Of a DNA stretch of 64,000 bases, positions 1 to 64,000 are shown in pieces. Origin of the DNA: Humibacillus xanthopallidus (lineage in GTDB: Bacteria > Actinomycetota > Actinomycetes > Actinomycetales > Dermatophilaceae); assembly GCF_006717145.1 (NCBI RefSeq), contig NZ_VFQF01000003.1:992001-1056000 (forward strand), in the 5' to 3' direction. A program made the translations under genes and the position numbers. Positions within the stretch are counted from its first letter, which is position 1; every line of letters begins with the position of its first letter. The notes below the pieces were generated by a model. It ran no database searches and was not told where the DNA came from. It worked only from the letters and a program-made list of their open reading frames with translations.

Positions 1-308
1 TCGAGAAGGAGCAGAAGACGCGGGCGACCCGCCATGGCCGCGATGTCGTCGACCGCGCCCTCATCGACCTCGCCTCGGTCTATCGCGACGCCCTCGTGCT
101 GCGCCTCGGCTCCGACGTCGACCTCGTCAACCCCGACGCGATGGACAAGGTGCGCGGGCTCGCGAGCGTCTTCACCGCCGAGCAGCTGCTCGGTGCGATG
201 GACGCCATCACCGAGGCCCGCGACCGCATCAACGCCAACGTTCCGCCGCTGCTCGCGCTCGAGGCGATGGCCCTGCAGCTGCGGATGCCCCGCGACCTCG
301 GCATGTGA
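1..308 (+). CDS. holB: DNA polymerase III subunit delta' (3' part only)
   Basis: This is the C-terminal part of the clamp-loader subunit delta', which helps load the beta clamp during replication. Reading from base 3, the visible frame is about 101 residues and ends at TGA 306-308. The tail carries the usual delta' C-terminal helices, with an AITEARDRINANVPPLLALEAM-like stretch (cited here only in outline) followed by a short basic/hydrophobic end. The N-terminal AAA+ ATPase and zinc parts lie upstream of the window, so the identification rests on the collar-domain sequence. The next gene starts about 95 bases later on the same strand. Confidence 0.72.
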   Translation, partial: EKEQKTRATRHGRDVVDRALIDLASVYRDALVLRLGSDVDLVNPDAMDKVRGLASVFTAEQLLGAMDAITEARDRINANVPPLLALEAMALQLRMPRDLGM

Positions 309-403
309 GGCTCGCCACGCAACCCGGCCGCCATGGCCTCAGCTCGGTCACGACCCCGGTGCGAGATCGGTCGCGCGTAGGTTGTCGGGTTACCGTTTCC
401 CGC

Positions 404-1957
404 ATGACGACGCCCCTCGCCGCCATCGCCCGAGCCCTCACCGCGACGACCGCGGTGCTCGGGCTCCTGCTGACGGCGGGGTGCTCCAGCTCGGAGCCGC
501 CCGTGCCGACGGCCGGCGCGACCGGCGTGCCCCCCGCGACGGCCGCCCCGTCCGCGGGGCTCGACGGCTACTACTCGCAGAAGCTCACCTGGTCGCCGTG
601 CAACGAGGCAGACGAGTGCGCCGACCTGCGGGTGCCGCTCGACTACGACAAGCCCGACCCGTCGACCGACCTGACGCTCAAGGTGCTCCGGGTGCCCGCC
701 AAGGACCAGCAGGGCCGCATCGGCTCGCTCGTCGTCAACCCCGGCGGTCCAGGCGCCTCGGCGATGGACTACGCCTCCGCCGCCGACGCCATCGTGGGCA
801 CGCAGGTCCGTCGCTACTACGACGTCGTCGGCTTCGACCCGCGCGGGGTCGGCCGCTCCGCCCCGCTCGAGTGCCTCTCCGACCGGCAGCTCGACGCCTA
901 CATGGGCGCCGACCAGACTCCTGACAACCCGGCCGAGGAGAAGGAGCTGCTCGCGCAGGCGCAGACCCTGGCGGACGGCTGCGAGGCCAAGAACCCGACC
1001 CTGCTGCCGCACCTGTCCACGGCCGACTCGGCGAAGGACATGGACGTCCTGAGGGCCGCGCTCGGTGACAGCCAGCTCAACTACCTCGGCAAGTCCTATG
1101 GCACCTTCCTCGGCTCGACGTATGCCGGCCTCTTCCCGAAGCGCGTCGGCCGCTTCGTCCTCGACGGGGTCGTGCCCCCGGACCTCACGAACGCCGAGCT
1201 GTCCGAAGGCCAGGCGCGTGGCTTCGAGCTCGCGACCCGCACCTACGTCGCCGACTGCGTCTCGCAGGGCGACTGCCCGCTCGGGTCCTCGGTCGACGAG
1301 GGCATGGCATGGATCCGCAGCTTCCTCGCCGAGGTCGACCGCAACCCCATCCCCACCGGCGACCCCAACGTCCCGCAGATGAACGAGTCGTGGGCGTCGT
1401 GGGGGCTCGGCCAGGCGATGTACGACCAGAGCTCGTGGGGCGCCTTGACCGATGCCCTGCGTGAGGCGAAGGCCGGCAACGGCGCCGGGCTGATGGCCTT
1501 CGCGAACGCCTACGCCGGCCGCGAGCGCAACGGCACCTACTCGAGCAACATCATGCAGGTGCTGCCGGCGGTCAACTGCCTCGACCGTCCCGACAGCCCC
1601 GACCTCTCGACCTACGAGACCTACGCCAAGGAGTTCACGAAGGTGGCGCCCACCTGGGGGGCGACGCTCGCGTGGGGCGGACTAGCCTGCGGCATCTGGC
1701 CCGCCAAGGAGGGCTCGGGCCCCCACACGATCAGCGCGGAGGGCAGCGGCCCGATCGTCGTCGTCGGCACGACGCGCGACCCCGCGACGATCTACGAGTG
1801 GTCCAAGCGGCTCAAGGACCAGCTCTCCAACGCGGTGCTGCTCTCCTACGACGGCGACGGCCACACGGCATACCGCCGCAGCAACGACTGCGTCGACAGC
1901 GCCATCGACGCGTACTACGTGCAGGGCCGCGTGCCCAAGGACGGACTCACGTGCTGA
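404..1957 (+). CDS. Secreted lipoprotein alpha/beta-hydrolase, tripeptidyl aminopeptidase (SlpD/SlpE-like)
   Basis: The 517-residue product is a predicted lipoprotein exopeptidase of the alpha/beta-hydrolase fold (S33 tripeptidyl-aminopeptidase group), acting outside the membrane on peptides. The N-terminus is a signal peptide with lipobox LTAGC (Cys27). The oxyanion segment VNPGGPGAS is followed by the nucleophile elbow GKSYGT (Ser231). A C-terminal DGDGHTAY supplies the likely catalytic His, and paired Cys suggest disulfides. ATG 404 is chosen because it places the signal peptide at the N-terminus. The downstream paralogue overlaps its stop, so both are probably one operon arising from tandem duplication. 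The substrate is inferred from the family. Confidence 0.85.
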   Translation: MTTPLAAIARALTATTAVLGLLLTAGCSSSEPPVPTAGATGVPPATAAPSAGLDGYYSQKLTWSPCNEADECADLRVPLDYDKPDPSTDLTLKVLRVPAKDQQGRIGSLVVNPGGPGASAMDYASAADAIVGTQVRRYYDVVGFDPRGVGRSAPLECLSDRQLDAYMGADQTPDNPAEEKELLAQAQTLADGCEAKNPTLLPHLSTADSAKDMDVLRAALGDSQLNYLGKSYGTFLGSTYAGLFPKRVGRFVLDGVVPPDLTNAELSEGQARGFELATRTYVADCVSQGDCPLGSSVDEGMAWIRSFLAEVDRNPIPTGDPNVPQMNESWASWGLGQAMYDQSSWGALTDALREAKAGNGAGLMAFANAYAGRERNGTYSSNIMQVLPAVNCLDRPDSPDLSTYETYAKEFTKVAPTWGATLAWGGLACGIWPAKEGSGPHTISAEGSGPIVVVGTTRDPATIYEWSKRLKDQLSNAVLLSYDGDGHTAYRRSNDCVDSAIDAYYVQGRVPKDGLTC

Positions 1958-3717
1958 ACGACGAACCCCGCCCCGAGGACCTCCCCGAGCCGCGGCCGAG
2001 CCCGTATGCCGCCCTCCCGCCGGAGCTCGCGCACCGCAGCCCCAGCGCGCCGGAGCGACCCGGGCCCGACGGGCTGATGGGCGGGACGCTGCGCAAGGTC
2101 GTCGCGGCGGTCGCCATCATCGCCCTGCTCGCAGCGACCCTGCTCGCCGTCTGGGGGCTCTTCCGCTCGTCCGAGCCGGTCGCCGGTGACGCGTGGTCGC
2201 AGACCGGCTCCGGCGCACCGGCGTCCCCGGCGCCGGGCACCCCCGTTCCCACGGCGACCGGCCCGTCGGGGCCGGCCTCCACGGCTCCAGCCGACACCGA
2301 CTACCCGGCGGCGCTCGCCGCCTTCTACACCCAGCGGGTGAGGTGGACGTCGTGCGGCGACACCACCAACCACCAGTGCGCGACGGTCGAGGTGCCGGTC
2401 GACTACGCGAAGCCCAGCGGTGACCGCTTCACGCTGGCGGTCCGCAAGGCGCCAGCCACCGACCCCGCCAAGCGCCTCGGCTCCCTGCTCGTCAACCCGG
2501 GCGGCCCCGGCGGGTCCGGGGTGCAGTACGCCCAGCTGTCGTCCTTCGCGTTCACGCCCGAGCTGCGGGCGGCATACGACATCGTCGGCTTCGACCCGCG
2601 CGGCATCGGTCAGTCCTCACCGGTGCGGTGCCTCAGCAACGCCGACATGGACCGCCTGTTCAGCGTCGACCCCACGCCCGACACCCCCGCCGAGCGCTCG
2701 ACCCTGCTCTCGGAGTCCGACCGCATCACGGCCGACTGCGCCCACCGCGGCGGTGTGCGCGCGGGCCACCTCAGCACGACCGAGGTGGCGCGCGACATGG
2801 ACATCCTGCGCGTGCTCGTCGGCGACCGGAAGCTCAACTTCTTCGGGGGCTCCTACGGCACCTTCCTCGGGGCGATCTACGCCGACACCTTCCCGGCGAA
2901 GGTGGGCCGGATGGTCCTCGACTCGGCGATGTCGCCGAACCAGACCGACGAGCAGGAGATGACCTACGACATCCAGGGGTTCGAGTCCTCGATCGATGCC
3001 TTCATCGGCTGGTGCGTCGCGCGCTCCGACTGCGCTCTCGGCTCCGACAAGGCGGCTGCGCGCGGCAAGATCGTCGCCCTGCTCGACGCGGTCGAGAAGA
3101 ACGGTCTGACGACGAGCAAGCCGGGGCTGCGGCGCATCGGCGAGGGCTGGGTCGGCTTCGCGATCTTCATGTGCCTCTACTCGTCGCAGTCGTGGCCGAC
3201 GCTCAACAAGGGGCTCGCCCAGGCCTTCACCGGCCGGGGCGACATCCTGCTCGCCAAGGGCATGTCGGTCGTCGAACGCAACACGTCGGGGCAGTACGCC
3301 GACTCGACCTACCTCCAGGCGATGCTGCCCGTCCGCTGCGCCGACTGGCCCCGCAGCCCGGCGACCCCGGCCCTCGAGGCAGCCCGCGCCAAGGCCAGGG
3401 CGGCGCACCCGCTGTGGGCCCGCATGACTGGCGAGCTCTTCGACAACTGCAAGGCCTGGCCGACCGCAGGGCGCACGCCGAAGGGCACCACCTTGGCCGT
3501 CGGGGCCGCGCCGATCCTCGTCATCGGCAACGAGCGCGACCCCGCCACCCCGATCGGCGGCACGAAGCAGCTAGCGAAGGACCTCGCGTCGGGCGTCCTG
3601 CTGACCTCCGACCACGACGGCCACGGCACCTACTTCGCCGGCAGCGACTGCGTCGACTCGGCCGTGGACGGCTACCTCATCGAGGGCAAGCTGCCCCCCG
3701 ACGGCGAGTCCTGCTGA
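1951..3717 (+). CDS. Membrane-anchored alpha/beta-hydrolase, tripeptidyl aminopeptidase family (paralogue)
   Basis: This 588-residue protein is a second S33-type peptidase and a paralogue of the preceding gene. It differs by having no lipobox. Instead it has a cytoplasmic Pro/Glu-rich N-terminus of about 45 residues, one membrane helix (VVAAVAIIALLAATLLAVWG) and a Pro/Thr/Ala linker before the extracellular hydrolase domain. That domain contains VNPGGPGGSG, the nucleophile elbow GGSYGT (Ser301) and a C-terminal DHDGHGTY with the likely catalytic His. The start is taken as GTG 1951, which overlaps the upstream stop by 7 bases and precedes all recognisable domains. Overlap and paralogy argue for co-translation of a peptide-degrading pair at the cell surface. 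Confidence 0.82.
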   Translation: MLNDEPRPEDLPEPRPSPYAALPPELAHRSPSAPERPGPDGLMGGTLRKVVAAVAIIALLAATLLAVWGLFRSSEPVAGDAWSQTGSGAPASPAPGTPVPTATGPSGPASTAPADTDYPAALAAFYTQRVRWTSCGDTTNHQCATVEVPVDYAKPSGDRFTLAVRKAPATDPAKRLGSLLVNPGGPGGSGVQYAQLSSFAFTPELRAAYDIVGFDPRGIGQSSPVRCLSNADMDRLFSVDPTPDTPAERSTLLSESDRITADCAHRGGVRAGHLSTTEVARDMDILRVLVGDRKLNFFGGSYGTFLGAIYADTFPAKVGRMVLDSAMSPNQTDEQEMTYDIQGFESSIDAFIGWCVARSDCALGSDKAAARGKIVALLDAVEKNGLTTSKPGLRRIGEGWVGFAIFMCLYSSQSWPTLNKGLAQAFTGRGDILLAKGMSVVERNTSGQYADSTYLQAMLPVRCADWPRSPATPALEAARAKARAAHPLWARMTGELFDNCKAWPTAGRTPKGTTLAVGAAPILVIGNERDPATPIGGTKQLAKDLASGVLLTSDHDGHGTYFAGSDCVDSAVDGYLIEGKLPPDGESC

Positions 3718-3789
3718 GGGCCGCTGCGGGGCGTCGCCACCCTGTCCATGGCGCGCGGCGGGGAGCGTCAGCACCCCGTGCGACCGCGA

Positions 3790-3820
3790 TTTTTCTCCCG
3801 GTTGGGGTCGTGCGTATACT
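3790..3820 (+). promoter_or_regulatory. Probable promoter of tRNA-Thr
   Basis: A good -10 hexamer TATACT lies at 3815-3820, about 43 bases before the mature tRNA 5' end. A T-rich stretch (ATTTTTCTC, about 3789-3797) sits at roughly -35 distance. It is the only AT-rich patch between the peptidase stop and the tRNA. This is sequence inspection only. Confidence 0.45.
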
Positions 3821-3862
3821 CAACCACCGTGCTCGATCGTGCCTCTGGCGCGGCCGTCACGC

Positions 3863-3939
3863 GCCGCTTTAGCTCAGTCGGCCAGAGCGATTCACTCGTA
3901 ATGAATAGGTCGTCGGTTCGATTCCGACAAGCGGCTCCA
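3863..3939 (+). tRNA. tRNA-Thr (anticodon CGT)
   Basis: The acceptor strands GCCGCTT (3863-3869) and AAGCGGC (3929-3935) pair perfectly, with discriminator T3936 and an encoded CCA (3937-3939). The D-arm GCTC, the anticodon stem ATTCA/TGAAT around loop CTCGTAA, and the T-arm with GGTTCGATTCC are all present. Anticodon CGT reads ACG, so the tRNA is Thr. It is followed by a hairpin and then by a small module of unusual composition, which makes it a plausible integration site. I found no duplicated tRNA 3' end downstream. Confidence 0.96.
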
Positions 3940-3945
3940 CACGAA

Positions 3946-3986
3946 AAGGGCCTCTGATCAGGCAAACGCCACGATCGGGGGCCCTT
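3946..3986 (+). terminator. Hairpin after tRNA-Thr
   Basis: AAGGGCC at 3946-3952 pairs with GGCCCTT at 3980-3986, with an inner TGATC/GATC pairing, just after the tRNA CCA end. This is a likely tRNA transcript terminator. No long T-run follows, as is usual in GC-rich actinobacteria. Confidence 0.6.
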
Positions 3987-4231
3987 GGCATGTCCACTGG
4001 CAGCCTCTCCGCTGCCCGGACGTGTGACTGGACAAGTCACACCCGGTGAGTGGACTCTCCAAGCCGACCCGATCACCCACGGACGGTGAGGCGCCCGCGG
4101 GGCGAGGGCACAGCCCGGGCTGCCCTGGACGCTGTCGATCCGTTTGGGATCCTGAGCAACGTGGGCCATGCGAGCCGGCGCGCTCGCATGGCCGACGGCG
4201 ACCTTCGAATCCTTGCGCAGGCTTGCGCTAG

Positions 4232-4277
4232 ACACCAAAGACTCAATTTTTGTGCTGCGCTGTTGCGTTTTTGGTGT
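4232..4277 (+). promoter_or_regulatory. Inverted repeat in AT-rich leader of the HTH/NTase module
   Basis: A perfect inverted repeat ACACCAAA (4232-4239) / TTTGGTGT (4270-4277) flanks an AT-rich stretch directly upstream of ATG 4290. Two CTTGCGC direct repeats at 4212 and 4222 precede it. The position suits a promoter with an operator bound by the HTH protein encoded just downstream. Autoregulation is inference by analogy with toxin-antitoxin operons. Confidence 0.4.
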
Positions 4278-4289
4278 TTGTCGCTGAGC

Positions 4290-4925
4290 ATGGATCTCAT
4301 GCGCAACGCACATGTGGACGACCTGGTGACCGGCCAGGGGGGTGAGCTCCTCAGCACCGGGGAGGTCGCGCACCTGCTCGGTACATCACGCCAGCACGTG
4401 GTCAACCTGTGTGACGCGGGCCTGCTCCCGTACGCCTTGGTGGGCCGACACCGCCGGATCCGACGAAGCGACGTGGAGCTTGCTCGCTCGGGGTCGCAGC
4501 GCCTCAGCCGTGACCAGCGCAGAAGCCTCTGGATCGGCACGGCAGTGGCGGGCAAGCTCGTCACCGATCCTGCACGGGTGCTCACGCAGGCTCGCAAGAA
4601 CCTGGTCCAGTTGCGCACCCAGCACCGGCGTGGGCAGGCCCAGCGATGGCTCGACGACTGGGAGCACCTACTGAGCGGGCCCCTGGAAGCGGTCGTGGAG
4701 GTGCTGACCGCCAAGACGCCCTACGCGCGGGAAATGCGGCAGAACTCGCCGTTCGCGAACGTGCTGACGCAGGACGAGCGACTGCGGGTCATCAACAACT
4801 TCACTCACGAGGTGAACGCGACCAAGGTCAGCCGGCAAGGCGCCCAACACTGGACTCAGGCGGAGCCCAGCGGCGCTCAGGCCCTGCCGATGGCAACGCC
4901 CGAAGACGACGCGTGGATGCAGTGA
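4290..4925 (+). CDS. HTH DNA-binding protein (MerR/excisionase-type), putative antitoxin-like partner
   Basis: The 211-residue protein has a winged-helix DNA-binding domain of the MerR/excisionase type at about residues 20-62: LLSTGEVAHLLGTSRQHVVN for helix-turn-helix, then LVGRHRRIRRSDVE for the wing. The remaining ~150 residues are helical and charged and match no family I can name. ATG 4290 is preferred because it follows the AT-rich leader; ATG 4299 is an alternative. The gene overlaps the next by 4 bases (GTGA), so the two are translationally coupled. HTH plus nucleotidyltransferase pairs of this shape are typical of toxin-antitoxin or phage-defence modules, so an antitoxin or repressor role is inferred. 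Codon use is less GC-biased than in the neighbours. Confidence 0.65.
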   Translation: MDLMRNAHVDDLVTGQGGELLSTGEVAHLLGTSRQHVVNLCDAGLLPYALVGRHRRIRRSDVELARSGSQRLSRDQRRSLWIGTAVAGKLVTDPARVLTQARKNLVQLRTQHRRGQAQRWLDDWEHLLSGPLEAVVEVLTAKTPYAREMRQNSPFANVLTQDERLRVINNFTHEVNATKVSRQGAQHWTQAEPSGAQALPMATPEDDAWMQ

Positions 4926-5485
4926 GGCGCGAACAGTTCGCGCACGTCCTGCGAGCGGCCTCCAAGATCGCCGACGATCGCGAGATCCTGGTCATCGGCA
5001 GCCAGTCGATCCTCGGCACATACTCGGAGGATGAACTGCCGGACGAGGCGCAGGCCTCCATAGAGGTCGACGTGACCTTCTTTGACGACATGGACAACGC
5101 CAAGTCGGATCGGGTCGACGCGTTCATGGGCGAGGACTCCCAGTTCCATGCGACGTTTGGCTACTACGCCCAAGGGGTCGACCTCACGACGGCAACCCCG
5201 CCCGCGTGTTGGCAGCAGCGTGTCGTCCGCTACGAGAGTCCCGGCGCGGATGGTGCCGTCGCTTTGTGTATGGACCCGCACGATCTGGTCTGCGCGAAGT
5301 TGGCCGCGTTCCGGGAGAAGGACAAGCGCTTCTCGATGGCGCTCCTCGATGCTGGCATCGTCGACCTGGACGTTCTCCTCGCGCGTGCCGCCACCCTTGA
5401 AGTGCCCTTGGTCAGCAGGAATGTGACGAGTTGGTTGCTCGCATGGGGGCGCAAGTATCAACCAAGAGGTACTTCGACCTCCTGA
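4922..5485 (+). CDS. DUF6036-like nucleotidyltransferase, putative toxin/defence partner
   Basis: This 187-residue protein looks like a minimal nucleotidyltransferase. The motif VIGSQSILG (G-S) is followed about 20 residues later by an acidic strand SIEVDVTFFDD that would bind metal. Then come MDPHDLVCAKLAAFREKDKRF, resembling the helix seen after the core in DUF6036/AbiEii-type enzymes, and a C-terminal helical part. The start is GTG 4922, which shares four bases with the upstream stop. The product may transfer a nucleotide to an RNA or protein, as relatives in toxin-antitoxin systems do, but the substrate is unknown. Location next to a tRNA and coupling to an HTH protein fit a small mobile defence or addiction module. 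The family call is from memory of the motif layout. Confidence 0.62.
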   Translation: MRREQFAHVLRAASKIADDREILVIGSQSILGTYSEDELPDEAQASIEVDVTFFDDMDNAKSDRVDAFMGEDSQFHATFGYYAQGVDLTTATPPACWQQRVVRYESPGADGAVALCMDPHDLVCAKLAAFREKDKRFSMALLDAGIVDLDVLLARAATLEVPLVSRNVTSWLLAWGRKYQPRGTSTS

Positions 5486-5614
5486 GCCGTCTCGCGGTCG
5501 AGGTGGGATGCGCCTGCTCGCGGAGGTGTCAACCACCCAACGGTGGCCCCGTGGTCGGGCCTCGTCCACGTCCGCGACCTGTCCCGTCAGATGTCCCACG
5601 GCTTGCCTTTGGTA

Positions 5615-5638
5615 ATATCTGCGCATGGATGCAGATAT
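5615..5638 (+). promoter_or_regulatory. ArsR/SmtB-type operator overlapping the regulator start
   Basis: A perfect inverted repeat, ATATCTGC then 8 bases then GCAGATAT, spans the ATG at 5625. This is the classic 12-2-12-like layout for ArsR/SmtB-family metal sensors. Its place over the start codon suggests a leaderless or very short-leader transcript that the apo-repressor blocks. If the true start is the in-frame ATG 5637, the operator lies wholly upstream of it. Confidence 0.75.
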
Positions 5639-6011
5639 GCAGGCAGTAGAGCTTCCCGACGAGCAGGTGGAGCTTGCCGTGGAGATCTTCCGCATGCTGG
5701 CCGATGGCACCCGCATCCGGTTGCTGTGGGCTCTGCGTGACACCGAGCTGTCGGTGGGCGAGCTGGCCCAGGCGCTCGACAAGCCGGCGCCGGCGGTCTC
5801 ACAGCACCTGGCGAAGCTGCGGATGGCCCGGATGGTGCGGACGCGACGGGAAGGGACGCACGTCTTCTACCGGGTCGAGAACGACCACATCGCGAGCCTC
5901 GTGCGCGACGCCATCCACAACGCGGAGCACGCCTCCGACGGCATCCCCGCGCACCACCGGGCAGGCGCTGGCGCGTCGGTCACCCCGATCAGCGCTGACG
6001 GTGTGCGGTGA
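5625..6011 (+). CDS. ArsR/SmtB-family metal-responsive repressor
   Basis: This 128-residue winged-helix regulator has the family layout: FRMLADGTRIRLLWALRDTE, the LSVGELAQALDKPAPAVSQH recognition helix, and a beta-wing RTRREGTHVFYRV. The C-terminal alpha-5 helix (DHIASLVRDAIHNAEH) carries the Asp/His/Glu ligands that sense Zn, Ni or Co in SmtB, CzrA, NmtR and KmtR. It has no CVC site of the CadC/ArsR type. The next gene, a CDF exporter, overlaps it by 4 bases, so the regulator should de-repress the exporter when a divalent metal is in excess. In mycobacteria KmtR pairs with a CDF exporter in the same way. The start could be ATG 5625 or 5637. Confidence 0.85.
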   Translation: MDADMQAVELPDEQVELAVEIFRMLADGTRIRLLWALRDTELSVGELAQALDKPAPAVSQHLAKLRMARMVRTRREGTHVFYRVENDHIASLVRDAIHNAEHASDGIPAHHRAGAGASVTPISADGVR

Positions 6012-7039
6012 GCGCCCACTCGCTCGGCCGCCACGACGATCACGACGACCACGACGATCACGACCACGCACACGCACACGGGCTGTGGGGCACGATCCGG
6101 CACGCCCTGACCCCGCACTCCCACGACGTCGCCGACTCCATCGACCCGGCGCTCGAGTCGAGCGCTCGCGGCATCCGTGCGGTGAAGATCAGCCTCGTCG
6201 TCCTCGGGGTCACCGCCGTCGCGCAGCTCGTCGTCGTCGCGCTGTCGGGCTCGGTGGCCCTGCTGGCGGACACCATCCACAACTTCTCCGACGCCCTGAC
6301 AGCGGTGCCGCTGTGGATCGCCTTCGTCGTCGGCCGCCGCGCCGCCACCCGGCGCTACACCTACGGCTACGGTCGCGCGGAAGACCTCGCCGGGCTCTTC
6401 GTCATCGCGATGATCGCCCTCTCCGCGGTGCTCGCGGGCTGGGAGGCCGTCGACCGGCTGCTCCACCCCGCCCCCATCCACAACGTCGGGTGGGTGGCCG
6501 TCGCCGGCCTCGTCGGCTTCATGGGCAACGAGACGGTGGCGATCTTCCGGATCCGCGAGGGCCGGGCGATCGGGTCGGCCGCGCTCGTGGCCGACGGCTA
6601 CCACGCCCGGACCGACGGCTTCACGTCACTGGCCGTGCTCGTCGGTGCCGGCGGGGTCGCCGTCGGCTGGACCTGGGCCGACCCGGTGGTCGGCCTGGCG
6701 ATCACCCTCGCCATCGTCATGGTGCTGCGCACGGCGGCCCGCGACGTCTTCCGTCGCCTCATGGACGGGGTCGAGCCGGAGCTGGTCGAGGCGGCCGAGT
6801 CCACCCTCGCCGGCCTGCCCGGAGTCCTCGCGGTGCGCAGCGTTCGGATGCGCTGGATCGGACACGCGATGCACGCCGAGGCCGAGCTCGACGTCGCGGC
6901 GACCACCGACCTCATCGATGCGCACGCCCTGGCCCACCGGGCCGAGGCCGAGCTCGTCCGGACCACCCCGAGGCTCACCACCGCCGTGGTCCACGCCTAC
7001 CCGGCGCACACCGCAACGGGAGCACTGACGAGTCACTGA
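6008..7039 (+). CDS. Cation diffusion facilitator (Zn/Ni/Co efflux) with His-rich N-terminus
   Basis: This 343-residue CDF-family antiporter exports divalent cations across the cytoplasmic membrane. The N-terminus holds the metal-binding run HDDHDDHDDHDHAHAHG. Six membrane helices follow, with the transport-site motifs HNFSD in helix 2 and HARTD in helix 5. A cytoplasmic ferredoxin-like domain (about residues 250-340) then includes GVLAVRSVRMRWIGHAMHAE. GTG 6008 is the start, overlapping the repressor stop as GTGA. Coupling to an ArsR/SmtB sensor with an alpha-5 site makes Zn, Co or Ni the likely substrate. Which metal cannot be read from the sequence. Confidence 0.88.
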   Translation: MSAHSLGRHDDHDDHDDHDHAHAHGLWGTIRHALTPHSHDVADSIDPALESSARGIRAVKISLVVLGVTAVAQLVVVALSGSVALLADTIHNFSDALTAVPLWIAFVVGRRAATRRYTYGYGRAEDLAGLFVIAMIALSAVLAGWEAVDRLLHPAPIHNVGWVAVAGLVGFMGNETVAIFRIREGRAIGSAALVADGYHARTDGFTSLAVLVGAGGVAVGWTWADPVVGLAITLAIVMVLRTAARDVFRRLMDGVEPELVEAAESTLAGLPGVLAVRSVRMRWIGHAMHAEAELDVAATTDLIDAHALAHRAEAELVRTTPRLTTAVVHAYPAHTATGALTSH

Positions 7040-7042
7040 CGT

Positions 7043-7059
7043 CCCGCAGCTCTTGCGGG
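7043..7059 (+). terminator. Short hairpin after the metal-efflux operon
   Basis: CCCGCA and TGCGGG pair around a 5-base loop, four bases after the CDF stop. It is short but perfectly placed to end the arsR-CDF transcript. Confidence 0.5.
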
Positions 7060-7250
7060 CCGACCGCTCCGACGCTCACGTGGCCCGCGCAAGTCGGGAA
7101 GCTCCATCTCTCGCGCCCGCGGCCCATCGCGTCTAGCCTCTGAGAGCCGAACGACGCTCGGGGGAACGTCCGCACCACCACACCGCCTGCAGCAACTCAC
7201 ACAGCACCGCCGGCGTCATGCCCTGCAGGTCAGACAGAGGGAGATGGAGC

Positions 7251-8846
7251 ATGCACTCACGCACCCGCTTCGTGTCCGCCGGGGCCGCCATCGCGGCTGC
7301 CGCACTGCTCGCCGCGGGGCTCGCGCCCCAGGCCACGGCAGCGCCGACCGGCAACGACACGAGTGAGATCGCGCTGACGAAGGGATTCCGCAAGGCGGTC
7401 ACCACCGCCGGGATCAACGAACACCTCAAGGCCTTCGAGGCCATCGCCGCCGGGGGCAACCGCGTCTCCGGCACGCCGAAGTTCGACGCTTCGGTGGCCT
7501 ATGTGAAGAGCAAGGCAGAAGCCGCCGGTCTGAATGTCACGGTCCAGCCCTTCGACTTCCCGTACAACGCCGACGTGGCGCCCGCCGTGCTCCAGCGCAT
7601 CTCACCGAACCCCGCGACCTTCGTCGACGGTGTGGACTTCGCGTCGATGACCTACAGCGGCAACGGTGACGTCACCGGCCTGCTCTATGCCGTGAACCTC
7701 TCGGTCCCGCCGCCGGCCGTCCCAGGCTCGACCACCTCGGGGTGCAACGCTGCGGACTTCGCCGGCTTCCCCGCCGGCGCGATCGCACTGATCCAGCGCG
7801 GCACCTGCGACTTCCGCGTCAAGGCGCTCAACGCCCAGGGCGCCGGCGCGATCGGCGTGGTCATCATGAACGAGGGCCAGCCGGGTCGCACCGCCGCGCT
7901 CAGCGGCACCCTCAGCAGCCCGGGCGTCACGATTCCCGTCGTCGGCGCCAGCTTCGCCGTCGGTGACTCGCTGCGTGGTGGCGTGACGAACGGCTCGATC
8001 AACGCGACGGTGCGCCTCAAGGTCGAGCGGGTCAACGAGACGCGCACGACGTACAACGTCATCGCGGAGACGCCCGGCGGCGACCCGAACAACGTCGTCG
8101 TCGTCGGTGCCCACCTCGACAGCGTTCCCCGCGGGCCCGGCATCAACGACAACGGCAGCGGGTCGGCGACGATCCTCGAGGTCGCCGAGACCTTCGCCGC
8201 GCAGGAGCGCACCCCGAAGAGCAAGGTCCGCTTCGCCTGGTGGGGCGCCGAGGAGTTCGGCCTGCTCGGCTCGAACCACTACGTCGCCTCGCTGACGCCG
8301 GCGCAGCTCGACACGATCGCGCTCAACCTCAACTTCGACATGATCGGCTCGCCGAACTACGTCCGCTTCGTCTACGACGGCGACAACTCCGCCTTCCCGG
8401 TCGGTCCGGGTGCGGCTGTCGGTCCGGCGGGATCCGGAGCCATCGAGGACGCCTTCCACCGCTACTTCGCCGCCGTCGGGCTCGCCAGCTCGGAGACGCC
8501 GTTCAGCGGCCGGTCCGACTACGGGCCCTTCATCGCCAAGGGCATCCCCGCCGGTGGCCTCTTCACCGGCGCCGAGGGCACGAAGACCGAAGCCGAGGCC
8601 AAGGTCTACGGCGGCACCGCAGGGCAGTCCTACGACGCCTGCTACCACCTCTTCTGCGACGCCTTCACGAACGTCAACCAGACGGGGCTCGACGAGATGA
8701 GCGACGCCGTCGCGCACGCCGTGCTGACCTACAGCCGTCGTGACTTCGTCAAGGCCCCGCTGCTCGACCCGGCGAAGGTGATGGCCGGTGTCGCCGCGGG
8801 CGGCGAGGGTGGCGGCCTGCACGAGGACCACGCGGACGCCAGCTGA
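7251..8846 (+). CDS. Secreted M28-family zinc aminopeptidase with PA domain
   Basis: This 531-residue secreted enzyme resembles Streptomyces griseus aminopeptidase and mycobacterial LpqL and would remove N-terminal residues from peptides outside the cell. A Sec signal peptide (MHSRTRFVSAGAAIAAAALL, cleavage near ATAA-PT) precedes a helical pro-region. A PA insert follows at about residues 140-240 (SGCNAADFAGFPAGAIALI) and then the M28 core. The two-zinc ligands are visible in VVGAHLDSVPRGPGINDNGSG (outlined), GAEEFG, NFDMIG and YHLFCDAFTN. ATG 7251 is chosen over an in-frame ATG at 7218 because GGGAG precedes it and it starts the signal peptide directly. A strong hairpin follows the stop. Confidence 0.87.
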   Translation: MHSRTRFVSAGAAIAAAALLAAGLAPQATAAPTGNDTSEIALTKGFRKAVTTAGINEHLKAFEAIAAGGNRVSGTPKFDASVAYVKSKAEAAGLNVTVQPFDFPYNADVAPAVLQRISPNPATFVDGVDFASMTYSGNGDVTGLLYAVNLSVPPPAVPGSTTSGCNAADFAGFPAGAIALIQRGTCDFRVKALNAQGAGAIGVVIMNEGQPGRTAALSGTLSSPGVTIPVVGASFAVGDSLRGGVTNGSINATVRLKVERVNETRTTYNVIAETPGGDPNNVVVVGAHLDSVPRGPGINDNGSGSATILEVAETFAAQERTPKSKVRFAWWGAEEFGLLGSNHYVASLTPAQLDTIALNLNFDMIGSPNYVRFVYDGDNSAFPVGPGAAVGPAGSGAIEDAFHRYFAAVGLASSETPFSGRSDYGPFIAKGIPAGGLFTGAEGTKTEAEAKVYGGTAGQSYDACYHLFCDAFTNVNQTGLDEMSDAVAHAVLTYSRRDFVKAPLLDPAKVMAGVAAGGEGGGLHEDHADAS

Positions 8847-8876
8847 CGCTGCCCCACGAGCCAGCTCTGCCGTATG

Positions 8877-8914
8877 CCGCCGGGTCACGTCGCATCGTCG
8901 ACGTGACCCGGCGG
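8877..8914 (+). terminator. 16-bp-stem hairpin after the aminopeptidase
   Basis: CCGCCGGGTCACGTCG and its exact complement are separated by six bases. The stem is bounded on both sides by the octamer GTATGCCG discussed in the findings, as though the hairpin and the motif evolved together. It probably terminates the M28 gene. Confidence 0.75.
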
Positions 8915-9006
8915 TATGCCGTCCGCGACCCGCCGTCGTCGTCATGACCACAGGGGTGGGCGGGGTGCAGGTCGGCCTCTGCGAGAGTGGGCCGGTGAGG
9001 GACTGG

Positions 9007-9471
9007 ATGATCCGCCGGGCCACGCCCGCTGATGCTGGCGCCGTCGTCGAGCTCCGGGCGCTGATGTTCGCCTCGATGGGCGTGCCCGGCGTGGACGAGC
9101 CGCAGTGGCGGCAGGCCGCTCACGCGTGGCTCGAGCGCGAGCTCGGCGGACGGCATACGTGCGTGGCGCTCGCCGTCGGGCCGGACGACCGGGCGGTCGC
9201 GTCAGCGATGGCCGCGCTGCGCTTCGAGACGCCCTCGCCCGTCAACCCCAACGGCGTGTGGGGCCTGGTCAACAACGTCGCGACCCGGCCCGCGGCGCGG
9301 CGTCAGGGGCTCGCGCGCGCCTGTGTCGTGGAGGTGCTGGGCTGGCTGCGGGAGGAGACCGAGGCGCACGTGGTCGAGCTCTTCGCCACGGGCGAGGGCT
9401 CCGGGCTCTACGAGCAGCTCGGGTTCACGCGCACCGCGTGGCCAGCGATGCGCCTGCGACTCGACCGGTGA
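9007..9471 (+). CDS. GNAT-family N-acetyltransferase
   Basis: This roughly 154-residue GCN5-type acetyltransferase would move an acetyl group from acetyl-CoA to an amine. It opens with IRRATPADAGAVVELR, typical of the GNAT first strand and helix. The CoA-binding motif A is visible as VNNVATRPAARRQGLARACV, followed by a WLREE helix and the terminal strand with GLYEQLGFTRT. ATG 9007 is used because it starts the domain exactly; GTG 8995 in frame would add four residues. The gene stands alone between two hairpins and nothing nearby hints at the substrate. Confidence 0.82.
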   Translation: MIRRATPADAGAVVELRALMFASMGVPGVDEPQWRQAAHAWLERELGGRHTCVALAVGPDDRAVASAMAALRFETPSPVNPNGVWGLVNNVATRPAARRQGLARACVVEVLGWLREETEAHVVELFATGEGSGLYEQLGFTRTAWPAMRLRLDR

Positions 9472-9480
9472 CATGACGAA

Positions 9481-9508
9481 CGGGCACCCCTGAGGTCAGG
9501 GGTGCCCG
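9481..9508. terminator. Bidirectional terminator hairpin
   Basis: CGGGCACCCCTGA and its exact complement leave a 2-base centre. It sits between the convergent GNAT gene and the secreted repeat protein and can serve both strands. Confidence 0.85.
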
Positions 9509-9530
9509 CTCGGCAGGTGCGACGACGGCG

Positions 9531-10892
9531 TCAGTGCAGCGGCGCGACCTGGGCGGTCGACGCCTTGGGAGCGGCGGTCGAACCGGAGAAGGCCGTCGGC
9601 GCGGTCGCCAGGTTCGGCGAGAGGTCGAAGCGGCCCGCGACGTCGACGATGACGTTCGTCGTGCCGGAGTTGTTGTAGATGTTGAACTTGTTGACGTCGT
9701 TGATCCCGACCATCGCCATGTTGGCCACCGTCTGGCCCGCAGCGGGGTTGAGGTTGCTCGACGACGAGCGGGTGATGCCCGTCTCCCACAGCGTGAGGTA
9801 GGTGGCCACGGTCGGGCCGACTGCGGTCGCGTTGGTCACGAGTGCGATGGTGCTGGCGTTGGCGACGGTGCTCGGAGCCGTGACGGTGCGCGTCGTGGCA
9901 GGGCCGAGCTTCGTCGTGCCGACACTGGTGCGGGTGTCGACGATGCGCTTCGGTGAGCCGGCGCTGCGGAAGCGCAGGCCGTCGCCCTTCGCGTAGACGC
10001 CGACGACGTCGACGACGACATCGACGGTGCCGTTGCTCGAGTTGCCGACGGCGAAGTCGATGAGCGGCGTGCCGTCGGTGTCCAGCCGGTGCGTGACGGG
10101 GACGAGCACCATGTTCGAGGTCGTGGCGCCCGCAGCGAAGTTGAGGTTGGAGGTGTTGGGGATCGCGTTCTCGTCGCCGTTCCAGGCGTTGAGGAAGCCC
10201 GCCGTGGCCGGGCGCACGGCCGTGACGTTGACCGCGAGCGCGGCGATGTCGGCCGTGTCGGCCCCGTAGTCGATCGACTGGACGGTGTAGGTGTGCGCTG
10301 CGAGAGCCGGGCCCTCGGCCGCCTTGCGCGTGTCGAGCACGCGCCACGGGTCGTCGGGGAAGTAGTCGACGGCGCCGGCCGGCGCCGTCGTCGTCGAGCC
10401 GACGTAGTAGCCCTGCACGTCGGCGATGACGTGCGTCTGGCCGACTGCGTTGCGGATGCTGACGTAGCCGTCGCTGCTCACCGGGACGGTGACGAGGTTC
10501 GCGCGGGTGTCACCGGCGACGAAGTTGAGGCTCGACGCGTTGGGCACGGCAGCGCCCTTCGGGTACGCGACGATGTTGCCCGCCTGCGTCGGGCCGGTGA
10601 CCGTGAGGTTGAGCACGACGGCGAGCACGCCCGACGAGGGCACTCCTCCGCGGCCGTTGACCTTGAGGTTATAGATCTCCTTCGCGTTGAGCTTGCGCCC
10701 CAACGAGGCGCCCCGCGTGTCGAGCAGGCGGGTCGGCTTGAGCGAGACGAACGTGCCGTCCGCGACGCCGGTCGTGGCGGCCGGGGCCGCAGGTGCAGCC
10801 GCCGGCGCGGCCGAGGCCGTGAGGGCGCCGCCGACGCCGGCCGAGGTGAGGACAAGGGCTGCAGACAGCCCCGTGATGACAGACCGCCGCAC
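9531..10892 (-). CDS. Secreted protein with three repeated beta-rich domains
   Basis: This 453-residue exported protein has a signal peptide (VRRSVITGLSAALVLTSAG, cleavage near ASA-AP) and an Ala/Pro linker. Three copies of a ~120-residue domain follow, each starting with a LLDTR/VLDTR/IVDTR strand and ending with VIADVQGYY, VVVDVVGVY or VIVDVAGRF. Between these are lines like NASSLNFVAGDTRANLVTVP and NTSNLNFAAGATTSNMVLVP. Such repeats occur in many actinobacterial surface proteins, often attached to peptidoglycan-active enzymes, but here no enzyme domain is seen. A role at the cell surface is inferred. GTG 10892 follows a GGGGGACC ribosome-binding stretch. Confidence 0.75.
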   Translation of the reverse strand: MRRSVITGLSAALVLTSAGVGGALTASAAPAAAPAAPAATTGVADGTFVSLKPTRLLDTRGASLGRKLNAKEIYNLKVNGRGGVPSSGVLAVVLNLTVTGPTQAGNIVAYPKGAAVPNASSLNFVAGDTRANLVTVPVSSDGYVSIRNAVGQTHVIADVQGYYVGSTTTAPAGAVDYFPDDPWRVLDTRKAAEGPALAAHTYTVQSIDYGADTADIAALAVNVTAVRPATAGFLNAWNGDENAIPNTSNLNFAAGATTSNMVLVPVTHRLDTDGTPLIDFAVGNSSNGTVDVVVDVVGVYAKGDGLRFRSAGSPKRIVDTRTSVGTTKLGPATTRTVTAPSTVANASTIALVTNATAVGPTVATYLTLWETGITRSSSSNLNPAAGQTVANMAMVGINDVNKFNIYNNSGTTNVIVDVAGRFDLSPNLATAPTAFSGSTAAPKASTAQVAPLH

Positions 10893-11005
10893 GGCAGGTC
10901 CCCCTGTTCATGACAAAAGCTGCCCCCTTGGCAGCATGCCTGCGGAAGGTATCACCCGATTTGCCCGGGGAGACGGTTGGTCGCCGTTCCGTGACCAAGT
11001 CGACC

Positions 11006-13429
11006 TCAGTCGGGCAGGTGGTGGGCCGCCTTGACCGCCGACGACGTGCGGTAGACGAGCTCGACGAGCGCCGCGCCGACGGCCCCGACTGCGAGCGACT
11101 GCCAGACGAGGGGCGCGGGCGCGTCGAAGTTGAAGAAGGTGCGGGCGAAAGGCACGGTGAAGGCGAGCACGGCGAGGCCGATCATCGAGCCGACGAGGAC
11201 GACCTTCCACGGTCGGAACGGCCGGGCGAGCACGATGAGGATCCAGAAGAAGACGACGAGCAGGGTGATGGTGGCCCCGGTGCCGGGCTGCCAGCACGCG
11301 ACGTCGCTGACCGTCTTGGCCCCCGCCTCGACGGCGCACCGCGAGACGAACTCGTCCTTGGGCACGCCGTAGCTGCTCCCGGCGAGCAGGTAGGAGGCGA
11401 TGACGGCGAGGCCGGCGATGGCACCGGCCGGCACGGCGAAGCGCAGGATGCGCCCGAGGAAGCCCGGGAGGTATCGCCGCCGGTTGGGCCCGAGCGCGAG
11501 GAAGAAGGCCGGGATGCCGATCGTCACGGCCGACACGAGGGTCAGGTGCCGCGGCAGGAACGGGAAGGGGACGGTCAGCACGGCGGCCGCGAGGATCGCG
11601 ACGAGGCTCATCGCGTTCTTGGCGAGGAAGAGGTTCGCGACCCGCTCGACGTTGCCGATGACCCGACGGCCCTCGGCGAGCACGTCGGGCAGGTGCGAGA
11701 ACCGTCCGTCGAGCAGGACCAGCTCGGCGACGGCCTTGGTCGCCTGCGCGCCGTTGCCCATGGCGACACCGATGTCGGCGTCCTTGAGGGCGAGCGCGTC
11801 GTTGACGCCGTCGCCCGTCATGGCCACGACGTGCCCGTCGGCCTGCAGGGCGTGGACGAAGGCGCGCTTCTGCTCCGGCGTCACCCGCCCGAAGACCGTC
11901 GTGCGGCCCAGGACCTCGCGCAGCGCGTCCTGGTCGTCGGGGAGCGTGCGGGCGTCGACCGGCTCGCCCACCTCGAGGCCGACGGCCCGGGCGACGGCGG
12001 CGACGGTGACGGGGTTGTCGCCGGAGATGACCTTGACCTGCACCCCCTGCTCGCGGAAGAAGTCGAGGGTGGTGCGGGCATCGGGCCGCACCTGCTCCGT
12101 GAGGGTGACGAGGGCACACGGGGTGAGGTCGGCGGGCAGCACAGCCTCGGTGAGGTGCTCGGCGCTGCGGGCGAGCAGCACGACGCGCCGCCCCGAGTCG
12201 GCCAGGCGCTCGACCTCGTCGCGGATCGGCCCGGGCCCGTCGAGCAGCACCTCGGGCGCGCCCAGCAGCCAGGTCTCGTGACCGTCGAAGCAGGCTGCGC
12301 TCCACTTGCGTGCGGAGTTGAACGGGATGGTCTGCGTGCGGCTCCAGCCGGGCGACTCGACGGCCGCAGCGACCGCAGTGAGCGTGCCGTTGGCGTTGGG
12401 GTCGTCGGCGAGCGCGCCCAGCCCACAACGGATCTCGTCCTCGTCGTGGCCGTCGAGCGCGGTGACGCCCTCGAAGGCGATCTCGCCCACGGTCAGCGTG
12501 CCGGTCTTGTCGATGCAGACGACGTCGACGCGCGCGAGGCCCTCGACGGCCGGCAGCTGCTGCACGAGGACGTTGCGCCGGGTGAGCTGCACGGCTGAGA
12601 GGAGGAAGGCGACCGAGGTCAGCAGGACGAGCCCCTCCGGCACGAGGCCGACGACGCCCGCCGCCGAGCGGATGACGACCTGCTGCCAGCCCTGCTCGCC
12701 GACGGTGTTCCACTGCGACCAGATGGTGATGGGCAGGGCGGCGGCGATGACCCAGGTGATGTACTTCAGCAGCGTGTTGATCGAGTCCTGGATCTCCGAC
12801 CGCGTGCGGGTGAACTTGCGCGCGTCGGCCGCGATCCGGTTGACGTAGGCCTGCGCCCCCACCTGGCTCGCGTGGTAGCGACCGGAGCCGGCAACGACGC
12901 TCGTGCCCGACATGATCGCGTCGCCCTCGCCATGGGCCACCGGGTCGGACTCGCCGGTGAGGTTGGCCTCGTTGAGCTCGAGCCCGGCGCTCGTCAGCAG
13001 GGTGCCGTCGGCCGGCACCTCGTCGCCGGTGCGCAGCTCGATGAGGTCGTCCTTGACGACGTCGGTCGTCGGCACGACCGTCACCTCGCCGTCGCGCACC
13101 ACTCGGGTCGTCGGCGCGTTGAGCAGCGCGAGACGGTCGAGCTTTCGCTTGGCGAGGTACTCCTGCACGATGCCGATCGCCGAGTTGACGACGAGGATGA
13201 TCCCGAAGAGCCCGTCGGCGAACGAGCCCGTGATCATGACGAGGACGAACAGCGCCCCGAGGATCGCGTTGAAGCGGGTCAGCACGTTGGCCCGCACAAT
13301 CTCGCCGATCGAGCGCGACGTGCGCTCCGACAGCCGGTTGACCTCGCCGCGGGCGACCCGCTCGGCCACCTCGGCGTGCGTCAGACCCTGCGGTCTCGTC
13401 AGTGTGGTCTTCTCCCCGGGCGAGCTCAC
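11006..13429 (-). CDS. P-type cation ATPase, CtpE-like (likely Ca2+)
   Basis: This 807-residue P-type ATPase moves cations across the cytoplasmic membrane using ATP. The actuator motif LTGESDPV, phosphorylation site CIDKTGTLT (Asp307) and hinge MTGDGVNDALALKDADIGVA are all intact. Helix 4 carries VGLVPEGL, the PEGL signature of CtpE-type ATPases, which in mycobacteria take up calcium. There is no N-terminal CxxC heavy-metal domain. GTG 13429 is chosen because the residues after it (SSPGEKTTLTRPQGLTHAEV) begin the family homology; the upstream open frame is Arg/Pro-rich non-homologous sequence. The gene is divergent from the malic enzyme. The substrate comes from family similarity. Confidence 0.88.
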   Translation of the reverse strand: MSSPGEKTTLTRPQGLTHAEVAERVARGEVNRLSERTSRSIGEIVRANVLTRFNAILGALFVLVMITGSFADGLFGIILVVNSAIGIVQEYLAKRKLDRLALLNAPTTRVVRDGEVTVVPTTDVVKDDLIELRTGDEVPADGTLLTSAGLELNEANLTGESDPVAHGEGDAIMSGTSVVAGSGRYHASQVGAQAYVNRIAADARKFTRTRSEIQDSINTLLKYITWVIAAALPITIWSQWNTVGEQGWQQVVIRSAAGVVGLVPEGLVLLTSVAFLLSAVQLTRRNVLVQQLPAVEGLARVDVVCIDKTGTLTVGEIAFEGVTALDGHDEDEIRCGLGALADDPNANGTLTAVAAAVESPGWSRTQTIPFNSARKWSAACFDGHETWLLGAPEVLLDGPGPIRDEVERLADSGRRVVLLARSAEHLTEAVLPADLTPCALVTLTEQVRPDARTTLDFFREQGVQVKVISGDNPVTVAAVARAVGLEVGEPVDARTLPDDQDALREVLGRTTVFGRVTPEQKRAFVHALQADGHVVAMTGDGVNDALALKDADIGVAMGNGAQATKAVAELVLLDGRFSHLPDVLAEGRRVIGNVERVANLFLAKNAMSLVAILAAAVLTVPFPFLPRHLTLVSAVTIGIPAFFLALGPNRRRYLPGFLGRILRFAVPAGAIAGLAVIASYLLAGSSYGVPKDEFVSRCAVEAGAKTVSDVACWQPGTGATITLLVVFFWILIVLARPFRPWKVVLVGSMIGLAVLAFTVPFARTFFNFDAPAPLVWQSLAVGAVGAALVELVYRTSSAVKAAHHLPD

Positions 13430-13637
13430 CGCCCCATTGTCGTATGCCGCCCGCCGGATTCCCGGGACTTCGCGTGGTCGCCGTGCCGGCCGGACGGCAT
13501 ACCCGCGTGGTCGGGGGTGGCCTGTCGGAGCGCGGGCACGGGGTGTCGGGGCGCGCATTGTGGCGGCTCCGGCTTGTTACTGATCGGTCTTCGGGACGAG
13601 GTCGGGGGTCATTCTCGGATCGTGGGACGATTGCGCC

Positions 13638-15077
13638 GTGACTGAGTCGATCCAGAGAGCCCGTGCCACCACTGCGTCCTACTCGATCACGATGCGGATC
13701 CACGCGGGCACCGACCCAGCGGTGATCGGCGCGCTCGCGGTCAAGGTCGCGGAGAGCGGCGGCATCACGACCGCGCTCGACATCGTCGACTCGCACCCCG
13801 ACCGCCTCGTCATCGACCTCACCTGCTCGGCGAGCAACGCCGAGCACTCGACGGAGGTCGTCGACGCCGTCGAGACGCTCGAGGGCGTGCGTGTGCACAA
13901 GGTGTCGGACCGCGTCTTCCTCATGCACCTCGGCGGCAAGATCTCCGTCGAGTCCAAGGTCAACCTGCGCAACCGCCAGGACCTCGCGATGGCCTACACG
14001 CCCGGCGTCGGCCGCGTGAGCCAGGCGCTCTTCGAGCACCCCGAGGACGTCTCGAAGCTGACGATCAAGGGCAACTCCGTCGCCGTCGTCACCGACGGCT
14101 CGGCCGTGCTCGGCCTCGGCAACATCGGGCCGATGGCCGCGCTGCCCGTCATGGAGGGCAAGGCCGCGCTCTTCAAGCGTTTCGCCGACATCGACGCGTG
14201 GCCGATCTGCATCGACACGACCGACGTCGACGAGATCGTGCGCACGGTCGAGCTCATCGCCCCCGGCTTCGGCGGCATCAACCTCGAGGACATCGCGGCC
14301 CCGCGCTGCTTCGAGGTCGAGGCCAAGCTGCGCGAGCGGCTCTCGATCCCCGTCTTCCACGACGACCAGCACGGCACCGCCATCGTCGTGCTCGCCGCGC
14401 TGAAGAACGCGCTGCGCTGCACCGACAAGACGCTCGCCGAGGCGAGGATCATCGTCTCGGGTGGCGGCGCCGCGGGCTCCGCGATCGTGCAGCTGCTGCT
14501 GGCTGCCGGCGCCGTCGACGTCACCGTCTCCGACCGTCCGGGCCTGCTCAACAAGGCCGACGAGTCGCTCACCCCGGCGTGGCGCGAGCTGGCGGAGAAG
14601 ACCAACCCGCGCGGCCTCACCGGCACCCTGCGCGACGGGCTCCAGGGCGCCGACGTCTTCATCGGCGTCAGCGCGCCGCGCATCCTCCAGCCGGAGTGGA
14701 TCGAGGAGATGGCCGAGAAGCGAATCGTCTTCGCGCTCGCCAACCCCGACCCCGAGGTCGACATCTACGAGGCGACGCAGCGGGCGACGGTCGTGGCCTC
14801 GGGCCGCAGCGACTACCCCAACCAGATCAACAACGTGCTCGCCTTCCCGGGCGTCTTCCGCGGACTGCTCGACGCGCGCGCCACCGACGTGACGACCGAG
14901 ATGCTCATCAAGGCCGCCGACGCCATCGCCTCGGTCGTCACCGACGAGCAGCTCAACCCGAACTACATCATCCCGAGCGTCTTCCAGCCCGACATGAGCA
15001 AGACCGTCGCCAAGGCGATCGTCGACTGCGTGCCCAAGGCCCCGAAGCCGTCGATCCCGATGATCGGTGCGAACTGA
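13638..15077 (+). CDS. NAD(P)-dependent malic enzyme with N-terminal ACT domain
   Basis: This 479-residue enzyme oxidatively decarboxylates malate to pyruvate. An ACT domain at about residues 15-90 ([20 protein letters not shown]) probably binds an amino-acid or other effector. The catalytic part has [43 protein letters not shown] for the metal site, and the dinucleotide fold [17 protein letters not shown]. It ends with [20 protein letters not shown], typical of the short bacterial malic enzymes without a phosphotransacetylase domain. GTG 13638 is the start. The MFS gene downstream begins 25 bases after the stop and may export or import an organic acid, though that is a guess from position. 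Confidence 0.92.
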
Positions 15078-15102
15078 GCCCTCGCGTGACCGACGTGAAC
15101 GA

Positions 15103-16536
15103 GTGAGCGACGCCGACCGGATGGCCGGGCCCGAGCCGGCGCCCGAGGCGGTGAGCGGACCCGAAGCGGTGACCGGACCGGAGGCGGTGCCCGGCCCCGA
15201 GGCGGTGAGCCGCGCCGGCACTCCGAGGTTGCGCTACCCGCTGGACGGGCGCCGGGCCTGGGCGGTGTGGGGCGCGGCCATCTCGGTCTACGTCCTCGCC
15301 GTCTTCCACCGCACCTCGCTCGGCGTCGCGGGCATCGAGGCCGCCGAGCGCTTCGGCATCACCTCGGCGCAGCTGTCGACCTTCACCATCCTGCAGGTCC
15401 TCGTCTATGCGCTCATGCAGCTGCCCGTGGGGGCGCTGCTCGACCGCTACGGCTCGAAGCGGATGCTCGCGGTCGGGCTCACCCTCCTGACGGTGGCGCA
15501 GCTGTCCTTCGCCTTCGTCGACTCCTACGCCCTCGCTCTCCTGTGCCGGGTTCTGCTCGGCATGGGCGACGCGATGATCTTCATCTCGGTGCTGCGGCTC
15601 GCGGCGCTGTGGTTCTCCCCGCGGCGCACACCGCTCGTCACGCAGTTCACCGGGCTGCTCGGTCAGCTGGGGGCGCTCGCCGCCGCCGGCCCCCTCGCGG
15701 CGGCGCTGCACACCTTCGGCTGGACCCCGTCGTATGCCGTCGCCGCCTCCTTCGGCGTCGTGACGGGCATCGCCCTCGTCCTGCTCGTCAAGGACAGCCC
15801 GTGGGTCGACCAGCACCGCGACGAGATGCGGCTGCGGGCGCTCGGGCGCACCCTGCGGGCCGCCTGGCTCGTGCCCGGCACCCGGCTCGGGCTGTGGTCC
15901 CACTTCACGTCCCAGTTCTCGGCCAACATGTTCACGATGCTGTGGGGCTTCCCCTTCCTCATCTCGGGGCAGGGCCTGACGTCGGGCCAGGCGAGTCTCG
16001 TGCTCTCGCTCATGGTCGTCACGGCGATCGTGTCGAGCCCGGTCATCGGCACGCTGACGGCGCGCTACCCGTTCTCGCGCAGCACGCTGGTGCTCGTCAT
16101 CGTCGGAGCCGCCATCGCGGCGTGGACGGTGGTGCTGCTCTGGCCCGGGCGGGCCCCGATGTGGCTGCTCGTCGTCCTCGTCGTGCTCATCGCGATCGGT
16201 GGCCCGGGATCGATGATCGGCTTCGACGTCGCGCGCACGTTCAACCCGCCGACGCGAATCGGCAGCGCCTCCGGCATCGTCAACACCGGCGGTTTCCTCG
16301 CGACGCTCGCCGCCGTTGCACTCGTCGGCGTCGTGCTCGACCGTGTCGCGCCGGCCGGCCCCTCGACGTGGGACGTCGACGCCTTCCGGCTCGCGATGAC
16401 GGTGCAGTACCCCGTGTGGGCGCTCGGCATCGTGCAGATCCTGCGGTGGCGTCACAAGGCCAGGCGCGCTGCGCTCGAGGCCGACCCGGAGGCGTATGCC
16501 GCGATGCGCGCCGGCCGCTCCGTCACCTTCCACTAA
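15103..16536 (+). CDS. MFS transporter with acidic repeat N-terminus
   Basis: This protein of about 477 residues has twelve predicted membrane helices and the MFS motif A between helices 2 and 3 (LLDRYGSKRML). Before helix 1 is a low-complexity segment with four tandem GPEAV-type units, from a short DNA tandem repeat at about 15145-15210 that probably varies in copy number between strains. Helix 1 contains AVWGAAISVYVLAVFHRTSLG. GTG 15103 is chosen as the start; GTG 15067 and ATG 15121 are also in frame. It follows the malic enzyme closely and ends convergently with another MFS gene across a repeat array. The substrate is not identifiable. Confidence 0.82.
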   Translation: MSDADRMAGPEPAPEAVSGPEAVTGPEAVPGPEAVSRAGTPRLRYPLDGRRAWAVWGAAISVYVLAVFHRTSLGVAGIEAAERFGITSAQLSTFTILQVLVYALMQLPVGALLDRYGSKRMLAVGLTLLTVAQLSFAFVDSYALALLCRVLLGMGDAMIFISVLRLAALWFSPRRTPLVTQFTGLLGQLGALAAAGPLAAALHTFGWTPSYAVAASFGVVTGIALVLLVKDSPWVDQHRDEMRLRALGRTLRAAWLVPGTRLGLWSHFTSQFSANMFTMLWGFPFLISGQGLTSGQASLVLSLMVVTAIVSSPVIGTLTARYPFSRSTLVLVIVGAAIAAWTVVLLWPGRAPMWLLVVLVVLIAIGGPGSMIGFDVARTFNPPTRIGSASGIVNTGGFLATLAAVALVGVVLDRVAPAGPSTWDVDAFRLAMTVQYPVWALGIVQILRWRHKARRAALEADPEAYAAMRAGRSVTFH

Positions 16537-16571
16537 AGACACCCGGCCCCCACCCCCACCCCACCTCTCAA

Positions 16572-16755
16572 GTCGAGTGGCCACACTTGGTCGCTCCTCA
16601 CCCGTCGAGTGGCCACTCCTGGTCGCCCGCATCCAGTCGAGTGGCCACTCCTGGTCGCCCGCATCCAGTCGAGTGGCCACTTCTGGTCGCCCGCATCGAG
16701 TCGAGTGGCCACTCCTGGTCGGGCCTGACGCGTCGAGTGGCCACTTTTGGTCGGG
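16572..16755. repeat. 32-bp-period tandem array (family R1), six forward units
   Basis: Six units beginning GTCGAGTGGCCA start at 16572, 16604, 16636, 16668, 16700 and 16732, an exact 32-bp period. Each has a conserved core of about 23 bases (GTCGAGTGGCCACTCCTGG then TCG) and a variable 8-9 base joint. The array lies in the 612-base space between two convergent MFS genes. Because 32 is not a multiple of 3, it cannot encode a repeated peptide. Related arrays lie at 44739-45039 and 61741-61875. Confidence 0.93.
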
Positions 16756-16791
16756 CGGCTGCCCCCGGCGCGGAGGCCGGATCGCCTGGCC

Positions 16792-17139
16792 GCACCCACG
16801 TGCGGGGCGCGCCGGACGGCATACCTCGGTTCGGTCGGGGACCGACCGTGCTGGTGGGCGACCATCTCGCGACAGCGTCGAGAGGCCAGACCTCGCGACG
16901 AAGTTTGGCCTCTCGAGTGAGACGAGGCGGCTGAAAGTGGCCTCTTGACGGGGGGAAATGGCGGGTCGCTTGGCAGCACCCACGTGCGGGGCGCGGCGGA
17001 CGGCATACCTCGGTTCGGTCGGGGACCGACCGTGCTGGTGGGCGACCATCTCGCGACAGCGTCGAGAGGCCAGACCTCGCGACGAAGTCTGGCCTCTCGA
17101 GTGAGACGAGGCGGCAGAAAGTGGCCTCTCGACGGGGGG
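16792..17139. repeat. Two 164-bp direct repeats carrying reverse R1-type units
   Basis: Copies at about 16792-16955 and 16976-17139 are nearly identical (offset 184). Each contains a GTATGCCG octamer in reverse, an inverted pair TCGAGAGGCCAGAC / GTTTGGCCTCTCGA (right arm varies), and two reverse-oriented R1 ends spaced exactly 32 bases (16917/16949 and 17101/17133). Together with the forward units at 16572-16755, the region could fold into a large hairpin between the convergent genes. Confidence 0.88.
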
Positions 17140-17148
17140 AGGTGCGAG

Positions 17149-18363
17149 TCAGGCGTCGCCGACGGTGACGGCCTCCGCCTCGAGGCGCGAGCCGACCGGC
17201 TCCGCGCCGTGGTCGGGCTCGGCGTCGAGAGCCGAGATGAGGCGGCGGGCGGTGAGCAGCACGACGACCGCGAGCACAACGGCAGCGGATCCGACCCAGA
17301 AGGGGAGGTGGATCGACTTCTCGCCGAGCGTGCCGGCCAGCCACGGCGCGACCGCGCCACCGCTGAAGCGGACGAAGCTGTATGCCGCCGACGCGACGCC
17401 ACGCTCAACCGGGGAGATCTTCATGACCGTCTCGGTGATGAGCGTGTTGTTGATGCCGAGGAAGGCACCCGAGACGACGACCCCGACGATGAGCACCGTC
17501 TTGTTGTCGGTGCCGATGGCCATGATCGCGAGGATGATCGCGAAGCCGAGCAGCGCCCCGACGATGCCGGGGAGCGTGCCAAAGCGACGCTGGATGACGG
17601 GTGCGACGAAGACGGACGTGATGGCGAGGAGCAGGCCCCAGCCGAAGAAGATGAAGCCGATCTCGCGGGCGCCCATGGCCAGGGGGAACGGCGTGAAGGC
17701 GAGCAGCGTGAAGAAGCCGAAGTTGTAGAGCAATGCCGTGATGCCGACGGTGAGCAGGCCGCGGTGGCCGAGGGCGCGCAGCGGCGCCGTGATCGACGTC
17801 GGGTGCTCGGCGCGCGGCGTGGCGGGGAGCGTCGTCACGGTCGCGATGAAGGCGATGGCCATGAGCAGCGCGACGCCGTAGAACGGCCAGCGCCACGAGA
17901 TGCCGCCGAGCCAGCCACCGAGGAGCGGACCGGTCGCGATGCCGACCCCGAGGGCGGCCTCGTAGAGGATGATCGCCTGCTTCACCGAGCCCGACGCGGC
18001 GTTGACGATCGTCGCGAGGGCGGTCGCGATGAAGAGGGCGTTGCCGAGGCCCCAGAGGGCGCGGAAGGCGACGATGCCGCCGACGGTGTCCTGGCTGCCC
18101 GCGAGGGCGGAGCCGACGATGATGAGGGCGAGCCCGACGAGGAGCGTGCGCTTCGCGCCGATGCGGCTGCTGACCCACCCGGTGCCGAGCATCGCGACGC
18201 CCATGACGGCGAGGTAGCTGGTGAAGAGCAGCGAGACCTGCGACGGGCCGGCTCCCAGCTCATCCGCGATCGGCTTGAGGATGGGGTCGACGAGGCCGAT
18301 GCCCATGAAGGAGATCACGCAGGCGAAGGCGATCGACCAGACGGTCTTGGGTTGACGCCACAT
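17149..18363 (-). CDS. MFS drug-type exporter (DHA1-like)
   Basis: This 404-residue, twelve-helix MFS transporter resembles DHA1 drug:proton antiporters. It starts MWRQPKTVWSIAFACVISFM and has motif A as GTGWVSSRIGAKRTLLVG. The helix-5 motif C-like region reads ALGVGIATGPLLGGWLGG, a hallmark of antiporters. The C-terminal tail is acidic. The gene follows a MarR regulator by 7 bases on the same strand, so the pair is an operon in which MarR should sense the exported compound. The substrate is unknown. Confidence 0.87.
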   Translation of the reverse strand: MWRQPKTVWSIAFACVISFMGIGLVDPILKPIADELGAGPSQVSLLFTSYLAVMGVAMLGTGWVSSRIGAKRTLLVGLALIIVGSALAGSQDTVGGIVAFRALWGLGNALFIATALATIVNAASGSVKQAIILYEAALGVGIATGPLLGGWLGGISWRWPFYGVALLMAIAFIATVTTLPATPRAEHPTSITAPLRALGHRGLLTVGITALLYNFGFFTLLAFTPFPLAMGAREIGFIFFGWGLLLAITSVFVAPVIQRRFGTLPGIVGALLGFAIILAIMAIGTDNKTVLIVGVVVSGAFLGINNTLITETVMKISPVERGVASAAYSFVRFSGGAVAPWLAGTLGEKSIHLPFWVGSAAVVLAVVVLLTARRLISALDAEPDHGAEPVGSRLEAEAVTVGDA

Positions 18364-18370
18364 GAGGTGG

Positions 18371-18829
18371 TCATCCGTCCTTTCGGGTGGGGTGCGATGG
18401 GGGCTCGGCGGCGGCGGCGAGCAGCTCGTCCAGCACGTCGATGGCGACCCGGACCCGCGCGAGCGCGGTCGCGTCGAGGCCGTCGAGTGCCGGCGCGAGC
18501 ACGGCGACCCGAGCGCGGCGGACGTCCTCGAGGGCGTCCTTGCCGGCCGGGCTGAGCGAGACGAGGCTCGCCCGGGCGTCGTCGGGGTCGACGGCGCGCT
18601 CGACCCAGCCCGCCGCCTCGAGGCGGTGCAGCTGGGTCGTGATCGAGGGTTGGCTGCTGTGGTCAGCGGCGGCGAGCGCGCTGACCCGCGACGGGCCGAG
18701 CTCGTCGAGCAGGGCGAGCAGCCGGGCCTGGGCGAACGGCACGTCGAACGAGGCGTGTCGGCTGGCCCAGCGAGAGAGGCGCGCAGCCGAGCGCAGCAGC
18801 TCGTTGCCCAGGCTCGTCGGTTCGGTCAC
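18371..18829 (-). CDS. MarR-family transcriptional regulator
   Basis: This 152-residue winged-helix regulator has the MarR layout: an N-terminal dimer helix (LGNELLRSAARLSRWASRHA), HTH residues SRVSALAAADHSSQPSITTQ, and the wing DPDDARASLVSLSPAGKDAL. A C-terminal dimer helix ends ELLAAAAEPP. GTG 18829 is chosen because the upstream in-frame residues (MICIGYLCNLGR) come from the AT-rich promoter and operator. A palindrome lies 14-28 bases upstream of this start. It is co-transcribed with the MFS exporter and probably represses itself and the pump until a ligand binds. Confidence 0.87.
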   Translation of the reverse strand: MTEPTSLGNELLRSAARLSRWASRHASFDVPFAQARLLALLDELGPSRVSALAAADHSSQPSITTQLHRLEAAGWVERAVDPDDARASLVSLSPAGKDALEDVRRARVAVLAPALDGLDATALARVRVAIDVLDELLAAAAEPPSHPTRKDG

Positions 18830-18842
18830 TCGTCCCAAATTA

Positions 18843-18857
18843 CATAGATAACCTATG
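18843..18857 (-). promoter_or_regulatory. Likely MarR operator
   Basis: CATAG-N5-CTATG lies in the only AT-rich stretch here, just upstream of the marR start and over the expected core promoter. Its position is consistent with autorepression by the adjacent regulator. Confidence 0.55.
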
Positions 18858-18884
18858 CATATCAAGTCAGGACAGCCGCGGGCA

Positions 18885-18910
18885 GCCGACGAACTGCTCT
18901 TTCGATTGGG
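18885..18910. repeat. Single copy of dispersed repeat R2
   Basis: This copy contains ACGAACTGCTCTTTCGATT. It matches the R2 copies at 46671-46763 and those inside the methyltransferase gene at 38494-38646 (reverse orientation). It stands between marR and the LLM oxidoreductase gene. Confidence 0.8.
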
Positions 18911-18941
18911 TCGTGATCGGCGACGGGGCTGGTCGGCAGGG

Positions 18942-19871
18942 TCAGGGCATCTGGCGCAGGACTCCGTCGGCGATGTCGGAGAGGTGGTCGAGGTCTGACA
19001 GGTCGAGAACCTGGAGGTAGAGCCGCTCGGCTCCGACCTCGGCGAAGGTGCCGATCCGGTCGACGACCTCGTCGGCGGACCCCGCGAGCCCGTTGGCGCG
19101 CAGCTCGTCGAGATCGCGTCCGATGGCCGCGGCCCGCCGGGCCAGGGTGGCCTCGTCGTTGCCCAGGCAGACCACCTGCGCAGCCGACAGGGTCAGCGTC
19201 GCGGGGTCACGTCCGGCGTCGCGGGCCACCTCACGGACCCGTTCGAAGAGCCGGCCGGAGTCGGCGGCCGACGCGAAAGCGGCATTGAACTCGGCGGCAT
19301 ACCGGACGGCGAGAGCGGGGGTGCGGCGCTTGCCCCCACCGCCGATGATGATGGGCACGCCGCCCTGCTGGACCGGCTTCGCGAGCGCGGGCGAGTCGAC
19401 GATCGGGTAGTGGGAACCGTTGTGGCTGAAGGTTTCTCCCGGTTGCGTCGCCCACAGGCCAGTGATGACCGCGAGCTGTTCCTCGAGGCGGTCGAAGCGC
19501 TCGCCGAGCGGCGGGAAGGGGATGCCGTATGCCGTGTGCTCGGCTTCGAACCACCCCGCACCGAGGCCGAGCTCGACCCGACCGCCGCTCATCTGGTCGA
19601 CGCCGGCGACCTGGACGGCCAGCGGCCCCGGGTAGCGGAAGGTGGCCGAGGTGACGAGAGTGCCGAGACGGATCGTCGAGGTGTCGCGGGCGAGTCCCGC
19701 AAGCGTGGTCCAGGCGTCGGTCGGGCCGGCGCCGCCGTCGCCGCCCATGTGCAGGTAGTGGTCGGAGCGGAAGAAGCCGTCGAAGCCGAGGTCCTCGGCC
19801 GTGCGGGCGACCGCGAGCAGGTCGTCGTAGGTGGCGCCCTGCTGGGGCTCGGTGAAGATGCGCAGGTCCAT
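18942..19871 (-). CDS. LLM-class F420-dependent oxidoreductase
   Basis: This 309-residue luciferase-like TIM-barrel protein matches the F420-dependent branch (TIGR03560-like). It starts MDLRIFTEPQQGATYDDLLA and has FDGFFRSDHYLHM, a strand-2/3 region typical of F420 enzymes. It also has IRLGTLVTSATFRYPGPLA, ELGLGAGWFEAEHTAYGIPF and VPIIIGGGGKRRTPALAVRY for cofactor phosphate contacts. ATG 19871 is preferred over ATG 19880 because AGGA sits 8 bases before it. It is followed by the R2 repeat and marR on the same strand. The substrate is unknown. Confidence 0.87.
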   Translation of the reverse strand: MDLRIFTEPQQGATYDDLLAVARTAEDLGFDGFFRSDHYLHMGGDGGAGPTDAWTTLAGLARDTSTIRLGTLVTSATFRYPGPLAVQVAGVDQMSGGRVELGLGAGWFEAEHTAYGIPFPPLGERFDRLEEQLAVITGLWATQPGETFSHNGSHYPIVDSPALAKPVQQGGVPIIIGGGGKRRTPALAVRYAAEFNAAFASAADSGRLFERVREVARDAGRDPATLTLSAAQVVCLGNDEATLARRAAAIGRDLDELRANGLAGSADEVVDRIGTFAEVGAERLYLQVLDLSDLDHLSDIADGVLRQMP

Positions 19872-19904
19872 GGCGCCCATCCTGCCCGAGTCCTGCCGGA
19901 GGGC

Positions 19905-20582
19905 TCAGCGCGCGACGATCCCGTCTACGACGACGTCGAGCATCGGCGTGACGTCGAGATCGGTGCAGCTCGAGTCGGCTACCGTCGCGACCCCGCTCAC
20001 GAGACGCATGACGTTGACGGGGTCGACGGAGGGGCGCAGGTCGCCGCGCGCCTCGAGGTGGTCGATGACGCGCCGGTTGGCGTCCGCCATCACCTGGCAC
20101 TTGCGATACATCGGCGAGGCGGGGTCGTCCATGGCCGCCGCGATCTTGCTCGCGGCGCCGCGGTGCAGCGTGATGTGCTCGATGAAGTGCTCGAACCAGT
20201 CCGACAGCATCTCGCGCGCGGGAAGGCCGGTCGCGATGGCGGCGTCGGCGTCGGCCGACACCCGGTCGGTCCAGTCCTGCAAGAGGCCGTCGACGAGGGC
20301 CTCGCGGGTGGGGAAGTGGCGGTAGAGGGTGCCCGGACCCACTCCGGCACGCTTCGCGATCTCGTCGAGCGAGGCGTCCGTGCCGCGCTCCGTGAAGACG
20401 ATGCGGGCCGTCGCAAGGATCTTGTCGTAGTTGCGCCGGGCATCGGCGCGCATCGGCCGAGCCGGCTTCTGAGGACCCTCCTGGAGCGCAGAGCCAGCCG
20501 AATCCGCCTGAGCAGCAAAGGATCCCGGCGACGATGCAGGCGTCGCCTCGGCAACCGCCTTGGCAGCTTCGGGGGGCGTCAC
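19905..20582 (-). CDS. TetR-family regulator of the divergent efflux operon
   Basis: This 225-residue TetR regulator has an Ala/Pro-rich N-terminal extension of about 45 residues, then the DNA-binding domain (ARRNYDKILATARIVFTERG, SLDEIAKRAGVGPGTLYRHF). A ligand-binding domain follows with SDWFEHFIEHITLHRGAASK. The start is GTG 20582, preceded by AAGGAG at 8-base spacing; longer frames run through the operator region. Two palindromes upstream and the divergent small ORF plus MFS pump give the classic TetR-repressor and efflux layout. It likely represses both directions until the pump substrate binds. Confidence 0.88.
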   Translation of the reverse strand: MTPPEAAKAVAEATPASSPGSFAAQADSAGSALQEGPQKPARPMRADARRNYDKILATARIVFTERGTDASLDEIAKRAGVGPGTLYRHFPTREALVDGLLQDWTDRVSADADAAIATGLPAREMLSDWFEHFIEHITLHRGAASKIAAAMDDPASPMYRKCQVMADANRRVIDHLEARGDLRPSVDPVNVMRLVSGVATVADSSCTDLDVTPMLDVVVDGIVAR

Positions 20583-20603
20583 AGGAAAGCTCCTTGCTAA
20601 AAC

Positions 20604-20616
20604 GGAGACAGTCTCC
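20604..20616. promoter_or_regulatory. TetR operator candidate 1
   Basis: GGAGAC-A-GTCTCC is a perfect 13-base palindrome between the TetR gene and the divergent efflux operon, 22 bases upstream of the TetR start. A flanking A/T extension is present on both sides. Confidence 0.7.
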
Positions 20617-20637
20617 ATATAGTCGGTCAGGCAGAAC

Positions 20638-20652
20638 CGGAGTGGCTCTCCG
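20638..20652. promoter_or_regulatory. TetR operator candidate 2
   Basis: CGGAG-N5-CTCCG is a second palindrome sharing the GGAG/CTCC core with the first, 34 bases away. It is close to the likely promoter of the small ORF and MFS gene (TTAATC at about 20653). Confidence 0.55.
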
Positions 20653-20695
20653 TTAATCGTACAGCCGACCGTCGTCACAGAGGAGTCCGGCAGCC

Positions 20696-20899
20696 ATGAC
20701 CACCACGATCCGCCCCACCCGACAGGCCCAGCGCGTCCACATGTCGCACCTCGCGACGACGCACCGCGCGCCCCTCGTGCCGCGCCGCCCGCGCTCCGCC
20801 GGCCCGCGCCCCACGTCCTTCATCCCGATGGCCCGCGAGCCGCTCGCCGACGCGACGCCGCACCAGCACTCCGACCACTCCGACCACGACGAACACTGA
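20696..20899 (+). CDS. Small basic protein with His/Asp-rich tail, upstream of the MFS pump
   Basis: This 67-residue ORF starts at ATG 20696 with AGGAG ten bases upstream. It is Arg/Pro/Thr-rich, without a membrane helix, and ends HQHSDHSDHDEH, which could bind a metal. Its stop lies 8 bases before the MFS start, and the GAGG ribosome site for the MFS overlaps the stop, so translation of the two is probably coupled. It belongs to no family I recognise. It may be a real small protein or a coding leader controlling pump translation. Confidence 0.5.
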   Translation: MTTTIRPTRQAQRVHMSHLATTHRAPLVPRRPRSAGPRPTSFIPMAREPLADATPHQHSDHSDHDEH

Positions 20900-20907
20900 G
20901 GCACCAG

Positions 20908-22455
20908 ATGTCGACCAGCACCACCTCCGCTGCGGTCGCCGCAGCACCCACGCCACCCTCGACCACCTCCTCGACTACCTCCTCGACCACCCCCTCGGAC
21001 GCGGGCGCCCGACGGTCAGCGATCGGCCTCGGGGTCGTCCTCGTCGCCCAGCTCATGCTCGTGCTCGACGCGACCGTCGTGAACGTCGCCCTCCCGCACA
21101 TCCAGACCGACCTCGGCTTCACCCCCGCCGGACTGTCCTGGGTGCTCAACGCCTACACCCTCGCCTTCGGCGGCCTGCTGCTGCTCGGCGGCCGACTCGG
21201 TGACGTCTTCGGGCGCCTGCGCAGCTTCGAGATCGGCCTCGCGATCTTCACCGTCGCGAGCCTGCTGGGCGGCCTCGCGACCACCCCGGCCTGGCTCATC
21301 GCGGCCCGCACGCTCCAGGGCGTCGGCGCGGCGCTCGCTGCCCCGAGTGTCCTCGCCCTCGTCACCACGAGCGCCCGGAACGAGGCCGCCCGCAACCGCG
21401 GTCTCGCCCTCTTCACCGCCGTGTCGTCGGCCGGCGCCTCCATCGGGCTGCTGCTCGGGGGAGCCCTCACCGACTTCGTGAGCTGGCACTGGACGCTCTT
21501 CGTCAACGTGCCGATCGGCGCGGTCGTGCTCGTGCTCGCCCGTCGCTTCGTCACCGAGACACCACGCGTGCGGGCTCGCTTCGACGTCGTCGGAGCGGTC
21601 ACCGCGACGCTCGGCTCGGTCTCGGTCGTCCACGGCTTCATCAGCGCCGCCGACCGCGGCTGGAGCTCGCCGATCACCCTCGCGTCGTTCGTCGTCGGGC
21701 TGGCGCTCCTCGCCCTCTTCGTGCGCACGGAGGGTCGCGTCGCCGCTCCGCTGCTGCCCCTCGGCCTCGTCCGGGAGCGCTCGCGCGCCGGGGCGCTCGT
21801 GCTCATGGCGCTCGTCGTCGGCGCGCAGTTCTCGACGTTCTTCCTCGTGACGCAGTACCTCCAGCTGGTCCTCGGCTTCAGCCCGGTCGCGACCGGCGCG
21901 GCGTTCCTCCCGCTCAGCCTCGCGATCTTCGCGACGTCGCGGGTCAGCGCGCGCCTCGTGGCCCTCGTCGGGCCCCGCCCGCTGCTCCTCGTCGGCACCC
22001 TCGGGCTCACCGCGAGCTTCGTGTGGCTGAGCAGCATCACGACGACGAGCACGTATGCCGCCCACCTCCTCGGTGCTCTCGTGCTCAATGGCGTCTCGGC
22101 GGCGCTCGTCTTCATGCCGGTCACGGTCATCGTGCTCGGCGGGGTCGACCGCTCGCAGGCTGGCACGGTCTCGGGTCTGCTCCAGACGTCGCAGCAGCTG
22201 GGCGGCGCCGTGGGTCTGGCCGCGATCGTGAGCGTCTATGCGTCACAGGCGGTTCCGGGCCAGTTCGTGCCCGGCGTCGAGCCGGCCTTCCTCACCTCGG
22301 CCGTCTTCACGTCGACGGCCCTGCTGGTCGCGGTCTTCGTGCTCCGGCCACGCCGTCAGGCCCCCGATGAGATCTCCAAGCGACCGGCCGGCCGGCATCA
22401 ACTGGCGGATCACCAGGTGTCTGGTGTTGCTCTGACAGCACCGAACGCCGACTGA
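20908..22455 (+). CDS. DHA2-family (14-TM) MFS drug efflux transporter
   Basis: This 515-residue EmrB/QacA-type exporter has a Ser/Thr/Pro-rich cytoplasmic N-terminus of ~35 residues, then fourteen predicted helices. The DHA2 motifs are LDATVVNVALPHIQTDLGF in helix 1, LLGGRLGDVFGRLR (motif A), and GASIGLLLGGALTDFVSWHW (motif C). The last ~22 residues (GRHQLADHQVSGVALTAPNA) are encoded by the first unit of a 92-bp tandem repeat, so that tail is probably strain-variable and not ancestral. Control by the divergent TetR through two palindromes is likely. The substrate is unknown. Confidence 0.9.
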   Translation: MSTSTTSAAVAAAPTPPSTTSSTTSSTTPSDAGARRSAIGLGVVLVAQLMLVLDATVVNVALPHIQTDLGFTPAGLSWVLNAYTLAFGGLLLLGGRLGDVFGRLRSFEIGLAIFTVASLLGGLATTPAWLIAARTLQGVGAALAAPSVLALVTTSARNEAARNRGLALFTAVSSAGASIGLLLGGALTDFVSWHWTLFVNVPIGAVVLVLARRFVTETPRVRARFDVVGAVTATLGSVSVVHGFISAADRGWSSPITLASFVVGLALLALFVRTEGRVAAPLLPLGLVRERSRAGALVLMALVVGAQFSTFFLVTQYLQLVLGFSPVATGAAFLPLSLAIFATSRVSARLVALVGPRPLLLVGTLGLTASFVWLSSITTTSTYAAHLLGALVLNGVSAALVFMPVTVIVLGGVDRSQAGTVSGLLQTSQQLGGAVGLAAIVSVYASQAVPGQFVPGVEPAFLTSAVFTSTALLVAVFVLRPRRQAPDEISKRPAGRHQLADHQVSGVALTAPNAD

Positions 22456-22651
22456 TCGCCCAGTTGATCCACGTCGGTGCTCGTCGGCATCAACTGGCGG
22501 ATCACCAGGTGTCTGGTGTTGCTCTGACAGCACCGAACGCCGACTGATCGCCCAGTTGATCCACGTCGGTGCTGGTCGGCATCAACTGGCGGATCACCAG
22601 GTGTCTGGTGTTGCTCTGACAGCACCGAACGCCGACTGATCGCCCAGTTGA
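22393..22651. repeat. 92-bp tandem repeat, three copies, hairpin-forming
   Basis: Units start at 22393, 22485 and 22577 (exact period 92) and are almost identical; the third lacks its last ~18 bases. Within each unit ATCAACTGGCGGATC is nearly complementary to GATCGCCCAGTTGAT at the other end, and an inner CACCAGG/CTGGTG hairpin is present. The first unit overlaps the 3' end and stop of the MFS gene. It fills most of the 309-base gap before the pyrophosphatase gene. Confidence 0.95.
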
Positions 22652-22684
22652 CCGAACCGCTCGGGACCAGTCACAACCGCCAGA

Positions 22685-22727
22685 CACGAACGCAGCCCCG
22701 TCACCAGGTGACGGGGCTGCGTTCGTG
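22685..22727. terminator. Very long perfect hairpin (bidirectional terminator)
   Basis: Two exactly complementary 21-base arms (first arm begins CACGAACGCAGCCCC) flank a single A. It lies between the convergent MFS and ppa genes and should terminate both. Confidence 0.88.
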
Positions 22728-22764
22728 CGGCAGGGCGGCATACCTGCCGGCTTGGCCTCGCGGG

Positions 22765-23283
22765 TCAGTGGCCCTCGGGCATGGCCCAGCGGGCGGTCGA
22801 GGTGCCCTGCTCCTTGGCGCGCGCGAACGCCTCGCCGATGATCGTCTCGGCGTCGGCACAGTCGCCCCACTCGGAGGCGTCGACGTGCTTGCCGGGCTCG
22901 AGGTCCTTGTAGCGCTCGAAGAAGTGCTGGATCTCGCCGCGGATGAACTCGCTGACGTCCTGGATGTCGCGCACGTCCGCCCAGCGCGGGTCGACGGGCA
23001 CGCAGAGCACCTTGTCGTCGCCACCGGCCTCGTCGGTCATGTGGAAGATCCCGATGGGTCGCGCCTTGACGACGACGCCGGGGAAGACGGGCTCGGGCAG
23101 CAGCACGAGCGCGTCGAGCGGGTCGCCGTCCTCACCGAGGGAGTCCTCGATGTAGCCGTAGTCCGCGGGGTAGGCCATCGGGGTGAAGAGGTAGCGGTCG
23201 AGCCGGATGCGTCCGGTCTCGTGGTCGACCTCGTACTTGTTGCGCTGTCCGCGCGGGATCTCGATGGTGACGTCGAACTCCAC
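22765..23283 (-). CDS. ppa: Inorganic pyrophosphatase
   Basis: This 172-residue family I soluble pyrophosphatase hydrolyses PPi to phosphate and so drives biosynthesis. The signature [20 protein letters not shown] contains the metal-binding aspartates. [20 protein letters not shown] at the N-terminus and [13 protein letters not shown] complete the active site. Length and order match bacterial Ppa. As in M. tuberculosis, it is divergent from the D-alanyl-D-alanine carboxypeptidase gene, with a ~180-base shared upstream region. Confidence 0.97.
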
Positions 23284-23464
23284 GGCTGTCCCTTCTCGGG
23301 TGCTTCAGGTGCTTCGGGTGGCTACGGCTGACTCTGCGCGACGCGTTCGAGCGCGTCTGCGCGGCGCGCGTGCGGGAGCTCACGGCCGCGGCTGACAGAA
23401 TCGTCCGCGACAGTGTGGCAGCAAGGTGCGGCCTCGCGCGAAACAACGACGGACGGGGGTGGGC

Positions 23465-25024
23465 ATGACGACGTCGCCGAGCGACCCGGGCCCCCCGGTC
23501 CGCGGCCTCACCTACACGATGGCCACGATCCTCTCGGTCCTCACCATCCTGCTGGGGTATGCCGTCCTCGACGTCGCAGACGCCGCCCCCGGAGTGCTGA
23601 CGCTGACCGCCGCCCCACCGCCCGCCCCGACGGAGACCCCGGGCACCCGCACGCTGCCCGTCGTGCCGCAGCCGACCCCGTCGACGTCGGTGGGGGAGCC
23701 GTTGCCGCCGCTCGCGGGCGACGCCGAGGCGCCGACCGCTGACGGGGTTGCGCGGGCTCTGCGTCCGGTGGTGGCGCGCCCGGCCCTCGCCGACTCGGCC
23801 CTCGTCGTGCGTGACGGGCAGACCGGCGAGGTGCTGTTCGACGCGGGCGGCTCGGAGCTGCGCATCCCGGCCTCGACGACCAAGCTGCTCTCGGCGGCCG
23901 CGGTCGGCCAGGCCTTCGCGCCGGACGCCACGCTGCAGACCGTCGTGCAGCGCGGGGCGGCCGACGACGAGATCGTGCTCGTTGCCGGTGGCGACTCCCT
24001 CATCAACCCCGGCAAGGGCGACCCGGAGGCCGTCGCCGGCCGCGCCGGGCTCTCGGACCTCTCCGACCAGGTGACCGCGGCCCTCAAGAAGGCGGGCGTG
24101 CGCGCCGTCACCCTGCGCGTCGACGAGAGCTACGCCTACGGCCCCGGGGTGGCGCCGACGTGGGACCCGAGCTTCCGGCCCTCCGGCATCACCGGCGCGG
24201 TGGCGATGCTCGGGCTCTCGAGCCAGCGTGCCACCGGGGGGCGGGTGGGGCCGGCCGACCCGGTCGCGGCCGTGCGCGACCTCTTCGTCCGCCAGCTCGA
24301 ACGGCGAGGGATCGACGTCACCCTCGCTCCTCGCGACACCCCGTCCGTGACGGCGCCGACCGCCCCCACCGGCACGGCCGGAACGACTGGGACGGCCACC
24401 CCGGCCACGCCGACGACGGCGCCGACCACAACGACCACGACGCCACCGGCAACCGGCCCGGGCTCGGTCCTGGGGCGGATCGTCTCGGCCCCGGTGCGCG
24501 ACCAGCTCGCGCTCGCCCTCACCGACTCCGACAACGCCCTGACCGAGATCCTCGCCCGGCAGGCCTCCTTCCGTTCGGGGGGTGGCACGACCTTCGCCGA
24601 CACCGGAGCCTGGGTCGTCTCGCAGGTCGCCGCCCTCGGGCTCGACACGACGGGGGTGGTCCTGCGCGACGCGAGCGGGCTCTCCCGCGAGAACCGCGTG
24701 CGGGCTGATCTGCTGACCCGCATCCTCGTGCTCGGCTACGACGGCAAGCACGCGGTGCTTCGCCGGGCCCTCGACGGGCTGCCCATCGGTGGCCTCACGG
24801 GCACGCTCGACGACCGCTTCACGGGGGCCGACTCCGACGCCGCGGGCCGCGCCCGGGCCAAGACCGGCACCCTGACGGGCGCCAACGCCCTCGCCGGAAG
24901 CGTCGTCGACGACGACGGGCGCCTGCTCGTCTTCGCGGGTATGGTCGCCGGCGCGGGAACCACCGAGGCGCGTGCCGCGTTGGACCGATTTGTAGCGACT
25001 CTCGCCGCCTGCGGGTGTCGCTGA
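23465..25024 (+). CDS. dacB: D-alanyl-D-alanine carboxypeptidase/endopeptidase (PBP4 family)
   Basis: This 519-residue peptidoglycan enzyme trims or cuts stem-peptide cross-links outside the membrane. It has one N-terminal membrane helix (ATILSVLTILLGYAVLDV), a Pro/Thr linker, and a class-C penicillin-binding domain. The catalytic motifs are STTK in ASTTKLLSAA, SDN in LTDSDNALTE, and KTG in RAKTGTLTGANALAG. A Thr/Pro/Ala-rich insertion of ~45 residues (TATPATPTTAPTTTTTTPP) interrupts the domain before the SDN region. ATG 23465 is chosen, following GGGGGTGGG. Synteny with M. tuberculosis Rv3627c supports the call. Confidence 0.9.
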   Translation: MTTSPSDPGPPVRGLTYTMATILSVLTILLGYAVLDVADAAPGVLTLTAAPPPAPTETPGTRTLPVVPQPTPSTSVGEPLPPLAGDAEAPTADGVARALRPVVARPALADSALVVRDGQTGEVLFDAGGSELRIPASTTKLLSAAAVGQAFAPDATLQTVVQRGAADDEIVLVAGGDSLINPGKGDPEAVAGRAGLSDLSDQVTAALKKAGVRAVTLRVDESYAYGPGVAPTWDPSFRPSGITGAVAMLGLSSQRATGGRVGPADPVAAVRDLFVRQLERRGIDVTLAPRDTPSVTAPTAPTGTAGTTGTATPATPTTAPTTTTTTPPATGPGSVLGRIVSAPVRDQLALALTDSDNALTEILARQASFRSGGGTTFADTGAWVVSQVAALGLDTTGVVLRDASGLSRENRVRADLLTRILVLGYDGKHAVLRRALDGLPIGGLTGTLDDRFTGADSDAAGRARAKTGTLTGANALAGSVVDDDGRLLVFAGMVAGAGTTEARAALDRFVATLAACGCR

Positions 25025-25151
25025 GCGAGCGCGGGCAGTACGAGGCGTCCGACCGCACCACCAGAGCGAAGCACCAGATCGCACGACCAGACCGCAGCAC
25101 CAGATCCACGACAGAGCCGTCAGGACCCATGAGGGCACCGGGAGGACTGGC

Positions 25152-26270
25152 ATGACCGACACGACCGTCACGACCGGGACGGGGACGAGCGACGGTTCGG
25201 GCGGCGGTCCCGTGGCCTACGTCGACTACGCCTTCGCGAAGCGCACCGGCCGCACCATCGTCAGCCCCGGCCCGCAGGTCTCGAGCGCCGAGGCCGCCGA
25301 GATCGTGGCCGACCTGCGCGCGGCTGCGGCCGCGGCGGTCGGTCCGGTCGCCGAGACGAGCCGGCTGCGCGCCCCGGACGACGCGCCGGCGGTGCTCGTC
25401 GTCGACCGGGCGGGCTGGATCGATGCCAACGTCGACTCGTTCAAGGCGATGCTCGACCCCGTCGTCGACAAGCTCAACACCCGCAAGAAGGGCCAGGCGC
25501 CCAGCGCGACCGCGGCGTCGATCGGCGGCAAGGTGACCGGCGCCGAGATGGGTGGCCTGCTCGCGTTCTTCTCGAGCAAGGTGCTCGGGCAGTACGACCT
25601 CGCCCCGGGGGGCACCCCGCGCCTGCTCCTCGTCGCCCCCAACATCGTCGCGACCGAGCGTCGCCTCGAGGTCGACCCCACCGACTTCCGGCGGTGGGTG
25701 GCGATGCACGAGGAGACGCACCGGGTGCAGTTCACCGCCGTGCCGTGGCTGCGCGACCACATGGTCAGCCGCACCCAGAGCCTCGCCGTCGACCTCGCGC
25801 CGACGCCCGACGACCTCAGCAGGCGCTTCGAGCAGCTGACGAAGAACCTCCCCGAGGTCTTCTCGTCCGGCGAGGGCATCGGGCAGATCCTCGCCACCCC
25901 GGAGCAGAAGGCCCGCATCGCCGAGATCACGGCCGTCATGTCGCTCCTCGAGGGCCACGCCGACGTCGTCATGGACGACGTGGGACCCCAGATCATCCCC
26001 AGCGTCGACGAGATCCGCCGCAAGTTCGAGCAGCGCCGCAACGGTGCCGTCGGCATCGACCGACTGCTGCGCAAGCTGCTCGGCCTCGAGGCCAAGATGC
26101 GGCAGTACCGCGACGGCGCGATCTTCGTGCGCGCCGTCATGGACCAGGTCGGCCGCGACGGCTTCAACGCCGTGTGGACCTCGCCGGAGACCCTCCCGCG
26201 GCCCGAGGAGATCGTCGACCCGTCCGCCTGGGTGCGGCGGGTCCACGGCGAAGCGGACTTCCTCCGATGA
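25152..26270 (+). CDS. DUF2342 zinc-metalloprotease-like protein (F420-biosynthesis-associated)
   Basis: This 372-residue protein belongs to the DUF2342 / TIGR03624 family found near tilS and dacB across actinobacteria (Rv3626c in M. tuberculosis). The zinc-type motif HEETH sits in MHEETHRVQFTAVPWLRDHM, with a downstream EGHAD (MSLLEGHADVVMDD) that could supply further ligands. No signal peptide is seen, so it is probably cytoplasmic. Its biological substrate is not established. The name linking it to F420 comes from phylogenetic co-occurrence. It overlaps tilS by 4 bases (ATGA). Confidence 0.86.
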   Translation: MTDTTVTTGTGTSDGSGGGPVAYVDYAFAKRTGRTIVSPGPQVSSAEAAEIVADLRAAAAAAVGPVAETSRLRAPDDAPAVLVVDRAGWIDANVDSFKAMLDPVVDKLNTRKKGQAPSATAASIGGKVTGAEMGGLLAFFSSKVLGQYDLAPGGTPRLLLVAPNIVATERRLEVDPTDFRRWVAMHEETHRVQFTAVPWLRDHMVSRTQSLAVDLAPTPDDLSRRFEQLTKNLPEVFSSGEGIGQILATPEQKARIAEITAVMSLLEGHADVVMDDVGPQIIPSVDEIRRKFEQRRNGAVGIDRLLRKLLGLEAKMRQYRDGAIFVRAVMDQVGRDGFNAVWTSPETLPRPEEIVDPSAWVRRVHGEADFLR

Positions 26271-27265
26271 GCGGCCCCGACCCGGCCGTCGCGGCGACCC
26301 GGCTGGCCGTGCGTCAGCACCTCGCAGACCTTCCCCTGCGCGCGACCGTGCTCGTCGCCTGCTCGGGAGGCCCGGACTCGGTCGCGCTCGCCGCGGCGCT
26401 CGCGTTCGAGGGCGACCGGGCCGGCATCCGCGCCGGCGCGGTCATCGTCGACCACGGCCTGCAGCCCGGCTCCGACGACGTCGCGCAGTCGGCCGCGGCG
26501 CTCTGCCGGGAGATGGGGCTCGACCCCGTCGAGGTGGTGCGGGCCGACGTGCGCCAGACCGGCGCCGGCCTCGAGGCCGATGCCCGCAGCGCCCGCTACG
26601 CCGCGATCGAGGCTGTCGCCGACCGGCTGAACGCCGTCGCCATCCTCGTCGGCCACACCCGCGACGACCAGGCGGAGCAGGTGCTCCTCGGCCTCTCCCG
26701 CGGCTCCGGAGCCCGCTCCCTCAGCGGTATGCCGGTGCGCCGGGACCGCTACATCCGCCCGCTCCTCGCCCTCCCGCGCGCGACGACGCTCGCGGCCTGC
26801 GCGGCATACGGCATCGAGCCGTGGAACGACCCGCACAACAGCGACGACTCGTTCCGCCGCGTGCGCGCCCGGCGGCTGCTCGCGACGCTCGAGTCCGAGC
26901 TCGGCCCGGGTTTCGCTGCGGCGCTGGCGCGCTCGGCCGACCTGCTGCGCGAGGACGCCGACCACCTCGAGACGCTCGCGATCCGGGCCCGCGCCCAGCT
27001 GCCCGAGGCGGCCGGCGACCCCGGCGTCGACCTCGAGGCCCTCGCGGCGCTGCCACGTGCGATCCGCACGCGGGTCTGGCGCCTCCTCGCCGCCGAGGCG
27101 GGCGCGCCGCTGGCCGACGTCAGCGCGGCCCACGTCGAGTCGCTCGACGCCCTCCTCACCTCGTGGCACGGGCAGGGCCCGCTCCACGTCCCTGGCGGCA
27201 TCGCCGTGGCCCGCACGGGCCGGGAGATCCGTTTCACCCCGTTGCGAGAGACCGCGAGCGCCTGA
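26267..27265 (+). CDS. tilS: tRNA(Ile)-lysidine synthetase
   Basis: This 332-residue N-type PP-loop ATPase attaches lysine to C34 of the CAU-anticodon tRNA-Ile so that it reads AUA. The P-loop SGGPDSVAL lies at about residues 29-37. The helix-rich core contains [20 protein letters not shown] and the DNSD-like site [15 protein letters not shown]. It lacks the extended C-terminal domain of E. coli TilS, as is usual in actinobacteria. The ATG overlaps the DUF2342 stop. The gene is essential in most bacteria. Confidence 0.93.
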
Positions 27266-27303
27266 GCCCGCAAGGGTGCTGTTGAATGGTCTGGCACGGC
27301 AGG

Positions 27304-27325
27304 CCGGGGGCCGTACAGGCCCCGG
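27304..27325 (+). terminator. Hairpin between tilS and hpt
   Basis: CCGGGG-CC and GGCCCCGG pair with one bulge around GTACA in the 109-base tilS-hpt gap. It may be a terminator or a leader structure ahead of hpt. Confidence 0.4.
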
Positions 27326-27374
27326 TTCGCCTGCCACCTCACCTGCCACCGCACCACCACACGGAGGAGTCCTC

Positions 27375-27926
27375 GTGGACCACACCGACATGGGAGACGA
27401 CCTCGCGACGGTCCTGCTGACGGAGGAGCAGATCCAGACCCGCCTCGGCGAGCTCGCGGCCGACATCTGGCGCGACTACGAGGGCAAGGACTTCCTCCTC
27501 GTCGGCGTGCTCAAGGGCGCCGTCGTCGTCATGGCCGACCTCATGCGGGCCCTGCCCGGCACCGCCCCGATGGACTGGATGGCGGTCTCGTCGTACGGCT
27601 CGGGCACGAAGAGCTCGGGCGTCGTGCGCATCCTCAAGGACCTCGACACCGACATCACGGGCCGCCACGTCCTCATCGTCGAGGACATCATCGACTCCGG
27701 CCTCACGCTCTCGTGGATCAAGGCCAACCTCGAGTCGCGCAGCCCGGCCTCGGTCGAGATCTGCACGCTTCTGCGCAAGCCCGACGTCGTCAAGGTCGAC
27801 ATCCCCGTGCGCTACGTCGGCTTCGACATCCCCAACGAGTTCGTCGTCGGCTACGGCCTCGACTACGCCGAGCAGTACCGCAACCTGCGCTGTGTCGGAA
27901 CGCTCGCGCCGCACGTCTACTCCTGA
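27375..27926 (+). CDS. hpt: Hypoxanthine phosphoribosyltransferase
   Basis: This 183-residue type I phosphoribosyltransferase salvages hypoxanthine and guanine to IMP and GMP. The PRPP-binding signature [17 protein letters not shown] is exact. [20 protein letters not shown], the flexible-loop [15 protein letters not shown] and the C-terminal [13 protein letters not shown] complete the family pattern. GTG 27375 is the start, with the strong site GGAGGAG six bases upstream. It follows tilS as in M. tuberculosis. Confidence 0.96.
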
Positions 27927-27935
27927 GGACCGCGC

Positions 27936-28760
27936 GTGACCTTCTCCATCGTCGCCCGGCAGGGTGAGGCCTACGGCGTCGCTGTCGCGAGCAAGTTCCT
28001 CGCGGTCGGAGCCGTCGTGCCGGCCGCCCGCATCGGGGTCGGCGCCGTCGCCACGCAGTCCTTCGCCCGGGTCGGCTATCTCGACGAGCTGCTCGGACGG
28101 CTCGCAGCCGGCGAGTCCGCCGACGGGGCGCTCGCCGCGGCCACGGCGCTCGACGACGGCCGGCAGACCCGGCAGGTCGGCGTCGTGGGCGTCGGCAGCG
28201 CGGCGACCTTCACGGGCTCCGAGTGCAACGCGTGGGCCGGTGGCGTCGCGCGCGACGAGGGCGACACGGCATACGCCATCCAGGGCAACATCCTCACGGG
28301 GCCCGAGGTCGTGGAGGCGATGGAGCGCGCGTGGCACGCGTCGGCGGGGCGACCGCTGGCGCAGCGCCTCCTCGCCGCGCTAGTCGCGGGTGACGAGGCC
28401 GGCGGCGACTCCCGTGGGCGCCAGAGCGCCGCGATGTATGCCGTCGAGCCGGGCTCCGGCTACGACGCGAGCGGGGTGCTCGCCGACCTGCGCGTCGACG
28501 ACCACGCCGACCCCGTGACCGAGCTCGGCCGCCTGCTCTCGGAGTGGGAGATGTACTTCGGCAAGCCCGAGGACGTGCAGCCCCTCGAGGGCGAGCTCGC
28601 CGACGAGGTGCGCTCGCGCCTCGCGACGGCGGGGTATGCCGCCGCCGACCTCCCGACGGCACTGGCCGACTGGGCCGGCAACGCCAACTACGAGGCGCGG
28701 CTGAGCCCCGAGGGCATCGACCGTCGGGTGCTCGAGGCGCTCCGCGCTGCCACCGGCTGA
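27936..28760 (+). CDS. DUF1028 family protein with C-terminal peptidoglycan-binding-like domain
   Basis: This 274-residue protein begins [19 protein letters not shown], the DUF1028 signature, and keeps [20 protein letters not shown] and [23 protein letters not shown]1028 proteins are Ntn-hydrolase-like and their reaction is not established. The last ~70 residues ([35 protein letters not shown]) resemble a putative peptidoglycan-binding module often fused to DUF1028. It starts at GTG 27936, 9 bases after hpt. No signal peptide is visible. Confidence 0.82.
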
Positions 28761-28902
28761 CGGACGCCTGCGCCCGGCGTGGCCACGGGCAGTTCGTCAC
28801 GCGAGCGCGACATGCGGAACACTGGTAGAACGCCGGACGTTGTGCCGGTGGATCAACTCACCGGACGAGCAGGAGGACCGGGGCCGTCGGCCTCGCACGT
28901 AC

Positions 28903-31017
28903 ATGGACGCCAAACGGATACTGCGCACGCCACTGTTGTGGATCTTGGTCCTCATCAGCGCGCTCGTCTTCGGCATGCTGTTCTCCGAGTCCGGACCGCC
29001 GCGGATCGACACCTCCGCCGCGATGCAGCAGATCACGAGCGGCAACGTCGAGTCGGCCAAGCTGCTCAACAACGAGAAGATGGAGCTCACGCTCATCAAG
29101 CCCTACACGTCGCCGGACGGCAGCGTGAAGGACGCGAAGTCGGTCTACGCCTTCTACGTCGACGCGCGCGGGCAGGAGGTCGTCGACGCGCTCAACGCCA
29201 AGCCGCCGACGAAGGGTGTCGACGACCAGATCGACCAGCAGAGCTGGGTCGGCTCGCTCCTCTTCTCGATCCTGCCGATCATCATCATCCTCGGCCTCTT
29301 CTGGTTCCTCATGGGCCAGATGCAGGGCGGCGGCAACCGGGTCATGCAGTTCGGCAAGTCGCGCGCCAAGCTCGCGACCAAGGACACCCCGAAGGTCACC
29401 TTCGCCGACGTCGCGGGCTGCGACGAGGCCATCGAGGAGCTCACCGAGATCAAGGAGTTCCTCCAGGAGCCGGCGAAGTTCCTCGCCGTGGGTGCCAAGA
29501 TCCCCAAGGGCGTGCTGCTCTACGGCCAGCCCGGAACCGGCAAGACCCTGCTCGCCCGCGCCGTCGCCGGTGAGGCAGGCGTGCCGTTCTACTCGATCTC
29601 GGGCTCCGACTTCGTCGAGATGTTCGTCGGTGTCGGCGCGAGCCGCGTCCGTGACCTCTTCGAGCAGGCCAAGGCCAACGCTCCCGCCATCGTCTTCGTC
29701 GACGAGATCGACGCCGTCGGCCGTCACCGCGGCGCCGGCATGGGCGGCGGCCACGACGAGCGCGAGCAGACCCTCAACCAGCTCCTCGTCGAGATGGACG
29801 GCTTCGACGTCAAGACCAACGTCATCCTCATCGCGGCGACCAACCGCCCCGACATCCTCGACCCGGCCCTGCTGCGCCCGGGGCGTTTCGACCGGCAGAT
29901 CGCCGTCGACGCCCCCGACATGCTCGGCCGCAACCACATCCTCCAGGTCCACGCCCAGGGCAAGCCGATGGCACCCGACGTCGACCTGCTCGCCGTCGCC
30001 CGCCGCACGCCCGGCTTCACCGGTGCCGACCTCGCCAACGTGCTCAACGAGGCCGCGCTGCTCACGGCGCGCAGCGACAAGAAGATCATCGACAACTACT
30101 CGCTCGACGAGGCCATCGACCGTGTCATCGCCGGGCCGCAGAAGCGCACCCGCATCATGTCGGCCAAGGAGCGCAAGATCACGGCTTACCACGAGGGTGG
30201 TCACGCCCTCGTCGCCGCGTCGCTCAACCACACCGACCCGGTGACGAAGGTGACGATCCTGCCGCGCGGCCGGGCCCTCGGCTACACCATGGTCATGCCC
30301 GTCGACGACAAGTACTCCACGACGCGCAACGAGATCCTCGACCAGCTCTCCTACGCCCTCGGCGGCCGCGTCGCGGAGGAGATCGTCTTCCACGAGCCCA
30401 CCACGGGCGCGAGCAACGACATCGAGAAGGCCACCGGTATGGCCCGCAAGATGGTCACCGAGTTCGGCATGTCCGAGCGCATCGGCGCCATCAAGCTCGG
30501 CCAGGGCACCGGCGAGGTCTTCCTCGGTCGCGACATGGGTCACCAGCGCGACTACTCGGAGGAGATCGCCCGCATCGTCGACGAGGAGGTGCGCAGCCTC
30601 ATCGAGGCCGCCCACGACGAGGCCTACCGTGCGATCAACGCGAACCGCGACGTGCTCGACAAGCTCGTGCTCGAGCTGCTCGAGCGCGAGACCCTCAACC
30701 AGGCCGAGCTCGCCCAGATCTTCACCGAGGTCGTCCGGGTGCCGGAGCGTCCGACGTGGCTCTCCTCTCAGGACCGCGTGCCGAGCGACCGGCCCCCTGT
30801 GCTGACGACCGGCGAGATCGCGGCGCGCAACGGCCAGAACGGTCAGAACGGCCAGAACGGTCACCTGCCCCCGCCGGTCGCTCCCGACCGCGAGATCGAG
30901 GAGAAGATCGACGAGGCGGCCTCCGTCGGGGCGCACCCGCTCGCCGACGAGCACCCGCCGCAGCAGATCATCGAGGTCCCCGACGACCGTCCCGTCAACC
31001 CTGGCGAGAAGAGCTGA
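28903..31017 (+). CDS. ftsH: ATP-dependent membrane zinc metalloprotease FtsH
   Basis: This 704-residue AAA+ protease degrades damaged or short-lived membrane and soluble proteins. Two membrane helices ([36 protein letters not shown]) bracket a small periplasmic part. The AAA domain has Walker A G208-T215 reading GQPGTGKT (usually GPPGTGKT), Walker B IVFVDEID, and [23 protein letters not shown]. The protease site is H430EGGH434 (usually HEAGH); HExxH is kept, so it should be active. The C-terminus is a long disordered tail with [15 protein letters not shown] 28903 is used; AGGAGG is about 25 bases upstream, farther than usual, so an earlier GTG (28840) remains possible. Confidence 0.94.
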
Positions 31018-31020
31018 CCG

Positions 31021-31593
31021 ATGGCGATCGACCAGGCGCGGGCCGAGGCGGCCGTGCGCGAGCTGCTGCTGGCCATCGGCGAGGACCCCACGCGTGAGGG
31101 TCTGCTCGACACACCGGCCCGGGTGGCCCGGTCCTACTCCGAGATCTTCGCCGGTCTCGACATGGACGCCGCCGATGTCCTGGGCACGACCTTCATGATC
31201 GACCACCAGGAGCTGGTCATCGTGCGGGACATCGAGCTCTACAGCACGTGCGAGCACCACCTCGTGCCCTTCCACGGGGTGGCGCACGTCGGCTACATCC
31301 CGAGCCAGGACGGGCGCGTGACGGGCCTGTCGAAGCTCGCGCGCCTCGTCGAGGTCTATGCCCGGCGGCCCCAGGTGCAGGAGCGGCTGACCTCGCAGGT
31401 GGCCGACGCGCTCGTCGAGCACCTCGACGTGCAGGGCGTCATCGTCGTCATCCAGGCCGAGCACCTCTGCATGTCGATGCGCGGCATCCGCAAGCCGGGG
31501 GCGAGCACCATCACCTCGGCCGTGCGGGGCCAGCTGCGTGACGCGGCCACTCGAGCAGAGGCCATGGCGCTCATGCTCGAGGGCAACAAGTGA
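31021..31593 (+). CDS. folE: GTP cyclohydrolase I
   Basis: This 190-residue enzyme converts GTP to dihydroneopterin triphosphate, the first folate step. The zinc and active-site sequence [20 protein letters not shown] is intact, and [20 protein letters not shown] carries the second Cys ligand. [20 protein letters not shown] at the N-terminus is typical. It begins three bases after ftsH and heads the fol genes, so ftsH and folate synthesis share a transcript. Confidence 0.97.
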
Positions 31594-31627
31594 CCGCCGG
31601 CACCCGACTCGCGACAGTATGGCGCCC

Positions 31628-32548
31628 ATGACAGCGTCAACCCCCGGAGACCGCGAAACCGTCGACGCGGCGTCCCTGCTCGGTGTCAGCGACCGCACGC
31701 TCGTCATGGGCGTCGTCAACGTCACCCCAGACTCCTTCTCTGACGGCGGGGAGTGGTTCGAGCCCGAGGCAGCCCTCGCGCACGGTCTCGACGTGCTCGC
31801 GGCCGGCGCCGACATCGTCGACGTCGGTGGTGAGTCGACGCGGCCGGGAGCCGAGCGCCCCTCCGTGGCCGAGGAGCTGCGCCGCGTCCTGCCGGTCGTG
31901 CGCGGGCTCGCCGCTGCGGGGGCGGTCGTCTCCATCGACACGATGCGCGCCGAGGTCGCCGTCGAAGCGGTCGCCGCCGGCGCGACGTTCGTCAACGACG
32001 TCTCCGGGGGGCTTGCCGACCCCGAAATGGTGCCCGCCGTCGCCGCCGCCGGCGTCCCCTACATCGCGATGCACTGGCGCGGACACAGCACCGAGATGCA
32101 GTCGATGGCCGTCTACGACGACGTCGTCGAGGACGTATGCCGCGAGCTGGCCTCGCGCCGTGACGCGCTGCTGGGTGCCGGGCTGGCCGAGGACCTCCTC
32201 GTGCTCGACCCGGGTCTCGGCTTCGCGAAACACGCCGAGCACAACTGGGCGCTGCTCGCGGCGCTGCCGGTGTTGCACGACCTGGGCCACCCGATCCTGC
32301 TCGGAGCCTCACGCAAGACCTTCCTCGGGCGGCTGGGCCGGGCCGAGGGCGAGCCGCCTCGCCCTGCGGCGCAGCGCGACCCCGAGACGGCAGCGACGTC
32401 CGTGATGGCGGCGATGGCAGGCCTCTGGTGCGTTCGCGTGCACGACGTGGAGACGACGGTGCGGGCTCTCTCGGTGGTCCAGGCCGCTCTCGAGCACGCG
32501 CCCGACGACTTCCATGACGACCACGACGACGACGGCGACCTCGGCTGA
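31628..32548 (+). CDS. folP: Dihydropteroate synthase
   Basis: This 306-residue TIM-barrel enzyme joins 6-hydroxymethyl-dihydropterin pyrophosphate to p-aminobenzoate and is the sulfonamide target. The diagnostic MGVVNVTPDSFSDGGEWF and DVGGESTRPGAE motifs are exact, followed by FVNDVSGGL and LLGASRKTFLGRL. ATG 31628 is chosen; ATG 31619 would add three residues. The final A of its stop codon is the first base of the folBK start codon (TGATG), coupling the two. The C-terminal tail is Asp/His-rich. Confidence 0.96.
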   Translation: MTASTPGDRETVDAASLLGVSDRTLVMGVVNVTPDSFSDGGEWFEPEAALAHGLDVLAAGADIVDVGGESTRPGAERPSVAEELRRVLPVVRGLAAAGAVVSIDTMRAEVAVEAVAAGATFVNDVSGGLADPEMVPAVAAAGVPYIAMHWRGHSTEMQSMAVYDDVVEDVCRELASRRDALLGAGLAEDLLVLDPGLGFAKHAEHNWALLAALPVLHDLGHPILLGASRKTFLGRLGRAEGEPPRPAAQRDPETAATSVMAAMAGLWCVRVHDVETTVRALSVVQAALEHAPDDFHDDHDDDGDLG

Positions 32549-33447
32549 TGGCCGACCGCATCGTCCTGCAGGGTGTCTCCGCCCGCGGCAACCACGGCGT
32601 GCTCGCCTTTGAGAAGCGCGACGGCCAGACCTTCGTCGTCGACGTGACGATGACCTGCGACCTCGAGCGAGCCGGGCGCACCGACGACCTCGCCGCCACG
32701 GTCAACTACGCCGAGGTGGCCGCCGACGTCGTGGCCCGCATCACTGGTCCGTCGTTCGACCTCATCGAGCGCCTCGCCGAGGTCATCGCCGACGACGTGC
32801 TGCGCCACGACCTCGTCGAGGTCGTCGAGGTCGTCGTGCACAAGCCCGAGGCGCCGGTCGGCCAGCCCTTCACCGACGTGCAGGTGCGGCTCGAGCGGCG
32901 GGGTGGGGCGGCGGTCGTCATCGCCCTCGGCTCCAACCTCGGTGACCGCGGCGAGACGCTCGCGACCGCCGTGTCCGCCCTGCGCACGGTGCCGGGCCTC
33001 ACCCTCACGGGCGTGTCCTCGATCGTCGAGACCGACCCCGTCGGCGGGCCCGAGCAGCCTCCCTACCTCAACGCCGTCGCTGTGGGCCGGTCGACCGTGC
33101 CGCCCGACGCGCTCCTCGGCGAGCTGCACCGCATCGAGGCGGCCCACGGCCGGACGCGCGAGATCCATTGGGGGGCAAGGACTCTCGACCTCGACCTCAT
33201 CCAGTTCGGCACCCCGGGCGGGCCGCGCGAGGTCGTCAGTGACGACGCGAGGCTCACCCTCCCGCACCCCCGGGCCGCCGAGCGTGCCTTCGTGCTCGCG
33301 CCCTGGCTCGACGCCGACCCCGAGGCCACGTTGCGCGTCGCAGCGGGGGACGGCGGCATACGCCGGGTGGCCGAGCTGCTCGACGCCGTCTCGCCCGACC
33401 TCGACGCGGCGGGTGTGCGACCCGGCCCCGGATGGGAGCACCCGTGA
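32548..33447 (+). CDS. folBK: Fused dihydroneopterin aldolase / HPPK
   Basis: One 299-residue protein carries two folate enzymes. Residues ~1-120 are FolB, which cleaves dihydroneopterin: RIVLQGVSARGNHGVLAFEK, TVNYAEVAADVVARITG, FDLIERLAEVIADDVL. Residues ~125-299 are FolK, which pyrophosphorylates the pterin alcohol: VIALGSNLGDRGETLATAVS, ETDPVGGPEQPPYLNAV, GARTLDLDLIQFG, LPHPRAAERAFVLAPW. In M. tuberculosis these are two adjacent genes. No stop or frame change separates them here, so two consecutive pathway steps are in one chain. Confidence 0.96.
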   Translation: MADRIVLQGVSARGNHGVLAFEKRDGQTFVVDVTMTCDLERAGRTDDLAATVNYAEVAADVVARITGPSFDLIERLAEVIADDVLRHDLVEVVEVVVHKPEAPVGQPFTDVQVRLERRGGAAVVIALGSNLGDRGETLATAVSALRTVPGLTLTGVSSIVETDPVGGPEQPPYLNAVAVGRSTVPPDALLGELHRIEAAHGRTREIHWGARTLDLDLIQFGTPGGPREVVSDDARLTLPHPRAAERAFVLAPWLDADPEATLRVAAGDGGIRRVAELLDAVSPDLDAAGVRPGPGWEHP

Positions 33448-33920
33448 CACCACACACCGGCATCCGTGCGACGACGCTCGTCATCGCCGGGTTGGTCTCG
33501 ACGGGACTCTCGTGGCTGCTGCTGCGCTGGGTCACCTCGGGCGGTGCCGAGATGCCGTCACCCGGCTGGGTGGCGATCGCGGTGATGGTCTTCCTCGGGG
33601 CGGGCCTGCTCGTCGCGGGGTGGCAGGTGCGCAAGGTGCGTGACGGCCGTTCCGACGGAACCGTCTCGCCGTTGCGGGCCGCCCGCACGCTCGTGCTCGC
33701 GCAGGCTGCGGCACTGACCGGCTCGGTGCTGACGGGGTGGTACGTCGCCAACGTCCTCGTGCTGCTTCCCAACGCGGACGTGCAGTCGCAGCGCGACCGG
33801 ATCACGCCCTTCGTCCTGCACGCCGTCGTCGCCCTGCTTCTCGCGGTGTGCGGCATGGTCGTCCAGTGGTGGTGCCGTCTGCGGCCGCGCGACGACGAGG
33901 ACACCGACACCCCCGCCTGA
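33444..33920 (+). CDS. DUF3180 membrane protein
   Basis: This 158-residue protein has four predicted membrane helices (TTLVIAGLVSTGLSWLLLRW, VAIAVMVFLGAGLLVAGW, TLVLAQAAALTGSVLTGWYV, FVLHAVVALLLAVCGMVVQW). It matches DUF3180, which follows folK in many actinobacteria (Rv3605c). GTG 33444 overlaps the folBK stop as GTGA; ATG 33432 is also in frame. Its function is unknown. The fixed place after folK suggests a link to the ftsH-fol operon, but that is inference. Confidence 0.85.
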   Translation: MTPHTGIRATTLVIAGLVSTGLSWLLLRWVTSGGAEMPSPGWVAIAVMVFLGAGLLVAGWQVRKVRDGRSDGTVSPLRAARTLVLAQAAALTGSVLTGWYVANVLVLLPNADVQSQRDRITPFVLHAVVALLLAVCGMVVQWWCRLRPRDDEDTDTPA

Positions 33921-33939
33921 CCCCCCGGACCTCCCTGGC

Positions 33940-33992
33940 CCCGGTTCGATGTGTCTGCGAGGGCTCTGGCCCGCGGTCATACATCGACCGGG
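33940..33992. terminator. Bidirectional hairpin between convergent genes
   Basis: CCCGGT(T)CGATGT at 33940 pairs with ACATCGACCGGG ending at 33992 (one bulge). An outer weaker pairing GACCTCC / GGAGGGTC flanks it. It lies between DUF3180 and the convergent lipoprotein gene. Confidence 0.6.
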
Positions 33993-34020
33993 AGAGGAAG
34001 AGCGGGGTCTGGAGGGTCGG

Positions 34021-34266
34021 TCAGGTGGTGCCGGCCTGCGTCACCGTCGAGGTGGCCACGGGGGTGGTCGGCGTCGGCTGAGAGGGCGGGCGCGGCGGCC
34101 CGTCAGGCGTCGTCGTGCGGGTCGGCCACGGCGGCGGGACGGTGTCGACCGTGTCCTGGTCGGAGCACGCTGCTGCGAGCGTGATCGTGGCGGTGATGAG
34201 GGTGACGGCGGCGGCGCGCAGGACGCTTGCTCTCGAGACCTGCCCGGACGGCATACGGCTTGTCAC
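34021..34266 (-). CDS. Small Pro/Thr-rich lipoprotein coupled to orphan nuoD
   Basis: This 81-residue product has a lipoprotein signal: [19 protein letters not shown] then AAAC with the modifiable Cys at residue 34. The mature part is only ~47 residues and Pro/Thr-rich ([20 protein letters not shown]). GTG 34264-34266 overlaps the nuoD stop as GTGA, good evidence that it is translated. ATG at residue 5 is an alternative start. I recognise no family. It may be a surface or cell-wall spacer protein; a link to NuoD function is only suggested by the overlap. Confidence 0.62.
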
Positions 34267-35450
34267 TTGTCAACGTCGCCGACGACGAAGAACATCGAGC
34301 CGAGGATCGCGACCATGTCGGCGATGAGCTGGCCGGGCAGCATCTCGGACAGCACCGAGACGTTGTTGAACGACGCCGACCGCAGCTTGAGCCTCCACGG
34401 CGTCTTCTCCCCGCGCGAAACGAGGTAGTAGCCGTTGAAGCCGAGGGGGTTCTCGGTGGCGCAGTAGATCTCGCCCTCCGGCACCTTGAGCACCTTCGGC
34501 AGCTTGACGTTGATCGGGCCGGGAGGCAGCTGCACGAGCCGGTCGAGGCAGGCCTCGGCGAGGTCGAGCGCGACGTGCGTCTGCTCGATGAGGACCTCGA
34601 GCCGGGCCAGGCAGTCACCGGCCGTGCGGGTGACGACGCGCCCGGGCCCCTTCTCGCCGAAGAGCTCGCCATAGGCGAGGTAGGGCGCGTCGCGGCGCAG
34701 GTCGACGTCGAGGCCGCTGGCGCGGGCGATCGGCCCAGAGACGCCGTAGGCCATCGCGCGCTCGCGCGGCAGCACTCCGACCCCTCGGGTGCGCCCCTCG
34801 AGGATCTCGTTGCCGACGATGAGCCGCTCGAGGTCGGGCATCCGGGCGCGCACGTTGGCGATGGCCTTGTCGACCCGGCCCATCCAGCCGGCCGGCAGGT
34901 CCTCCTTGAGGCCTCCGACGCGGTTGAACATGTAGTGCATCCGGCCGCCGGACACCTCCTCCATGACCGCCTGGAGCTCCTCGCGCTCGCGGAAGGCGTG
35001 GAAGACGGGCGTGATCGCCCCGAGCTCGAGCGGGTAGGAGCCGAGGAACATCAGGTGGCTGAGCACCCGGTTGATCTCGGCGAGTGCCGTGCGGGCCCAG
35101 ACGGCGCGCTCGGGCACCTCCATGCCGAGCATCTGCTCGACGCCGAGCACGACCCCGAGCTCGTTGGAGAAGGCGCTCAGCCAGTCGTGCCGGTTGGCGA
35201 GCACGAGGATCTGGCGGTAGTCGCGCACCTCGAAGAGCTTCTCGGCCCCGCGGTGCATGTAGCCGATGATCGGCTCGGCGCTGACGATCCGCTCGCCGTC
35301 GACGAGGATCTGCAGGCGCAGCACGCCGTGGGTCGCCGGGTGCTGGGGTCCGATGTTGAGCACCATGTCGGCCGTGGCGAGCCCGCCCGCGCCGACGCCC
35401 ACAGTCAGCGCCTGACGCTCGCGCGAGGACGCCGCGGTGGTCTCCGTCAT
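34263..35450 (-). CDS. nuoD: Orphan NADH-quinone oxidoreductase subunit D
   Basis: This 395-residue protein is a full-length NuoD/49-kDa-type subunit, the part of complex I that forms the quinone pocket with NuoB. It keeps [20 protein letters not shown] (outlined), [41 protein letters not shown] and the terminal [19 protein letters not shown] 35450 is chosen by homology. No other nuo gene is in the window, so it is a paralogue separate from any nuo operon. Streptomyces also carries extra nuoD-like genes outside the main operon (from memory). It may serve an alternative or partial complex. Confidence 0.88.
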
Positions 35451-35539
35451 GGCCCTGAGCCTACGGCCCCCACCGCTCCGGTATGCCGTGTGGCCCGTCA
35501 CCGGGTCACGCGTCGCCCGCGGTCGGGCAGAGTGTGGGG

Positions 35540-36793
35540 GTGAGCGCCTCGTTCGACCTCTCCGACCCCGGCTTCGTCGCCGACCCGTATCCGGCCCTCG
35601 CGGCGGCCCGCGCCGACGGCCCCGTCCAGTGGCACGACGGCCTCGGGCTGTGGGTGACGACCACGCACGCCGCGGCGAACGACGTGTTGCGCAACAGGGG
35701 CCTCGGCCGGATCTTCCGCCCCCGGGCAGCCGGGGAGGACGATCCGTGGACCGTGTTCGACTGGTTGCACGCCGACTCGATCCTCGACTCGGAGCCGCCG
35801 AAGCACACCCGGCTGCGCCGGCTCGTCGCCGGGGCCTTCAACAAGGGCCACGTCGAGCGGCTGCGACCCCGGGTCGAGCAGATCGCTGCAGAGCTGCTCA
35901 CCGGCGTGGAGCAGACCCTCGCAGACCCTGGAAGTGGTGGCCGGGTCGACCTCATCGAGGCCTATGCCGAGCCGCTGCCCGTGCTCGTCATCTGCGAGCT
36001 GCTCGGCGCGCCTGCCTCCGACTGGAAGCTCCTGCGCGACTGGTCGCAGGCCATCGTGAAGATGTACGAGGTGAGCCCGACCCAGCCCACGCAGGAGGAG
36101 GCGCAGCGAGCGTGTGCCGAGTTCGCGGCATACGTCGACGGGCTCGCGGCGGAGCGGGCCGCCCACCCCGGCGACGACCTGCTCACCTCGCTCGTGCTCG
36201 AGCGCGACGGCGGTGACCGGCTCTCGCGCCGCGAGCTCGTGGCGACGGTCGTGCTGCTGCTCAACGCGGGGCACGAGGCGAGCGTCAACGGCTTCGGCAA
36301 CGGGGTGGCGTCGCTCCTCGCCGAGCCCGATGAGCTGACGAAGGTGCTCGCCACGCTCGACGACGACACCGCGGTCGCGGCGCTCGTCGAGGAGATGCTG
36401 CGCCACGACTCGCCGCTGCACCTCTTCGAGCGCACGGCGACGCGCGACGTCGAGCTGCACGGTGTGACGGTCCGCGCCGGCGAGAAGGTCGCCGCGCTGC
36501 TCGGGGCTGCCAACCGCGACCCGGCGGTCTTCGACGAGCGCGACCGCTTCCGCGCCGGCCGCGAGCCCAACCCGCACCTCGCCTTCGGTGCCGGCATCCA
36601 CTTCTGCCTGGGCGCCCCTCTCGCGCGGATGGAGCTGCAGATCTCGGTGCAGGCACTGCTCCAGCGGCTCGGCCGCCTCGAGGTGGTCGAGGCGCGGCGA
36701 CGGCCGACCTTCGTGCTGCGCGGCTACGAGAGTCTCGTGGTGCGCGCGGCTCCGCTGGCGGGTGCGGTGCAGGAGGGTGGAGGTCATGAGTGA
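35540..36793 (+). CDS. Cytochrome P450
   Basis: This 417-residue soluble P450 monooxygenase has heme motif [20 protein letters not shown] (Cys356), the K-helix ExxR in EEMLRHDSP, and I-helix [17 protein letters not shown], where the usual acid-alcohol pair AGHET reads AGHEA-S. The C-helix region [18 protein letters not shown] is typical. GTG 35540 starts the homology. It would need ferredoxin partners encoded elsewhere. A VOC-fold gene overlaps its stop, so the pair may act on one small-molecule substrate, which is unknown. Confidence 0.9.
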
Positions 36794-37172
36794 GCTGACC
36801 CCCTACATCTGCGTCTCCGACTCCCGCGCCGCGATCGAGTGGTATCGCGAGCACCTCGGTGCGGAGGTCACGTACGAGCCCATCGTCATGCCCGACGGCC
36901 AAGTGGGCCACTGCGAGCTCGCCGTCGACGGTGCCCGGTGGATGATGTCGGACGCCTTCGAGTCGGCCGGCGTCGCGCCGCCCGACCGCTCGCTCGGCAA
37001 CGCGGTCACGCTGCACCTCACCGTCTCCGACGTCGACGCGGTCTGCGACCGGGTCCGGAGGGGCGGGGCGCAGGTCGACCGCGAGCCCGAGGACAACCCG
37101 CCGGTGGGCCGGGTCGCCGTCTTCCACGACCCGTTCGGGCATCGCTGGTTCCTCAACCAGCCTCTCGCGTAA
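36786..37172 (+). CDS. VOC-family (glyoxalase/bleomycin-resistance) protein
   Basis: This 128-residue protein has the two beta-alpha-beta-beta-beta modules of the vicinal-oxygen-chelate fold: TPYICVSDSRAAIEWYREHL at the N-terminus and LHLTVSDVDAVCDRVRRGGA in the second half, ending DPFGHRWFLNQP. The likely metal ligands of glyoxalases are only partly evident, so it could be an enzyme, binding protein or resistance protein. It overlaps the P450 stop by 8 bases and is probably co-translated with it. Confidence 0.85.
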   Translation: MSELTPYICVSDSRAAIEWYREHLGAEVTYEPIVMPDGQVGHCELAVDGARWMMSDAFESAGVAPPDRSLGNAVTLHLTVSDVDAVCDRVRRGGAQVDREPEDNPPVGRVAVFHDPFGHRWFLNQPLA

Positions 37173-37189
37173 GGGCGCTCGCGTTTCGA

Positions 37190-37211
37190 CGCGCCGGCGC
37201 GTGCCGGCGCG
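37190..37211. terminator. GC-rich hairpin between convergent VOC and copC-like genes
   Basis: CGCGCCGGC pairs with GCCGGCGCG around a short loop, between the VOC stop and the convergent copC-like stop. Confidence 0.55.
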
Positions 37212-37219
37212 CCGGTGGC

Positions 37220-37753
37220 TCAGCGCTGGTCCGACGCGCGGGCACGCAGGGCGACGAAGCCGCCGATCGCCAGCAGGACGAGGGTGCTTGCGATCGTCAG
37301 GAGCACGGCGGCGAGCGGGAACGACGAGCTCTCGTCTGCGGGTGCCGCCGGCTGCTGGACGGCCGTGCCGGGCTTGGCCGTCGAGCCGTCGAGACCGGTC
37401 GTCGCGACGAAGGCGAACGACCCGGTGACCGGGTGACCGTCGTCGGAGGTGACGCGGTAGGTCACCGTGTAGCTGCCCGCCGGCGCGCTCGGCGCGATCG
37501 CCTGGGTGACGACGCGGCCGTCGATCGTCGGCGCCCCCTGCTGCGTCGCCCCGGACGGGCCGGTGACGACGACCTGCGTGCCGATCGAGAGCGGCGCCTC
37601 AGTGAAGGTGAGGGTCACGCTCTGCGGCATCCGCTGCACGGTCGAGCCGGCGGCCGGCGACGTGCTCTCGAGGACGTCGTGGGCGCTCGCGGTCAGCGGC
37701 GCGCCGAGCAGCACGACGGCGAGGACGGCGAGGACGGCGAGCACGCGACGCAT
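37220..37753 (-). CDS. CopC-domain copper-resistance-type membrane-anchored protein
   Basis: This 177-residue exported protein has signal peptide RRVLAVLAVLAVVLLGAPLT and a predicted cleavage leaving HDVLESTSPAAGSTVQRMP. The new N-terminal His is the Cu(II) ligand in CopC proteins. The second His motif DDGHPVTGSFAF is present. A Pro/Ala linker leads to one C-terminal membrane helix (FPLAAVLLTIASTLVLLAIG) with a basic tail, as in YcnJ/CopC-type surface proteins. ATG 37753 starts the signal peptide. A role in periplasmic copper binding or delivery is inferred from the family. Confidence 0.85.
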   Translation of the reverse strand: MRRVLAVLAVLAVVLLGAPLTASAHDVLESTSPAAGSTVQRMPQSVTLTFTEAPLSIGTQVVVTGPSGATQQGAPTIDGRVVTQAIAPSAPAGSYTVTYRVTSDDGHPVTGSFAFVATTGLDGSTAKPGTAVQQPAAPADESSSFPLAAVLLTIASTLVLLAIGGFVALRARASDQR

Positions 37754-37758
37754 GGTCC

Positions 37759-38913
37759 TCAGGCTACGTCGCCGCTCGTGACCCGCTTCACCGCCCACCA
37801 GAAGCCGCCGAAGCCGCCCGGACGGAGGAGCTCCGCCTCGGCACCCGCCCGCTCGAGGGCGCGCAGGTAGCCGAGCGGGTCGGTCGCGGCGAGGGTGTGC
37901 GGCGGGGTCTGCCCGCGGATCCCGAGGTCGCGCAGCACGTCGCGCTGGCGCCCGACCCGGTCCGCGTCGAGGGTGTCGATCGCGACGTGGGCCGTGAGGT
38001 CCATCGTGCCGTCGGGCACCGGCTCCGTCTGCACCCCGCGGCGGTATGCCGTGAGCGTCCCCTCGTTCGGACGCTCGCTCGCGACGTGGCCGTAGTCCAC
38101 GGCGACGAGGGTGCCGGAGCCGACCCGGGAGACGAGGTCGGACCAGGCCTCGTCGCGGGTGCGACCGACCTCGAGGCGCGCGCCCGGGGTGGTGGCGGGC
38201 CAGTGGGCGTCGGCCCAGTCGCTGTCTGCAGGGTCGAGGGGATCCCCGAGGGACTCGGCGCCGGTGACCGGGTCGACGAGGACGACGCGCGGGGCGCCCT
38301 GCGGGTCGACCTCAGCGACGGTGCAGGGCACGACGTCGAGCCACTCGTGCGCGATGACGAGCGCGTCGCGCAGTCCGGCGAGCTCGGTCGGCAGCGTCTC
38401 GCCACCGGGCGAGCGGAGCCAGGCGATCCGCTCGTCGAGCCCCGCCGGCCGAGCCACGACGTCGACGGCCACCACCCGAGTGGGCGGACCCTCCGATCGA
38501 GAGAGCAGTTCGTCGGTCGCTGGGGTCCCTCGTCGATCGAGAGAGCACTCCGTCGGCTCCTCGTCTGCCCTGGGGGTGCGCTCCAATCGAGAGAGCAGTT
38601 CGTCGGTGGTCGTGGCCGCTTGCCGATCGCGAGAGCACTCCGTCGGCTGCTCGTCGTATGCCGCGAGGGCGGTGAGGAGGTGGGTCGCCAGCTCACCACG
38701 GCCCGCGCCGACGTCGACGACGACCGCGGGCAGGTGGTCGTGCTCGCGGAGCCACAGACGCAGCAGGGCCTCGGCGAGCACTGCCCCGGTCACCCCGTGC
38801 GTCGCGGTCGTGAAGTGCTCGGCAGGCCCACCGCGGGTGACGTAGAAGCCCCGCCCTGCGGCATACAGGGCGTCGTGCCAGGCCTCGCGCCACGGAAGGG
38901 CATCCACGCCCAC
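37759..38913 (-). CDS. MidA/DUF185-type SAM methyltransferase with repeat-derived insertion
   Basis: This 384-residue protein resembles the MidA/NDUFAF7 (DUF185) methyltransferases: GRGFYVTRGGPAEHFTTATH at the N-terminus, motif I VVVDVGAGRGELATHLL, HEWLDVVPC, LVAVDYGHVASERPNEGTL. Mitochondrial NDUFAF7 methylates the NDUFS2 (NuoD homologue) subunit of complex I, notable because an orphan nuoD lies 2.3 kb away. Between motif I and the next strand (about residues 89-141) the chain is interrupted by a repetitive segment, TECSLDRRGTPATDELLSRS and near copies. That segment is encoded by four R2 repeats in frame. It should form a surface loop. The start is GTG 38913. Confidence 0.8.
   Translation of the reverse strand: MGVDALPWREAWHDALYAAGRGFYVTRGGPAEHFTTATHGVTGAVLAEALLRLWLREHDHLPAVVVDVGAGRGELATHLLTALAAYDEQPTECSRDRQAATTTDELLSRLERTPRADEEPTECSLDRRGTPATDELLSRSEGPPTRVVAVDVVARPAGLDERIAWLRSPGGETLPTELAGLRDALVIAHEWLDVVPCTVAEVDPQGAPRVVLVDPVTGAESLGDPLDPADSDWADAHWPATTPGARLEVGRTRDEAWSDLVSRVGSGTLVAVDYGHVASERPNEGTLTAYRRGVQTEPVPDGTMDLTAHVAIDTLDADRVGRQRDVLRDLGIRGQTPPHTLAATDPLGYLRALERAGAEAELLRPGGFGGFWWAVKRVTSGDVA
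38494..38646. repeat. Four R2 repeat copies inside a coding sequence
   Basis: Copies start at 38494, 38534, 38584 and 38624, each like CGATCGAGAGAGCAGTTCGT then CGG. Copies 1+2 and 3+4 form a ~63-base composite duplicated at a 90-base offset, so the reading frame is kept. They match the intergenic copies at 18885 and 46671-46763. Confidence 0.92.
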
Positions 38914-38939
38914 GGACTGTAGGCGATAGCGTGCCGTGG

Positions 38940-39839
38940 GTGAGCACTCCGCACGAGCGACCGGCCCGCTTCGAGGTCGGGATCGTCGGTGCGGGGCGCG
39001 TCGGTGCCGTGCTCGGCGCGGCGCTGCAGCGGGCCGGCCACCGCGTCACCGGGGTGTCGGCCGTCAGCGAGGCGAGCCTCGAGCGTGCGGCCACCCTCCT
39101 GCCGGGAGTGCCGGTGCGGCCGATCCCCGAGGTGGTGTCGGGCGCCCACCTCGTCGTTCTCGCCGTGCCCGACGACGCGCTCGCCGACCTCGTCGCCGGA
39201 CTGAGCTCGACGGGCACCTTCACGCCCGGCCAGCTCGTCATGCACACCTCCGGCGCCCACGGCATCGGGGTCTTCGAGGCCGCCGCAGGCAGCGACATCG
39301 TGCCGCTCGCGCTCCACCCGGCGATGACCTTCACGGGCACTGCCGTCGACCTCGACCGGCTGCACGACTGCTGCTTCGGGGTGACGACCGTCGACCTGGC
39401 GCGACCGCTGGGTGAGGCGCTCGTCATCGAGATGGGCGGCGACCCCGTGTGGATCCCGGAGGACGAGCGCGTGACTTACCACGCGGCCCTCGCGCACGGC
39501 GCCAACCACCTCGTGACCCTCGTGGCCCAGTCGATGCAGCTGCTCACCGAGGCCGGGGTCGAGGACCCCGCGCGCGTCCTCGAGCCGCTGCTCTCCGCAG
39601 CGCTGTCCAACACCCTCCAGCTGGGTGACGCGGCCCTCACGGGGCCGGTCGCGCGCGGCGATGCCGGTACGGTTGCCGGGCACGTCGCGATGTTGCGCAG
39701 GGTCGCGCCGGACATCCGTCCGACCTACCTCGCGCTCGCCCGCGCGACGGCGCAGCGCGCTCTGCTCAGCGGCCGGCTCCGTGCCGCGGCGGCCGAGCCG
39801 CTGCTCGAGCTGCTCGCCCACGAGGAGGACGAGACGTGA
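38940..39839 (+). CDS. Rossmann-fold DUF2520 protein
   Basis: This 299-residue protein begins with the dinucleotide-binding stretch FEVGIVGAGRVGAVLGAALQ and has the DUF2520 C-terminal helical domain (YHAALAHGANHLVTLVAQSM). LHPAMTFTG is typical. It resembles ketopantoate-reductase or pyrroline-5-carboxylate-reductase-like enzymes. The panC gene overlaps its stop, and in M. tuberculosis Rv3603c has the same place. A role in pantoate formation is therefore plausible but not proven. GTG 38940 is preferred, with GTG 38931 also in frame. Confidence 0.85.
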   Translation: MSTPHERPARFEVGIVGAGRVGAVLGAALQRAGHRVTGVSAVSEASLERAATLLPGVPVRPIPEVVSGAHLVVLAVPDDALADLVAGLSSTGTFTPGQLVMHTSGAHGIGVFEAAAGSDIVPLALHPAMTFTGTAVDLDRLHDCCFGVTTVDLARPLGEALVIEMGGDPVWIPEDERVTYHAALAHGANHLVTLVAQSMQLLTEAGVEDPARVLEPLLSAALSNTLQLGDAALTGPVARGDAGTVAGHVAMLRRVAPDIRPTYLALARATAQRALLSGRLRAAAAEPLLELLAHEEDET

Positions 39840-40903
39840 CCCACCCAGTGACCGGCGCCGCGCCCGGCCCGACCGACCCGGCCACGCCGCCCCCGTCAGC
39901 GGCGCCAGACGGGTTCGCCACTCGGCAGCCCGCGCCGGAAGGCTCGGACGCGGGGCGGCCCGCATCCGACGGCTCGGGCCCCGAGCGACCCGCTCCGCAG
40001 CGGCCCGTGGTCGCGCGCACCCGAGAAGAGCTGCGCGAGGCGCGAGCCACCCTCGACGACGGTGACGTCGCCGTGGTCATGACGATGGGCGCGCTGCACG
40101 AGGGGCATGCCACCCTCATCCACCAGGCGCGCAAGGCGCACCGCCACGTCGTCGTGACGATCTTCCTCAACCCGCTCCAGTTCGGGCCGAAGGAGGACCT
40201 CTCGCGCTACCCGCGCACCTTCGACGCCGACCTCGACATCTGCACGGCCGCCGGTGTCGACCTCGTCTTCGCACCGACTCCCGACGTCGTCTATCCCGAC
40301 GGCGACCCGGGTGTGCGCATCTCGGCCGGCCCGCTCGGTGACGTCCTCGAGGGGCAGTCCCGCCCGGGCCACTTCGACGGCATGCTCACCGTGGTCTCCA
40401 AGCTCATGCATCTCACGCGGTGTGACGCAGCGTGGTTCGGGCAGAAGGACGCCCAGCAGCTGCTCCTCATCCGCCGGATGTGCCGCGACCTCGACTTCCC
40501 GGTCGACGTCGTCGCCGTCGCGACGGTGCGCGAGCCCGACGGGCTGGCCATGTCGAGCCGCAACACCTACCTCACCCCGTCCGACCGCGAGACCGCGCGC
40601 TGCCTCTCGACCGCGCTGCGAGCCGGCGCCGAAGCCGCTGCAGAGGGCCCGTCGGCCGTGCGTCGAGCCGCTCGCGCCGTGCTCGTGCGGGAGCCGCTCG
40701 CGCTCATCGACTACCTCGTGCTCGTGCACCCGGACACGCTCGAGGACGTGCCGGAGTGGTATCGCGGCGAGGCGCTGCTCGCCGTGGCCGGACGGGTCGG
40801 CACGACCCGGCTCATCGACAACCTGCCGCTCCTCGTCGGACCCGGAGGGCGCGCCCTCGAGACGTTCTCCCGATCCGGACCCGAGGCCAGACCCGAGGCC
40901 TGA
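39836..40903 (+). CDS. panC: Pantothenate synthetase with N-terminal extension
   Basis: This 355-residue enzyme condenses pantoate with beta-alanine using ATP. The nucleotidyltransferase signatures are MTMGALHEGHATLIHQARKA, the FLNPLQFGPKEDLSRYPRTF segment, GHFDGMLTVVSKL, WFGQKDAQQL and AMSSRNTYLTPSDR (KMSKS-like). About 58 Pro/Ala/Gly residues precede the domain, an unusual extension with imperfect repeats (EGSDAGRPASDGSGPERPAP). GTG 39836 overlaps the DUF2520 stop. The gene leads into panD, giving two vitamin B5 steps in a row. Confidence 0.95.
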   Translation: MTHPVTGAAPGPTDPATPPPSAAPDGFATRQPAPEGSDAGRPASDGSGPERPAPQRPVVARTREELREARATLDDGDVAVVMTMGALHEGHATLIHQARKAHRHVVVTIFLNPLQFGPKEDLSRYPRTFDADLDICTAAGVDLVFAPTPDVVYPDGDPGVRISAGPLGDVLEGQSRPGHFDGMLTVVSKLMHLTRCDAAWFGQKDAQQLLLIRRMCRDLDFPVDVVAVATVREPDGLAMSSRNTYLTPSDRETARCLSTALRAGAEAAAEGPSAVRRAARAVLVREPLALIDYLVLVHPDTLEDVPEWYRGEALLAVAGRVGTTRLIDNLPLLVGPGGRALETFSRSGPEARPEA

Positions 40904-40938
40904 CCCGGGCTACCGCACCCACCTGAGGACGAACTCCC

Positions 40939-41382
40939 TTGCAGCGCTTCATGCTCCACTCGAAGATCCACCGGGCCACGGTCACGCAGGCGGACCTGCA
41001 CTACGTCGGATCGCTGACGATCGACCGCGACCTCATGGACGCCGCCGACCTGTGGCCGGGGCAGCAGGTCGATGTCGTCGACGTCGACAACGGCAACCGC
41101 CTCACGACCTACGCCATCGAGGGCGAACGGGGCACGGGCATCCTCTGCATCAACGGCGCCGCAGCTCGGCTCATCTCGCCCGGCGACACGGTCATCATCA
41201 TCGCCTACGCCGCGATGGAGGATGCCGAGGCGCGGGCGTTCGAACCGCGCGTCGTCTTCGTCGATGACGACAACCGTATGGTCGAGATCGGGCACGACGC
41301 GGGGGACGTGCCCGATGGCTTCGGACTGCGCACGTCGGCCGTCACGGAGCGCCACCACGACTACCAGCACGTCGATGACTGA
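40939..41382 (+). CDS. panD: Aspartate 1-decarboxylase (TTG start)
   Basis: This 147-residue pyruvoyl enzyme makes beta-alanine from aspartate. The proenzyme self-cleaves at Gly-Ser in [19 protein letters not shown]. The start is TTG 40939, since it puts the cleavage pair at Gly24-Ser25, the canonical position, and gives the usual [19 protein letters not shown] opening; the internal ATG 40951 would remove four residues. GAGGACG lies just upstream. It follows panC directly and precedes the NAD genes nadB and nadC. Confidence 0.95.
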
Positions 41383-41394
41383 GAGGCCGAGCGT

Positions 41395-43221
41395 ATGCCG
41401 GTGAGCGGGCTCCCCGAGATCTCCATCCCCAGGCGCCTCCGGGCGCCCGCGCCGGGGTGGACGACGACGGCCGACGTCATCGTCGTCGGCTCCGGCATCG
41501 CCGGCCTGACGACGGCGCTGCGGCTGCGGCGTCGTGTCGACCGCATGCTGCTCGTCACGAAGACCGTGCTCGACGAGGGGTCGACCGCGTGGGCTCAGGG
41601 CGGCATCGCGGCCGTCATGTCGCCCGAGGACAGCCCGGCCGAGCACATCCACGACACCCTCGTCGCCGGCGTCGGGCTCTGCGATGTCGACGCCGTCGAG
41701 GCCCTCGTCACCGAGGGGCCCGACGCGGTGTGGGACCTCATCGCGCTCGGTGCCGACTTCGACCGTGGCGACACCGGGCAGATCTCGCTGACCCGCGAGG
41801 GTGGCCACCACCGCGACCGCATCCTGCACGCCGGCGGCGACGCGACGGGACGCGAGATCTCGCGGGCCCTCATCGCGGCTCTCGACCGCGTGCGCGACGA
41901 CCCGGGCATCGAGGTCATCGAGCACGCCCTCGTCGTCGACCTGCTCACCGACGAGAGCGAGCGGGTCTGCGGCGTCACGCTGCACGTCATCGGTGAGGGT
42001 CAGGTCGACGGCGTCGGGGCGGCCCACGCCCGCGCCGTCGTGCTCGCCACGGGCGGTCTCGGCCAGATCTACTCGTCCACGACGAACCCCTCGGTCGCGA
42101 CGGGCGACGGCATGGCTGCCGCCCTGCGGGCGGGCGCCGTGCTCGCCGACCTCGAGTTCGTCCAGTTCCACCCGACGGTGCTGTGGCTCGGTGAGGGATC
42201 TCGCGGCCAGCAGCCGCTCATCTCCGAGGCGGTCCGCGGCGAGGGCGCGTTCCTCGTCGACGAGGCGGGGGACCGTTTCATGCGGGGCCAGCACCCGCTC
42301 GCCGACCTCGCGCCGCGCGACGTCGTCGCCCGGGCCATCATCGCGCGGATGCGCGAGACCGGCACCGACCACGTCTACCTCGACTGCCGGCACCTCGGCG
42401 CCGACTTCCTCGAGCAGCGCTTCCCGTCGATCGTCCAGCGCTGCCGCGAGCTCGGTTTCGACCCGGCGACCCAGCTGCTCCCGGTCGCGCCGGCGCAGCA
42501 CTACGCAAGCGGCGGGGTGCGCACCGACCTGCGCGGACGCTCGTCGCTCGAGGGGCTGTATGCGTGTGGCGAGACCTCGTGCACCGGCGTGCACGGTGCC
42601 AACCGCCTCGCCTCCAACTCGCTGCTCGAGGGGCTCGTCTTCGCCCGGCGCATCGCCGACGACCTCACCGCGCGCCTCGGTGCCGGGGAGCTCCCCGAGA
42701 CGACGCCGGTCGCGCCCTCCGGGGAGCCCGAGCTGATCCGCGGCAAGCGTCGCCTCGACGTGCAGCGGGCCATGACGGCCGGCTCCGGCACCGTCCGCTC
42801 GGCGTCCTCGCTCGCTGCCACCGAGGAGACGCTCGCCGCGCTCGCCGCCCGAGCCGTCGGCGCCGATGCCGACAAGCAGGGGGGCCCGAAGAGCTGGGAG
42901 ACCACCAACCTGCTCCACCTCGGTCGCGCCCTGACGTATGCCGCCGCGTTGCGTGACGAGACCCGCGGCGGCCACGTGCGCGAGGACTTCCCGGCGCGCG
43001 ACGACGAGCACTTCCTGCACCACGTGCACCTCCAGAGGTCGGCGGCAGGTGTCCTCGAGGCGCGCGTCGTGCCGGTGCCAGGGGCCAACCTCGAGGGTCT
43101 CGACCTCGATGGCTCGGTGCCGGTCGACGTGCTCGACGAGGACCGCGCGGAAGGCATCGCTGCGACGAAACCTGCTGCACGGCATACGGACTCGGCGGAC
43201 GAGACGAAGGAGACGATGTGA
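41395..43221 (+). CDS. nadB: L-aspartate oxidase
   Basis: This 608-residue flavoenzyme oxidises aspartate to iminoaspartate for quinolinate and NAD synthesis. The FAD motif VIVVGSGIAGLTTALRLRR opens the chain, followed by GSTAWAQGGIAAVMSPEDSP, SLTREGGHHRDRILHAGGDA, GGLGQIYSSTTNPSVATGDG and the succinate-dehydrogenase-like GLYACGETSCTGVHGANRLA. The ATG 41395 is itself inside a GTATGCCG octamer. nadC overlaps the stop. nadA (quinolinate synthase) is not in this window. Confidence 0.95.
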   Translation: MPVSGLPEISIPRRLRAPAPGWTTTADVIVVGSGIAGLTTALRLRRRVDRMLLVTKTVLDEGSTAWAQGGIAAVMSPEDSPAEHIHDTLVAGVGLCDVDAVEALVTEGPDAVWDLIALGADFDRGDTGQISLTREGGHHRDRILHAGGDATGREISRALIAALDRVRDDPGIEVIEHALVVDLLTDESERVCGVTLHVIGEGQVDGVGAAHARAVVLATGGLGQIYSSTTNPSVATGDGMAAALRAGAVLADLEFVQFHPTVLWLGEGSRGQQPLISEAVRGEGAFLVDEAGDRFMRGQHPLADLAPRDVVARAIIARMRETGTDHVYLDCRHLGADFLEQRFPSIVQRCRELGFDPATQLLPVAPAQHYASGGVRTDLRGRSSLEGLYACGETSCTGVHGANRLASNSLLEGLVFARRIADDLTARLGAGELPETTPVAPSGEPELIRGKRRLDVQRAMTAGSGTVRSASSLAATEETLAALAARAVGADADKQGGPKSWETTNLLHLGRALTYAAALRDETRGGHVREDFPARDDEHFLHHVHLQRSAAGVLEARVVPVPGANLEGLDLDGSVPVDVLDEDRAEGIAATKPAARHTDSADETKETM

Positions 43222-44111
43222 GCGGCGACGGGCTGAGCGGCTTCCCGCTCGAGTGGGCGCAGGACGTCGTGCGGGTCGCCCTGCTCGAAGACCTCGGCCC
43301 CGACGGGGTCGACGTGACGACGCAGGCCACCATCCCCGCAGACCAGCGTCGCGTCGCCGAGGTCGTGGCCCGCGCGCCGGGCGTCGTGGCCGGCGTCCCG
43401 GTCATCGACCTCGTGCTCGCGGCCGTGGCCGAGACGGTGGGGCGCGACCTCGCGGAGGCGGATGTCACTGTCGAGGTGCTCGTCGATGACGGCGGCCGGG
43501 TCGAGCGTGGCGACGTCATCGCGCGGCTGTCCGGCTCGACCCAGGTGATCCTCGTCGCCGAGCGCACGATGCTCAACATCCTCAGCCGCCTCTCCGGGGT
43601 TGCCACGCACACCCGGCGGTGGGCCGACGCCCTCGACGGCACCGGCGCGATGGTGCTCGACACGCGCAAGACGACGCCGGGGCTGCGCTGGCTCGAGAAG
43701 TACGCGGTGCGCTGCGGTGGTGGCACGAACAAGCGCATGGGCCTCTACGACGTCGCCATGATCAAGGACAACCACAAGCTCGCGGCTGGGTCGGTCGCGG
43801 CGGCATACGACCTTGTGCGCCAACGCTTTCCGGATGTCACGGTGCAGGTCGAGGTGACGACGCAGGCCGAGGCGCAGGAGGCCTACGACGCCGGGGCCCG
43901 CTTCATCATGTGCGACAACATGTCGGTCGAGGTGCTCGGCGAGACGGTGGCGCTGCTGCGGGCGGCGGGGGAGTCGGTCGAGATCGAGGCCACGGGCGGC
44001 ATGACGCTCGAGGTGGCGCGCGACTATGCGCTGACCGGCGTCGACTTCATCAGTGTCGGTGGGCTGACCCACTCCTCGCCGATCGTCGACATCGCCCTGG
44101 ACCTCGTGTGA
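43218..44111 (+). CDS. nadC: Nicotinate-nucleotide pyrophosphorylase
   Basis: This 297-residue enzyme converts quinolinate and PRPP to nicotinate mononucleotide. Typical segments are LLEDLGPDGVDVTTQATIPA, ERTMLNILSRLSGVATHTRR, DTRKTTPGLRWLEKYAVRCG, NKRMGLYDVAMIKDNHKL and FIMCDNMSVE. GTG 43218 overlaps nadB, and the flavin-reductase gene overlaps its own stop, so three genes are coupled. Length is that of the standard enzyme. Confidence 0.96.
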   Translation: MSGDGLSGFPLEWAQDVVRVALLEDLGPDGVDVTTQATIPADQRRVAEVVARAPGVVAGVPVIDLVLAAVAETVGRDLAEADVTVEVLVDDGGRVERGDVIARLSGSTQVILVAERTMLNILSRLSGVATHTRRWADALDGTGAMVLDTRKTTPGLRWLEKYAVRCGGGTNKRMGLYDVAMIKDNHKLAAGSVAAAYDLVRQRFPDVTVQVEVTTQAEAQEAYDAGARFIMCDNMSVEVLGETVALLRAAGESVEIEATGGMTLEVARDYALTGVDFISVGGLTHSSPIVDIALDLV

Positions 44112-44734
44112 GGCGTGACTTCCCCCTGCTGCACGGGCCCGCGGAGTCCCGGCTGCGGGCTGGCGCGGCCTATCGCCTACTGACGGCGTCGGTCGTGCCG
44201 CGACCGATCGCCTGGGTGTCGAGCCGATCGGTCGACGGTGTCGACAACCTGGCACCGCACTCCTTCTACACCGTTGTCAGCACCGACCCGCCGATGGTCG
44301 CCTTCACGTCGGTCGGGCGCAAGGACACGCTCGACAACGTCGAGGCGACAAGGGAGTTCGTCGTCAACCTCACGCCGGAGTGGCTCTTCGAGCAGGTCAA
44401 CGGGACCGGCACCGACTACCCGTCCGGCGTCAGCGAGTTCGATGCGGAGGGGCTCCAGCGAGAGGAGTCACTCACGGTGGCGCCTCCTCGCGTTGCCGAG
44501 TCGCCGGTGGTGCTCGAGTGCCGGCTCCACGAGGTGCGCCCGACGGGCAACTGCTGGGTCGTCGTCGGGGAGGTGCTCCACGTCGCCGTCGCTGAGGACG
44601 TCCTCGACGAGTCCGTGCCGGGGTCGCCCCACGTCGACATCCACCGCATCAAGCCGCTGTCGCGGCTCGGGCGCGACGAGTGGGGCCTGCTCGGCGAGAT
44701 CCGCGAGATCGCCCGCCGCCCCTACCGCCCCTAA
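44108..44734 (+). CDS. Flavin reductase-like domain protein
   Basis: This 208-residue protein has the flavin-reductase FMN-binding fold: GAAYRLLTASVVPRPIAWVS, DNLAPHSFYTVVSTDPPMVA, KDTLDNVEATREFVVNLTP. LDESVPGSPHVDIHRIKPLS lies near the end. Family members bind FMN and reduce it or serve as flavoprotein oxidoreductases. GTG 44108 overlaps the nadC stop as GTGA. Co-translation with NAD genes may be functional or merely positional. A 32-bp-period array follows the stop. Confidence 0.87.
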   Translation: MRRDFPLLHGPAESRLRAGAAYRLLTASVVPRPIAWVSSRSVDGVDNLAPHSFYTVVSTDPPMVAFTSVGRKDTLDNVEATREFVVNLTPEWLFEQVNGTGTDYPSGVSEFDAEGLQREESLTVAPPRVAESPVVLECRLHEVRPTGNCWVVVGEVLHVAVAEDVLDESVPGSPHVDIHRIKPLSRLGRDEWGLLGEIREIARRPYRP

Positions 44735-44738
44735 CCCC

Positions 44739-45039
44739 GTCGAGTGGCCAAATCTGGTCGCCCAAACCCCGTCGAGTGGCCAAACCTGGTCGCCCTAACC
44801 CCGTCGAGTGGCCACTCTTTGTCGTCTCCACCGCGTCGAGTGGCCAATCGTGGACGAGCGTTGCCCAGGGACAGCCGACACGGGAGGGCCGGCCAGATCT
44901 GGCCTCTCGACACGGGAAAGGCGGCCAGGTTTGGCCTTTCGACCAAGACAAGGCGGCCAAGAGTGGCCACTCGACGGGGGAGGGGCGGCCAAGAGTGGCC
45001 TCTCGACGGGGGAGGGGCGACCAGGTTTGGCCTCTCGAC
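44739..45039. repeat. R1 array: four forward then five reverse units, exact 32-bp period
   Basis: Forward units start at 44739, 44771, 44803 and 44835 (GTCGAGTGGCCA). Reverse units end at 44911, 44943, 44975, 45007 and 45039 (GGCC(T/A)CTCGAC type). All steps are exactly 32. The two halves are complementary and fill nearly the whole 318-base gap between convergent genes. Units differ at fixed positions, for example AAATCTGG, AAACCTGG and ACTCTTTG. Confidence 0.94.
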
Positions 45040-45052
45040 TTTGCTGGGTCCG

Positions 45053-45742
45053 CTAGAAGCGGCGCCACCAGAGGTTGACGGCGTAGTCGACGCCGGTCGC
45101 CTCGGGGTGCTCGGCGAGGATGAGATCGGCGTGCTCGGGGTCGAACTCGATGCCGACGACGGCCTCGAAGTCCGCCCGCGAGTCGAAGTCCCATCGGATG
45201 TCGAGCCGCTCGCGCTCCCACCCCTGGCGCGTCCAGAAGCGCTCGACGGCGCGCGGGTCATAGCTCGGCAGTGCGCGGCGGAACCACGCCCCGAACGTCG
45301 AGCGGGTCGCGTCGTTGTCGACGACGAAGGCCGCACCACCGGGCCGCATGACGCGGTCGAGCTCGGCCAGGCCAGGCTCGCTCCCCGGCCCGAAGAAGTA
45401 GGCCCACCGGGCGTGCGCGACGTCGAAGGACGCGTCGGGCAGCCCGATCGCGGCTGCGCCCTCCTCGCGGACCGAGACGGACGGCATACCTGAGACGCGT
45501 TGTGCTGCAAGGGTGGCCAGCGGCGGGTGCGGCTCGACACCCACGACCGACCGGGCGTCCTGCGCGAAGTAGGGCAGGTGGTAGCCCGTGCCGCAACCGA
45601 TGTCGACGACGTCGAGACCGCTCCAGTCGAGCACCGCGCGCATCGCCGTCTCGATGACGTGGTCGCGGTCGACGCCGCGGTTCTCGACCTCGTAGACGTC
45701 GGGCGACTCCCAGATGTTGGGGCTCGGGATGATCTCGCTCAT
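45053..45742 (-). CDS. Class I SAM-dependent methyltransferase
   Basis: This 229-residue methyltransferase has motif [17 protein letters not shown], then [18 protein letters not shown], the post-I acidic residue, [17 protein letters not shown] and [20 protein letters not shown]. The substrate is not evident. It begins [20 protein letters not shown]. The ATG overlaps the stop of the upstream Cys-rich protein by 4 bases (ATGA), so the two are coupled. Confidence 0.88.
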
Positions 45743-46602
45743 CGGGCCCGCTTCCGGGCCGTCCGCGCCGCCCGGGCTGCCTGGGCAGCGCGCGTCCGCG
45801 CGGTCGCCTGCGCCTCGAGCGTGGCCGGGTGGACGAGGAGGGGCAGCAGCTGGCGCACCCCTCTCGCCCGCACCGCCTTGACCTGTGCGAGGTGTCCCTC
45901 CGCGCGGATCGCGAGCTGCTCGTAGGCCGCCTGCCCCATGAGCTCGACGAGCTCGGCGCGGTTGGAGCGATAGACGGGCTCGCGTCCGACGTGCGCCTCG
46001 GAGTTGCCGGAGCAGTACCAGTCGAGGTCGTGGCCGCCCGGCCCCCATCCGCGCCGGTCGTACTCCGTGATGGTCACCTCGAGATAGCTCGTGTCGTCGG
46101 GCAGCTCGACGGTGCGGAAGGTGCGACGCAGCGGCAGCTGCCAGCAGACGTCGGGCTTGAGGGTGTGCGGCTGGACGCCGGTGAGGACGGCGTGCTGGTG
46201 CAGCGCGCACCCGTCGCCCGCAGGGAATCCCGGCCGGTTGAGGTAGATGCAGGCGCCTTCGACGACGCGCGTCTTGCGGGCGCCGTCCTCCTTCTCGGTC
46301 CAGTCGTCACGCGAGCCGGTGGCCGTGCCGACCGAGTGGAACTGCCACTCGTCCTCGCCGAGCTCGGCCACCGCGGCAGCCACGCGTTTGAGGTCGTCCT
46401 TGTCGGTGAAGTGCGCGCCGAGGGTGCAGCAGCCGTCATCGGGGCGGTCGGCGTAGATGCCCTTGCACCCACTGCCGTAGACGCACGTCCAGCTGCTCGT
46501 GAGCCAGGTCAGGTCGCAGCGATAGCGCTGGTTCTCGTCCGCCGGGTCGGTGAACTCGACCCAGACGCGAGGCAGGTCCAACGGTGCTTCAGCCACCGGC
46601 AC
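45739..46602 (-). CDS. Conserved Cys-rich protein (YkgJ/DUF3109-like, possible Fe-S or Zn binder)
   Basis: This 287-residue protein has clustered cysteines: [20 protein letters not shown], then [49 protein letters not shown] and [15 protein letters not shown]. Their spacing resembles YkgJ/DUF3109-type putative iron-sulfur or zinc proteins, though I cannot fix the family. The C-terminal ~60 residues are Ala/Arg-rich and likely a basic helix. The start is GTG 46602, with GTG 46596 also possible. It is co-translated with the methyltransferase. Its function is unknown. Confidence 0.7.
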
Positions 46603-46670
46603 ACCCTATGTCGTGACGCTCGCCCGTGCGTCGCGCGCGCCCATCAGGCGGATGCCCGAGCGCGAGGGAC

Positions 46671-46763
46671 GCCGACGAACTGCTCTCTCGATTGGGTGGG
46701 GTTCGCTCTTGATGGGTTGGGGTTGGTTCTCTCGATTGCCGACGAAGTGCTCTTTCGATTGGG
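46671..46763. repeat. Two R2 copies in the 338-base intergenic space
   Basis: Copies at 46671-46696 and 46738-46763 contain ACGAACTGCTCTCTCGATT and ACGAAGTGCTCTTTCGATT. A fragment TCTCTCGATTGCC lies between. The rest of 46603-46940 shows one GTATGCCG octamer, a Gly/Arg-rich open frame that I do not trust, and the ribosome-binding site of the next gene. Confidence 0.85.
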
Positions 46764-46940
46764 TGGGGGGTCACTGCTGGGGTATGCCGTCCGGTGGGCT
46801 CGCGCAGTACGCTGGCGGGGGCGTCCAGGTCGCCTCCGGTGCGCGGGAAGGGGCACAGCCTCCCTGGTGGTGAACGACGTTCGGCCCGACCTCCTTTCGG
46901 CCCGACCCGCGCACGCCGGGCACGACGAGAGGAGGCCGTC

Positions 46941-48239
46941 ATGGCCCTGTCCCTGCCCGGCAACCCCGACCTCGAGCGCTTCCGTCGCGACGCGCGCCGG
47001 CTGCAGCGCGGCGCACGCGGCGGAGACCCGCAGGCGCTCGCGCTCGTGGCGCGGCACCATCCGTCACGCCCCACGGCCGAGAACGGCGAGGAGGGCGGCG
47101 ACCTCACCCTGGCCGAGGCGCAGCTCGTGCTCGCCCGCTCCTACGGCTTCGCCAGCTGGCCCCGGCTGCGTGCCTACCTTCGCCGCAGCGAGGGCCTGCG
47201 CCGCGACCCGGCGGCGTTTGCCGAGGAGTCGGCAGACCCTGCGGCCGACCCTGTCGATCGGGCGGCCCGCTCCGTTCCTGCCCTCGCCTGCCTGCGCTAC
47301 GACGGCGCCGACGAGCCGGCCCGGTGGGCGCGAGCGGCCGAGCTGCTCGAGCGGCACCCGGACCTGCCTGAGCGCGACGTCTTCGTCGCGGCGACCGTCG
47401 GCGACCCGGAGATCTTGCGTCGCCACCTCGATCGTGACCCCCGCTCGGCCGCCCGGTCAGGCGGTCCGTTCGACTGGCCCCCGATCCTCTACCTCGCCTA
47501 CTCGCGTGTGCCGCAGATGGATGCCGTCGATAGCGCGCGCATGCTGCTCGACGGCGGGGCGGACCCCGACACCGGCTACCTCTGGCAGGGCCTCCCGACG
47601 CCGTTCAGCGTGCTGACGGGGGTGTTCGCCGAGGGGGAGTCCGGGCCGGGGCGTCAGCCGCGACACCCGGCGTGGCGCGAGCTGGCGCTGCTGCTCCTCG
47701 ATCGAGGCGCCGACCCCAACGACCGGCAGGCCCTCTACAACCGGATGTTCGGCCGCGACGACAGCCACCTCGAGCTGCTCCTCGACCACGGCCTCGGCCG
47801 GCCCGCGGGCGAGGTGTGGGCGGAGCGCCTCGGGATCGTGGCGGAGTCGCTCGAGGAGATGATGAGGCGACAGCTCGAGTGGGCCGCGGGGCACGGGTTC
47901 GCCCATCGCACAGCCCTGCTCGCCGCCCACGGATTCACGCTGGACACCGTGCGCGACGCCGCCGCGGCCGTCGCCGACCCGGGCACCCACAGCAGCCCGG
48001 ACGGCCGCACGCCCCTGCACCAGGCCGCACTGATGGGCGACCTCGACGTCATCCGGGCGCTCTTGCAGGCCGGCGCCGACCCGGCTGCGGTCGACGAGGT
48101 GCACGGCACGACTCCGGCCCACTGGGCCCGATGGGCACGCAACGACGAGGCCGAGCAGCTGCTGCGCGAGGCGGAGGCCCGGTGGGAGCCGGAAGCCAAC
48201 CGGACGGCATACGGGCCGGGCGGCGACGGGCAGGGTTAG
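46941..48239 (+). CDS. Ankyrin-repeat protein
   Basis: This 432-residue cytoplasmic protein has ankyrin-type units: FDWPPILYLAYSRVPQMDAV, ARMLLDGGADPDTG, LALLLLDRGADPNDRQALYN, LELLLDHGL, and the canonical DGRTPLHQAALMGDLDVIRA with LLQAGADPAAVDEVHGTTPA. The first ~100 residues form a separate domain with ARSYGFASWPRLRAYLRRSE, common at the start of actinobacterial ankyrin proteins. ATG 46941 follows GAGAGGAGG. It likely mediates protein binding; its partner is unknown. Confidence 0.87.
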   Translation: MALSLPGNPDLERFRRDARRLQRGARGGDPQALALVARHHPSRPTAENGEEGGDLTLAEAQLVLARSYGFASWPRLRAYLRRSEGLRRDPAAFAEESADPAADPVDRAARSVPALACLRYDGADEPARWARAAELLERHPDLPERDVFVAATVGDPEILRRHLDRDPRSAARSGGPFDWPPILYLAYSRVPQMDAVDSARMLLDGGADPDTGYLWQGLPTPFSVLTGVFAEGESGPGRQPRHPAWRELALLLLDRGADPNDRQALYNRMFGRDDSHLELLLDHGLGRPAGEVWAERLGIVAESLEEMMRRQLEWAAGHGFAHRTALLAAHGFTLDTVRDAAAAVADPGTHSSPDGRTPLHQAALMGDLDVIRALLQAGADPAAVDEVHGTTPAHWARWARNDEAEQLLREAEARWEPEANRTAYGPGGDGQG

Positions 48240-48248
48240 CGTTGGGGC

Positions 48249-48875
48249 ATGAGCCCACGCGTGGAGGACGGTGCCGCACAGCGCGGGCGCGGGCGTCGAC
48301 CGGGTGGACCCGACACGCGCGCCGCGATCGTCGATGCGGCGCGAAGCTCCTTTGCTGCCAAGGGATATGACAAGACGAGCCTGCGTGGGATCGCGCGCGA
48401 CGCGGGGGTCGACCCCGCCCTCGTGCACCACTACTTCGACGGCAAGGCGGCGCTCTTCGCCGAGACCATGGCCGTGCCGGTCAACCCCGCGGAGGTCATC
48501 TCGCACGTCATCGCTGGCGACCAGGGCCGGCTCGGGTGGCGGCTCGTCGAGACCTTCCTGACCATCTGGGAACCGCCCGACCGGCGCGACGCCCTCGTCG
48601 CCCTCGCGCGGTCCAGCATGACGAGCGAGGAAGCCGCCAGGATGCTGCGCGAGTTCCTCGGTCGGGAGGTCTTCGGGCGCATCGCGGCCTCGACGGGAGC
48701 GCCGGACCCGCAGCTGCGCGGCGCCCTCGCGGCGTCGCAGATGATCGGGCTCGTCATGGCTCGCTACGTCGTGCGCGTGCCGGGCCTGGCCGACGCGAGC
48801 CGAGCCGAGCTCGTCGAGCACCTCGGTCCGGTTCTTCAGGGCTATCTGGTGGACGAGCCGCGCCGACCGGAGTAG
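48249..48875 (+). CDS. TetR regulator of the adjacent ABC exporter
   Basis: This 208-residue TetR protein has the DNA-binding domain TRAAIVDAARSSFAAKGYDK, TSLRGIARDAGVDPALVHHYFDGK (outlined) and a TetR_C-type ligand domain (GWRLVETFLTIWEPPDRRDA). A basic N-terminal tail precedes it. The ABC ATPase gene begins 10 bases after its stop, with a palindrome over that start. It likely represses the transporter genes and perhaps itself. Confidence 0.88.
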   Translation: MSPRVEDGAAQRGRGRRPGGPDTRAAIVDAARSSFAAKGYDKTSLRGIARDAGVDPALVHHYFDGKAALFAETMAVPVNPAEVISHVIAGDQGRLGWRLVETFLTIWEPPDRRDALVALARSSMTSEEAARMLREFLGREVFGRIAASTGAPDPQLRGALAASQMIGLVMARYVVRVPGLADASRAELVEHLGPVLQGYLVDEPRRPE

Positions 48876-48877
48876 AT

Positions 48878-48893
48878 TTCATCACATGATGAA
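48878..48893 (+). promoter_or_regulatory. Operator covering the ABC transporter start codon
   Basis: TTCATCACATGATGAA is TTCATCA, CA, TGATGAA, a perfect inverted repeat. It overlaps the ATG at 48886 inside the 10-base gap after tetR. Binding by the TetR would block transcription or translation of the ABC genes separately from tetR. Confidence 0.65.
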
Positions 48894-49644
48894 TAACTAC
48901 GACGGGCCGGCGGTCGCCATCAGCGGCCTGCAGGTCGTGCGCGGTCGTCGCGACGTCATCCCGGGCCTCGACCTCGAGATCCCCGCGGGCGAGGTCGTCG
49001 GGCTGCTCGGACCGTCCGGCTCCGGCAAGTCGACTCTCATGCGGTGCATCGTCGGCGTGCAGATCACCAAGGGCGGCACGGTCACCGTGCTCGGCCACCC
49101 GGCGGGCTCCCCGGAGCTCCGCAAGGAAGTGGGCTACGTGACGCAGGCCCCGAGCGTCTACGAGGACCTCACGGTGCGCGACAACATCGCCTACTTCGCG
49201 CGCGCCGTCGGCCTGCGTGGCACGGAGCTGCGCGACGCGGTCGACCGCACCCTCGCCGAGGTCGACCTCGTCGACTACGGCGGTCAGCTCATCCGCGACC
49301 TCTCGGGCGGTCAGGAGTCGCGGGTCTCGCTCGCCGCAGCGCTCGTCGGACGCCCCACCCTCCTCGTCCTCGACGAGCCCACGGTCGGACTCGACCCGGT
49401 GCTGCGGCGCGACCTGTGGGAGCTGTTCGCGAACCTCGCCGCGCAGGGCCACTCCCTCGTCGTGTCGAGCCATGTCATGGACGAGGCGACCCGCTGCGAC
49501 CGCCTCGTGCTGCTCCGGGCGGGCGAGGTGCTCGCCGACGTCACTCCCGAGGAGCTCCTCGCGCGGACCGGCGCGGCCGACGCCGACGCCGCCTTCCTCA
49601 CCCTCGTCGACCACGCTGCCGAGACCCGTCGGAGCGCGTCATGA
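48886..49644 (+). CDS. ABC transporter ATP-binding protein (drug-type exporter)
   Basis: This 252-residue ATPase has Walker A GPSGSGKSTLMRCIVG, Q-loop YVTQAPSVYEDLTVRDNIAY, signature LSGGQESRVSLAAALVG, Walker B LLVLDEPTVGLDP and H-switch SLVVSSHVMDEATRC. It resembles DrrA/CcmA-type exporters. It overlaps the permease gene by 4 bases (ATGA). With the regulator upstream this is a three-gene efflux operon. The substrate is unknown. Confidence 0.93.
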   Translation: MMNNYDGPAVAISGLQVVRGRRDVIPGLDLEIPAGEVVGLLGPSGSGKSTLMRCIVGVQITKGGTVTVLGHPAGSPELRKEVGYVTQAPSVYEDLTVRDNIAYFARAVGLRGTELRDAVDRTLAEVDLVDYGGQLIRDLSGGQESRVSLAAALVGRPTLLVLDEPTVGLDPVLRRDLWELFANLAAQGHSLVVSSHVMDEATRCDRLVLLRAGEVLADVTPEELLARTGAADADAAFLTLVDHAAETRRSAS

Positions 49645-50375
49645 ACCCCGGCCTCACCCTCGCCACCGCGGGTCGGGTCCTGCGCCAGGTGCGCACCGAC
49701 CACCGCACCATCGCCCTCATCATCGTCGTGCCCTGCGTCCTGCTCGGCCTGCTCGCCTGGATCTACACCGGCACGCACGTCTTCGACCTCATCGGGCCGG
49801 CCCTGCTCGGCGTCTTCCCGATGGTCGTGATGTTCATCGTCACCTCGGTCGCCACGCTGCGCGAGCGTCAGTCTGGGACGTTGGAGCGGCTCCTGACCAC
49901 GCCCATGGGCAAGGGCGACTTCATGATCGGGTATGCCGTGGGCTTCGGTCTGCTGGCCGTCGTGCAGGCCGTCGTGGCAACGGGATTCGCCGTCTGGGTG
50001 TGCGGCCTGGACGTCGCCGGACCGGTCTGGCTGCTCGTCGTCGTGGCCGTCGCCGATGCCGTGCTCGGCACTGCGCTGGGGTTGCTCGCGAGCGGCTTCG
50101 CACGCACGGAGTTCCAGGCCGTGCAGTTCATGCCGGCGTTCCTGCTGCCGCAGTTCCTCCTGTGCGGGCTGCTCATCCCGCGCGACCAGCTGCCGACCTT
50201 CCTCGAGTGGATCAGCAACCTGCTGCCCCTCTCCTACGCCGTCGACGCGATGAAGGAGATCACCCGCAGTACGGATCCCCTCTCTGCGGTAGCAGGCGAC
50301 CTCGGCATCGTCGCGGGCTTCATCATCGCGGCCCTCGCCCTCGCCTCGCTCACCCTGAGCCGCCGCTCCGCCTGA
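49641..50375 (+). CDS. ABC-2 type permease
   Basis: This 244-residue membrane protein has six predicted helices of the ABC-2 (DrrB-like) family, including LIIVVPCVLLGLLAWIYTG, the ERQSGTLERLLTTPMGKGDF coupling motif and LPTFLEWISNLLPLSYAVDA near the end. It pairs with the ATPase encoded just upstream, probably as a homodimeric channel for lipid-like or drug export. ATG 49641 overlaps the ATPase stop. Confidence 0.92.
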   Translation: MNPGLTLATAGRVLRQVRTDHRTIALIIVVPCVLLGLLAWIYTGTHVFDLIGPALLGVFPMVVMFIVTSVATLRERQSGTLERLLTTPMGKGDFMIGYAVGFGLLAVVQAVVATGFAVWVCGLDVAGPVWLLVVVAVADAVLGTALGLLASGFARTEFQAVQFMPAFLLPQFLLCGLLIPRDQLPTFLEWISNLLPLSYAVDAMKEITRSTDPLSAVAGDLGIVAGFIIAALALASLTLSRRSA

Positions 50376-50403
50376 CGGCATACGGCATACGGCAACGAGG
50401 GCG

Positions 50404-50447
50404 CAGGGTGCGCCCCAGACGGCCCCGGGCGGCTCAGGGGCACCCTG
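50404..50447 (+). terminator. Hairpin after the ABC operon
   Basis: CAGGGTGCGCCCC pairs with GGGGCACCCTG across an 18-base loop. Two overlapping CGGCATAC octamers sit just before it at about 50376-50391. Confidence 0.6.
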
Positions 50448-50501
50448 TGAGTCGCCCGTGAGCGCGGGAGCGCGGGGCGACCGCGCCACTAGGGTGAGGG
50501 C

Positions 50502-51431
50502 ATGCGACTGGGCGTCATCGACATCGGGTCCAACACGGTTCACCTCCTCGTCGTCGACGCCTACCGCGGCGGTCACCCGCTGCCGGCGTTCTCGCACAAG
50601 ACCGAGCTGCGGCTCTCGGAGAGCCTCGACCACGACGGGCGGGTCGACCCGGCGACGGCGGACCGGCTCGTCGACTTCCTCGGCGAGTGCCTGCGCGTGG
50701 CCGAGGACCAGGGCGTGCAGGACGTCTTCGCGTTCGCGACCTCGGCGCTGCGCGAGGCACCCAACGGCGACGAGGTCATCGCCCGGGTGCGCGAGGAGAC
50801 CGGCATCGAGCTCGACGTGCTGACGGGCGAGGACGAGGCCCGCGTGACCTTCCTCGCCGTGCGGCGCTGGTTCGGCTGGTCGAGCGGGCGCCTCCTCGTC
50901 ATCGACATCGGCGGCGGGAGCCTCGAGCTGGCCTCCGGCATCGACGAGGAGCCGGACGTCGCGCTCAGCCTGCCTCTCGGGGCAGGTCGCCTCACCCGGG
51001 AGCGACTCACGGGAGACCCTCCCGATGCCACGGACGTGCGGGCGCTGCGGTCCTACGTGCGCACCTCGCTCGCCGAGCAGATGCGCCCCCTGCTGACGGT
51101 CGGTGCCCCCGACCGCGTCGTCGGCACCTCGAAGACGATGCGCTCCCTCGCCCGGATCGCCGGAGCCGCACCCCGCGCCGAGGGGCCCTTCGTGCCCCGC
51201 TGGCTCGGCCGCGACGACCTCCACGGCATCGTCGAGCGACTCTCGGGCATGGACGCCGCACAGCGCGCCCAGCTGCCCGGGGTGTCGGCGGGGCGGGCGG
51301 CGCAGATGCTCTCCGGCGCGCTCGTCGCCGAGGCCGCGCTCGACCTGCTCCAGGTCGAGCGCATCGACATCTGCCCGTGGGCGCTGCGCGAAGGCCTCAT
51401 CGTGCGCCGCCTCGACCAGCTCGCCCCGTAG
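50502..51431 (+). CDS. Exopolyphosphatase / guanosine pentaphosphatase family (Ppx/GppA)
   Basis: This 309-residue ASKHA-fold phosphatase starts [20 protein letters not shown] (phosphate-1 motif) and has [29 protein letters not shown] (phosphate-2) and [15 protein letters not shown]. It is the short form lacking the C-terminal HD domain, as in mycobacterial Ppx1 (Rv0496). It would hydrolyse polyphosphate or pppGpp; which one is not decidable here. The TIM-barrel isomerase at 52.3-53.1 kb is also near ppx1 in M. tuberculosis (Rv0498). Confidence 0.9.
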
Positions 51432-51527
51432 GAAGCCGCGGCTCGCAGGAAGTTCGCCCGTAGGGAGCGTCCCGTGGCAACCTCGCCCCGGAGGGGCGCT
51501 CGGCCCACGGCCTCGTACGCTCTGCGG

Positions 51528-52262
51528 GTGAGCTCACCGCAGACCCGACCCGTCGCCGTCGTCACCGGAGGCACCCGCGGCATCGGCCTCGGCATCGTGC
51601 GCGACCTGGCGCCCACCCACCACGTCGTCGTCGGCGGCCGCAGCGAGGAGGGCGTGGCCCGTCTCGTCGCCGAGCTGCCGTCGGCCCAGGGCCTCGTCGC
51701 AGACCTCGCTGACTGCGCGCCGGGCGGCTCCCTCGAGCACGCCCTCGCGGACCTCGTGCCGACGCTTCCCCGGGTCGACGTGCTCGTGCACTCGGCGGGG
51801 ATCCTCCGCCACGGAACCGTCGCCGAGGCGCCGGTGGCCGACTGGGCCGAGTCGATGACCGTCAACGTCGTGGCCGTCGCCGCCGTCACCCGGGCCCTGC
51901 TGCCGGCCCTGCGCGCCGCGCAGGGTCTCGTCATCGCGGTGAACTCCGGGTCGGGCTTCACCTCTGGCGCGCGGTCGGGCGCCTACAGCGCCTCGAAGTT
52001 CGCCCTGCGCGCCCTCACCGACGCCCTGCGCGAGGAGGAGCGGGCCCACGGCGTGCGCGTCACGTCGCTTCACCCCGGCCGCGTCGACACCGACATGCAG
52101 CACGAGCTCGTCGGCCACGAGGGGGCGGACTACGACGCCACGGCCTACCTCGACGTCGAGTCCGTCGTGGCCGCCGCGCGGCTCGCGATCGACGCCGGCC
52201 CCCGGGCGAGCGTCGACCTCGTGTCCGTGCGTCCGCGCGGCTGGCGGCCCACCTCCGACTGA
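51528..52262 (+). CDS. Short-chain dehydrogenase/reductase
   Basis: This 244-residue SDR has the cofactor motif VVTGGTRGIGLGIVRDL, the strand-4 segment DVLVHSAGIL (NAG-like) and the catalytic YSASK in GAYSASKFALRALTDALREE. The Ser lies in VIAVNSGSGFTSG, and it ends with LHPGRVDTDMQHELV. An Arg in the glycine-rich loop suggests NADP(H). GTG 51528 begins the fold. It stands between ppx/gppA and a convergent isomerase gene, and its substrate is unknown. Confidence 0.88.
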   Translation: MSSPQTRPVAVVTGGTRGIGLGIVRDLAPTHHVVVGGRSEEGVARLVAELPSAQGLVADLADCAPGGSLEHALADLVPTLPRVDVLVHSAGILRHGTVAEAPVADWAESMTVNVVAVAAVTRALLPALRAAQGLVIAVNSGSGFTSGARSGAYSASKFALRALTDALREEERAHGVRVTSLHPGRVDTDMQHELVGHEGADYDATAYLDVESVVAAARLAIDAGPRASVDLVSVRPRGWRPTSD

Positions 52263-52340
52263 CCCCTCGGCGGTCCGGGGGAGCGCTCGCCCGGGGTCCG
52301 CCGGACCGACCGGCGTCGACCCGGCGCGCCGCGCCGCACG

Positions 52341-53138
52341 CTAGATCCGCGAGGCGCCCACCGTCGGCAGCAGGCCGAAGCGGGCGAAGGCCAGCGACTC
52401 GGCGAGGTCGATGTCGCGCTGGTCGCGGGTGCCCTTGCGGGTCGACACCTCGACGACGACGTCGCCCTGCCACCCGGAGTCCGACAGCAGCTCGAGGACC
52501 TCGGTGCACGGCTGCGTGCCGCGCCCCGGCACGAGGTGCTCGTCCTTGAACGAGCCGAGCCCGTCGGCGAGATGCAGGTGCGCGAGCCGCGACCCCAGCG
52601 ACCGCACCATCTCGACGGCGTCGGAGCCCGCCGTGGCCGTGTGCGACAGGTCGATGACGACGTTGTCGTAGGGCTGCGTCGTCGGGTCCCAGTGCGGCAG
52701 GTAGGCGAGCACCTCGCGGCGGGCGGTGCGCCACGGATACATGTTCTCGACCGCGAGGCGCACGCCCGAGTCGCGCTCACGTTCCGCGATCCCCTCGACG
52801 AACCCGGCGGCATACTCCCGCTGCCAGCGGAAGGGCGGGTGCAGCACGACGGTGTCGGCGCCCACCTCGAGCGCCAGCTCGATGGAGCGGTCGACCTTGC
52901 CCCACGGGTCGGTGCCCCAGACCCGCTGAGTGAGCAGGAGCGTCGGCGCGTGCACCGACAGCACCGGTATGCCGTGCAGCTCGGCGAGCGCGTTGAGCGC
53001 CCCCGCCTCCTGGGTGACCGGGTCGGTCCAGACCATGATCTCGACACCGTCGTAGCCGAGGCGGTCGGCCGTCGCGAAGGCCGTCGCGACGTTGTCGGGA
53101 TAGACCGACGACGACGAGAGCCCGATGCGGATGGTCAT
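52341..53138 (-). CDS. Xylose-isomerase-like TIM-barrel sugar phosphate isomerase/epimerase
   Basis: This 265-residue AP-endonuclease-2/xylose-isomerase-like barrel has YDGVEIMVWTDP, LSVHAPTLLLTQRVWGTDPW, DTVVLHPPFRWQREYAAGF and LAVENMYPWR. The metal ligands likely include VIDLSHTATAGSDAV, LHLADGLGSFKDEHLVPGRG and VVVEVSTRK. ATG 53138 is chosen because GGAG lies nine bases upstream. It resembles Rv0498 of M. tuberculosis. The reaction is not known. Confidence 0.85.
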   Translation of the reverse strand: MTIRIGLSSSSVYPDNVATAFATADRLGYDGVEIMVWTDPVTQEAGALNALAELHGIPVLSVHAPTLLLTQRVWGTDPWGKVDRSIELALEVGADTVVLHPPFRWQREYAAGFVEGIAERERDSGVRLAVENMYPWRTARREVLAYLPHWDPTTQPYDNVVIDLSHTATAGSDAVEMVRSLGSRLAHLHLADGLGSFKDEHLVPGRGTQPCTEVLELLSDSGWQGDVVVEVSTRKGTRDQRDIDLAESLAFARFGLLPTVGASRI

Positions 53139-53192
53139 GGCGTCATTCTCCGTCACCGACCCCTCACGGCTCGCGCCGGGAGGGGTCCCGTC

Positions 53193-54419
53193 TCATGCGA
53201 GGCCGAGGGCGTGGGCCTCCTCGCGCAGGTCGTCGCGCACGCGCGGGTGGGCGCACTCCTCGATGATGTCGTGGCACTGCTCCCGCTCGCTGCGCCCCCA
53301 GAGCTGCGCCATGCCGTGCTCGGTGACGACCGCGCTCTGCTGGAAGCTCGTGACCGGCTCGTCGAGCAGAGGCACGATCGTCGACACGTCGGCCTTGGGG
53401 TGCCACGAGCGCAGCGCGATGAACGACTGCCCACCCTGGGAGTGCAGCGCCCCGACGATGAAGTCGGTCTGGCCGCCGAAGCCGGAGTGGATGCGGGCAT
53501 TGATGCGCGAGGCGTTCGCCTGGCCGAAGAGGTCGACCTCGAGCGCGGTGTTGACCGAGGTCATGTGTCGCTGCTGCGCGATGAGGCCGGGGTCGTTGGT
53601 CTTCTCGGTGCGCAGCATCCGCACCCGCGGGTTGTCGTGGATCCACTCGTAGAGCTCCGCCGAGCCGAAGCAGAACGACGTGACGAGCGGGTGGTCGCGG
53701 TCGAGCGCACCCGCGGCGTCGAGCGCGAGCACGCCGTCGGAGAACATCTCCGTCCACATCCGCAGGCCGCGCCGGCCGGTCAGCGCGCCGAGGGTCGCGT
53801 CGGGCACCCCACCGATGCCGAGCTGGAGCGTCGAGCCGTCGCGGACGTGGGCGGCGACACGCTCGCCGATGAGCCGGCTCTCGTCGTCGGGCTCGAGCGG
53901 GGCGTGGGTCGGCAGCGGCTCGTCGACCTCGATCGCGAGGTCGACGTACTCGATGGGCACGAGAGCGTCACCCGACGTCCGCGGCATCGAGCGGTTGAGC
54001 ACCGCCACCACGAGACCTCCGTGGGCGCGCACGGAGTCGATGGCGGCCGGCAGGATGTTGACCTCGAGCCCGAGGCTGAGGTGGCCCCCCTGCGGAGGGG
54101 TGCAGTGGATGAGCACGACGTCGGGCACGAGGGTGCGCGCGAAGAGCAGTGGCACGAGTGACAGGCGCGAGGGCACGTAGTGCAGCTGCGGGTGGTGACG
54201 CATACCGGGCCCGACGAAGCACGTCTCGGCCGTCACGCCCTCACGATCAGGTATGCCGCGTGGCGCGTTGAGCGCATGGATGATGTAGCGCTCCAGCGCC
54301 TCATCGACGGCCCGCACGCCCTCCCACGGGATGGCGGTGTTGCCGCTGACGACGATGCGCGGGTTGGTGGGCAGGGCACGCAACCGCGCCTGCAGGTCCT
54401 CCACGGTGACGGTCTGCAC
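53193..54419 (-). CDS. Acetyl-CoA hydrolase/CoA-transferase family protein
   Basis: This 408-residue family I CoA-transferase resembles acetyl-CoA hydrolases and 4-hydroxybutyrate CoA-transferases. The core shows LVPDVVLIHCTPPQGGHLSLG, LQLGIGGVPDATLGALTGRR and the active-glutamate region RMWTEMFSDGVLALD. HSGFGGQTDFIVGALHSQGG is the GxGGQ CoA-binding loop, and the tail has VVTEHGMAQLWGRS. GTG 54419 is the start. It would move CoA between short-chain acids or hydrolyse acyl-CoA. Confidence 0.9.
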   Translation of the reverse strand: MQTVTVEDLQARLRALPTNPRIVVSGNTAIPWEGVRAVDEALERYIIHALNAPRGIPDREGVTAETCFVGPGMRHHPQLHYVPSRLSLVPLLFARTLVPDVVLIHCTPPQGGHLSLGLEVNILPAAIDSVRAHGGLVVAVLNRSMPRTSGDALVPIEYVDLAIEVDEPLPTHAPLEPDDESRLIGERVAAHVRDGSTLQLGIGGVPDATLGALTGRRGLRMWTEMFSDGVLALDAAGALDRDHPLVTSFCFGSAELYEWIHDNPRVRMLRTEKTNDPGLIAQQRHMTSVNTALEVDLFGQANASRINARIHSGFGGQTDFIVGALHSQGGQSFIALRSWHPKADVSTIVPLLDEPVTSFQQSAVVTEHGMAQLWGRSEREQCHDIIEECAHPRVRDDLREEAHALGLA

Positions 54420-54453
54420 CCTTCCATCGTGGCGCAGACCGGCTCCGGACGGG

Positions 54454-55443
54454 TCAGCTTGCCCTCTTCGTCGCTGCCTTCTTGGTCACAGTGCCCGAGG
54501 TGGACTTCTTGGCGGCCGTCTTCTTGGCGGCGGTCTTGGCCGTCGTCGTCTTGGCCGTCGCCTTCTTCGTGGTGGACTTCGTGGCGGCCGTCTTCGTCGC
54601 GCCCGCCTCGTCGTCCGTGGAGGGCGTCGAGGGCGTCGTCTCGCCGGAGGCGGCGCCCGGACCGGCCTTGGCGGCCTTGGCCTTGTCGACGCTGCGCTGC
54701 AGGGCGGCGAGCAGGTCGACGACCTCGGTCTCCTCACCCTCCGCCTCGGGTGTCGTCGTGATCTCGCCGCCCTCGATCTTGCTCGCGACGAGGGCCTCGA
54801 CGGCCTCGGAGTAGTCGTCCTCGAACTCGTCGGGCACGTAGTCGCCCGACAGCGAGTCGACGAGGGAGGACGCCATGGCGAGCTCCTTGGCCGTCGCGTG
54901 GGTCTCCTCCGACAGCGACTCGAACTCCGGCGCACGCACCTCGTCGGCCCAGAGCAGTGTCTGGAGCACGATGACGCCGTCACGCACCCGCAGCACGGCG
55001 AGGGTCATGCGCGAGCGCACCGACACCGTCACGAGCGCCATGCGGTCGGCCTTCTCGAGCGCGTCACGCAGCAGCACGTAGGGCTTGAGGCCGGTCTTGT
55101 CGGGCTCGAGGTAGTAGGACTTGTCGAACAGCAGTGGGTCGATCTGCTCGGACGGCACGAACTTCTCGATCGAGATCTCCTTCGTCGAGCGCGACGGGAG
55201 ACTCCTCATGTCCTCGTCCGAGAGGACGACCATCTGGCCGTCGGCGGCTTCGTACCCCTTGGCGATGTCGGAGTAGGCCACCTCCTCGCCGTCGATCGCG
55301 CAGACCCGCTTGTAGCGGATCCGGCCGCCGTCCTTCTCGTGGACCTGCCGGAACTGCACGTCGTGGTTCTCGGTCGCCGAGAAGAGACGGACCGGGACAT
55401 TGACGAGTCCGAAGGACACCGCGCCTTTCCAGATGGCTCGCAT
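54454..55443 (-). CDS. ku: Ku protein for non-homologous end joining
   Basis: This 329-residue bacterial Ku binds DNA ends as a homodimer and recruits LigD activities. It opens MRAIWKGAVSFGLVNVPVRL, with the core containing QFRQVHEKDGGRIRYKRVCA, YYLEPDKTGLKPYVLLRDAL and LWADEVRAPEFESLSEE. After the minimal Ku part (about residue 260) comes a Lys/Ala/Thr tail such as TTKKATAKTTTAKTAAKKTA, the histone-H1-like extension known in actinobacterial Ku. ATG 55443 faces the ligase gene across only 18 bases. Confidence 0.96.
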   Translation of the reverse strand: MRAIWKGAVSFGLVNVPVRLFSATENHDVQFRQVHEKDGGRIRYKRVCAIDGEEVAYSDIAKGYEAADGQMVVLSDEDMRSLPSRSTKEISIEKFVPSEQIDPLLFDKSYYLEPDKTGLKPYVLLRDALEKADRMALVTVSVRSRMTLAVLRVRDGVIVLQTLLWADEVRAPEFESLSEETHATAKELAMASSLVDSLSGDYVPDEFEDDYSEAVEALVASKIEGGEITTTPEAEGEETEVVDLLAALQRSVDKAKAAKAGPGAASGETTPSTPSTDDEAGATKTAATKSTTKKATAKTTTAKTAAKKTAAKKSTSGTVTKKAATKRAS

Positions 55444-55461
55444 GAGAACAAGAATGCACCC

Positions 55462-56409
55462 ATGCGCCCCATGCTTGCGACGCCGACGGTGACCATTCCG
55501 TCCGGCGACGCCTGGCAGCACGAGGTCAAGTGGGACGGTATGCGGGTGCTGGCCGACGTCTCCGAGGGCGGGCTGACCGTGTGGTCGCGCACCGAGCGCG
55601 ACGTCACGGTCGCCTTTCCCGAGCTCCACGAGCTCGCCACGGAGTACGCCGACATGCTCCTCGACGGCGAGATCGTCTCGATGCAGGGCGGCACGCCGTC
55701 GTTCGCCGCCCTCGCCGAGCGCTTCCACGTCACCGACGCGCGCAAGGCCCGCCAGCTCGCGGAGCAGGCGCCGGTGACGCTCATGACCTTCGACCTGCTC
55801 CGCCTCTACGGGGTCGAGCTGATGGACCGCCCCTGGAGCGACCGGAGGGCGACGCTCGAGCGGCTCGAGCTCGACAACCCGAGGTGGCAGACGCCGCCGA
55901 CCTTCGACGACGGTGGCGTGCTCCACGAGGCGACGAAGGAGCAGGGCCTCGAGGGCATCGTCTCCAAGCGGGTCGACTCCCGCTACACCCCGGGGGTGCG
56001 AAGTCCCTTCTGGCTCAAGTCTCCTCACCGCGGCACCGTGTCGGTCGTCATCGGCGGCTGGCGACCCGAGTCGACCGGAACGGTCCGCACCCGACTGGGC
56101 GCCGTGCTCGTGGGGGTGCCCGGGCCGGGCGGTCTGCGCTATCTCGGACGCGTCGGCTCCGGCCTCGCCGGCAAGCTGGGCACGGCACTGATGCGTGAGC
56201 TCGAGCCCCTCGCCTCCGACGAGTCGCCTTTCGGCACAGAGGTGCCCGCGGTCGATGCCCTCGGAGCGACGTGGGTGCGTCCGGTACTCGTCGCCGACGT
56301 GCAGTCGCTGGGGCTCGGCGGTCAGGGCAGACTGCGCCAGCCGGCATACAAGGGCTTGCGGGTGGACCTCACGCCCGGCGACGTGGACGCCCAAGGGCTC
56401 GGTGAGTGA
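55462..56409 (+). CDS. ATP-dependent DNA ligase domain of split LigD
   Basis: This 315-residue ATP-dependent ligase seals breaks. Motif I is EVKWDGMRVLADV, with the adenylated Lys near residue 24. LLDGEIV and FDLLRLYG follow, then EGIVSKRVDSRYTPGVRSPF and LKSPHRGTVSVVIGGWRPES. The OB-fold part includes RYLGRVGSGLAG. It is the ligase domain alone, without polymerase or phosphoesterase. It is divergent from ku and overlaps the polymerase gene, forming a NHEJ unit. Confidence 0.93.
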   Translation: MRPMLATPTVTIPSGDAWQHEVKWDGMRVLADVSEGGLTVWSRTERDVTVAFPELHELATEYADMLLDGEIVSMQGGTPSFAALAERFHVTDARKARQLAEQAPVTLMTFDLLRLYGVELMDRPWSDRRATLERLELDNPRWQTPPTFDDGGVLHEATKEQGLEGIVSKRVDSRYTPGVRSPFWLKSPHRGTVSVVIGGWRPESTGTVRTRLGAVLVGVPGPGGLRYLGRVGSGLAGKLGTALMRELEPLASDESPFGTEVPAVDALGATWVRPVLVADVQSLGLGGQGRLRQPAYKGLRVDLTPGDVDAQGLGE

Positions 56410-57353
56410 TGGCCTACGAGCCCACGAAGGTCACGGTCGAGGTCGAGGGCCGCCGGCTGCGGCTGTCGAGCCTCGAGAAGGTCATGTTCCCGCGCACCGG
56501 CACGACGAAGGCGCAGGTGCTCGACTACTACGCCCGCATCGGGCCGGTGATCCTGCCCCACCTGCGCGACCGCGCCGTGACGCGAATCCGCTTCCCGCAC
56601 GGTGTCGGTGACATGCAGTTCTTCGAGAAGAACATCCCCGCCGGCACCCCTGCGTGGATCCGGCGGGCCGGTCGCGACCCCGTGTTCCCGCTCATCGACG
56701 ACCTCGCCGGGCTGACCTACTTCGCCAACCTCAACTCCCTCGAGCTCCACGTGCACCAGTGGCGCTACGAGGGGGAGGGGCGCGACGCCGTGCCGCTGAA
56801 CCCCGATCGGCTCGTCATCGACCTCGACCCGGGGCCGGGCACCGGCCTGCTCGAGTGCGCGCGGGTCGCCCTCATCGTGCGCGAGCGCCTCGGGCGCATC
56901 GGCCTCGACACCGTGCCGGTGACGAGCGGCAGCAAGGGCCTCCAGCTGTATGCCGTCCTGCCCGGCGCCCACACGAGCGACGAGGTCCGCGACACCGTGC
57001 AGCAGCTCGCCCAGGAGCTGACCAAGGCCCACCCCGACCTCGTCGTGTGGAAGATGGCCAAGGAGCTGCGCCCGGGCAAGGTGTTCCTCGACTGGAGCCA
57101 GAACGTCGCGGCCAAGACGACGGTGTGCCCCTACTCCCTGCGGGGCCGCGACGAGCCGACCGTGGCGGCGCCCCGCTCGTGGGCCGAGATCGAGGCGGGG
57201 GCGGAGGGATCCGGCGGCACGGGCGCCTCGGGTGGCCCTGACGGCCCTGACGGCGCCGGCGGCGCCGGCGGCGGGGGGCTGGCGCAGCTGCGGATGGACG
57301 AGGTGCTGGCTCGCGTGGAGGCCGACGGGGACCTCGCGGAGAGCATCACCTGA
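56409..57353 (+). CDS. LigD polymerase domain (primase-polymerase) as a separate protein
   Basis: This 314-residue protein is the AEP-type polymerase of LigD, which fills ends during NHEJ. It has LSSLEKVMFPRTGTTKAQVL, the catalytic DxD in RLVIDLDPGPGTG, TSGSKGLQLYAVLPG and WSQNVAAKTTVCPYSLRG. A Gly/Asp-rich linker (GGPDGPDGAGGAGGGG) and a short tail end it. The stop of the ligase gene shares its last A with ATG 56409. No phosphoesterase domain is present, so LigD is split and, within this window, incomplete. Confidence 0.93.
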   Translation: MAYEPTKVTVEVEGRRLRLSSLEKVMFPRTGTTKAQVLDYYARIGPVILPHLRDRAVTRIRFPHGVGDMQFFEKNIPAGTPAWIRRAGRDPVFPLIDDLAGLTYFANLNSLELHVHQWRYEGEGRDAVPLNPDRLVIDLDPGPGTGLLECARVALIVRERLGRIGLDTVPVTSGSKGLQLYAVLPGAHTSDEVRDTVQQLAQELTKAHPDLVVWKMAKELRPGKVFLDWSQNVAAKTTVCPYSLRGRDEPTVAAPRSWAEIEAGAEGSGGTGASGGPDGPDGAGGAGGGGLAQLRMDEVLARVEADGDLAESIT

Positions 57354-57403
57354 CTTCCTCTGCCGTGGCGCCTGGGATGGGGTCCTCGCGGAGCCCGGAC
57401 ACG

Positions 57404-57436
57404 CGAACGGCCCGGCGGTCGCCGCCGGGCCGTTCG
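57404..57436. terminator. Hairpin between convergent polymerase and lsr2 genes
   Basis: CGAACGGCCCGGCGG and its exact complement surround TCG, with no mismatch. The placement between convergent genes suits a bidirectional terminator. Confidence 0.85.
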
Positions 57437-57472
57437 AGGTGGTGCGGTGTTCTTCTCTTGGCGCTGGGCCGG

Positions 57473-57811
57473 TCAGTGGGCCTTGTCGTAGGCCGCCTGG
57501 ACCTCGGCCGAGATGCGGCCGCGGTCCGACACCTGGTGCCCGTTGGCCCGAGCCCACTCGCGCACTGCACCGAGGTCGCCGCGCTTGGCGCCGCCGGCCG
57601 AGGCGGAGCGGCGTCGCGACGTGGACCGGCTGCCCGAGCCGCTGCGACGGGCGTGGCCCGTCCACGTGGCGAACTCGTCGCGCAGCTTCTTGGCGTGCTT
57701 GTCCGAAAGGTCGATCTCGTACGAGATTCCGTCGAGCGAGAAAGACACTGTCTCGGCGGCGTCACCGCCGTCGAGGTCGTCGATCAACTTCACTTCGACA
57801 CGCTGAGCCAT
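57473..57811 (-). CDS. lsr2: Lsr2 nucleoid-associated silencer
   Basis: This 112-residue Lsr2 is an H-NS-like protein that bridges DNA and silences AT-rich, often acquired, genes. The N-terminal dimer domain AQRVEVKLIDDLDGGDAAET, with FSLDGISYEIDLSDKHAKKL, is joined by an Arg/Ser-rich linker to the AT-hook-like DNA-binding domain. That domain includes REWARANGHQVSDRGRIS, with the minor-groove RGR. Upstream DNA to 57950 is noticeably AT-rich, consistent with autoregulation. Confidence 0.97.
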   Translation of the reverse strand: MAQRVEVKLIDDLDGGDAAETVSFSLDGISYEIDLSDKHAKKLRDEFATWTGHARRSGSGSRSTSRRRSASAGGAKRGDLGAVREWARANGHQVSDRGRISAEVQAAYDKAH

Positions 57812-57950
57812 GTTTCTCCATCTGCATTGTCTTGTAGGAGGGGTTTTATCCGCGTCGACAACCCGCGGACAAGATCAATTTACACTCCCACGGCGCAGGA
57901 AAGGCTTTACACGGTATGCAGATCGTGAATCACTTTGACGTGTCACGTAC

Positions 57951-58178
57951 TCAGCGGGCTGTGATATCCGGTGCCGCGCCCCCGGTCCGGTCATCGCTGG
58001 TAGTAAGGGGTGCGGATTGTGTGCCGGTGTCAGCCAGTTGGTGCTCCTTCTCCCATTTCGCGTGCGCAATGCGCTCGCGACGGTCGCCCTCGAGAATGCT
58101 CTTGATGACGAAGTAGAAGAGCGTGGCCATGCCGATGGTCGGCACGAGTGCGAGCACGTAGGGCATGACGGAGTCCAT
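57951..58178 (-). CDS. Small single-TM protein
   Basis: This 75-residue protein has one membrane helix (VMPYVLALVPTIGMATLFYFVI) and a charged cytoplasmic tail with GDRRERIAHAKWEKEHQL. ATG 58178 starts just before the helix; longer frames would put it behind an Arg/Ala stretch. Such small proteins commonly sit between lsr2 and radA-like genes in actinobacteria, but I know no function for it. It is divergent from radA, about 80 bases away. Confidence 0.7.
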   Translation of the reverse strand: MDSVMPYVLALVPTIGMATLFYFVIKSILEGDRRERIAHAKWEKEHQLADTGTQSAPLTTSDDRTGGAAPDITAR

Positions 58179-58260
58179 GTCGCCATTTTCGCACGGGATC
58201 TCGAGCGGACGACCAGCGCGGCGGGCCCCGATGTCGGAGGGGGCCCGTACGGTGGCGGCC

Positions 58261-59676
58261 ATGGCAACGAGGACGGCGTCGCGGCGCACGGCAGGCTACC
58301 GCTGTTCGGAGTGTGGGTGGAGCGCGGTGAAGTGGGTGGGTCGATGTGGCGAGTGCCAGGCCTGGGGGAGCGTGGCCGAGGTCGGCGATGCGCCGGCGCG
58401 CACGACAGCCGCCACCGCGGTCTCCCCGGCGCCCCCCATCGGTGAGGTCGACCTCACGCGCGCGGCGGCGCGGCCCACGGGTGTCGGCGAGTTCGACCGG
58501 GTGCTCGGCGGCGGGCTGGTGCCCGGGTCGGTCGTGCTCGTCGCGGGCGAGCCCGGCGTCGGCAAGTCGACCCTGCTGCTCGACGTCGCCGCGCGCGCCG
58601 CCCGCGGGGGCGCCGCGGTGCTCTACGTCAGTGGCGAGGAGTCGGCCGCCCAGGTGCGCGGCCGGGCCGAGCGCATCGACGCGATGGCTTCGACCCTCTA
58701 CCTCGCCGCCGAGACCGACCTCGCGACCGTGCTCGGCCACATCGAGGCTCGCTCGCCAGACCTGCTCGTCGTCGACTCCGTGCAGACGGTGGCGAGCGCC
58801 GAGATCGAGGGGCAGGCCGGCAACGTCTCGCAGGTGCGTGAGGTCGCGGCCAGCCTCATCCGCGCCGCCAAGGAGCGCGGCATGGCCGTGCTCCTCGTCG
58901 GCCACGTCACCAAGGACGGCTCGATCGCCGGCCCCCGGGTGCTCGAGCACCTCGTCGACGTCGTCGTGCAGTTCGAGGGCGACCGGCACTCGCGGCTGCG
59001 ACTGGTCCGCGCGGTGAAGAACCGCTTCGGCCCCACCGACGAGGTCGGCTGCTTCGACCTCTCCGACGTCGGCATCGTCGGCCTGCCCGACCCGAGCGGG
59101 CTCTTCCTCACCCGGCGCGACCTCGCCGTTGCCGGCACCTGCGTCACCGTCACGCTCGAGGGTCGCCGCCCGCTCGTGGCCGAGGTCCAGGCGCTCGTCG
59201 CACCCTCGACGCTGCCGTCGCCGCGGCGCACCTCGAGCGGCCTCGACGCCGCACGCCTCGCCATGATCATCGCCGTGCTCGACAAGCGTGCCGGTGCCCC
59301 GGTGGGCTCTCGCGACATCTTCGCGGCCACCGTGGGTGGGGTGAGGCTCACCGAGCCCGCCGCCGACCTCGCCATCGTGTGCGCCGTCGCCTCCTCGGTC
59401 ATCGACCGTCCCCTCGCCACCGACGTCATCGCCCTCGGGGAGGTCGGCCTCGCCGGCGAGGTGCGCCGGGTGACCGGGCTGCAGCGCCGGCTGGCCGAGG
59501 CGGCGCGCCTCGGCTTCCGGCACGCGCTCGTGCCTCCGGGCAGCCTCGACGGTGGTCTCGCGCTGCCCGACGGCATCCGCACGCACGAGGTGGGTGACGT
59601 GCCGCGCGCGATCGAGGCGATGGGCCGCCTGGCCGGGCCGCGGCCAACAGACACGCACGCCGTTGCCAGCGTCTAG
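58261..59676 (+). CDS. radA: DNA repair protein RadA (Sms)
   Basis: This 471-residue RecA-like helicase drives branch migration in recombination. It begins with a C4 zinc finger (YRCSECGWSAVKWVGRCGEC), then Walker A GEPGVGKSTLLLDVA near residue 97, the RadA-specific KNRFG in VRAVKNRFGPTDEVG and a C-terminal Lon-like domain (VGLAGEVRRVTGLQRRLAEA). ATG 58261 is chosen since the Zn finger follows after 15 residues. disA follows, as in most actinobacteria and Bacillus; RadA is known to affect DisA activity. Confidence 0.97.
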   Translation: MATRTASRRTAGYRCSECGWSAVKWVGRCGECQAWGSVAEVGDAPARTTAATAVSPAPPIGEVDLTRAAARPTGVGEFDRVLGGGLVPGSVVLVAGEPGVGKSTLLLDVAARAARGGAAVLYVSGEESAAQVRGRAERIDAMASTLYLAAETDLATVLGHIEARSPDLLVVDSVQTVASAEIEGQAGNVSQVREVAASLIRAAKERGMAVLLVGHVTKDGSIAGPRVLEHLVDVVVQFEGDRHSRLRLVRAVKNRFGPTDEVGCFDLSDVGIVGLPDPSGLFLTRRDLAVAGTCVTVTLEGRRPLVAEVQALVAPSTLPSPRRTSSGLDAARLAMIIAVLDKRAGAPVGSRDIFAATVGGVRLTEPAADLAIVCAVASSVIDRPLATDVIALGEVGLAGEVRRVTGLQRRLAEAARLGFRHALVPPGSLDGGLALPDGIRTHEVGDVPRAIEAMGRLAGPRPTDTHAVASV

Positions 59677-59731
59677 ACTGCGTGCGACCGGGGTGGTCGC
59701 GCTCGGCGCCCCCCTCGCTGACAGGGATGTG

Positions 59732-60808
59732 ATGGACCGCAACGACGAGCTGCTGCTGCGTGCAGCCCTTGCTGCCGTTGCTCCCGGCACCGAGCTGCGT
59801 GACAGCCTCGAGCGCATCCTGCGGGGGCGCACCGGCGCCCTCATCGTGCTCGGCTACGACCGCACCGTCGACTCGATCTGCACCGGCGGCTTCGTGCTCG
59901 ACGTCGAGTTCTCGGCCACGCGCGTGCGCGAGCTGTGCAAGATGGACGGCGCCGTCGTGCTCGACCGTGAGGGCACGCGCATCCTTCGCGCGGCGACCCA
60001 GCTCGTGCCCGACTCGAGCATCGAGACGACCGAGTCGGGCACCCGCCACCGCACGGCCGAGCGCGTGGCCAAGCAGACCGGCTTCCCCGTCATCTCGGTC
60101 AGCCAGTCGATGGGCGTCGTCGCGCTCTACGTCGGCGACCTGCGCCACGTCATCGAGGGCTCCCCGACGACCCTGTCGCGCGCCGACCAGGCCCTGCAGA
60201 CCCTCGAGCGCTACAAGGCGCGTCTCGACGAGGTCACCGGCACGCTCTCGGCCCTCGAGATCGAGGACCTCGTTACGATCCGCGACGTCACGGCGGTTCT
60301 CCAGCGCCTCGAGATGGTGCGTCGCATCTCGGCCGAGATCCAGGACTACGTCGTCGAGCTCGGCACCGACGGGCGCCTGCTCTCCCTCCAGCTCGAGGAG
60401 CTCATCGGCGGCCTCGGCAACGACCGCGAGCTCGTCATCCGCGACTACCTCCCGGCCACCAAGTCGGGTCTCGGCCTCGACGACGCGCTCGGGAACCTCC
60501 AGGAGCTCAACTCCGTCGAGCTGCTCGACCTCGCGGCCGGTGCACGAGCCGTCGGCTTCTCCGTCGTCGGTGACAGCCTCGACGCGCCGGTGAGCCCCCA
60601 GGGCTACCGGCTGCTCACCAAGGTGCCGCGCCTACCCACCGCGATCGTCGACCGCCTCGTCGCCCACTTCGAGTCCCTCCAGCGCCTGCTCGCCGCCGGC
60701 ATCGAGGACCTCATGCTCGTCGACGGCGTCGGCGAGGGCCGTGCGCGCGCGGTGCGCGAGGGCCTCTCGCGCCTCGCGGAGTCGAGCATCCTCGAGCGCT
60801 ACGTCTGA
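59732..60808 (+). CDS. disA: Diadenylate cyclase DisA
   Basis: This 358-residue protein makes cyclic di-AMP from two ATP and scans DNA for branched structures. The DAC domain has KMDGAVVLDREGTRILRAAT with the DGA motif and the GTRHRTAERVAKQTGF motif. A helical spine and a C-terminal helix-hairpin-helix DNA-binding domain (DLMLVDGVGEGRARAVREGL) follow. ATG 59732 is chosen; GTG 59729 directly before it is in frame. It lies between radA and mutY and so links second-messenger signalling to DNA repair. Confidence 0.97.
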   Translation: MDRNDELLLRAALAAVAPGTELRDSLERILRGRTGALIVLGYDRTVDSICTGGFVLDVEFSATRVRELCKMDGAVVLDREGTRILRAATQLVPDSSIETTESGTRHRTAERVAKQTGFPVISVSQSMGVVALYVGDLRHVIEGSPTTLSRADQALQTLERYKARLDEVTGTLSALEIEDLVTIRDVTAVLQRLEMVRRISAEIQDYVVELGTDGRLLSLQLEELIGGLGNDRELVIRDYLPATKSGLGLDDALGNLQELNSVELLDLAAGARAVGFSVVGDSLDAPVSPQGYRLLTKVPRLPTAIVDRLVAHFESLQRLLAAGIEDLMLVDGVGEGRARAVREGLSRLAESSILERYV

Positions 60809-60834
60809 CCGGCTCCGCCGCCTTCCCCTGCCGT

Positions 60835-61728
60835 ATGCCGTCCCGCGAGGTCCCGCTGTCGCTGCTCCACGAGCGCGTCAACGGCTGGTACGCCGAGGCC
60901 GGCCGCAAGGAGCTGCCGTGGCGAGCGCCCGACGCCAGCCCGTGGGGTGTCTTCCTGTCCGAGGTGATGTCGCAGCAGACACCGCTCGCGAGGGTCGAGC
61001 CGATCTGGCGCGAGTGGATGGCCCGGTGGCCGACCCCTGCCGACCTCGCGGCTGCGGCTCCCGGTGACGCGGTGCGGGCCTGGGGCCGTCTCGGCTACCC
61101 CCGCCGGGCGCTCCGGCTGCACGAGGCCGCCACGGCGATGGTCGAGCGGCACGACGGCGAGGTGCCCCGCGAGCACGAGGCGCTGCTCGCCCTTCCCGGC
61201 GTCGGTGCATATACCGCGGCGGCCGTGTCGTGCTTCGCCTTCGGCAACCCCGAGGTCGTCATCGACACCAACGTGCGCCGGGTCCTGGCCCGCACCCTCG
61301 AGGGCAAGGCGCTGCCCCACGTGACCCTCAACCGGGCCGAGTCCGACCTCGCCGAGACCGCCATGCCCGCCGACCGCGACAGCGCCAACACGTGGAACGT
61401 CGCCGTCATGGAGCTCGGCGCCCTCGTCTGCGTGGCCCGGGGACCGCGGTGCGATCAGTGCCCGGTCGCCGACCTCTGCGCGTGGAACCTCGACGGTCGA
61501 CCGGCCTACGACGGGCCCCCGCGGCGAGGGCAGGCCTGGCACGGCACGGACCGACAGGTGCGGGGCGAGATCCTGCGGCGGCTGCGTGACGCGCATGCCT
61601 CGCTGCCGCTCGCGACCCTCGTCGACTCGGGCGACGACCCCGCCCAGGTGATGCGCTGCCTCGACTCCCTGGCCGCCGACGGCCTCATCGAGCCGTTGGC
61701 CCGAGGCCGCTTCCGCCTCCCCGCCTGA
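60835..61728 (+). CDS. mutY: A/G-specific adenine DNA glycosylase
   Basis: This 297-residue base-excision enzyme removes adenine paired with 8-oxoguanine. It has EVMSQQTPLARVEPIW with the catalytic Glu, the HhH-GPD LPGVGAYTAAAVSCFAFG followed by VIDTNVRRVLART with the catalytic Asp, and the 4Fe-4S cluster CVARGPRCDQCPVADLC. The C-terminal MutT-like domain that recognises 8-oxoG is shortened compared with E. coli, as is usual here. ATG 60835 lies inside a GTATGCCG octamer. An R1 array and IS256 element follow. Confidence 0.95.
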   Translation: MPSREVPLSLLHERVNGWYAEAGRKELPWRAPDASPWGVFLSEVMSQQTPLARVEPIWREWMARWPTPADLAAAAPGDAVRAWGRLGYPRRALRLHEAATAMVERHDGEVPREHEALLALPGVGAYTAAAVSCFAFGNPEVVIDTNVRRVLARTLEGKALPHVTLNRAESDLAETAMPADRDSANTWNVAVMELGALVCVARGPRCDQCPVADLCAWNLDGRPAYDGPPRRGQAWHGTDRQVRGEILRRLRDAHASLPLATLVDSGDDPAQVMRCLDSLAADGLIEPLARGRFRLPA

Positions 61729-61740
61729 CCCCCCCACCCA

Positions 61741-61875
61741 GTCGAGTGGCCACTCCTGGTCGCCCCCTCCGAGTCGAGTGGCCACTCCTGGTCGCCCCCT
61801 CCGAGTCGAGTGGCCACTCCTGGTCGCCCCCTCCGAGTCGAGTGGCCACTTCTGGTCGCCCCGCCCAGTCGAGTG
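61741..61875. repeat. R1 array interrupted by the IS element
   Basis: Units start at 61741, 61773, 61805 and 61837, a 32-bp step, and a fifth at 61868 (31-bp step). The fifth is cut after GTCGAGTG at 61875 by the insertion element, and its remainder GCCACTTCTGGTCG continues at 63289. All units point in one direction, away from mutY. Confidence 0.94.
61868..61875. repeat. Left target-site duplication of the IS element
   Basis: GTCGAGTG matches GTCGAGGG at 63281-63288 in seven of eight positions. Joining the flanks rebuilds a complete R1 unit, so the duplication is real with one later base change. Confidence 0.8.
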
Positions 61876-63280
61876 GAGACTGTCCGACGAACGGTGTAAC
61901 TGGCCCCGACGCTGAGGATTCAGCGGGAAGGGTCTGATGATGACCGAGACACTGGTGGGCGTGAGCCCACCGCGGAAGGCAGGCAGGCAGACGCTCACAC
62001 CTGAAGAGGTGGAGCGCGCGGCGGTGCGCGAGCTGGTCAAGGCTGCTCGCGCCAGGGGTGAGGAGCTGACCGGCCCGGACGGGCTGCTCAAGGCGATCAC
62101 CAAACAGGTCCTCGAGGCCGCCCTCGAGGAGGAGATGACCGAACACGTCGGCTACGACAAGCACGCCGCCGAGGGCCGTAACGGGGCCAACTCGAGGAAC
62201 GGGACCCGCGCGAAGACGGTGCTGACCGACAACGCCGGCCCCGTCGACATCGAGGTCCCGCGGGACCGGGACGGCAGCTTCGAGCCGGTCATCGTCAAGA
62301 AGCGGCAGCGGCGCCTGAGCGACGTCGACGCGGTCGTGCTGTCGCTGTACGCCCGCGGGCTGACCACCGGAGAGATCAGCGCGCACTTCGCCGAGATCTA
62401 CGGCGCGTCCGTCAGCAAGGACACCGTCAGCAGGATCACCGACCGGGTCATCGAGGACATGCAGACCTGGTCGGCCCGGCCGTTGCAGCGGGTGTACGCG
62501 GCCGTGTTCATCGACGCCATCATGGTCAAGGTCCGCGACGGACAGGTCGGCAACCAGCCGTTCTACGCCGCGATCGGGGTTGACCTGCAAGGTCATCGTG
62601 ACGTGCTCGGGTTGTGGCCCGGCAACGGTGGCGGGGAGTCCGCGAAGTTCTGGATGAACGTGCTGACCGAGCTGCGCAACCGGGGCGTGGCGGACGTCTT
62701 CTTCATCGTCTGTGACGGGCTCAAAGGGCTGCCGGACAGCGTGAACGCGGTGTTCCCGCACGCGATCGTGCAGACCTGCATCGTGCACCTGATCCGTGGC
62801 ACGTTCCGGTACGCGTCGAAGAAGTACTGGGACGCCATCGCCAGAGACCTGCGCCCGATCTATCAAGCACCCAGCGCCGAGGCGGCGTGGGCCGCGTTCG
62901 AGGAGTTCGAGGAGAAGTGGGGCAAGGCCTACCCGGCGATCCCGAAGCTGTGGCGCAACAGCTGGGAGCAGTTCATCCCGTTCCTGGCCTACGACCTCGA
63001 GATCCGCAAGGTGCTCTGCTCGACGAACGCGATCGAGTCCCTGAACGCCCGCTACCGGCGGGCCGTGAACGCGAAGGGTCACTTCCCGACCGAGCAGGCC
63101 GCCCTGAAGACGCTGTACCTGGTGACGCGGAGCCTGGACCCCAAAGGGCTCGGGCAGGCACGATGGGTGACCCGGTGGAAGCCGGCCCTGAACGCCTTTG
63201 CAGTCACCTTCGCCGACCGTATGCCGGCCGCGGAGAACCTCTAACACAAATGCCAGTTACACCGATGATCTGACAGACCC
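61876..63280 (+). mobile_element. IS256-family insertion sequence (1405 bp)
   Basis: The element is bounded by imperfect 29-base inverted repeats at 61876-61904 and 63252-63280 (23 of 29 identical; the innermost CGGTGTAACTGGC is exact). It contains one transposase gene, and 8-base direct repeats flank it. Insertion was into a unit of the 32-bp array. The nearly intact target duplication and intact transposase suggest a fairly recent, possibly active, copy. Confidence 0.93.
61937..63244 (+). CDS. IS256-family transposase
   Basis: This 435-residue mutator-type DDE transposase catalyses movement of the element. The catalytic residues are seen in AVFIDAIMVKVRDG (Asp193), FFIVCDGLKGLPD (Asp260) and CSTNAIESLNARYRRA (Glu367). 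TCIVHLIRGTFRYASKKYWD supplies the family's conserved H-L-R segment. The N-terminal ~60 residues include LEAALEEEMTEHVGYDKHA, typical of the group. ATG 61937 is followed by a second ATG, either of which may be used. The gene has no frameshift or stop. Confidence 0.96.
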   Translation: MMTETLVGVSPPRKAGRQTLTPEEVERAAVRELVKAARARGEELTGPDGLLKAITKQVLEAALEEEMTEHVGYDKHAAEGRNGANSRNGTRAKTVLTDNAGPVDIEVPRDRDGSFEPVIVKKRQRRLSDVDAVVLSLYARGLTTGEISAHFAEIYGASVSKDTVSRITDRVIEDMQTWSARPLQRVYAAVFIDAIMVKVRDGQVGNQPFYAAIGVDLQGHRDVLGLWPGNGGGESAKFWMNVLTELRNRGVADVFFIVCDGLKGLPDSVNAVFPHAIVQTCIVHLIRGTFRYASKKYWDAIARDLRPIYQAPSAEAAWAAFEEFEEKWGKAYPAIPKLWRNSWEQFIPFLAYDLEIRKVLCSTNAIESLNARYRRAVNAKGHFPTEQAALKTLYLVTRSLDPKGLGQARWVTRWKPALNAFAVTFADRMPAAENL

Positions 63281-63288
63281 GTCGAGGG
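63281..63288. repeat. Right target-site duplication of the IS element
   Basis: GTCGAGGG follows the right inverted repeat. It is directly followed by GCCACTTCTGGTCG, the rest of the interrupted R1 unit. Confidence 0.8.
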
Positions 63289-63315
63289 CCACTTCTGGTC
63301 GCTGCGGATGGAGGC

Positions 63316-63705
63316 TCAGACGTTGCCGAGGATGCTCGTGACGGTGATCGCGATGACGACGCGCTCGGGGTTGGGGCGAGGCTCGCGGTAGCGGGCGGCA
63401 TACCTGCGCTCTGCGTCGCGCACGGACTCGGGGTCGTCGAGCACCCGGGTGGTTCCCTCGAGCGAGAGCCACCACCGGCCGTCGACCTGGCACAGCGCGG
63501 CCGGGCCCCCGGCCGCAGCGTTGCGGGTCTTGCGGCTGCCGTGGCTCGTGATGACGCGGGCCGTCGCGGTCTCGGGGTCCCACGTGAAGCCCACCGGGGT
63601 GACGTGCGGGGTGCCGTCGGGGCGCAGCGTCGTCAGCGTCGCGAGGTGACGCACGGTGAGGAAGTCGAGGGCCGCGGAGCTGAGGTCCTGAGGAGTGAAA
63701 GACAT
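63316..63705 (-). CDS. PPOX-class F420-dependent protein
   Basis: This 129-residue split-beta-barrel protein resembles pyridoxamine-phosphate-oxidase-like, F420-binding enzymes. LTVRHLATLTTLRPDGTPHV and TPVGFTWDPETATARVIT start the barrel, and SRKTRNAAAGGPAALCQVDG with WWLSLEGTTRVL follow. Members reduce unsaturated small molecules with F420H2 or bind heme or flavin. The ATG is 3 bases after the gntK stop, with GGGAGG upstream, so the two are one transcript. Confidence 0.87.
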   Translation of the reverse strand: MSFTPQDLSSAALDFLTVRHLATLTTLRPDGTPHVTPVGFTWDPETATARVITSHGSRKTRNAAAGGPAALCQVDGRWWLSLEGTTRVLDDPESVRDAERRYAARYREPRPNPERVVIAITVTSILGNV

Positions 63706-63708
63706 CGG

Positions 63709-64000
63709 TCACACCTCCCGGAGCCCGAGGGCGAGCAGGCAGCGGGCCAGGACCTCGTCGGGCGCGCCGTCGGCCGTGACGGTGACGCCTGGCTCGTCCG
63801 GGGCAAGCGGCTCGAGGGTGGCGAGCTGGCTCGGCAGGAGTGAGGGCGGCATGTAGTGGCCGGCCCGGTGCTCGACCCGGTCGGCGATGACCGCACCCGG
63901 CGCCTCGACGTGGAGGAAGCGCACGTGCGGCCGGTCGCGGCGCAGCACGTCGCGGTAGGCGCGGCGCAGCGCGGAGCAGGTCACGACGGCCGACTCACCC
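63709..64000 (-). CDS. gntK: Gluconokinase (partial, runs off the window)
   Basis: The visible ~97 residues are the C-terminal half of a P-loop gluconokinase, which phosphorylates gluconate with ATP. TCSALRRAYRDVLRRDRPHV, FLHVEAPGAVIADRVEHRAG and HYMPPSLLPSQLATLEPLAP are diagnostic of the GntK/IdnK family. The upstream open frame (GESAVV before TCSALRR) continues past base 64000, where the Walker A end must lie. It is upstream of and co-transcribed with the PPOX protein. Confidence 0.9.
   Translation of the reverse strand, partial: GESAVVTCSALRRAYRDVLRRDRPHVRFLHVEAPGAVIADRVEHRAGHYMPPSLLPSQLATLEPLAPDEPGVTVTADGAPDEVLARCLLALGLREV

Follow-up and report, generated by a model that had tools for sequence, protein, structure and literature searches.

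Polar, 32-bp-phased repeat arrays at gene ends in Humibacillus xanthopallidus as candidate transcription-end signals

Within a 64,000-nucleotide stretch of the Humibacillus xanthopallidus genome (the window), two convergent genes for MFS transporters are separated by an interval that carries repeated copies of one short, oriented unit. The locus raises the question of what such an array does behind two genes that run towards each other, and of how it came to be there. Its features, together with two further arrays of the same type in the window, are as follows.

15103-16536, plus strand: MFS transporter gene, left member of the convergent pair (longest open reading frame from 15067)
16572-16753, plus strand: forward run of six units, GTCGAGTGGCCA-N6-GYCG, at a spacing of exactly 32 bp
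16778-16956, no strand: direct duplication, block 1, 179 bp, offset 184 bp
16817-16824, minus strand: octamer GTATGCCG of block 1 (second copy at 17001-17008 in block 2, minus strand)
16877-16917, no strand: hairpin of block 1, forward arm (16877) and inner reverse unit, 17 predicted pairs, -28.5 kcal/mol
16938-16949, minus strand: outer reverse unit of block 1, one mismatch, 32 bp from the inner unit (16906)
16962-17140, no strand: direct duplication, block 2, 179 bp, offset 184 bp
17061-17101, no strand: hairpin of block 2, forward arm (17061) and inner reverse unit, 17 predicted pairs, -31.1 kcal/mol
17122-17133, minus strand: outer reverse unit of block 2, 32 bp from the inner unit (17090)
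17149-18363, minus strand: MFS transporter gene, right member of the convergent pair
44739-45039, no strand: same-type array of four forward and five reverse units, with convergent genes on either side
61741-61876, plus strand: same-type array of four exact forward units and a fifth interrupted by an IS256-type element

The sequence GTCGAGTGGCCA occurs exactly at 16572, 16604, 16636, 16668, 16700 and 16732, and the six-unit, 32-bp-phased forward array of a preliminary description is thus borne out at every spacing. Two reverse units per block, 32 bp apart (16906/16938 and 17090/17122), one GTATGCCG octamer per block on the minus strand, and placement between convergent genes (plus, then minus) were also located as described there. 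The duplicated blocks are present, but the length given for them, 164 bp, was not recovered: each is 179 bp long, the second starts 184 bp after the first, and the forward arm that each carries had been missed. The blocks differ at 7 positions over 179 bp (96% identity); because the copies differ from each other, a duplicated-contig artefact of the simple kind is unlikely. The first forward unit begins 35 nt past the stop codon of the left gene, and the outer reverse unit of block 2 lies 15 nt past that of the right gene. With up to one mismatch, GTCGAGWGGCCA matches 25 times in the 64-kb window against 2.07 expected, a number that none of 100 shuffles reached. The preliminary description did not extend to polarity relative to genes, to placement at the stop codon or to the hairpin junction, nor to the 12-unit array of another locus (L129) and the different unit cores of a same-genus genome.

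The same unit recurs throughout the genome to which the window belongs (G000; 5.39 Mb in three contigs). The pattern TCGAGWGGCCA forms 164 phased pairs there, against 0 in the control, and falls into at least 43 clusters; the list of loci covers at least 150 of the 164 pairs and may miss a few. Each unit reads GTCGAG-W-GGCCA, then six free bases, GYCGC and a C-rich spacer. Copies of this asymmetric element of about 22 bp (GTCGAGWGGCCA-N6-GYCG) follow one another head to tail, one every 32 bp. Among same-strand neighbours up to 140 bp apart, counted in the fetched loci of this genome and the window, 165 of 186 lie at 32 bp, 13 at 31 bp, 2 at 33 bp and 6 elsewhere. Most units stand in head-to-tail runs of 2-9, with a near-invariant box and six variable inner bases (loci L130-L134 are left out of the logo and stem counts). 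Both orientations are found in 11 of 25 convergent clusters and one orientation only in the other 14. Tight forward/reverse junctions yield a hairpin; hairpins of the form CGARWGNNCA..TGNNCWYTCG number 47 in this genome, and not every run has one.

The placement of the runs was related to genes as called by our own codon-usage caller. A gene in the sense orientation lies upstream of 52 of the 62 runs of at least two units in G000, and its stop codon is at most 20 nt away in 40 of those 52. The ten non-sense runs adjoin an opposite run in seven cases and are alone in three (L119, L126 and L132). Relatives follow suit, with a sense gene upstream of 96 of 127 runs. Convergent gaps hold 38 of 64 runs in G000 and 62 of 126 elsewhere, and divergent gaps hold 1 of 64 and 7 of 126; the background of gaps of at least 100 bp (n = 146, including gaps that hold arrays) consists of 37 convergent, 70 co-directional and 39 divergent gaps. 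Where a co-directional gap contains a single orientation, 10 of 11 runs in G000 and 20 of 29 elsewhere are sense (30 of 40 together), the antisense runs elsewhere numbering nine of 29. Where it contains both, 7 of 14 runs in G000 and 13 of 28 elsewhere are sense, and this half is about the expectation for two facing runs. A coding function was rejected: a period of 32 would not keep a reading frame, being no multiple of 3, and of the 127 runs in other fetched DNA only two, from Myxococcus and Streptomyces, fall within called genes, against 125 outside them (a third in-gene match, Roseimaritima L021, is not counted in this figure). Chance matches L012, L021, L086, L093 and L094 were dropped from the gap-type and hairpin-mismatch counts, and L012, L021 and L086 also from the rut-like count of the relatives given below; L012 and L086 remained in the 127-run placement count. 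The units are polar gene-end elements.

It is tentatively proposed that they are a REP-like family, amplified head to tail, that serves as gene-end modules, most likely as transcription-end signals with Rho loading as the preferred mechanism. A gene-end role of the arrays is likely in itself. As to mechanism, what the sequences suggest would place Rho loading first and a DNA-bound factor as its strongest rival. The sense RNA of a run, with more C than G, regularly placed C residues and no ribosomes past the stop codon, would load Rho, and transcription would then end within or beyond the array. Where two runs face each other, transcription of both convergent genes would end, perhaps helped by polymerase pausing at the central hairpin. 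Because Rho alone leaves the 32-bp period and the conserved box unexplained, a further protein may read the unit as well.

On their sense strand the arrays contain C at 0.388 and G at 0.291. Compared with ordinary 3' flanks, YC dinucleotides (p 4e-9) and the excess of C over G (p 2e-5) are raised, and the sense RNA is less structured (p 0.001). Sites of Rho loading (rut sites) are characterized, in the accessible part of PMC6407284, by a C/G ratio above 1 and a C every 11-13 nt in 78 nt. With C/G >1, such sequence was found on the sense strand at 50 of 54 array starts in G000 and at 35 of 54 flanks; with C/G of at least 1.3, the array starts that qualify are 46 of 54, as compared with 24 of 54 for ordinary 3' flanks and 2 of 54 for the antisense strands of the arrays. 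The arrays of relatives qualify no more often than flanks at C/G >1 (42 of 59 against 195 of 275), and they show no rut-like excess over 3' flanks (31 of 59 and 122 of 275, respectively, p = 0.31); the strand asymmetry is kept (31 of 59 sense against 6 of 59 antisense). The Rho reading is limited by this, because the 3' flanks of relatives do about as well as the arrays.

The RNA-binding domain of Rho is present in all 5 of the 5 genomes tested. When the proteins of G000, G178 and G001 (the same-genus genome) were aligned, G000 and G001 differed mainly in a long low-complexity N-terminal stretch, in which DRQQ-type repeats differ in copy number between the two (L196 and L195, respectively). 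According to the accessible part of PMC4167861, the Rho proteins of Mycobacterium tuberculosis and other actinobacteria have an extra N-terminal subdomain, and RNA binding by it was shown for M. tuberculosis. One locus, L123, counts in favour of a transcription-end function by equivalence of place: at L123a, seven forward units in G000 correspond to a plain long hairpin in G001. The non-sense runs (10 of 62) and the single-orientation convergent clusters (14 of 25) count against it, as do the nine antisense runs of 29 in single-orientation co-directional gaps elsewhere and the lack of a sense majority in co-directional gaps with both orientations.

Such hairpins raise the possibility that the arrays are plain intrinsic terminators, repetitive by chance. 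GC-rich hairpins of the intrinsic-terminator kind are indeed present (the 47 of the genome; -28.5 and -31.1 kcal/mol for the two in the window array). At ten tight junctions the central pair is complementary at 3.4 of six inner bases, against 2.15 of six for other pairs (p = 0.002), and paired double changes occur in 74 distinct hairpins, i.e., the halves co-vary. However, a T-tract (at least five T in eight) follows 0 of 102 sense hairpin ends, where the T fraction is 0.15 against a window average of 0.14, many runs lack a partner of opposite orientation, and complementarity is kept in the central pair only. This explanation is accordingly regarded as highly improbable. Long nested pairing between forward and reverse runs was rejected too: 290 non-junction pairs match at 2.15 of six inner bases, with 0.51 for the W base, which is no better than units from different loci.

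Structure within single units fared no better. An intra-unit RNA hairpin was rejected, as 170 unique units show no stem covariation, the top mutual-information pairs being close neighbours, and an uninterrupted stem (loop 3-6) longer than 6 bp was found in 0 of 259 units. Stems of at least 4 bp are commoner in units (115 of 259) than in shuffles (362 of 1295), and the 4-6 bp stems fit the short palindrome GTGGCCAC that many units contain. Directional RNA structure of the runs was also rejected, with equal shuffle z-scores (-2.6 sense and -2.6 antisense), although per base the antisense strand gives the more stable fold of the two. In 32 co-directional hairpins, a small number, the sense-strand mismatches comprise 29 G-U, 26 A-C and 64 others. 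The nearly equal numbers of G-U and A-C point to pairing at the level of DNA, or to copying of arms, and speak against selection for an RNA stem.

The alternative in which the units act as polar sites at the DNA level bears directly on these counts. A putative sequence-specific DNA-binding protein would occupy each unit, one per three helical turns and on one face of the DNA, and would either block polymerase in one direction or anchor the nucleoid or supercoils at gene ends; the related cores found elsewhere would be recognition variants of the same protein. The 165 neighbours at exactly 32 bp, a spacing that is dominant in Terrabacter and URHB0013 too, argue for this, as do the helical phase of the units, which suits a DNA-bound protein, the near-invariant box with its variable inner six bases and lack of stem covariation, and the similarity of the G-U and A-C counts, i.e., pairing that deviates alike on both strands. 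Spacing is looser, however, in an Intrasporangium metagenome-assembled genome (MAG; 23 and 29-34 bp) and for the AGAGCA core, where it is spread over 29-33 bp (the full range searched), and a firm barrier 2-4 nt past a stop codon would halt polymerase before the stop codon had been copied. Overall, a purely DNA-level role is possible but rather unlikely.

A different objection to the transcription-end reading is that the units could be selfish or neutral REP-like repeats with no function of their own, persisting behind genes, where insertion is least harmful. Their patchy spread would be expected of such elements: the GGCCA tandem form is found in 14 of 186 genomes of the family (7 of 53 genera), and from 0 to 52 GGCCA tandem pairs occur across the nine genomes of a single genus, g50 (putative Terrabacter). 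The 12-unit L129 array, missing from G001 and G177, fits as well, as does the position of REPs elsewhere, likewise within 20 bp of 3' ends and between convergent genes (accessible part of PMC3733652). Neutral insertion does not, however, predict the sense polarity seen in 30 of 40 runs of single-orientation co-directional gaps, or one common period at dozens of loci despite different spacers. Membership of the REP/RAYT system, and spread by it, was rejected: PF01797 (Y1, IS200/IS605-type transposase) has 0 matches in G000, while the control matched in 5 of 14 genomes. Selfish persistence alone is likewise possible but rather unlikely.

The likeness to REPs nevertheless deserves a closer comparison, for which the accessible part of the study of CGTC REPs by Di Nocera et al. 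(2013, PMC3733652) was used. Both kinds of element are short, high-copy, intergenic, close to 3' ends and present as inverted pairs, both lie between convergent and co-directional genes, and neither has a dedicated transposase. The CGTC REPs bear a CGTC tag at one end (or TGTC/CCTC); here, in 243 units from the fetched loci of G000 (window units excluded), GTCG is preceded by C, giving CGTC, in 151, by A in 51, by G in 33 and by T in 8. Each CGTC REP has an 8-9 bp stem with a 4-5 nt loop, which 0 of 259 units have here, and its dimers are mostly head-to-head, those of head-to-tail type being absent, under-represented or negligible, whereas here the head-to-tail arrangement dominates at a fixed 32-bp period. 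The same source, as far as accessible, describes REPs mostly from Proteobacteria, does not use the word "Actinobacteria" in its main text and mentions REP-like sequences without such tags in M. tuberculosis. REPs are also known targets of insertion sequences (accessible part of PMC1525189), and in the present window an IS256-type element lies within a unit of the 61741 array, with a further forward unit beyond it at 63281. The element spans 61878-63278, has imperfect terminal inverted repeats (22/28) and contains an IS256/Mutator-type transposase gene (62009-63244). It has no reciprocal best match in five syntenic stretches, and the corresponding junction is without it in G001, G176 and G178.

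A comparison within the genus was made with G001, in whose syntenic stretch 56 of 60 called genes of the window have reciprocal best matches, most at 90-98% protein identity. Phased GGCCA pairs are lacking in G001; the wider pattern TCGARWGNNCA gives 51 phased pairs, and hairpins of the CGARWGNNCA..TGNNCWYTCG kind number 101, against 47 in G000. At the 61741 place G001 has six TGCCCA units (five GTCGAGTGCCCA, one GTCAAGTGCCCA) at the identical period, with 24 of 32 unit bases alike between the two genomes. AGAGCA-type arms occupy the 16572 place, and AGAGCA, TGCTCA and TGCCCA arms the 44739 place. Elsewhere, L122, L123b and L127 have TGCCCA arms and hairpins in G001, L119 an AGAGCA hairpin and L128 a GTATGCCG palindrome, and no recognizable unit was found in G001 at L121 or L129 (the G001 stretches taken contain no ortholog of L120 or L125). 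Between the two genomes a given locus may hold a full array, an array with a related core or a hairpin, or be empty.

One interpretation of these differences is sequence-specific polar termination, in which a single putative trans-acting factor would read the unit of about 22 bp and the set of sites would switch core together with the factor between species (GGCCA, TGCCCA, AGAGCA, TGTGCA, GGTCA), keeping place, polarity and the period of about 32 bp. This is considered improbable.

The comparison also bears on how arrays grow. Neighbouring same-strand units have 4.0 of the six variable bases in common, against 2.6 for units of different loci, which supports growth by unit as the probable mode. 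Unit number differs at L124 (one GGCCA hairpin in G001, four forward and six reverse units in G000) and at L126 (six units in G000, but in G001 only a degenerate pair at a 31-bp spacing), in keeping with this mode, although the direction, growth or loss, is not proven. For L129, gain of the 12-unit array in G000 is the most likely course on the sequences compared, because G177, like G001, is without it. Growth by block is supported by the 184-bp-offset duplication at 16572 and by tandem whole-hairpin copies in G001. The view of the preliminary description that arrays grow by unit and by block is thus supported in part. The GGCCA hairpin form reaches a larger number of genera than its tandem counterpart. 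The inverted arm pair at a gene end may be the older form, the arms of which the G000 and Terrabacter lineages would have multiplied in tandem. The arrays are a case of fast turnover of dispersed repeats with a nearly constant spacing.

Across the 186 family genomes the GGCCA hairpin form is present in 23 (13 genera) and the wider tandem form in 22 (11 genera). Order-wide, a wider tandem pair occurs in 9 of 396 genomes, of which 5 are outside the family with one to three pairs each. Among the matches listed are Terrabacter, Humibacillus, Intrasporangium and a "Dermatophilaceae bacterium" MAG. Glaciihabitans tibetensis, a member of the Microbacteriaceae, has two units at a 31-bp spacing that do not overlap any called gene. 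A phage origin was rejected, two viral-contig matches being AT-rich repeats of different make-up.

Several known systems resemble the arrays in part. Mycobacterial interspersed repetitive units form tandem arrays scattered between genes at some 40 loci and share the orientation of the genes beside them; the present arrays are likewise actinobacterial, dispersed, tandem, intergenic and gene-oriented, but those units are some 50-100 bp long, whereas here they are 32 bp, lie behind genes, form facing runs and contain no small open reading frame. In mouse rDNA, transcription is stopped in one direction by the Sal-box arrays, to which TTF-I binds. These arrays too are tandem, oriented short sites behind genes, but are eukaryotic and of one locus type, whereas the present arrays are bacterial, occupy many loci and have a unit-binding protein that is only putative. 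With rut sites the arrays have in common an excess of C over G, a C every 11-13 nt in 78 nt, a start past stop codons and action on one strand (accessible part of PMC6407284); rut sites do not show the fixed period, the conserved 12-bp box or the genome-wide reuse of a single sequence that mark the arrays. Among the titles and abstract openings listed by literature searches, none describes such arrays, which does not prove that a description is lacking. In our judgement, termination between convergent genes without T-tracts in high-GC actinobacteria is poorly understood, and dozens of gene ends with a countable unit, together with a same-genus genome where the unit differs or is lacking, make roles in termination, of copy number and of spacing testable.

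Other repeats were noted along the way. Covariance models of Rfam, run over the whole window, gave one tRNA only at the gathering score and left the arrays unmatched. A 92-bp tandem repeat of 2.8 copies (22393-22651) spans the stop codon of gene 20908-22455 and copies the gene end; it is absent from the same junction in G001. Direct repeats with an AGAGCA core (ATCGAGAGAGCA), about 40-48 bp apart at 38496-38655, apparently lie within the coding region of the minus-strand gene 37759-38913, as called here. The GTATGCCG octamer occurs 285 times against 12 expected from base composition (about 24-fold), with no excess over the 7-mer expectation (274), and in the G000 loci and the window it is denser between genes (100 in 50 kb) than in coding sequence (185 in 302 kb). 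The gap orthologous to that of the window array holds a different inverted repeat family, with arm AACACACCGA, in G170 (putative Terrabacter; L136) and G018 (putative Humibacillus; L143). In G172, the junction of window genes 31/32, between convergent genes, contains about ten copies of a ten-base tandem repeat, GGTCAGGCCC.
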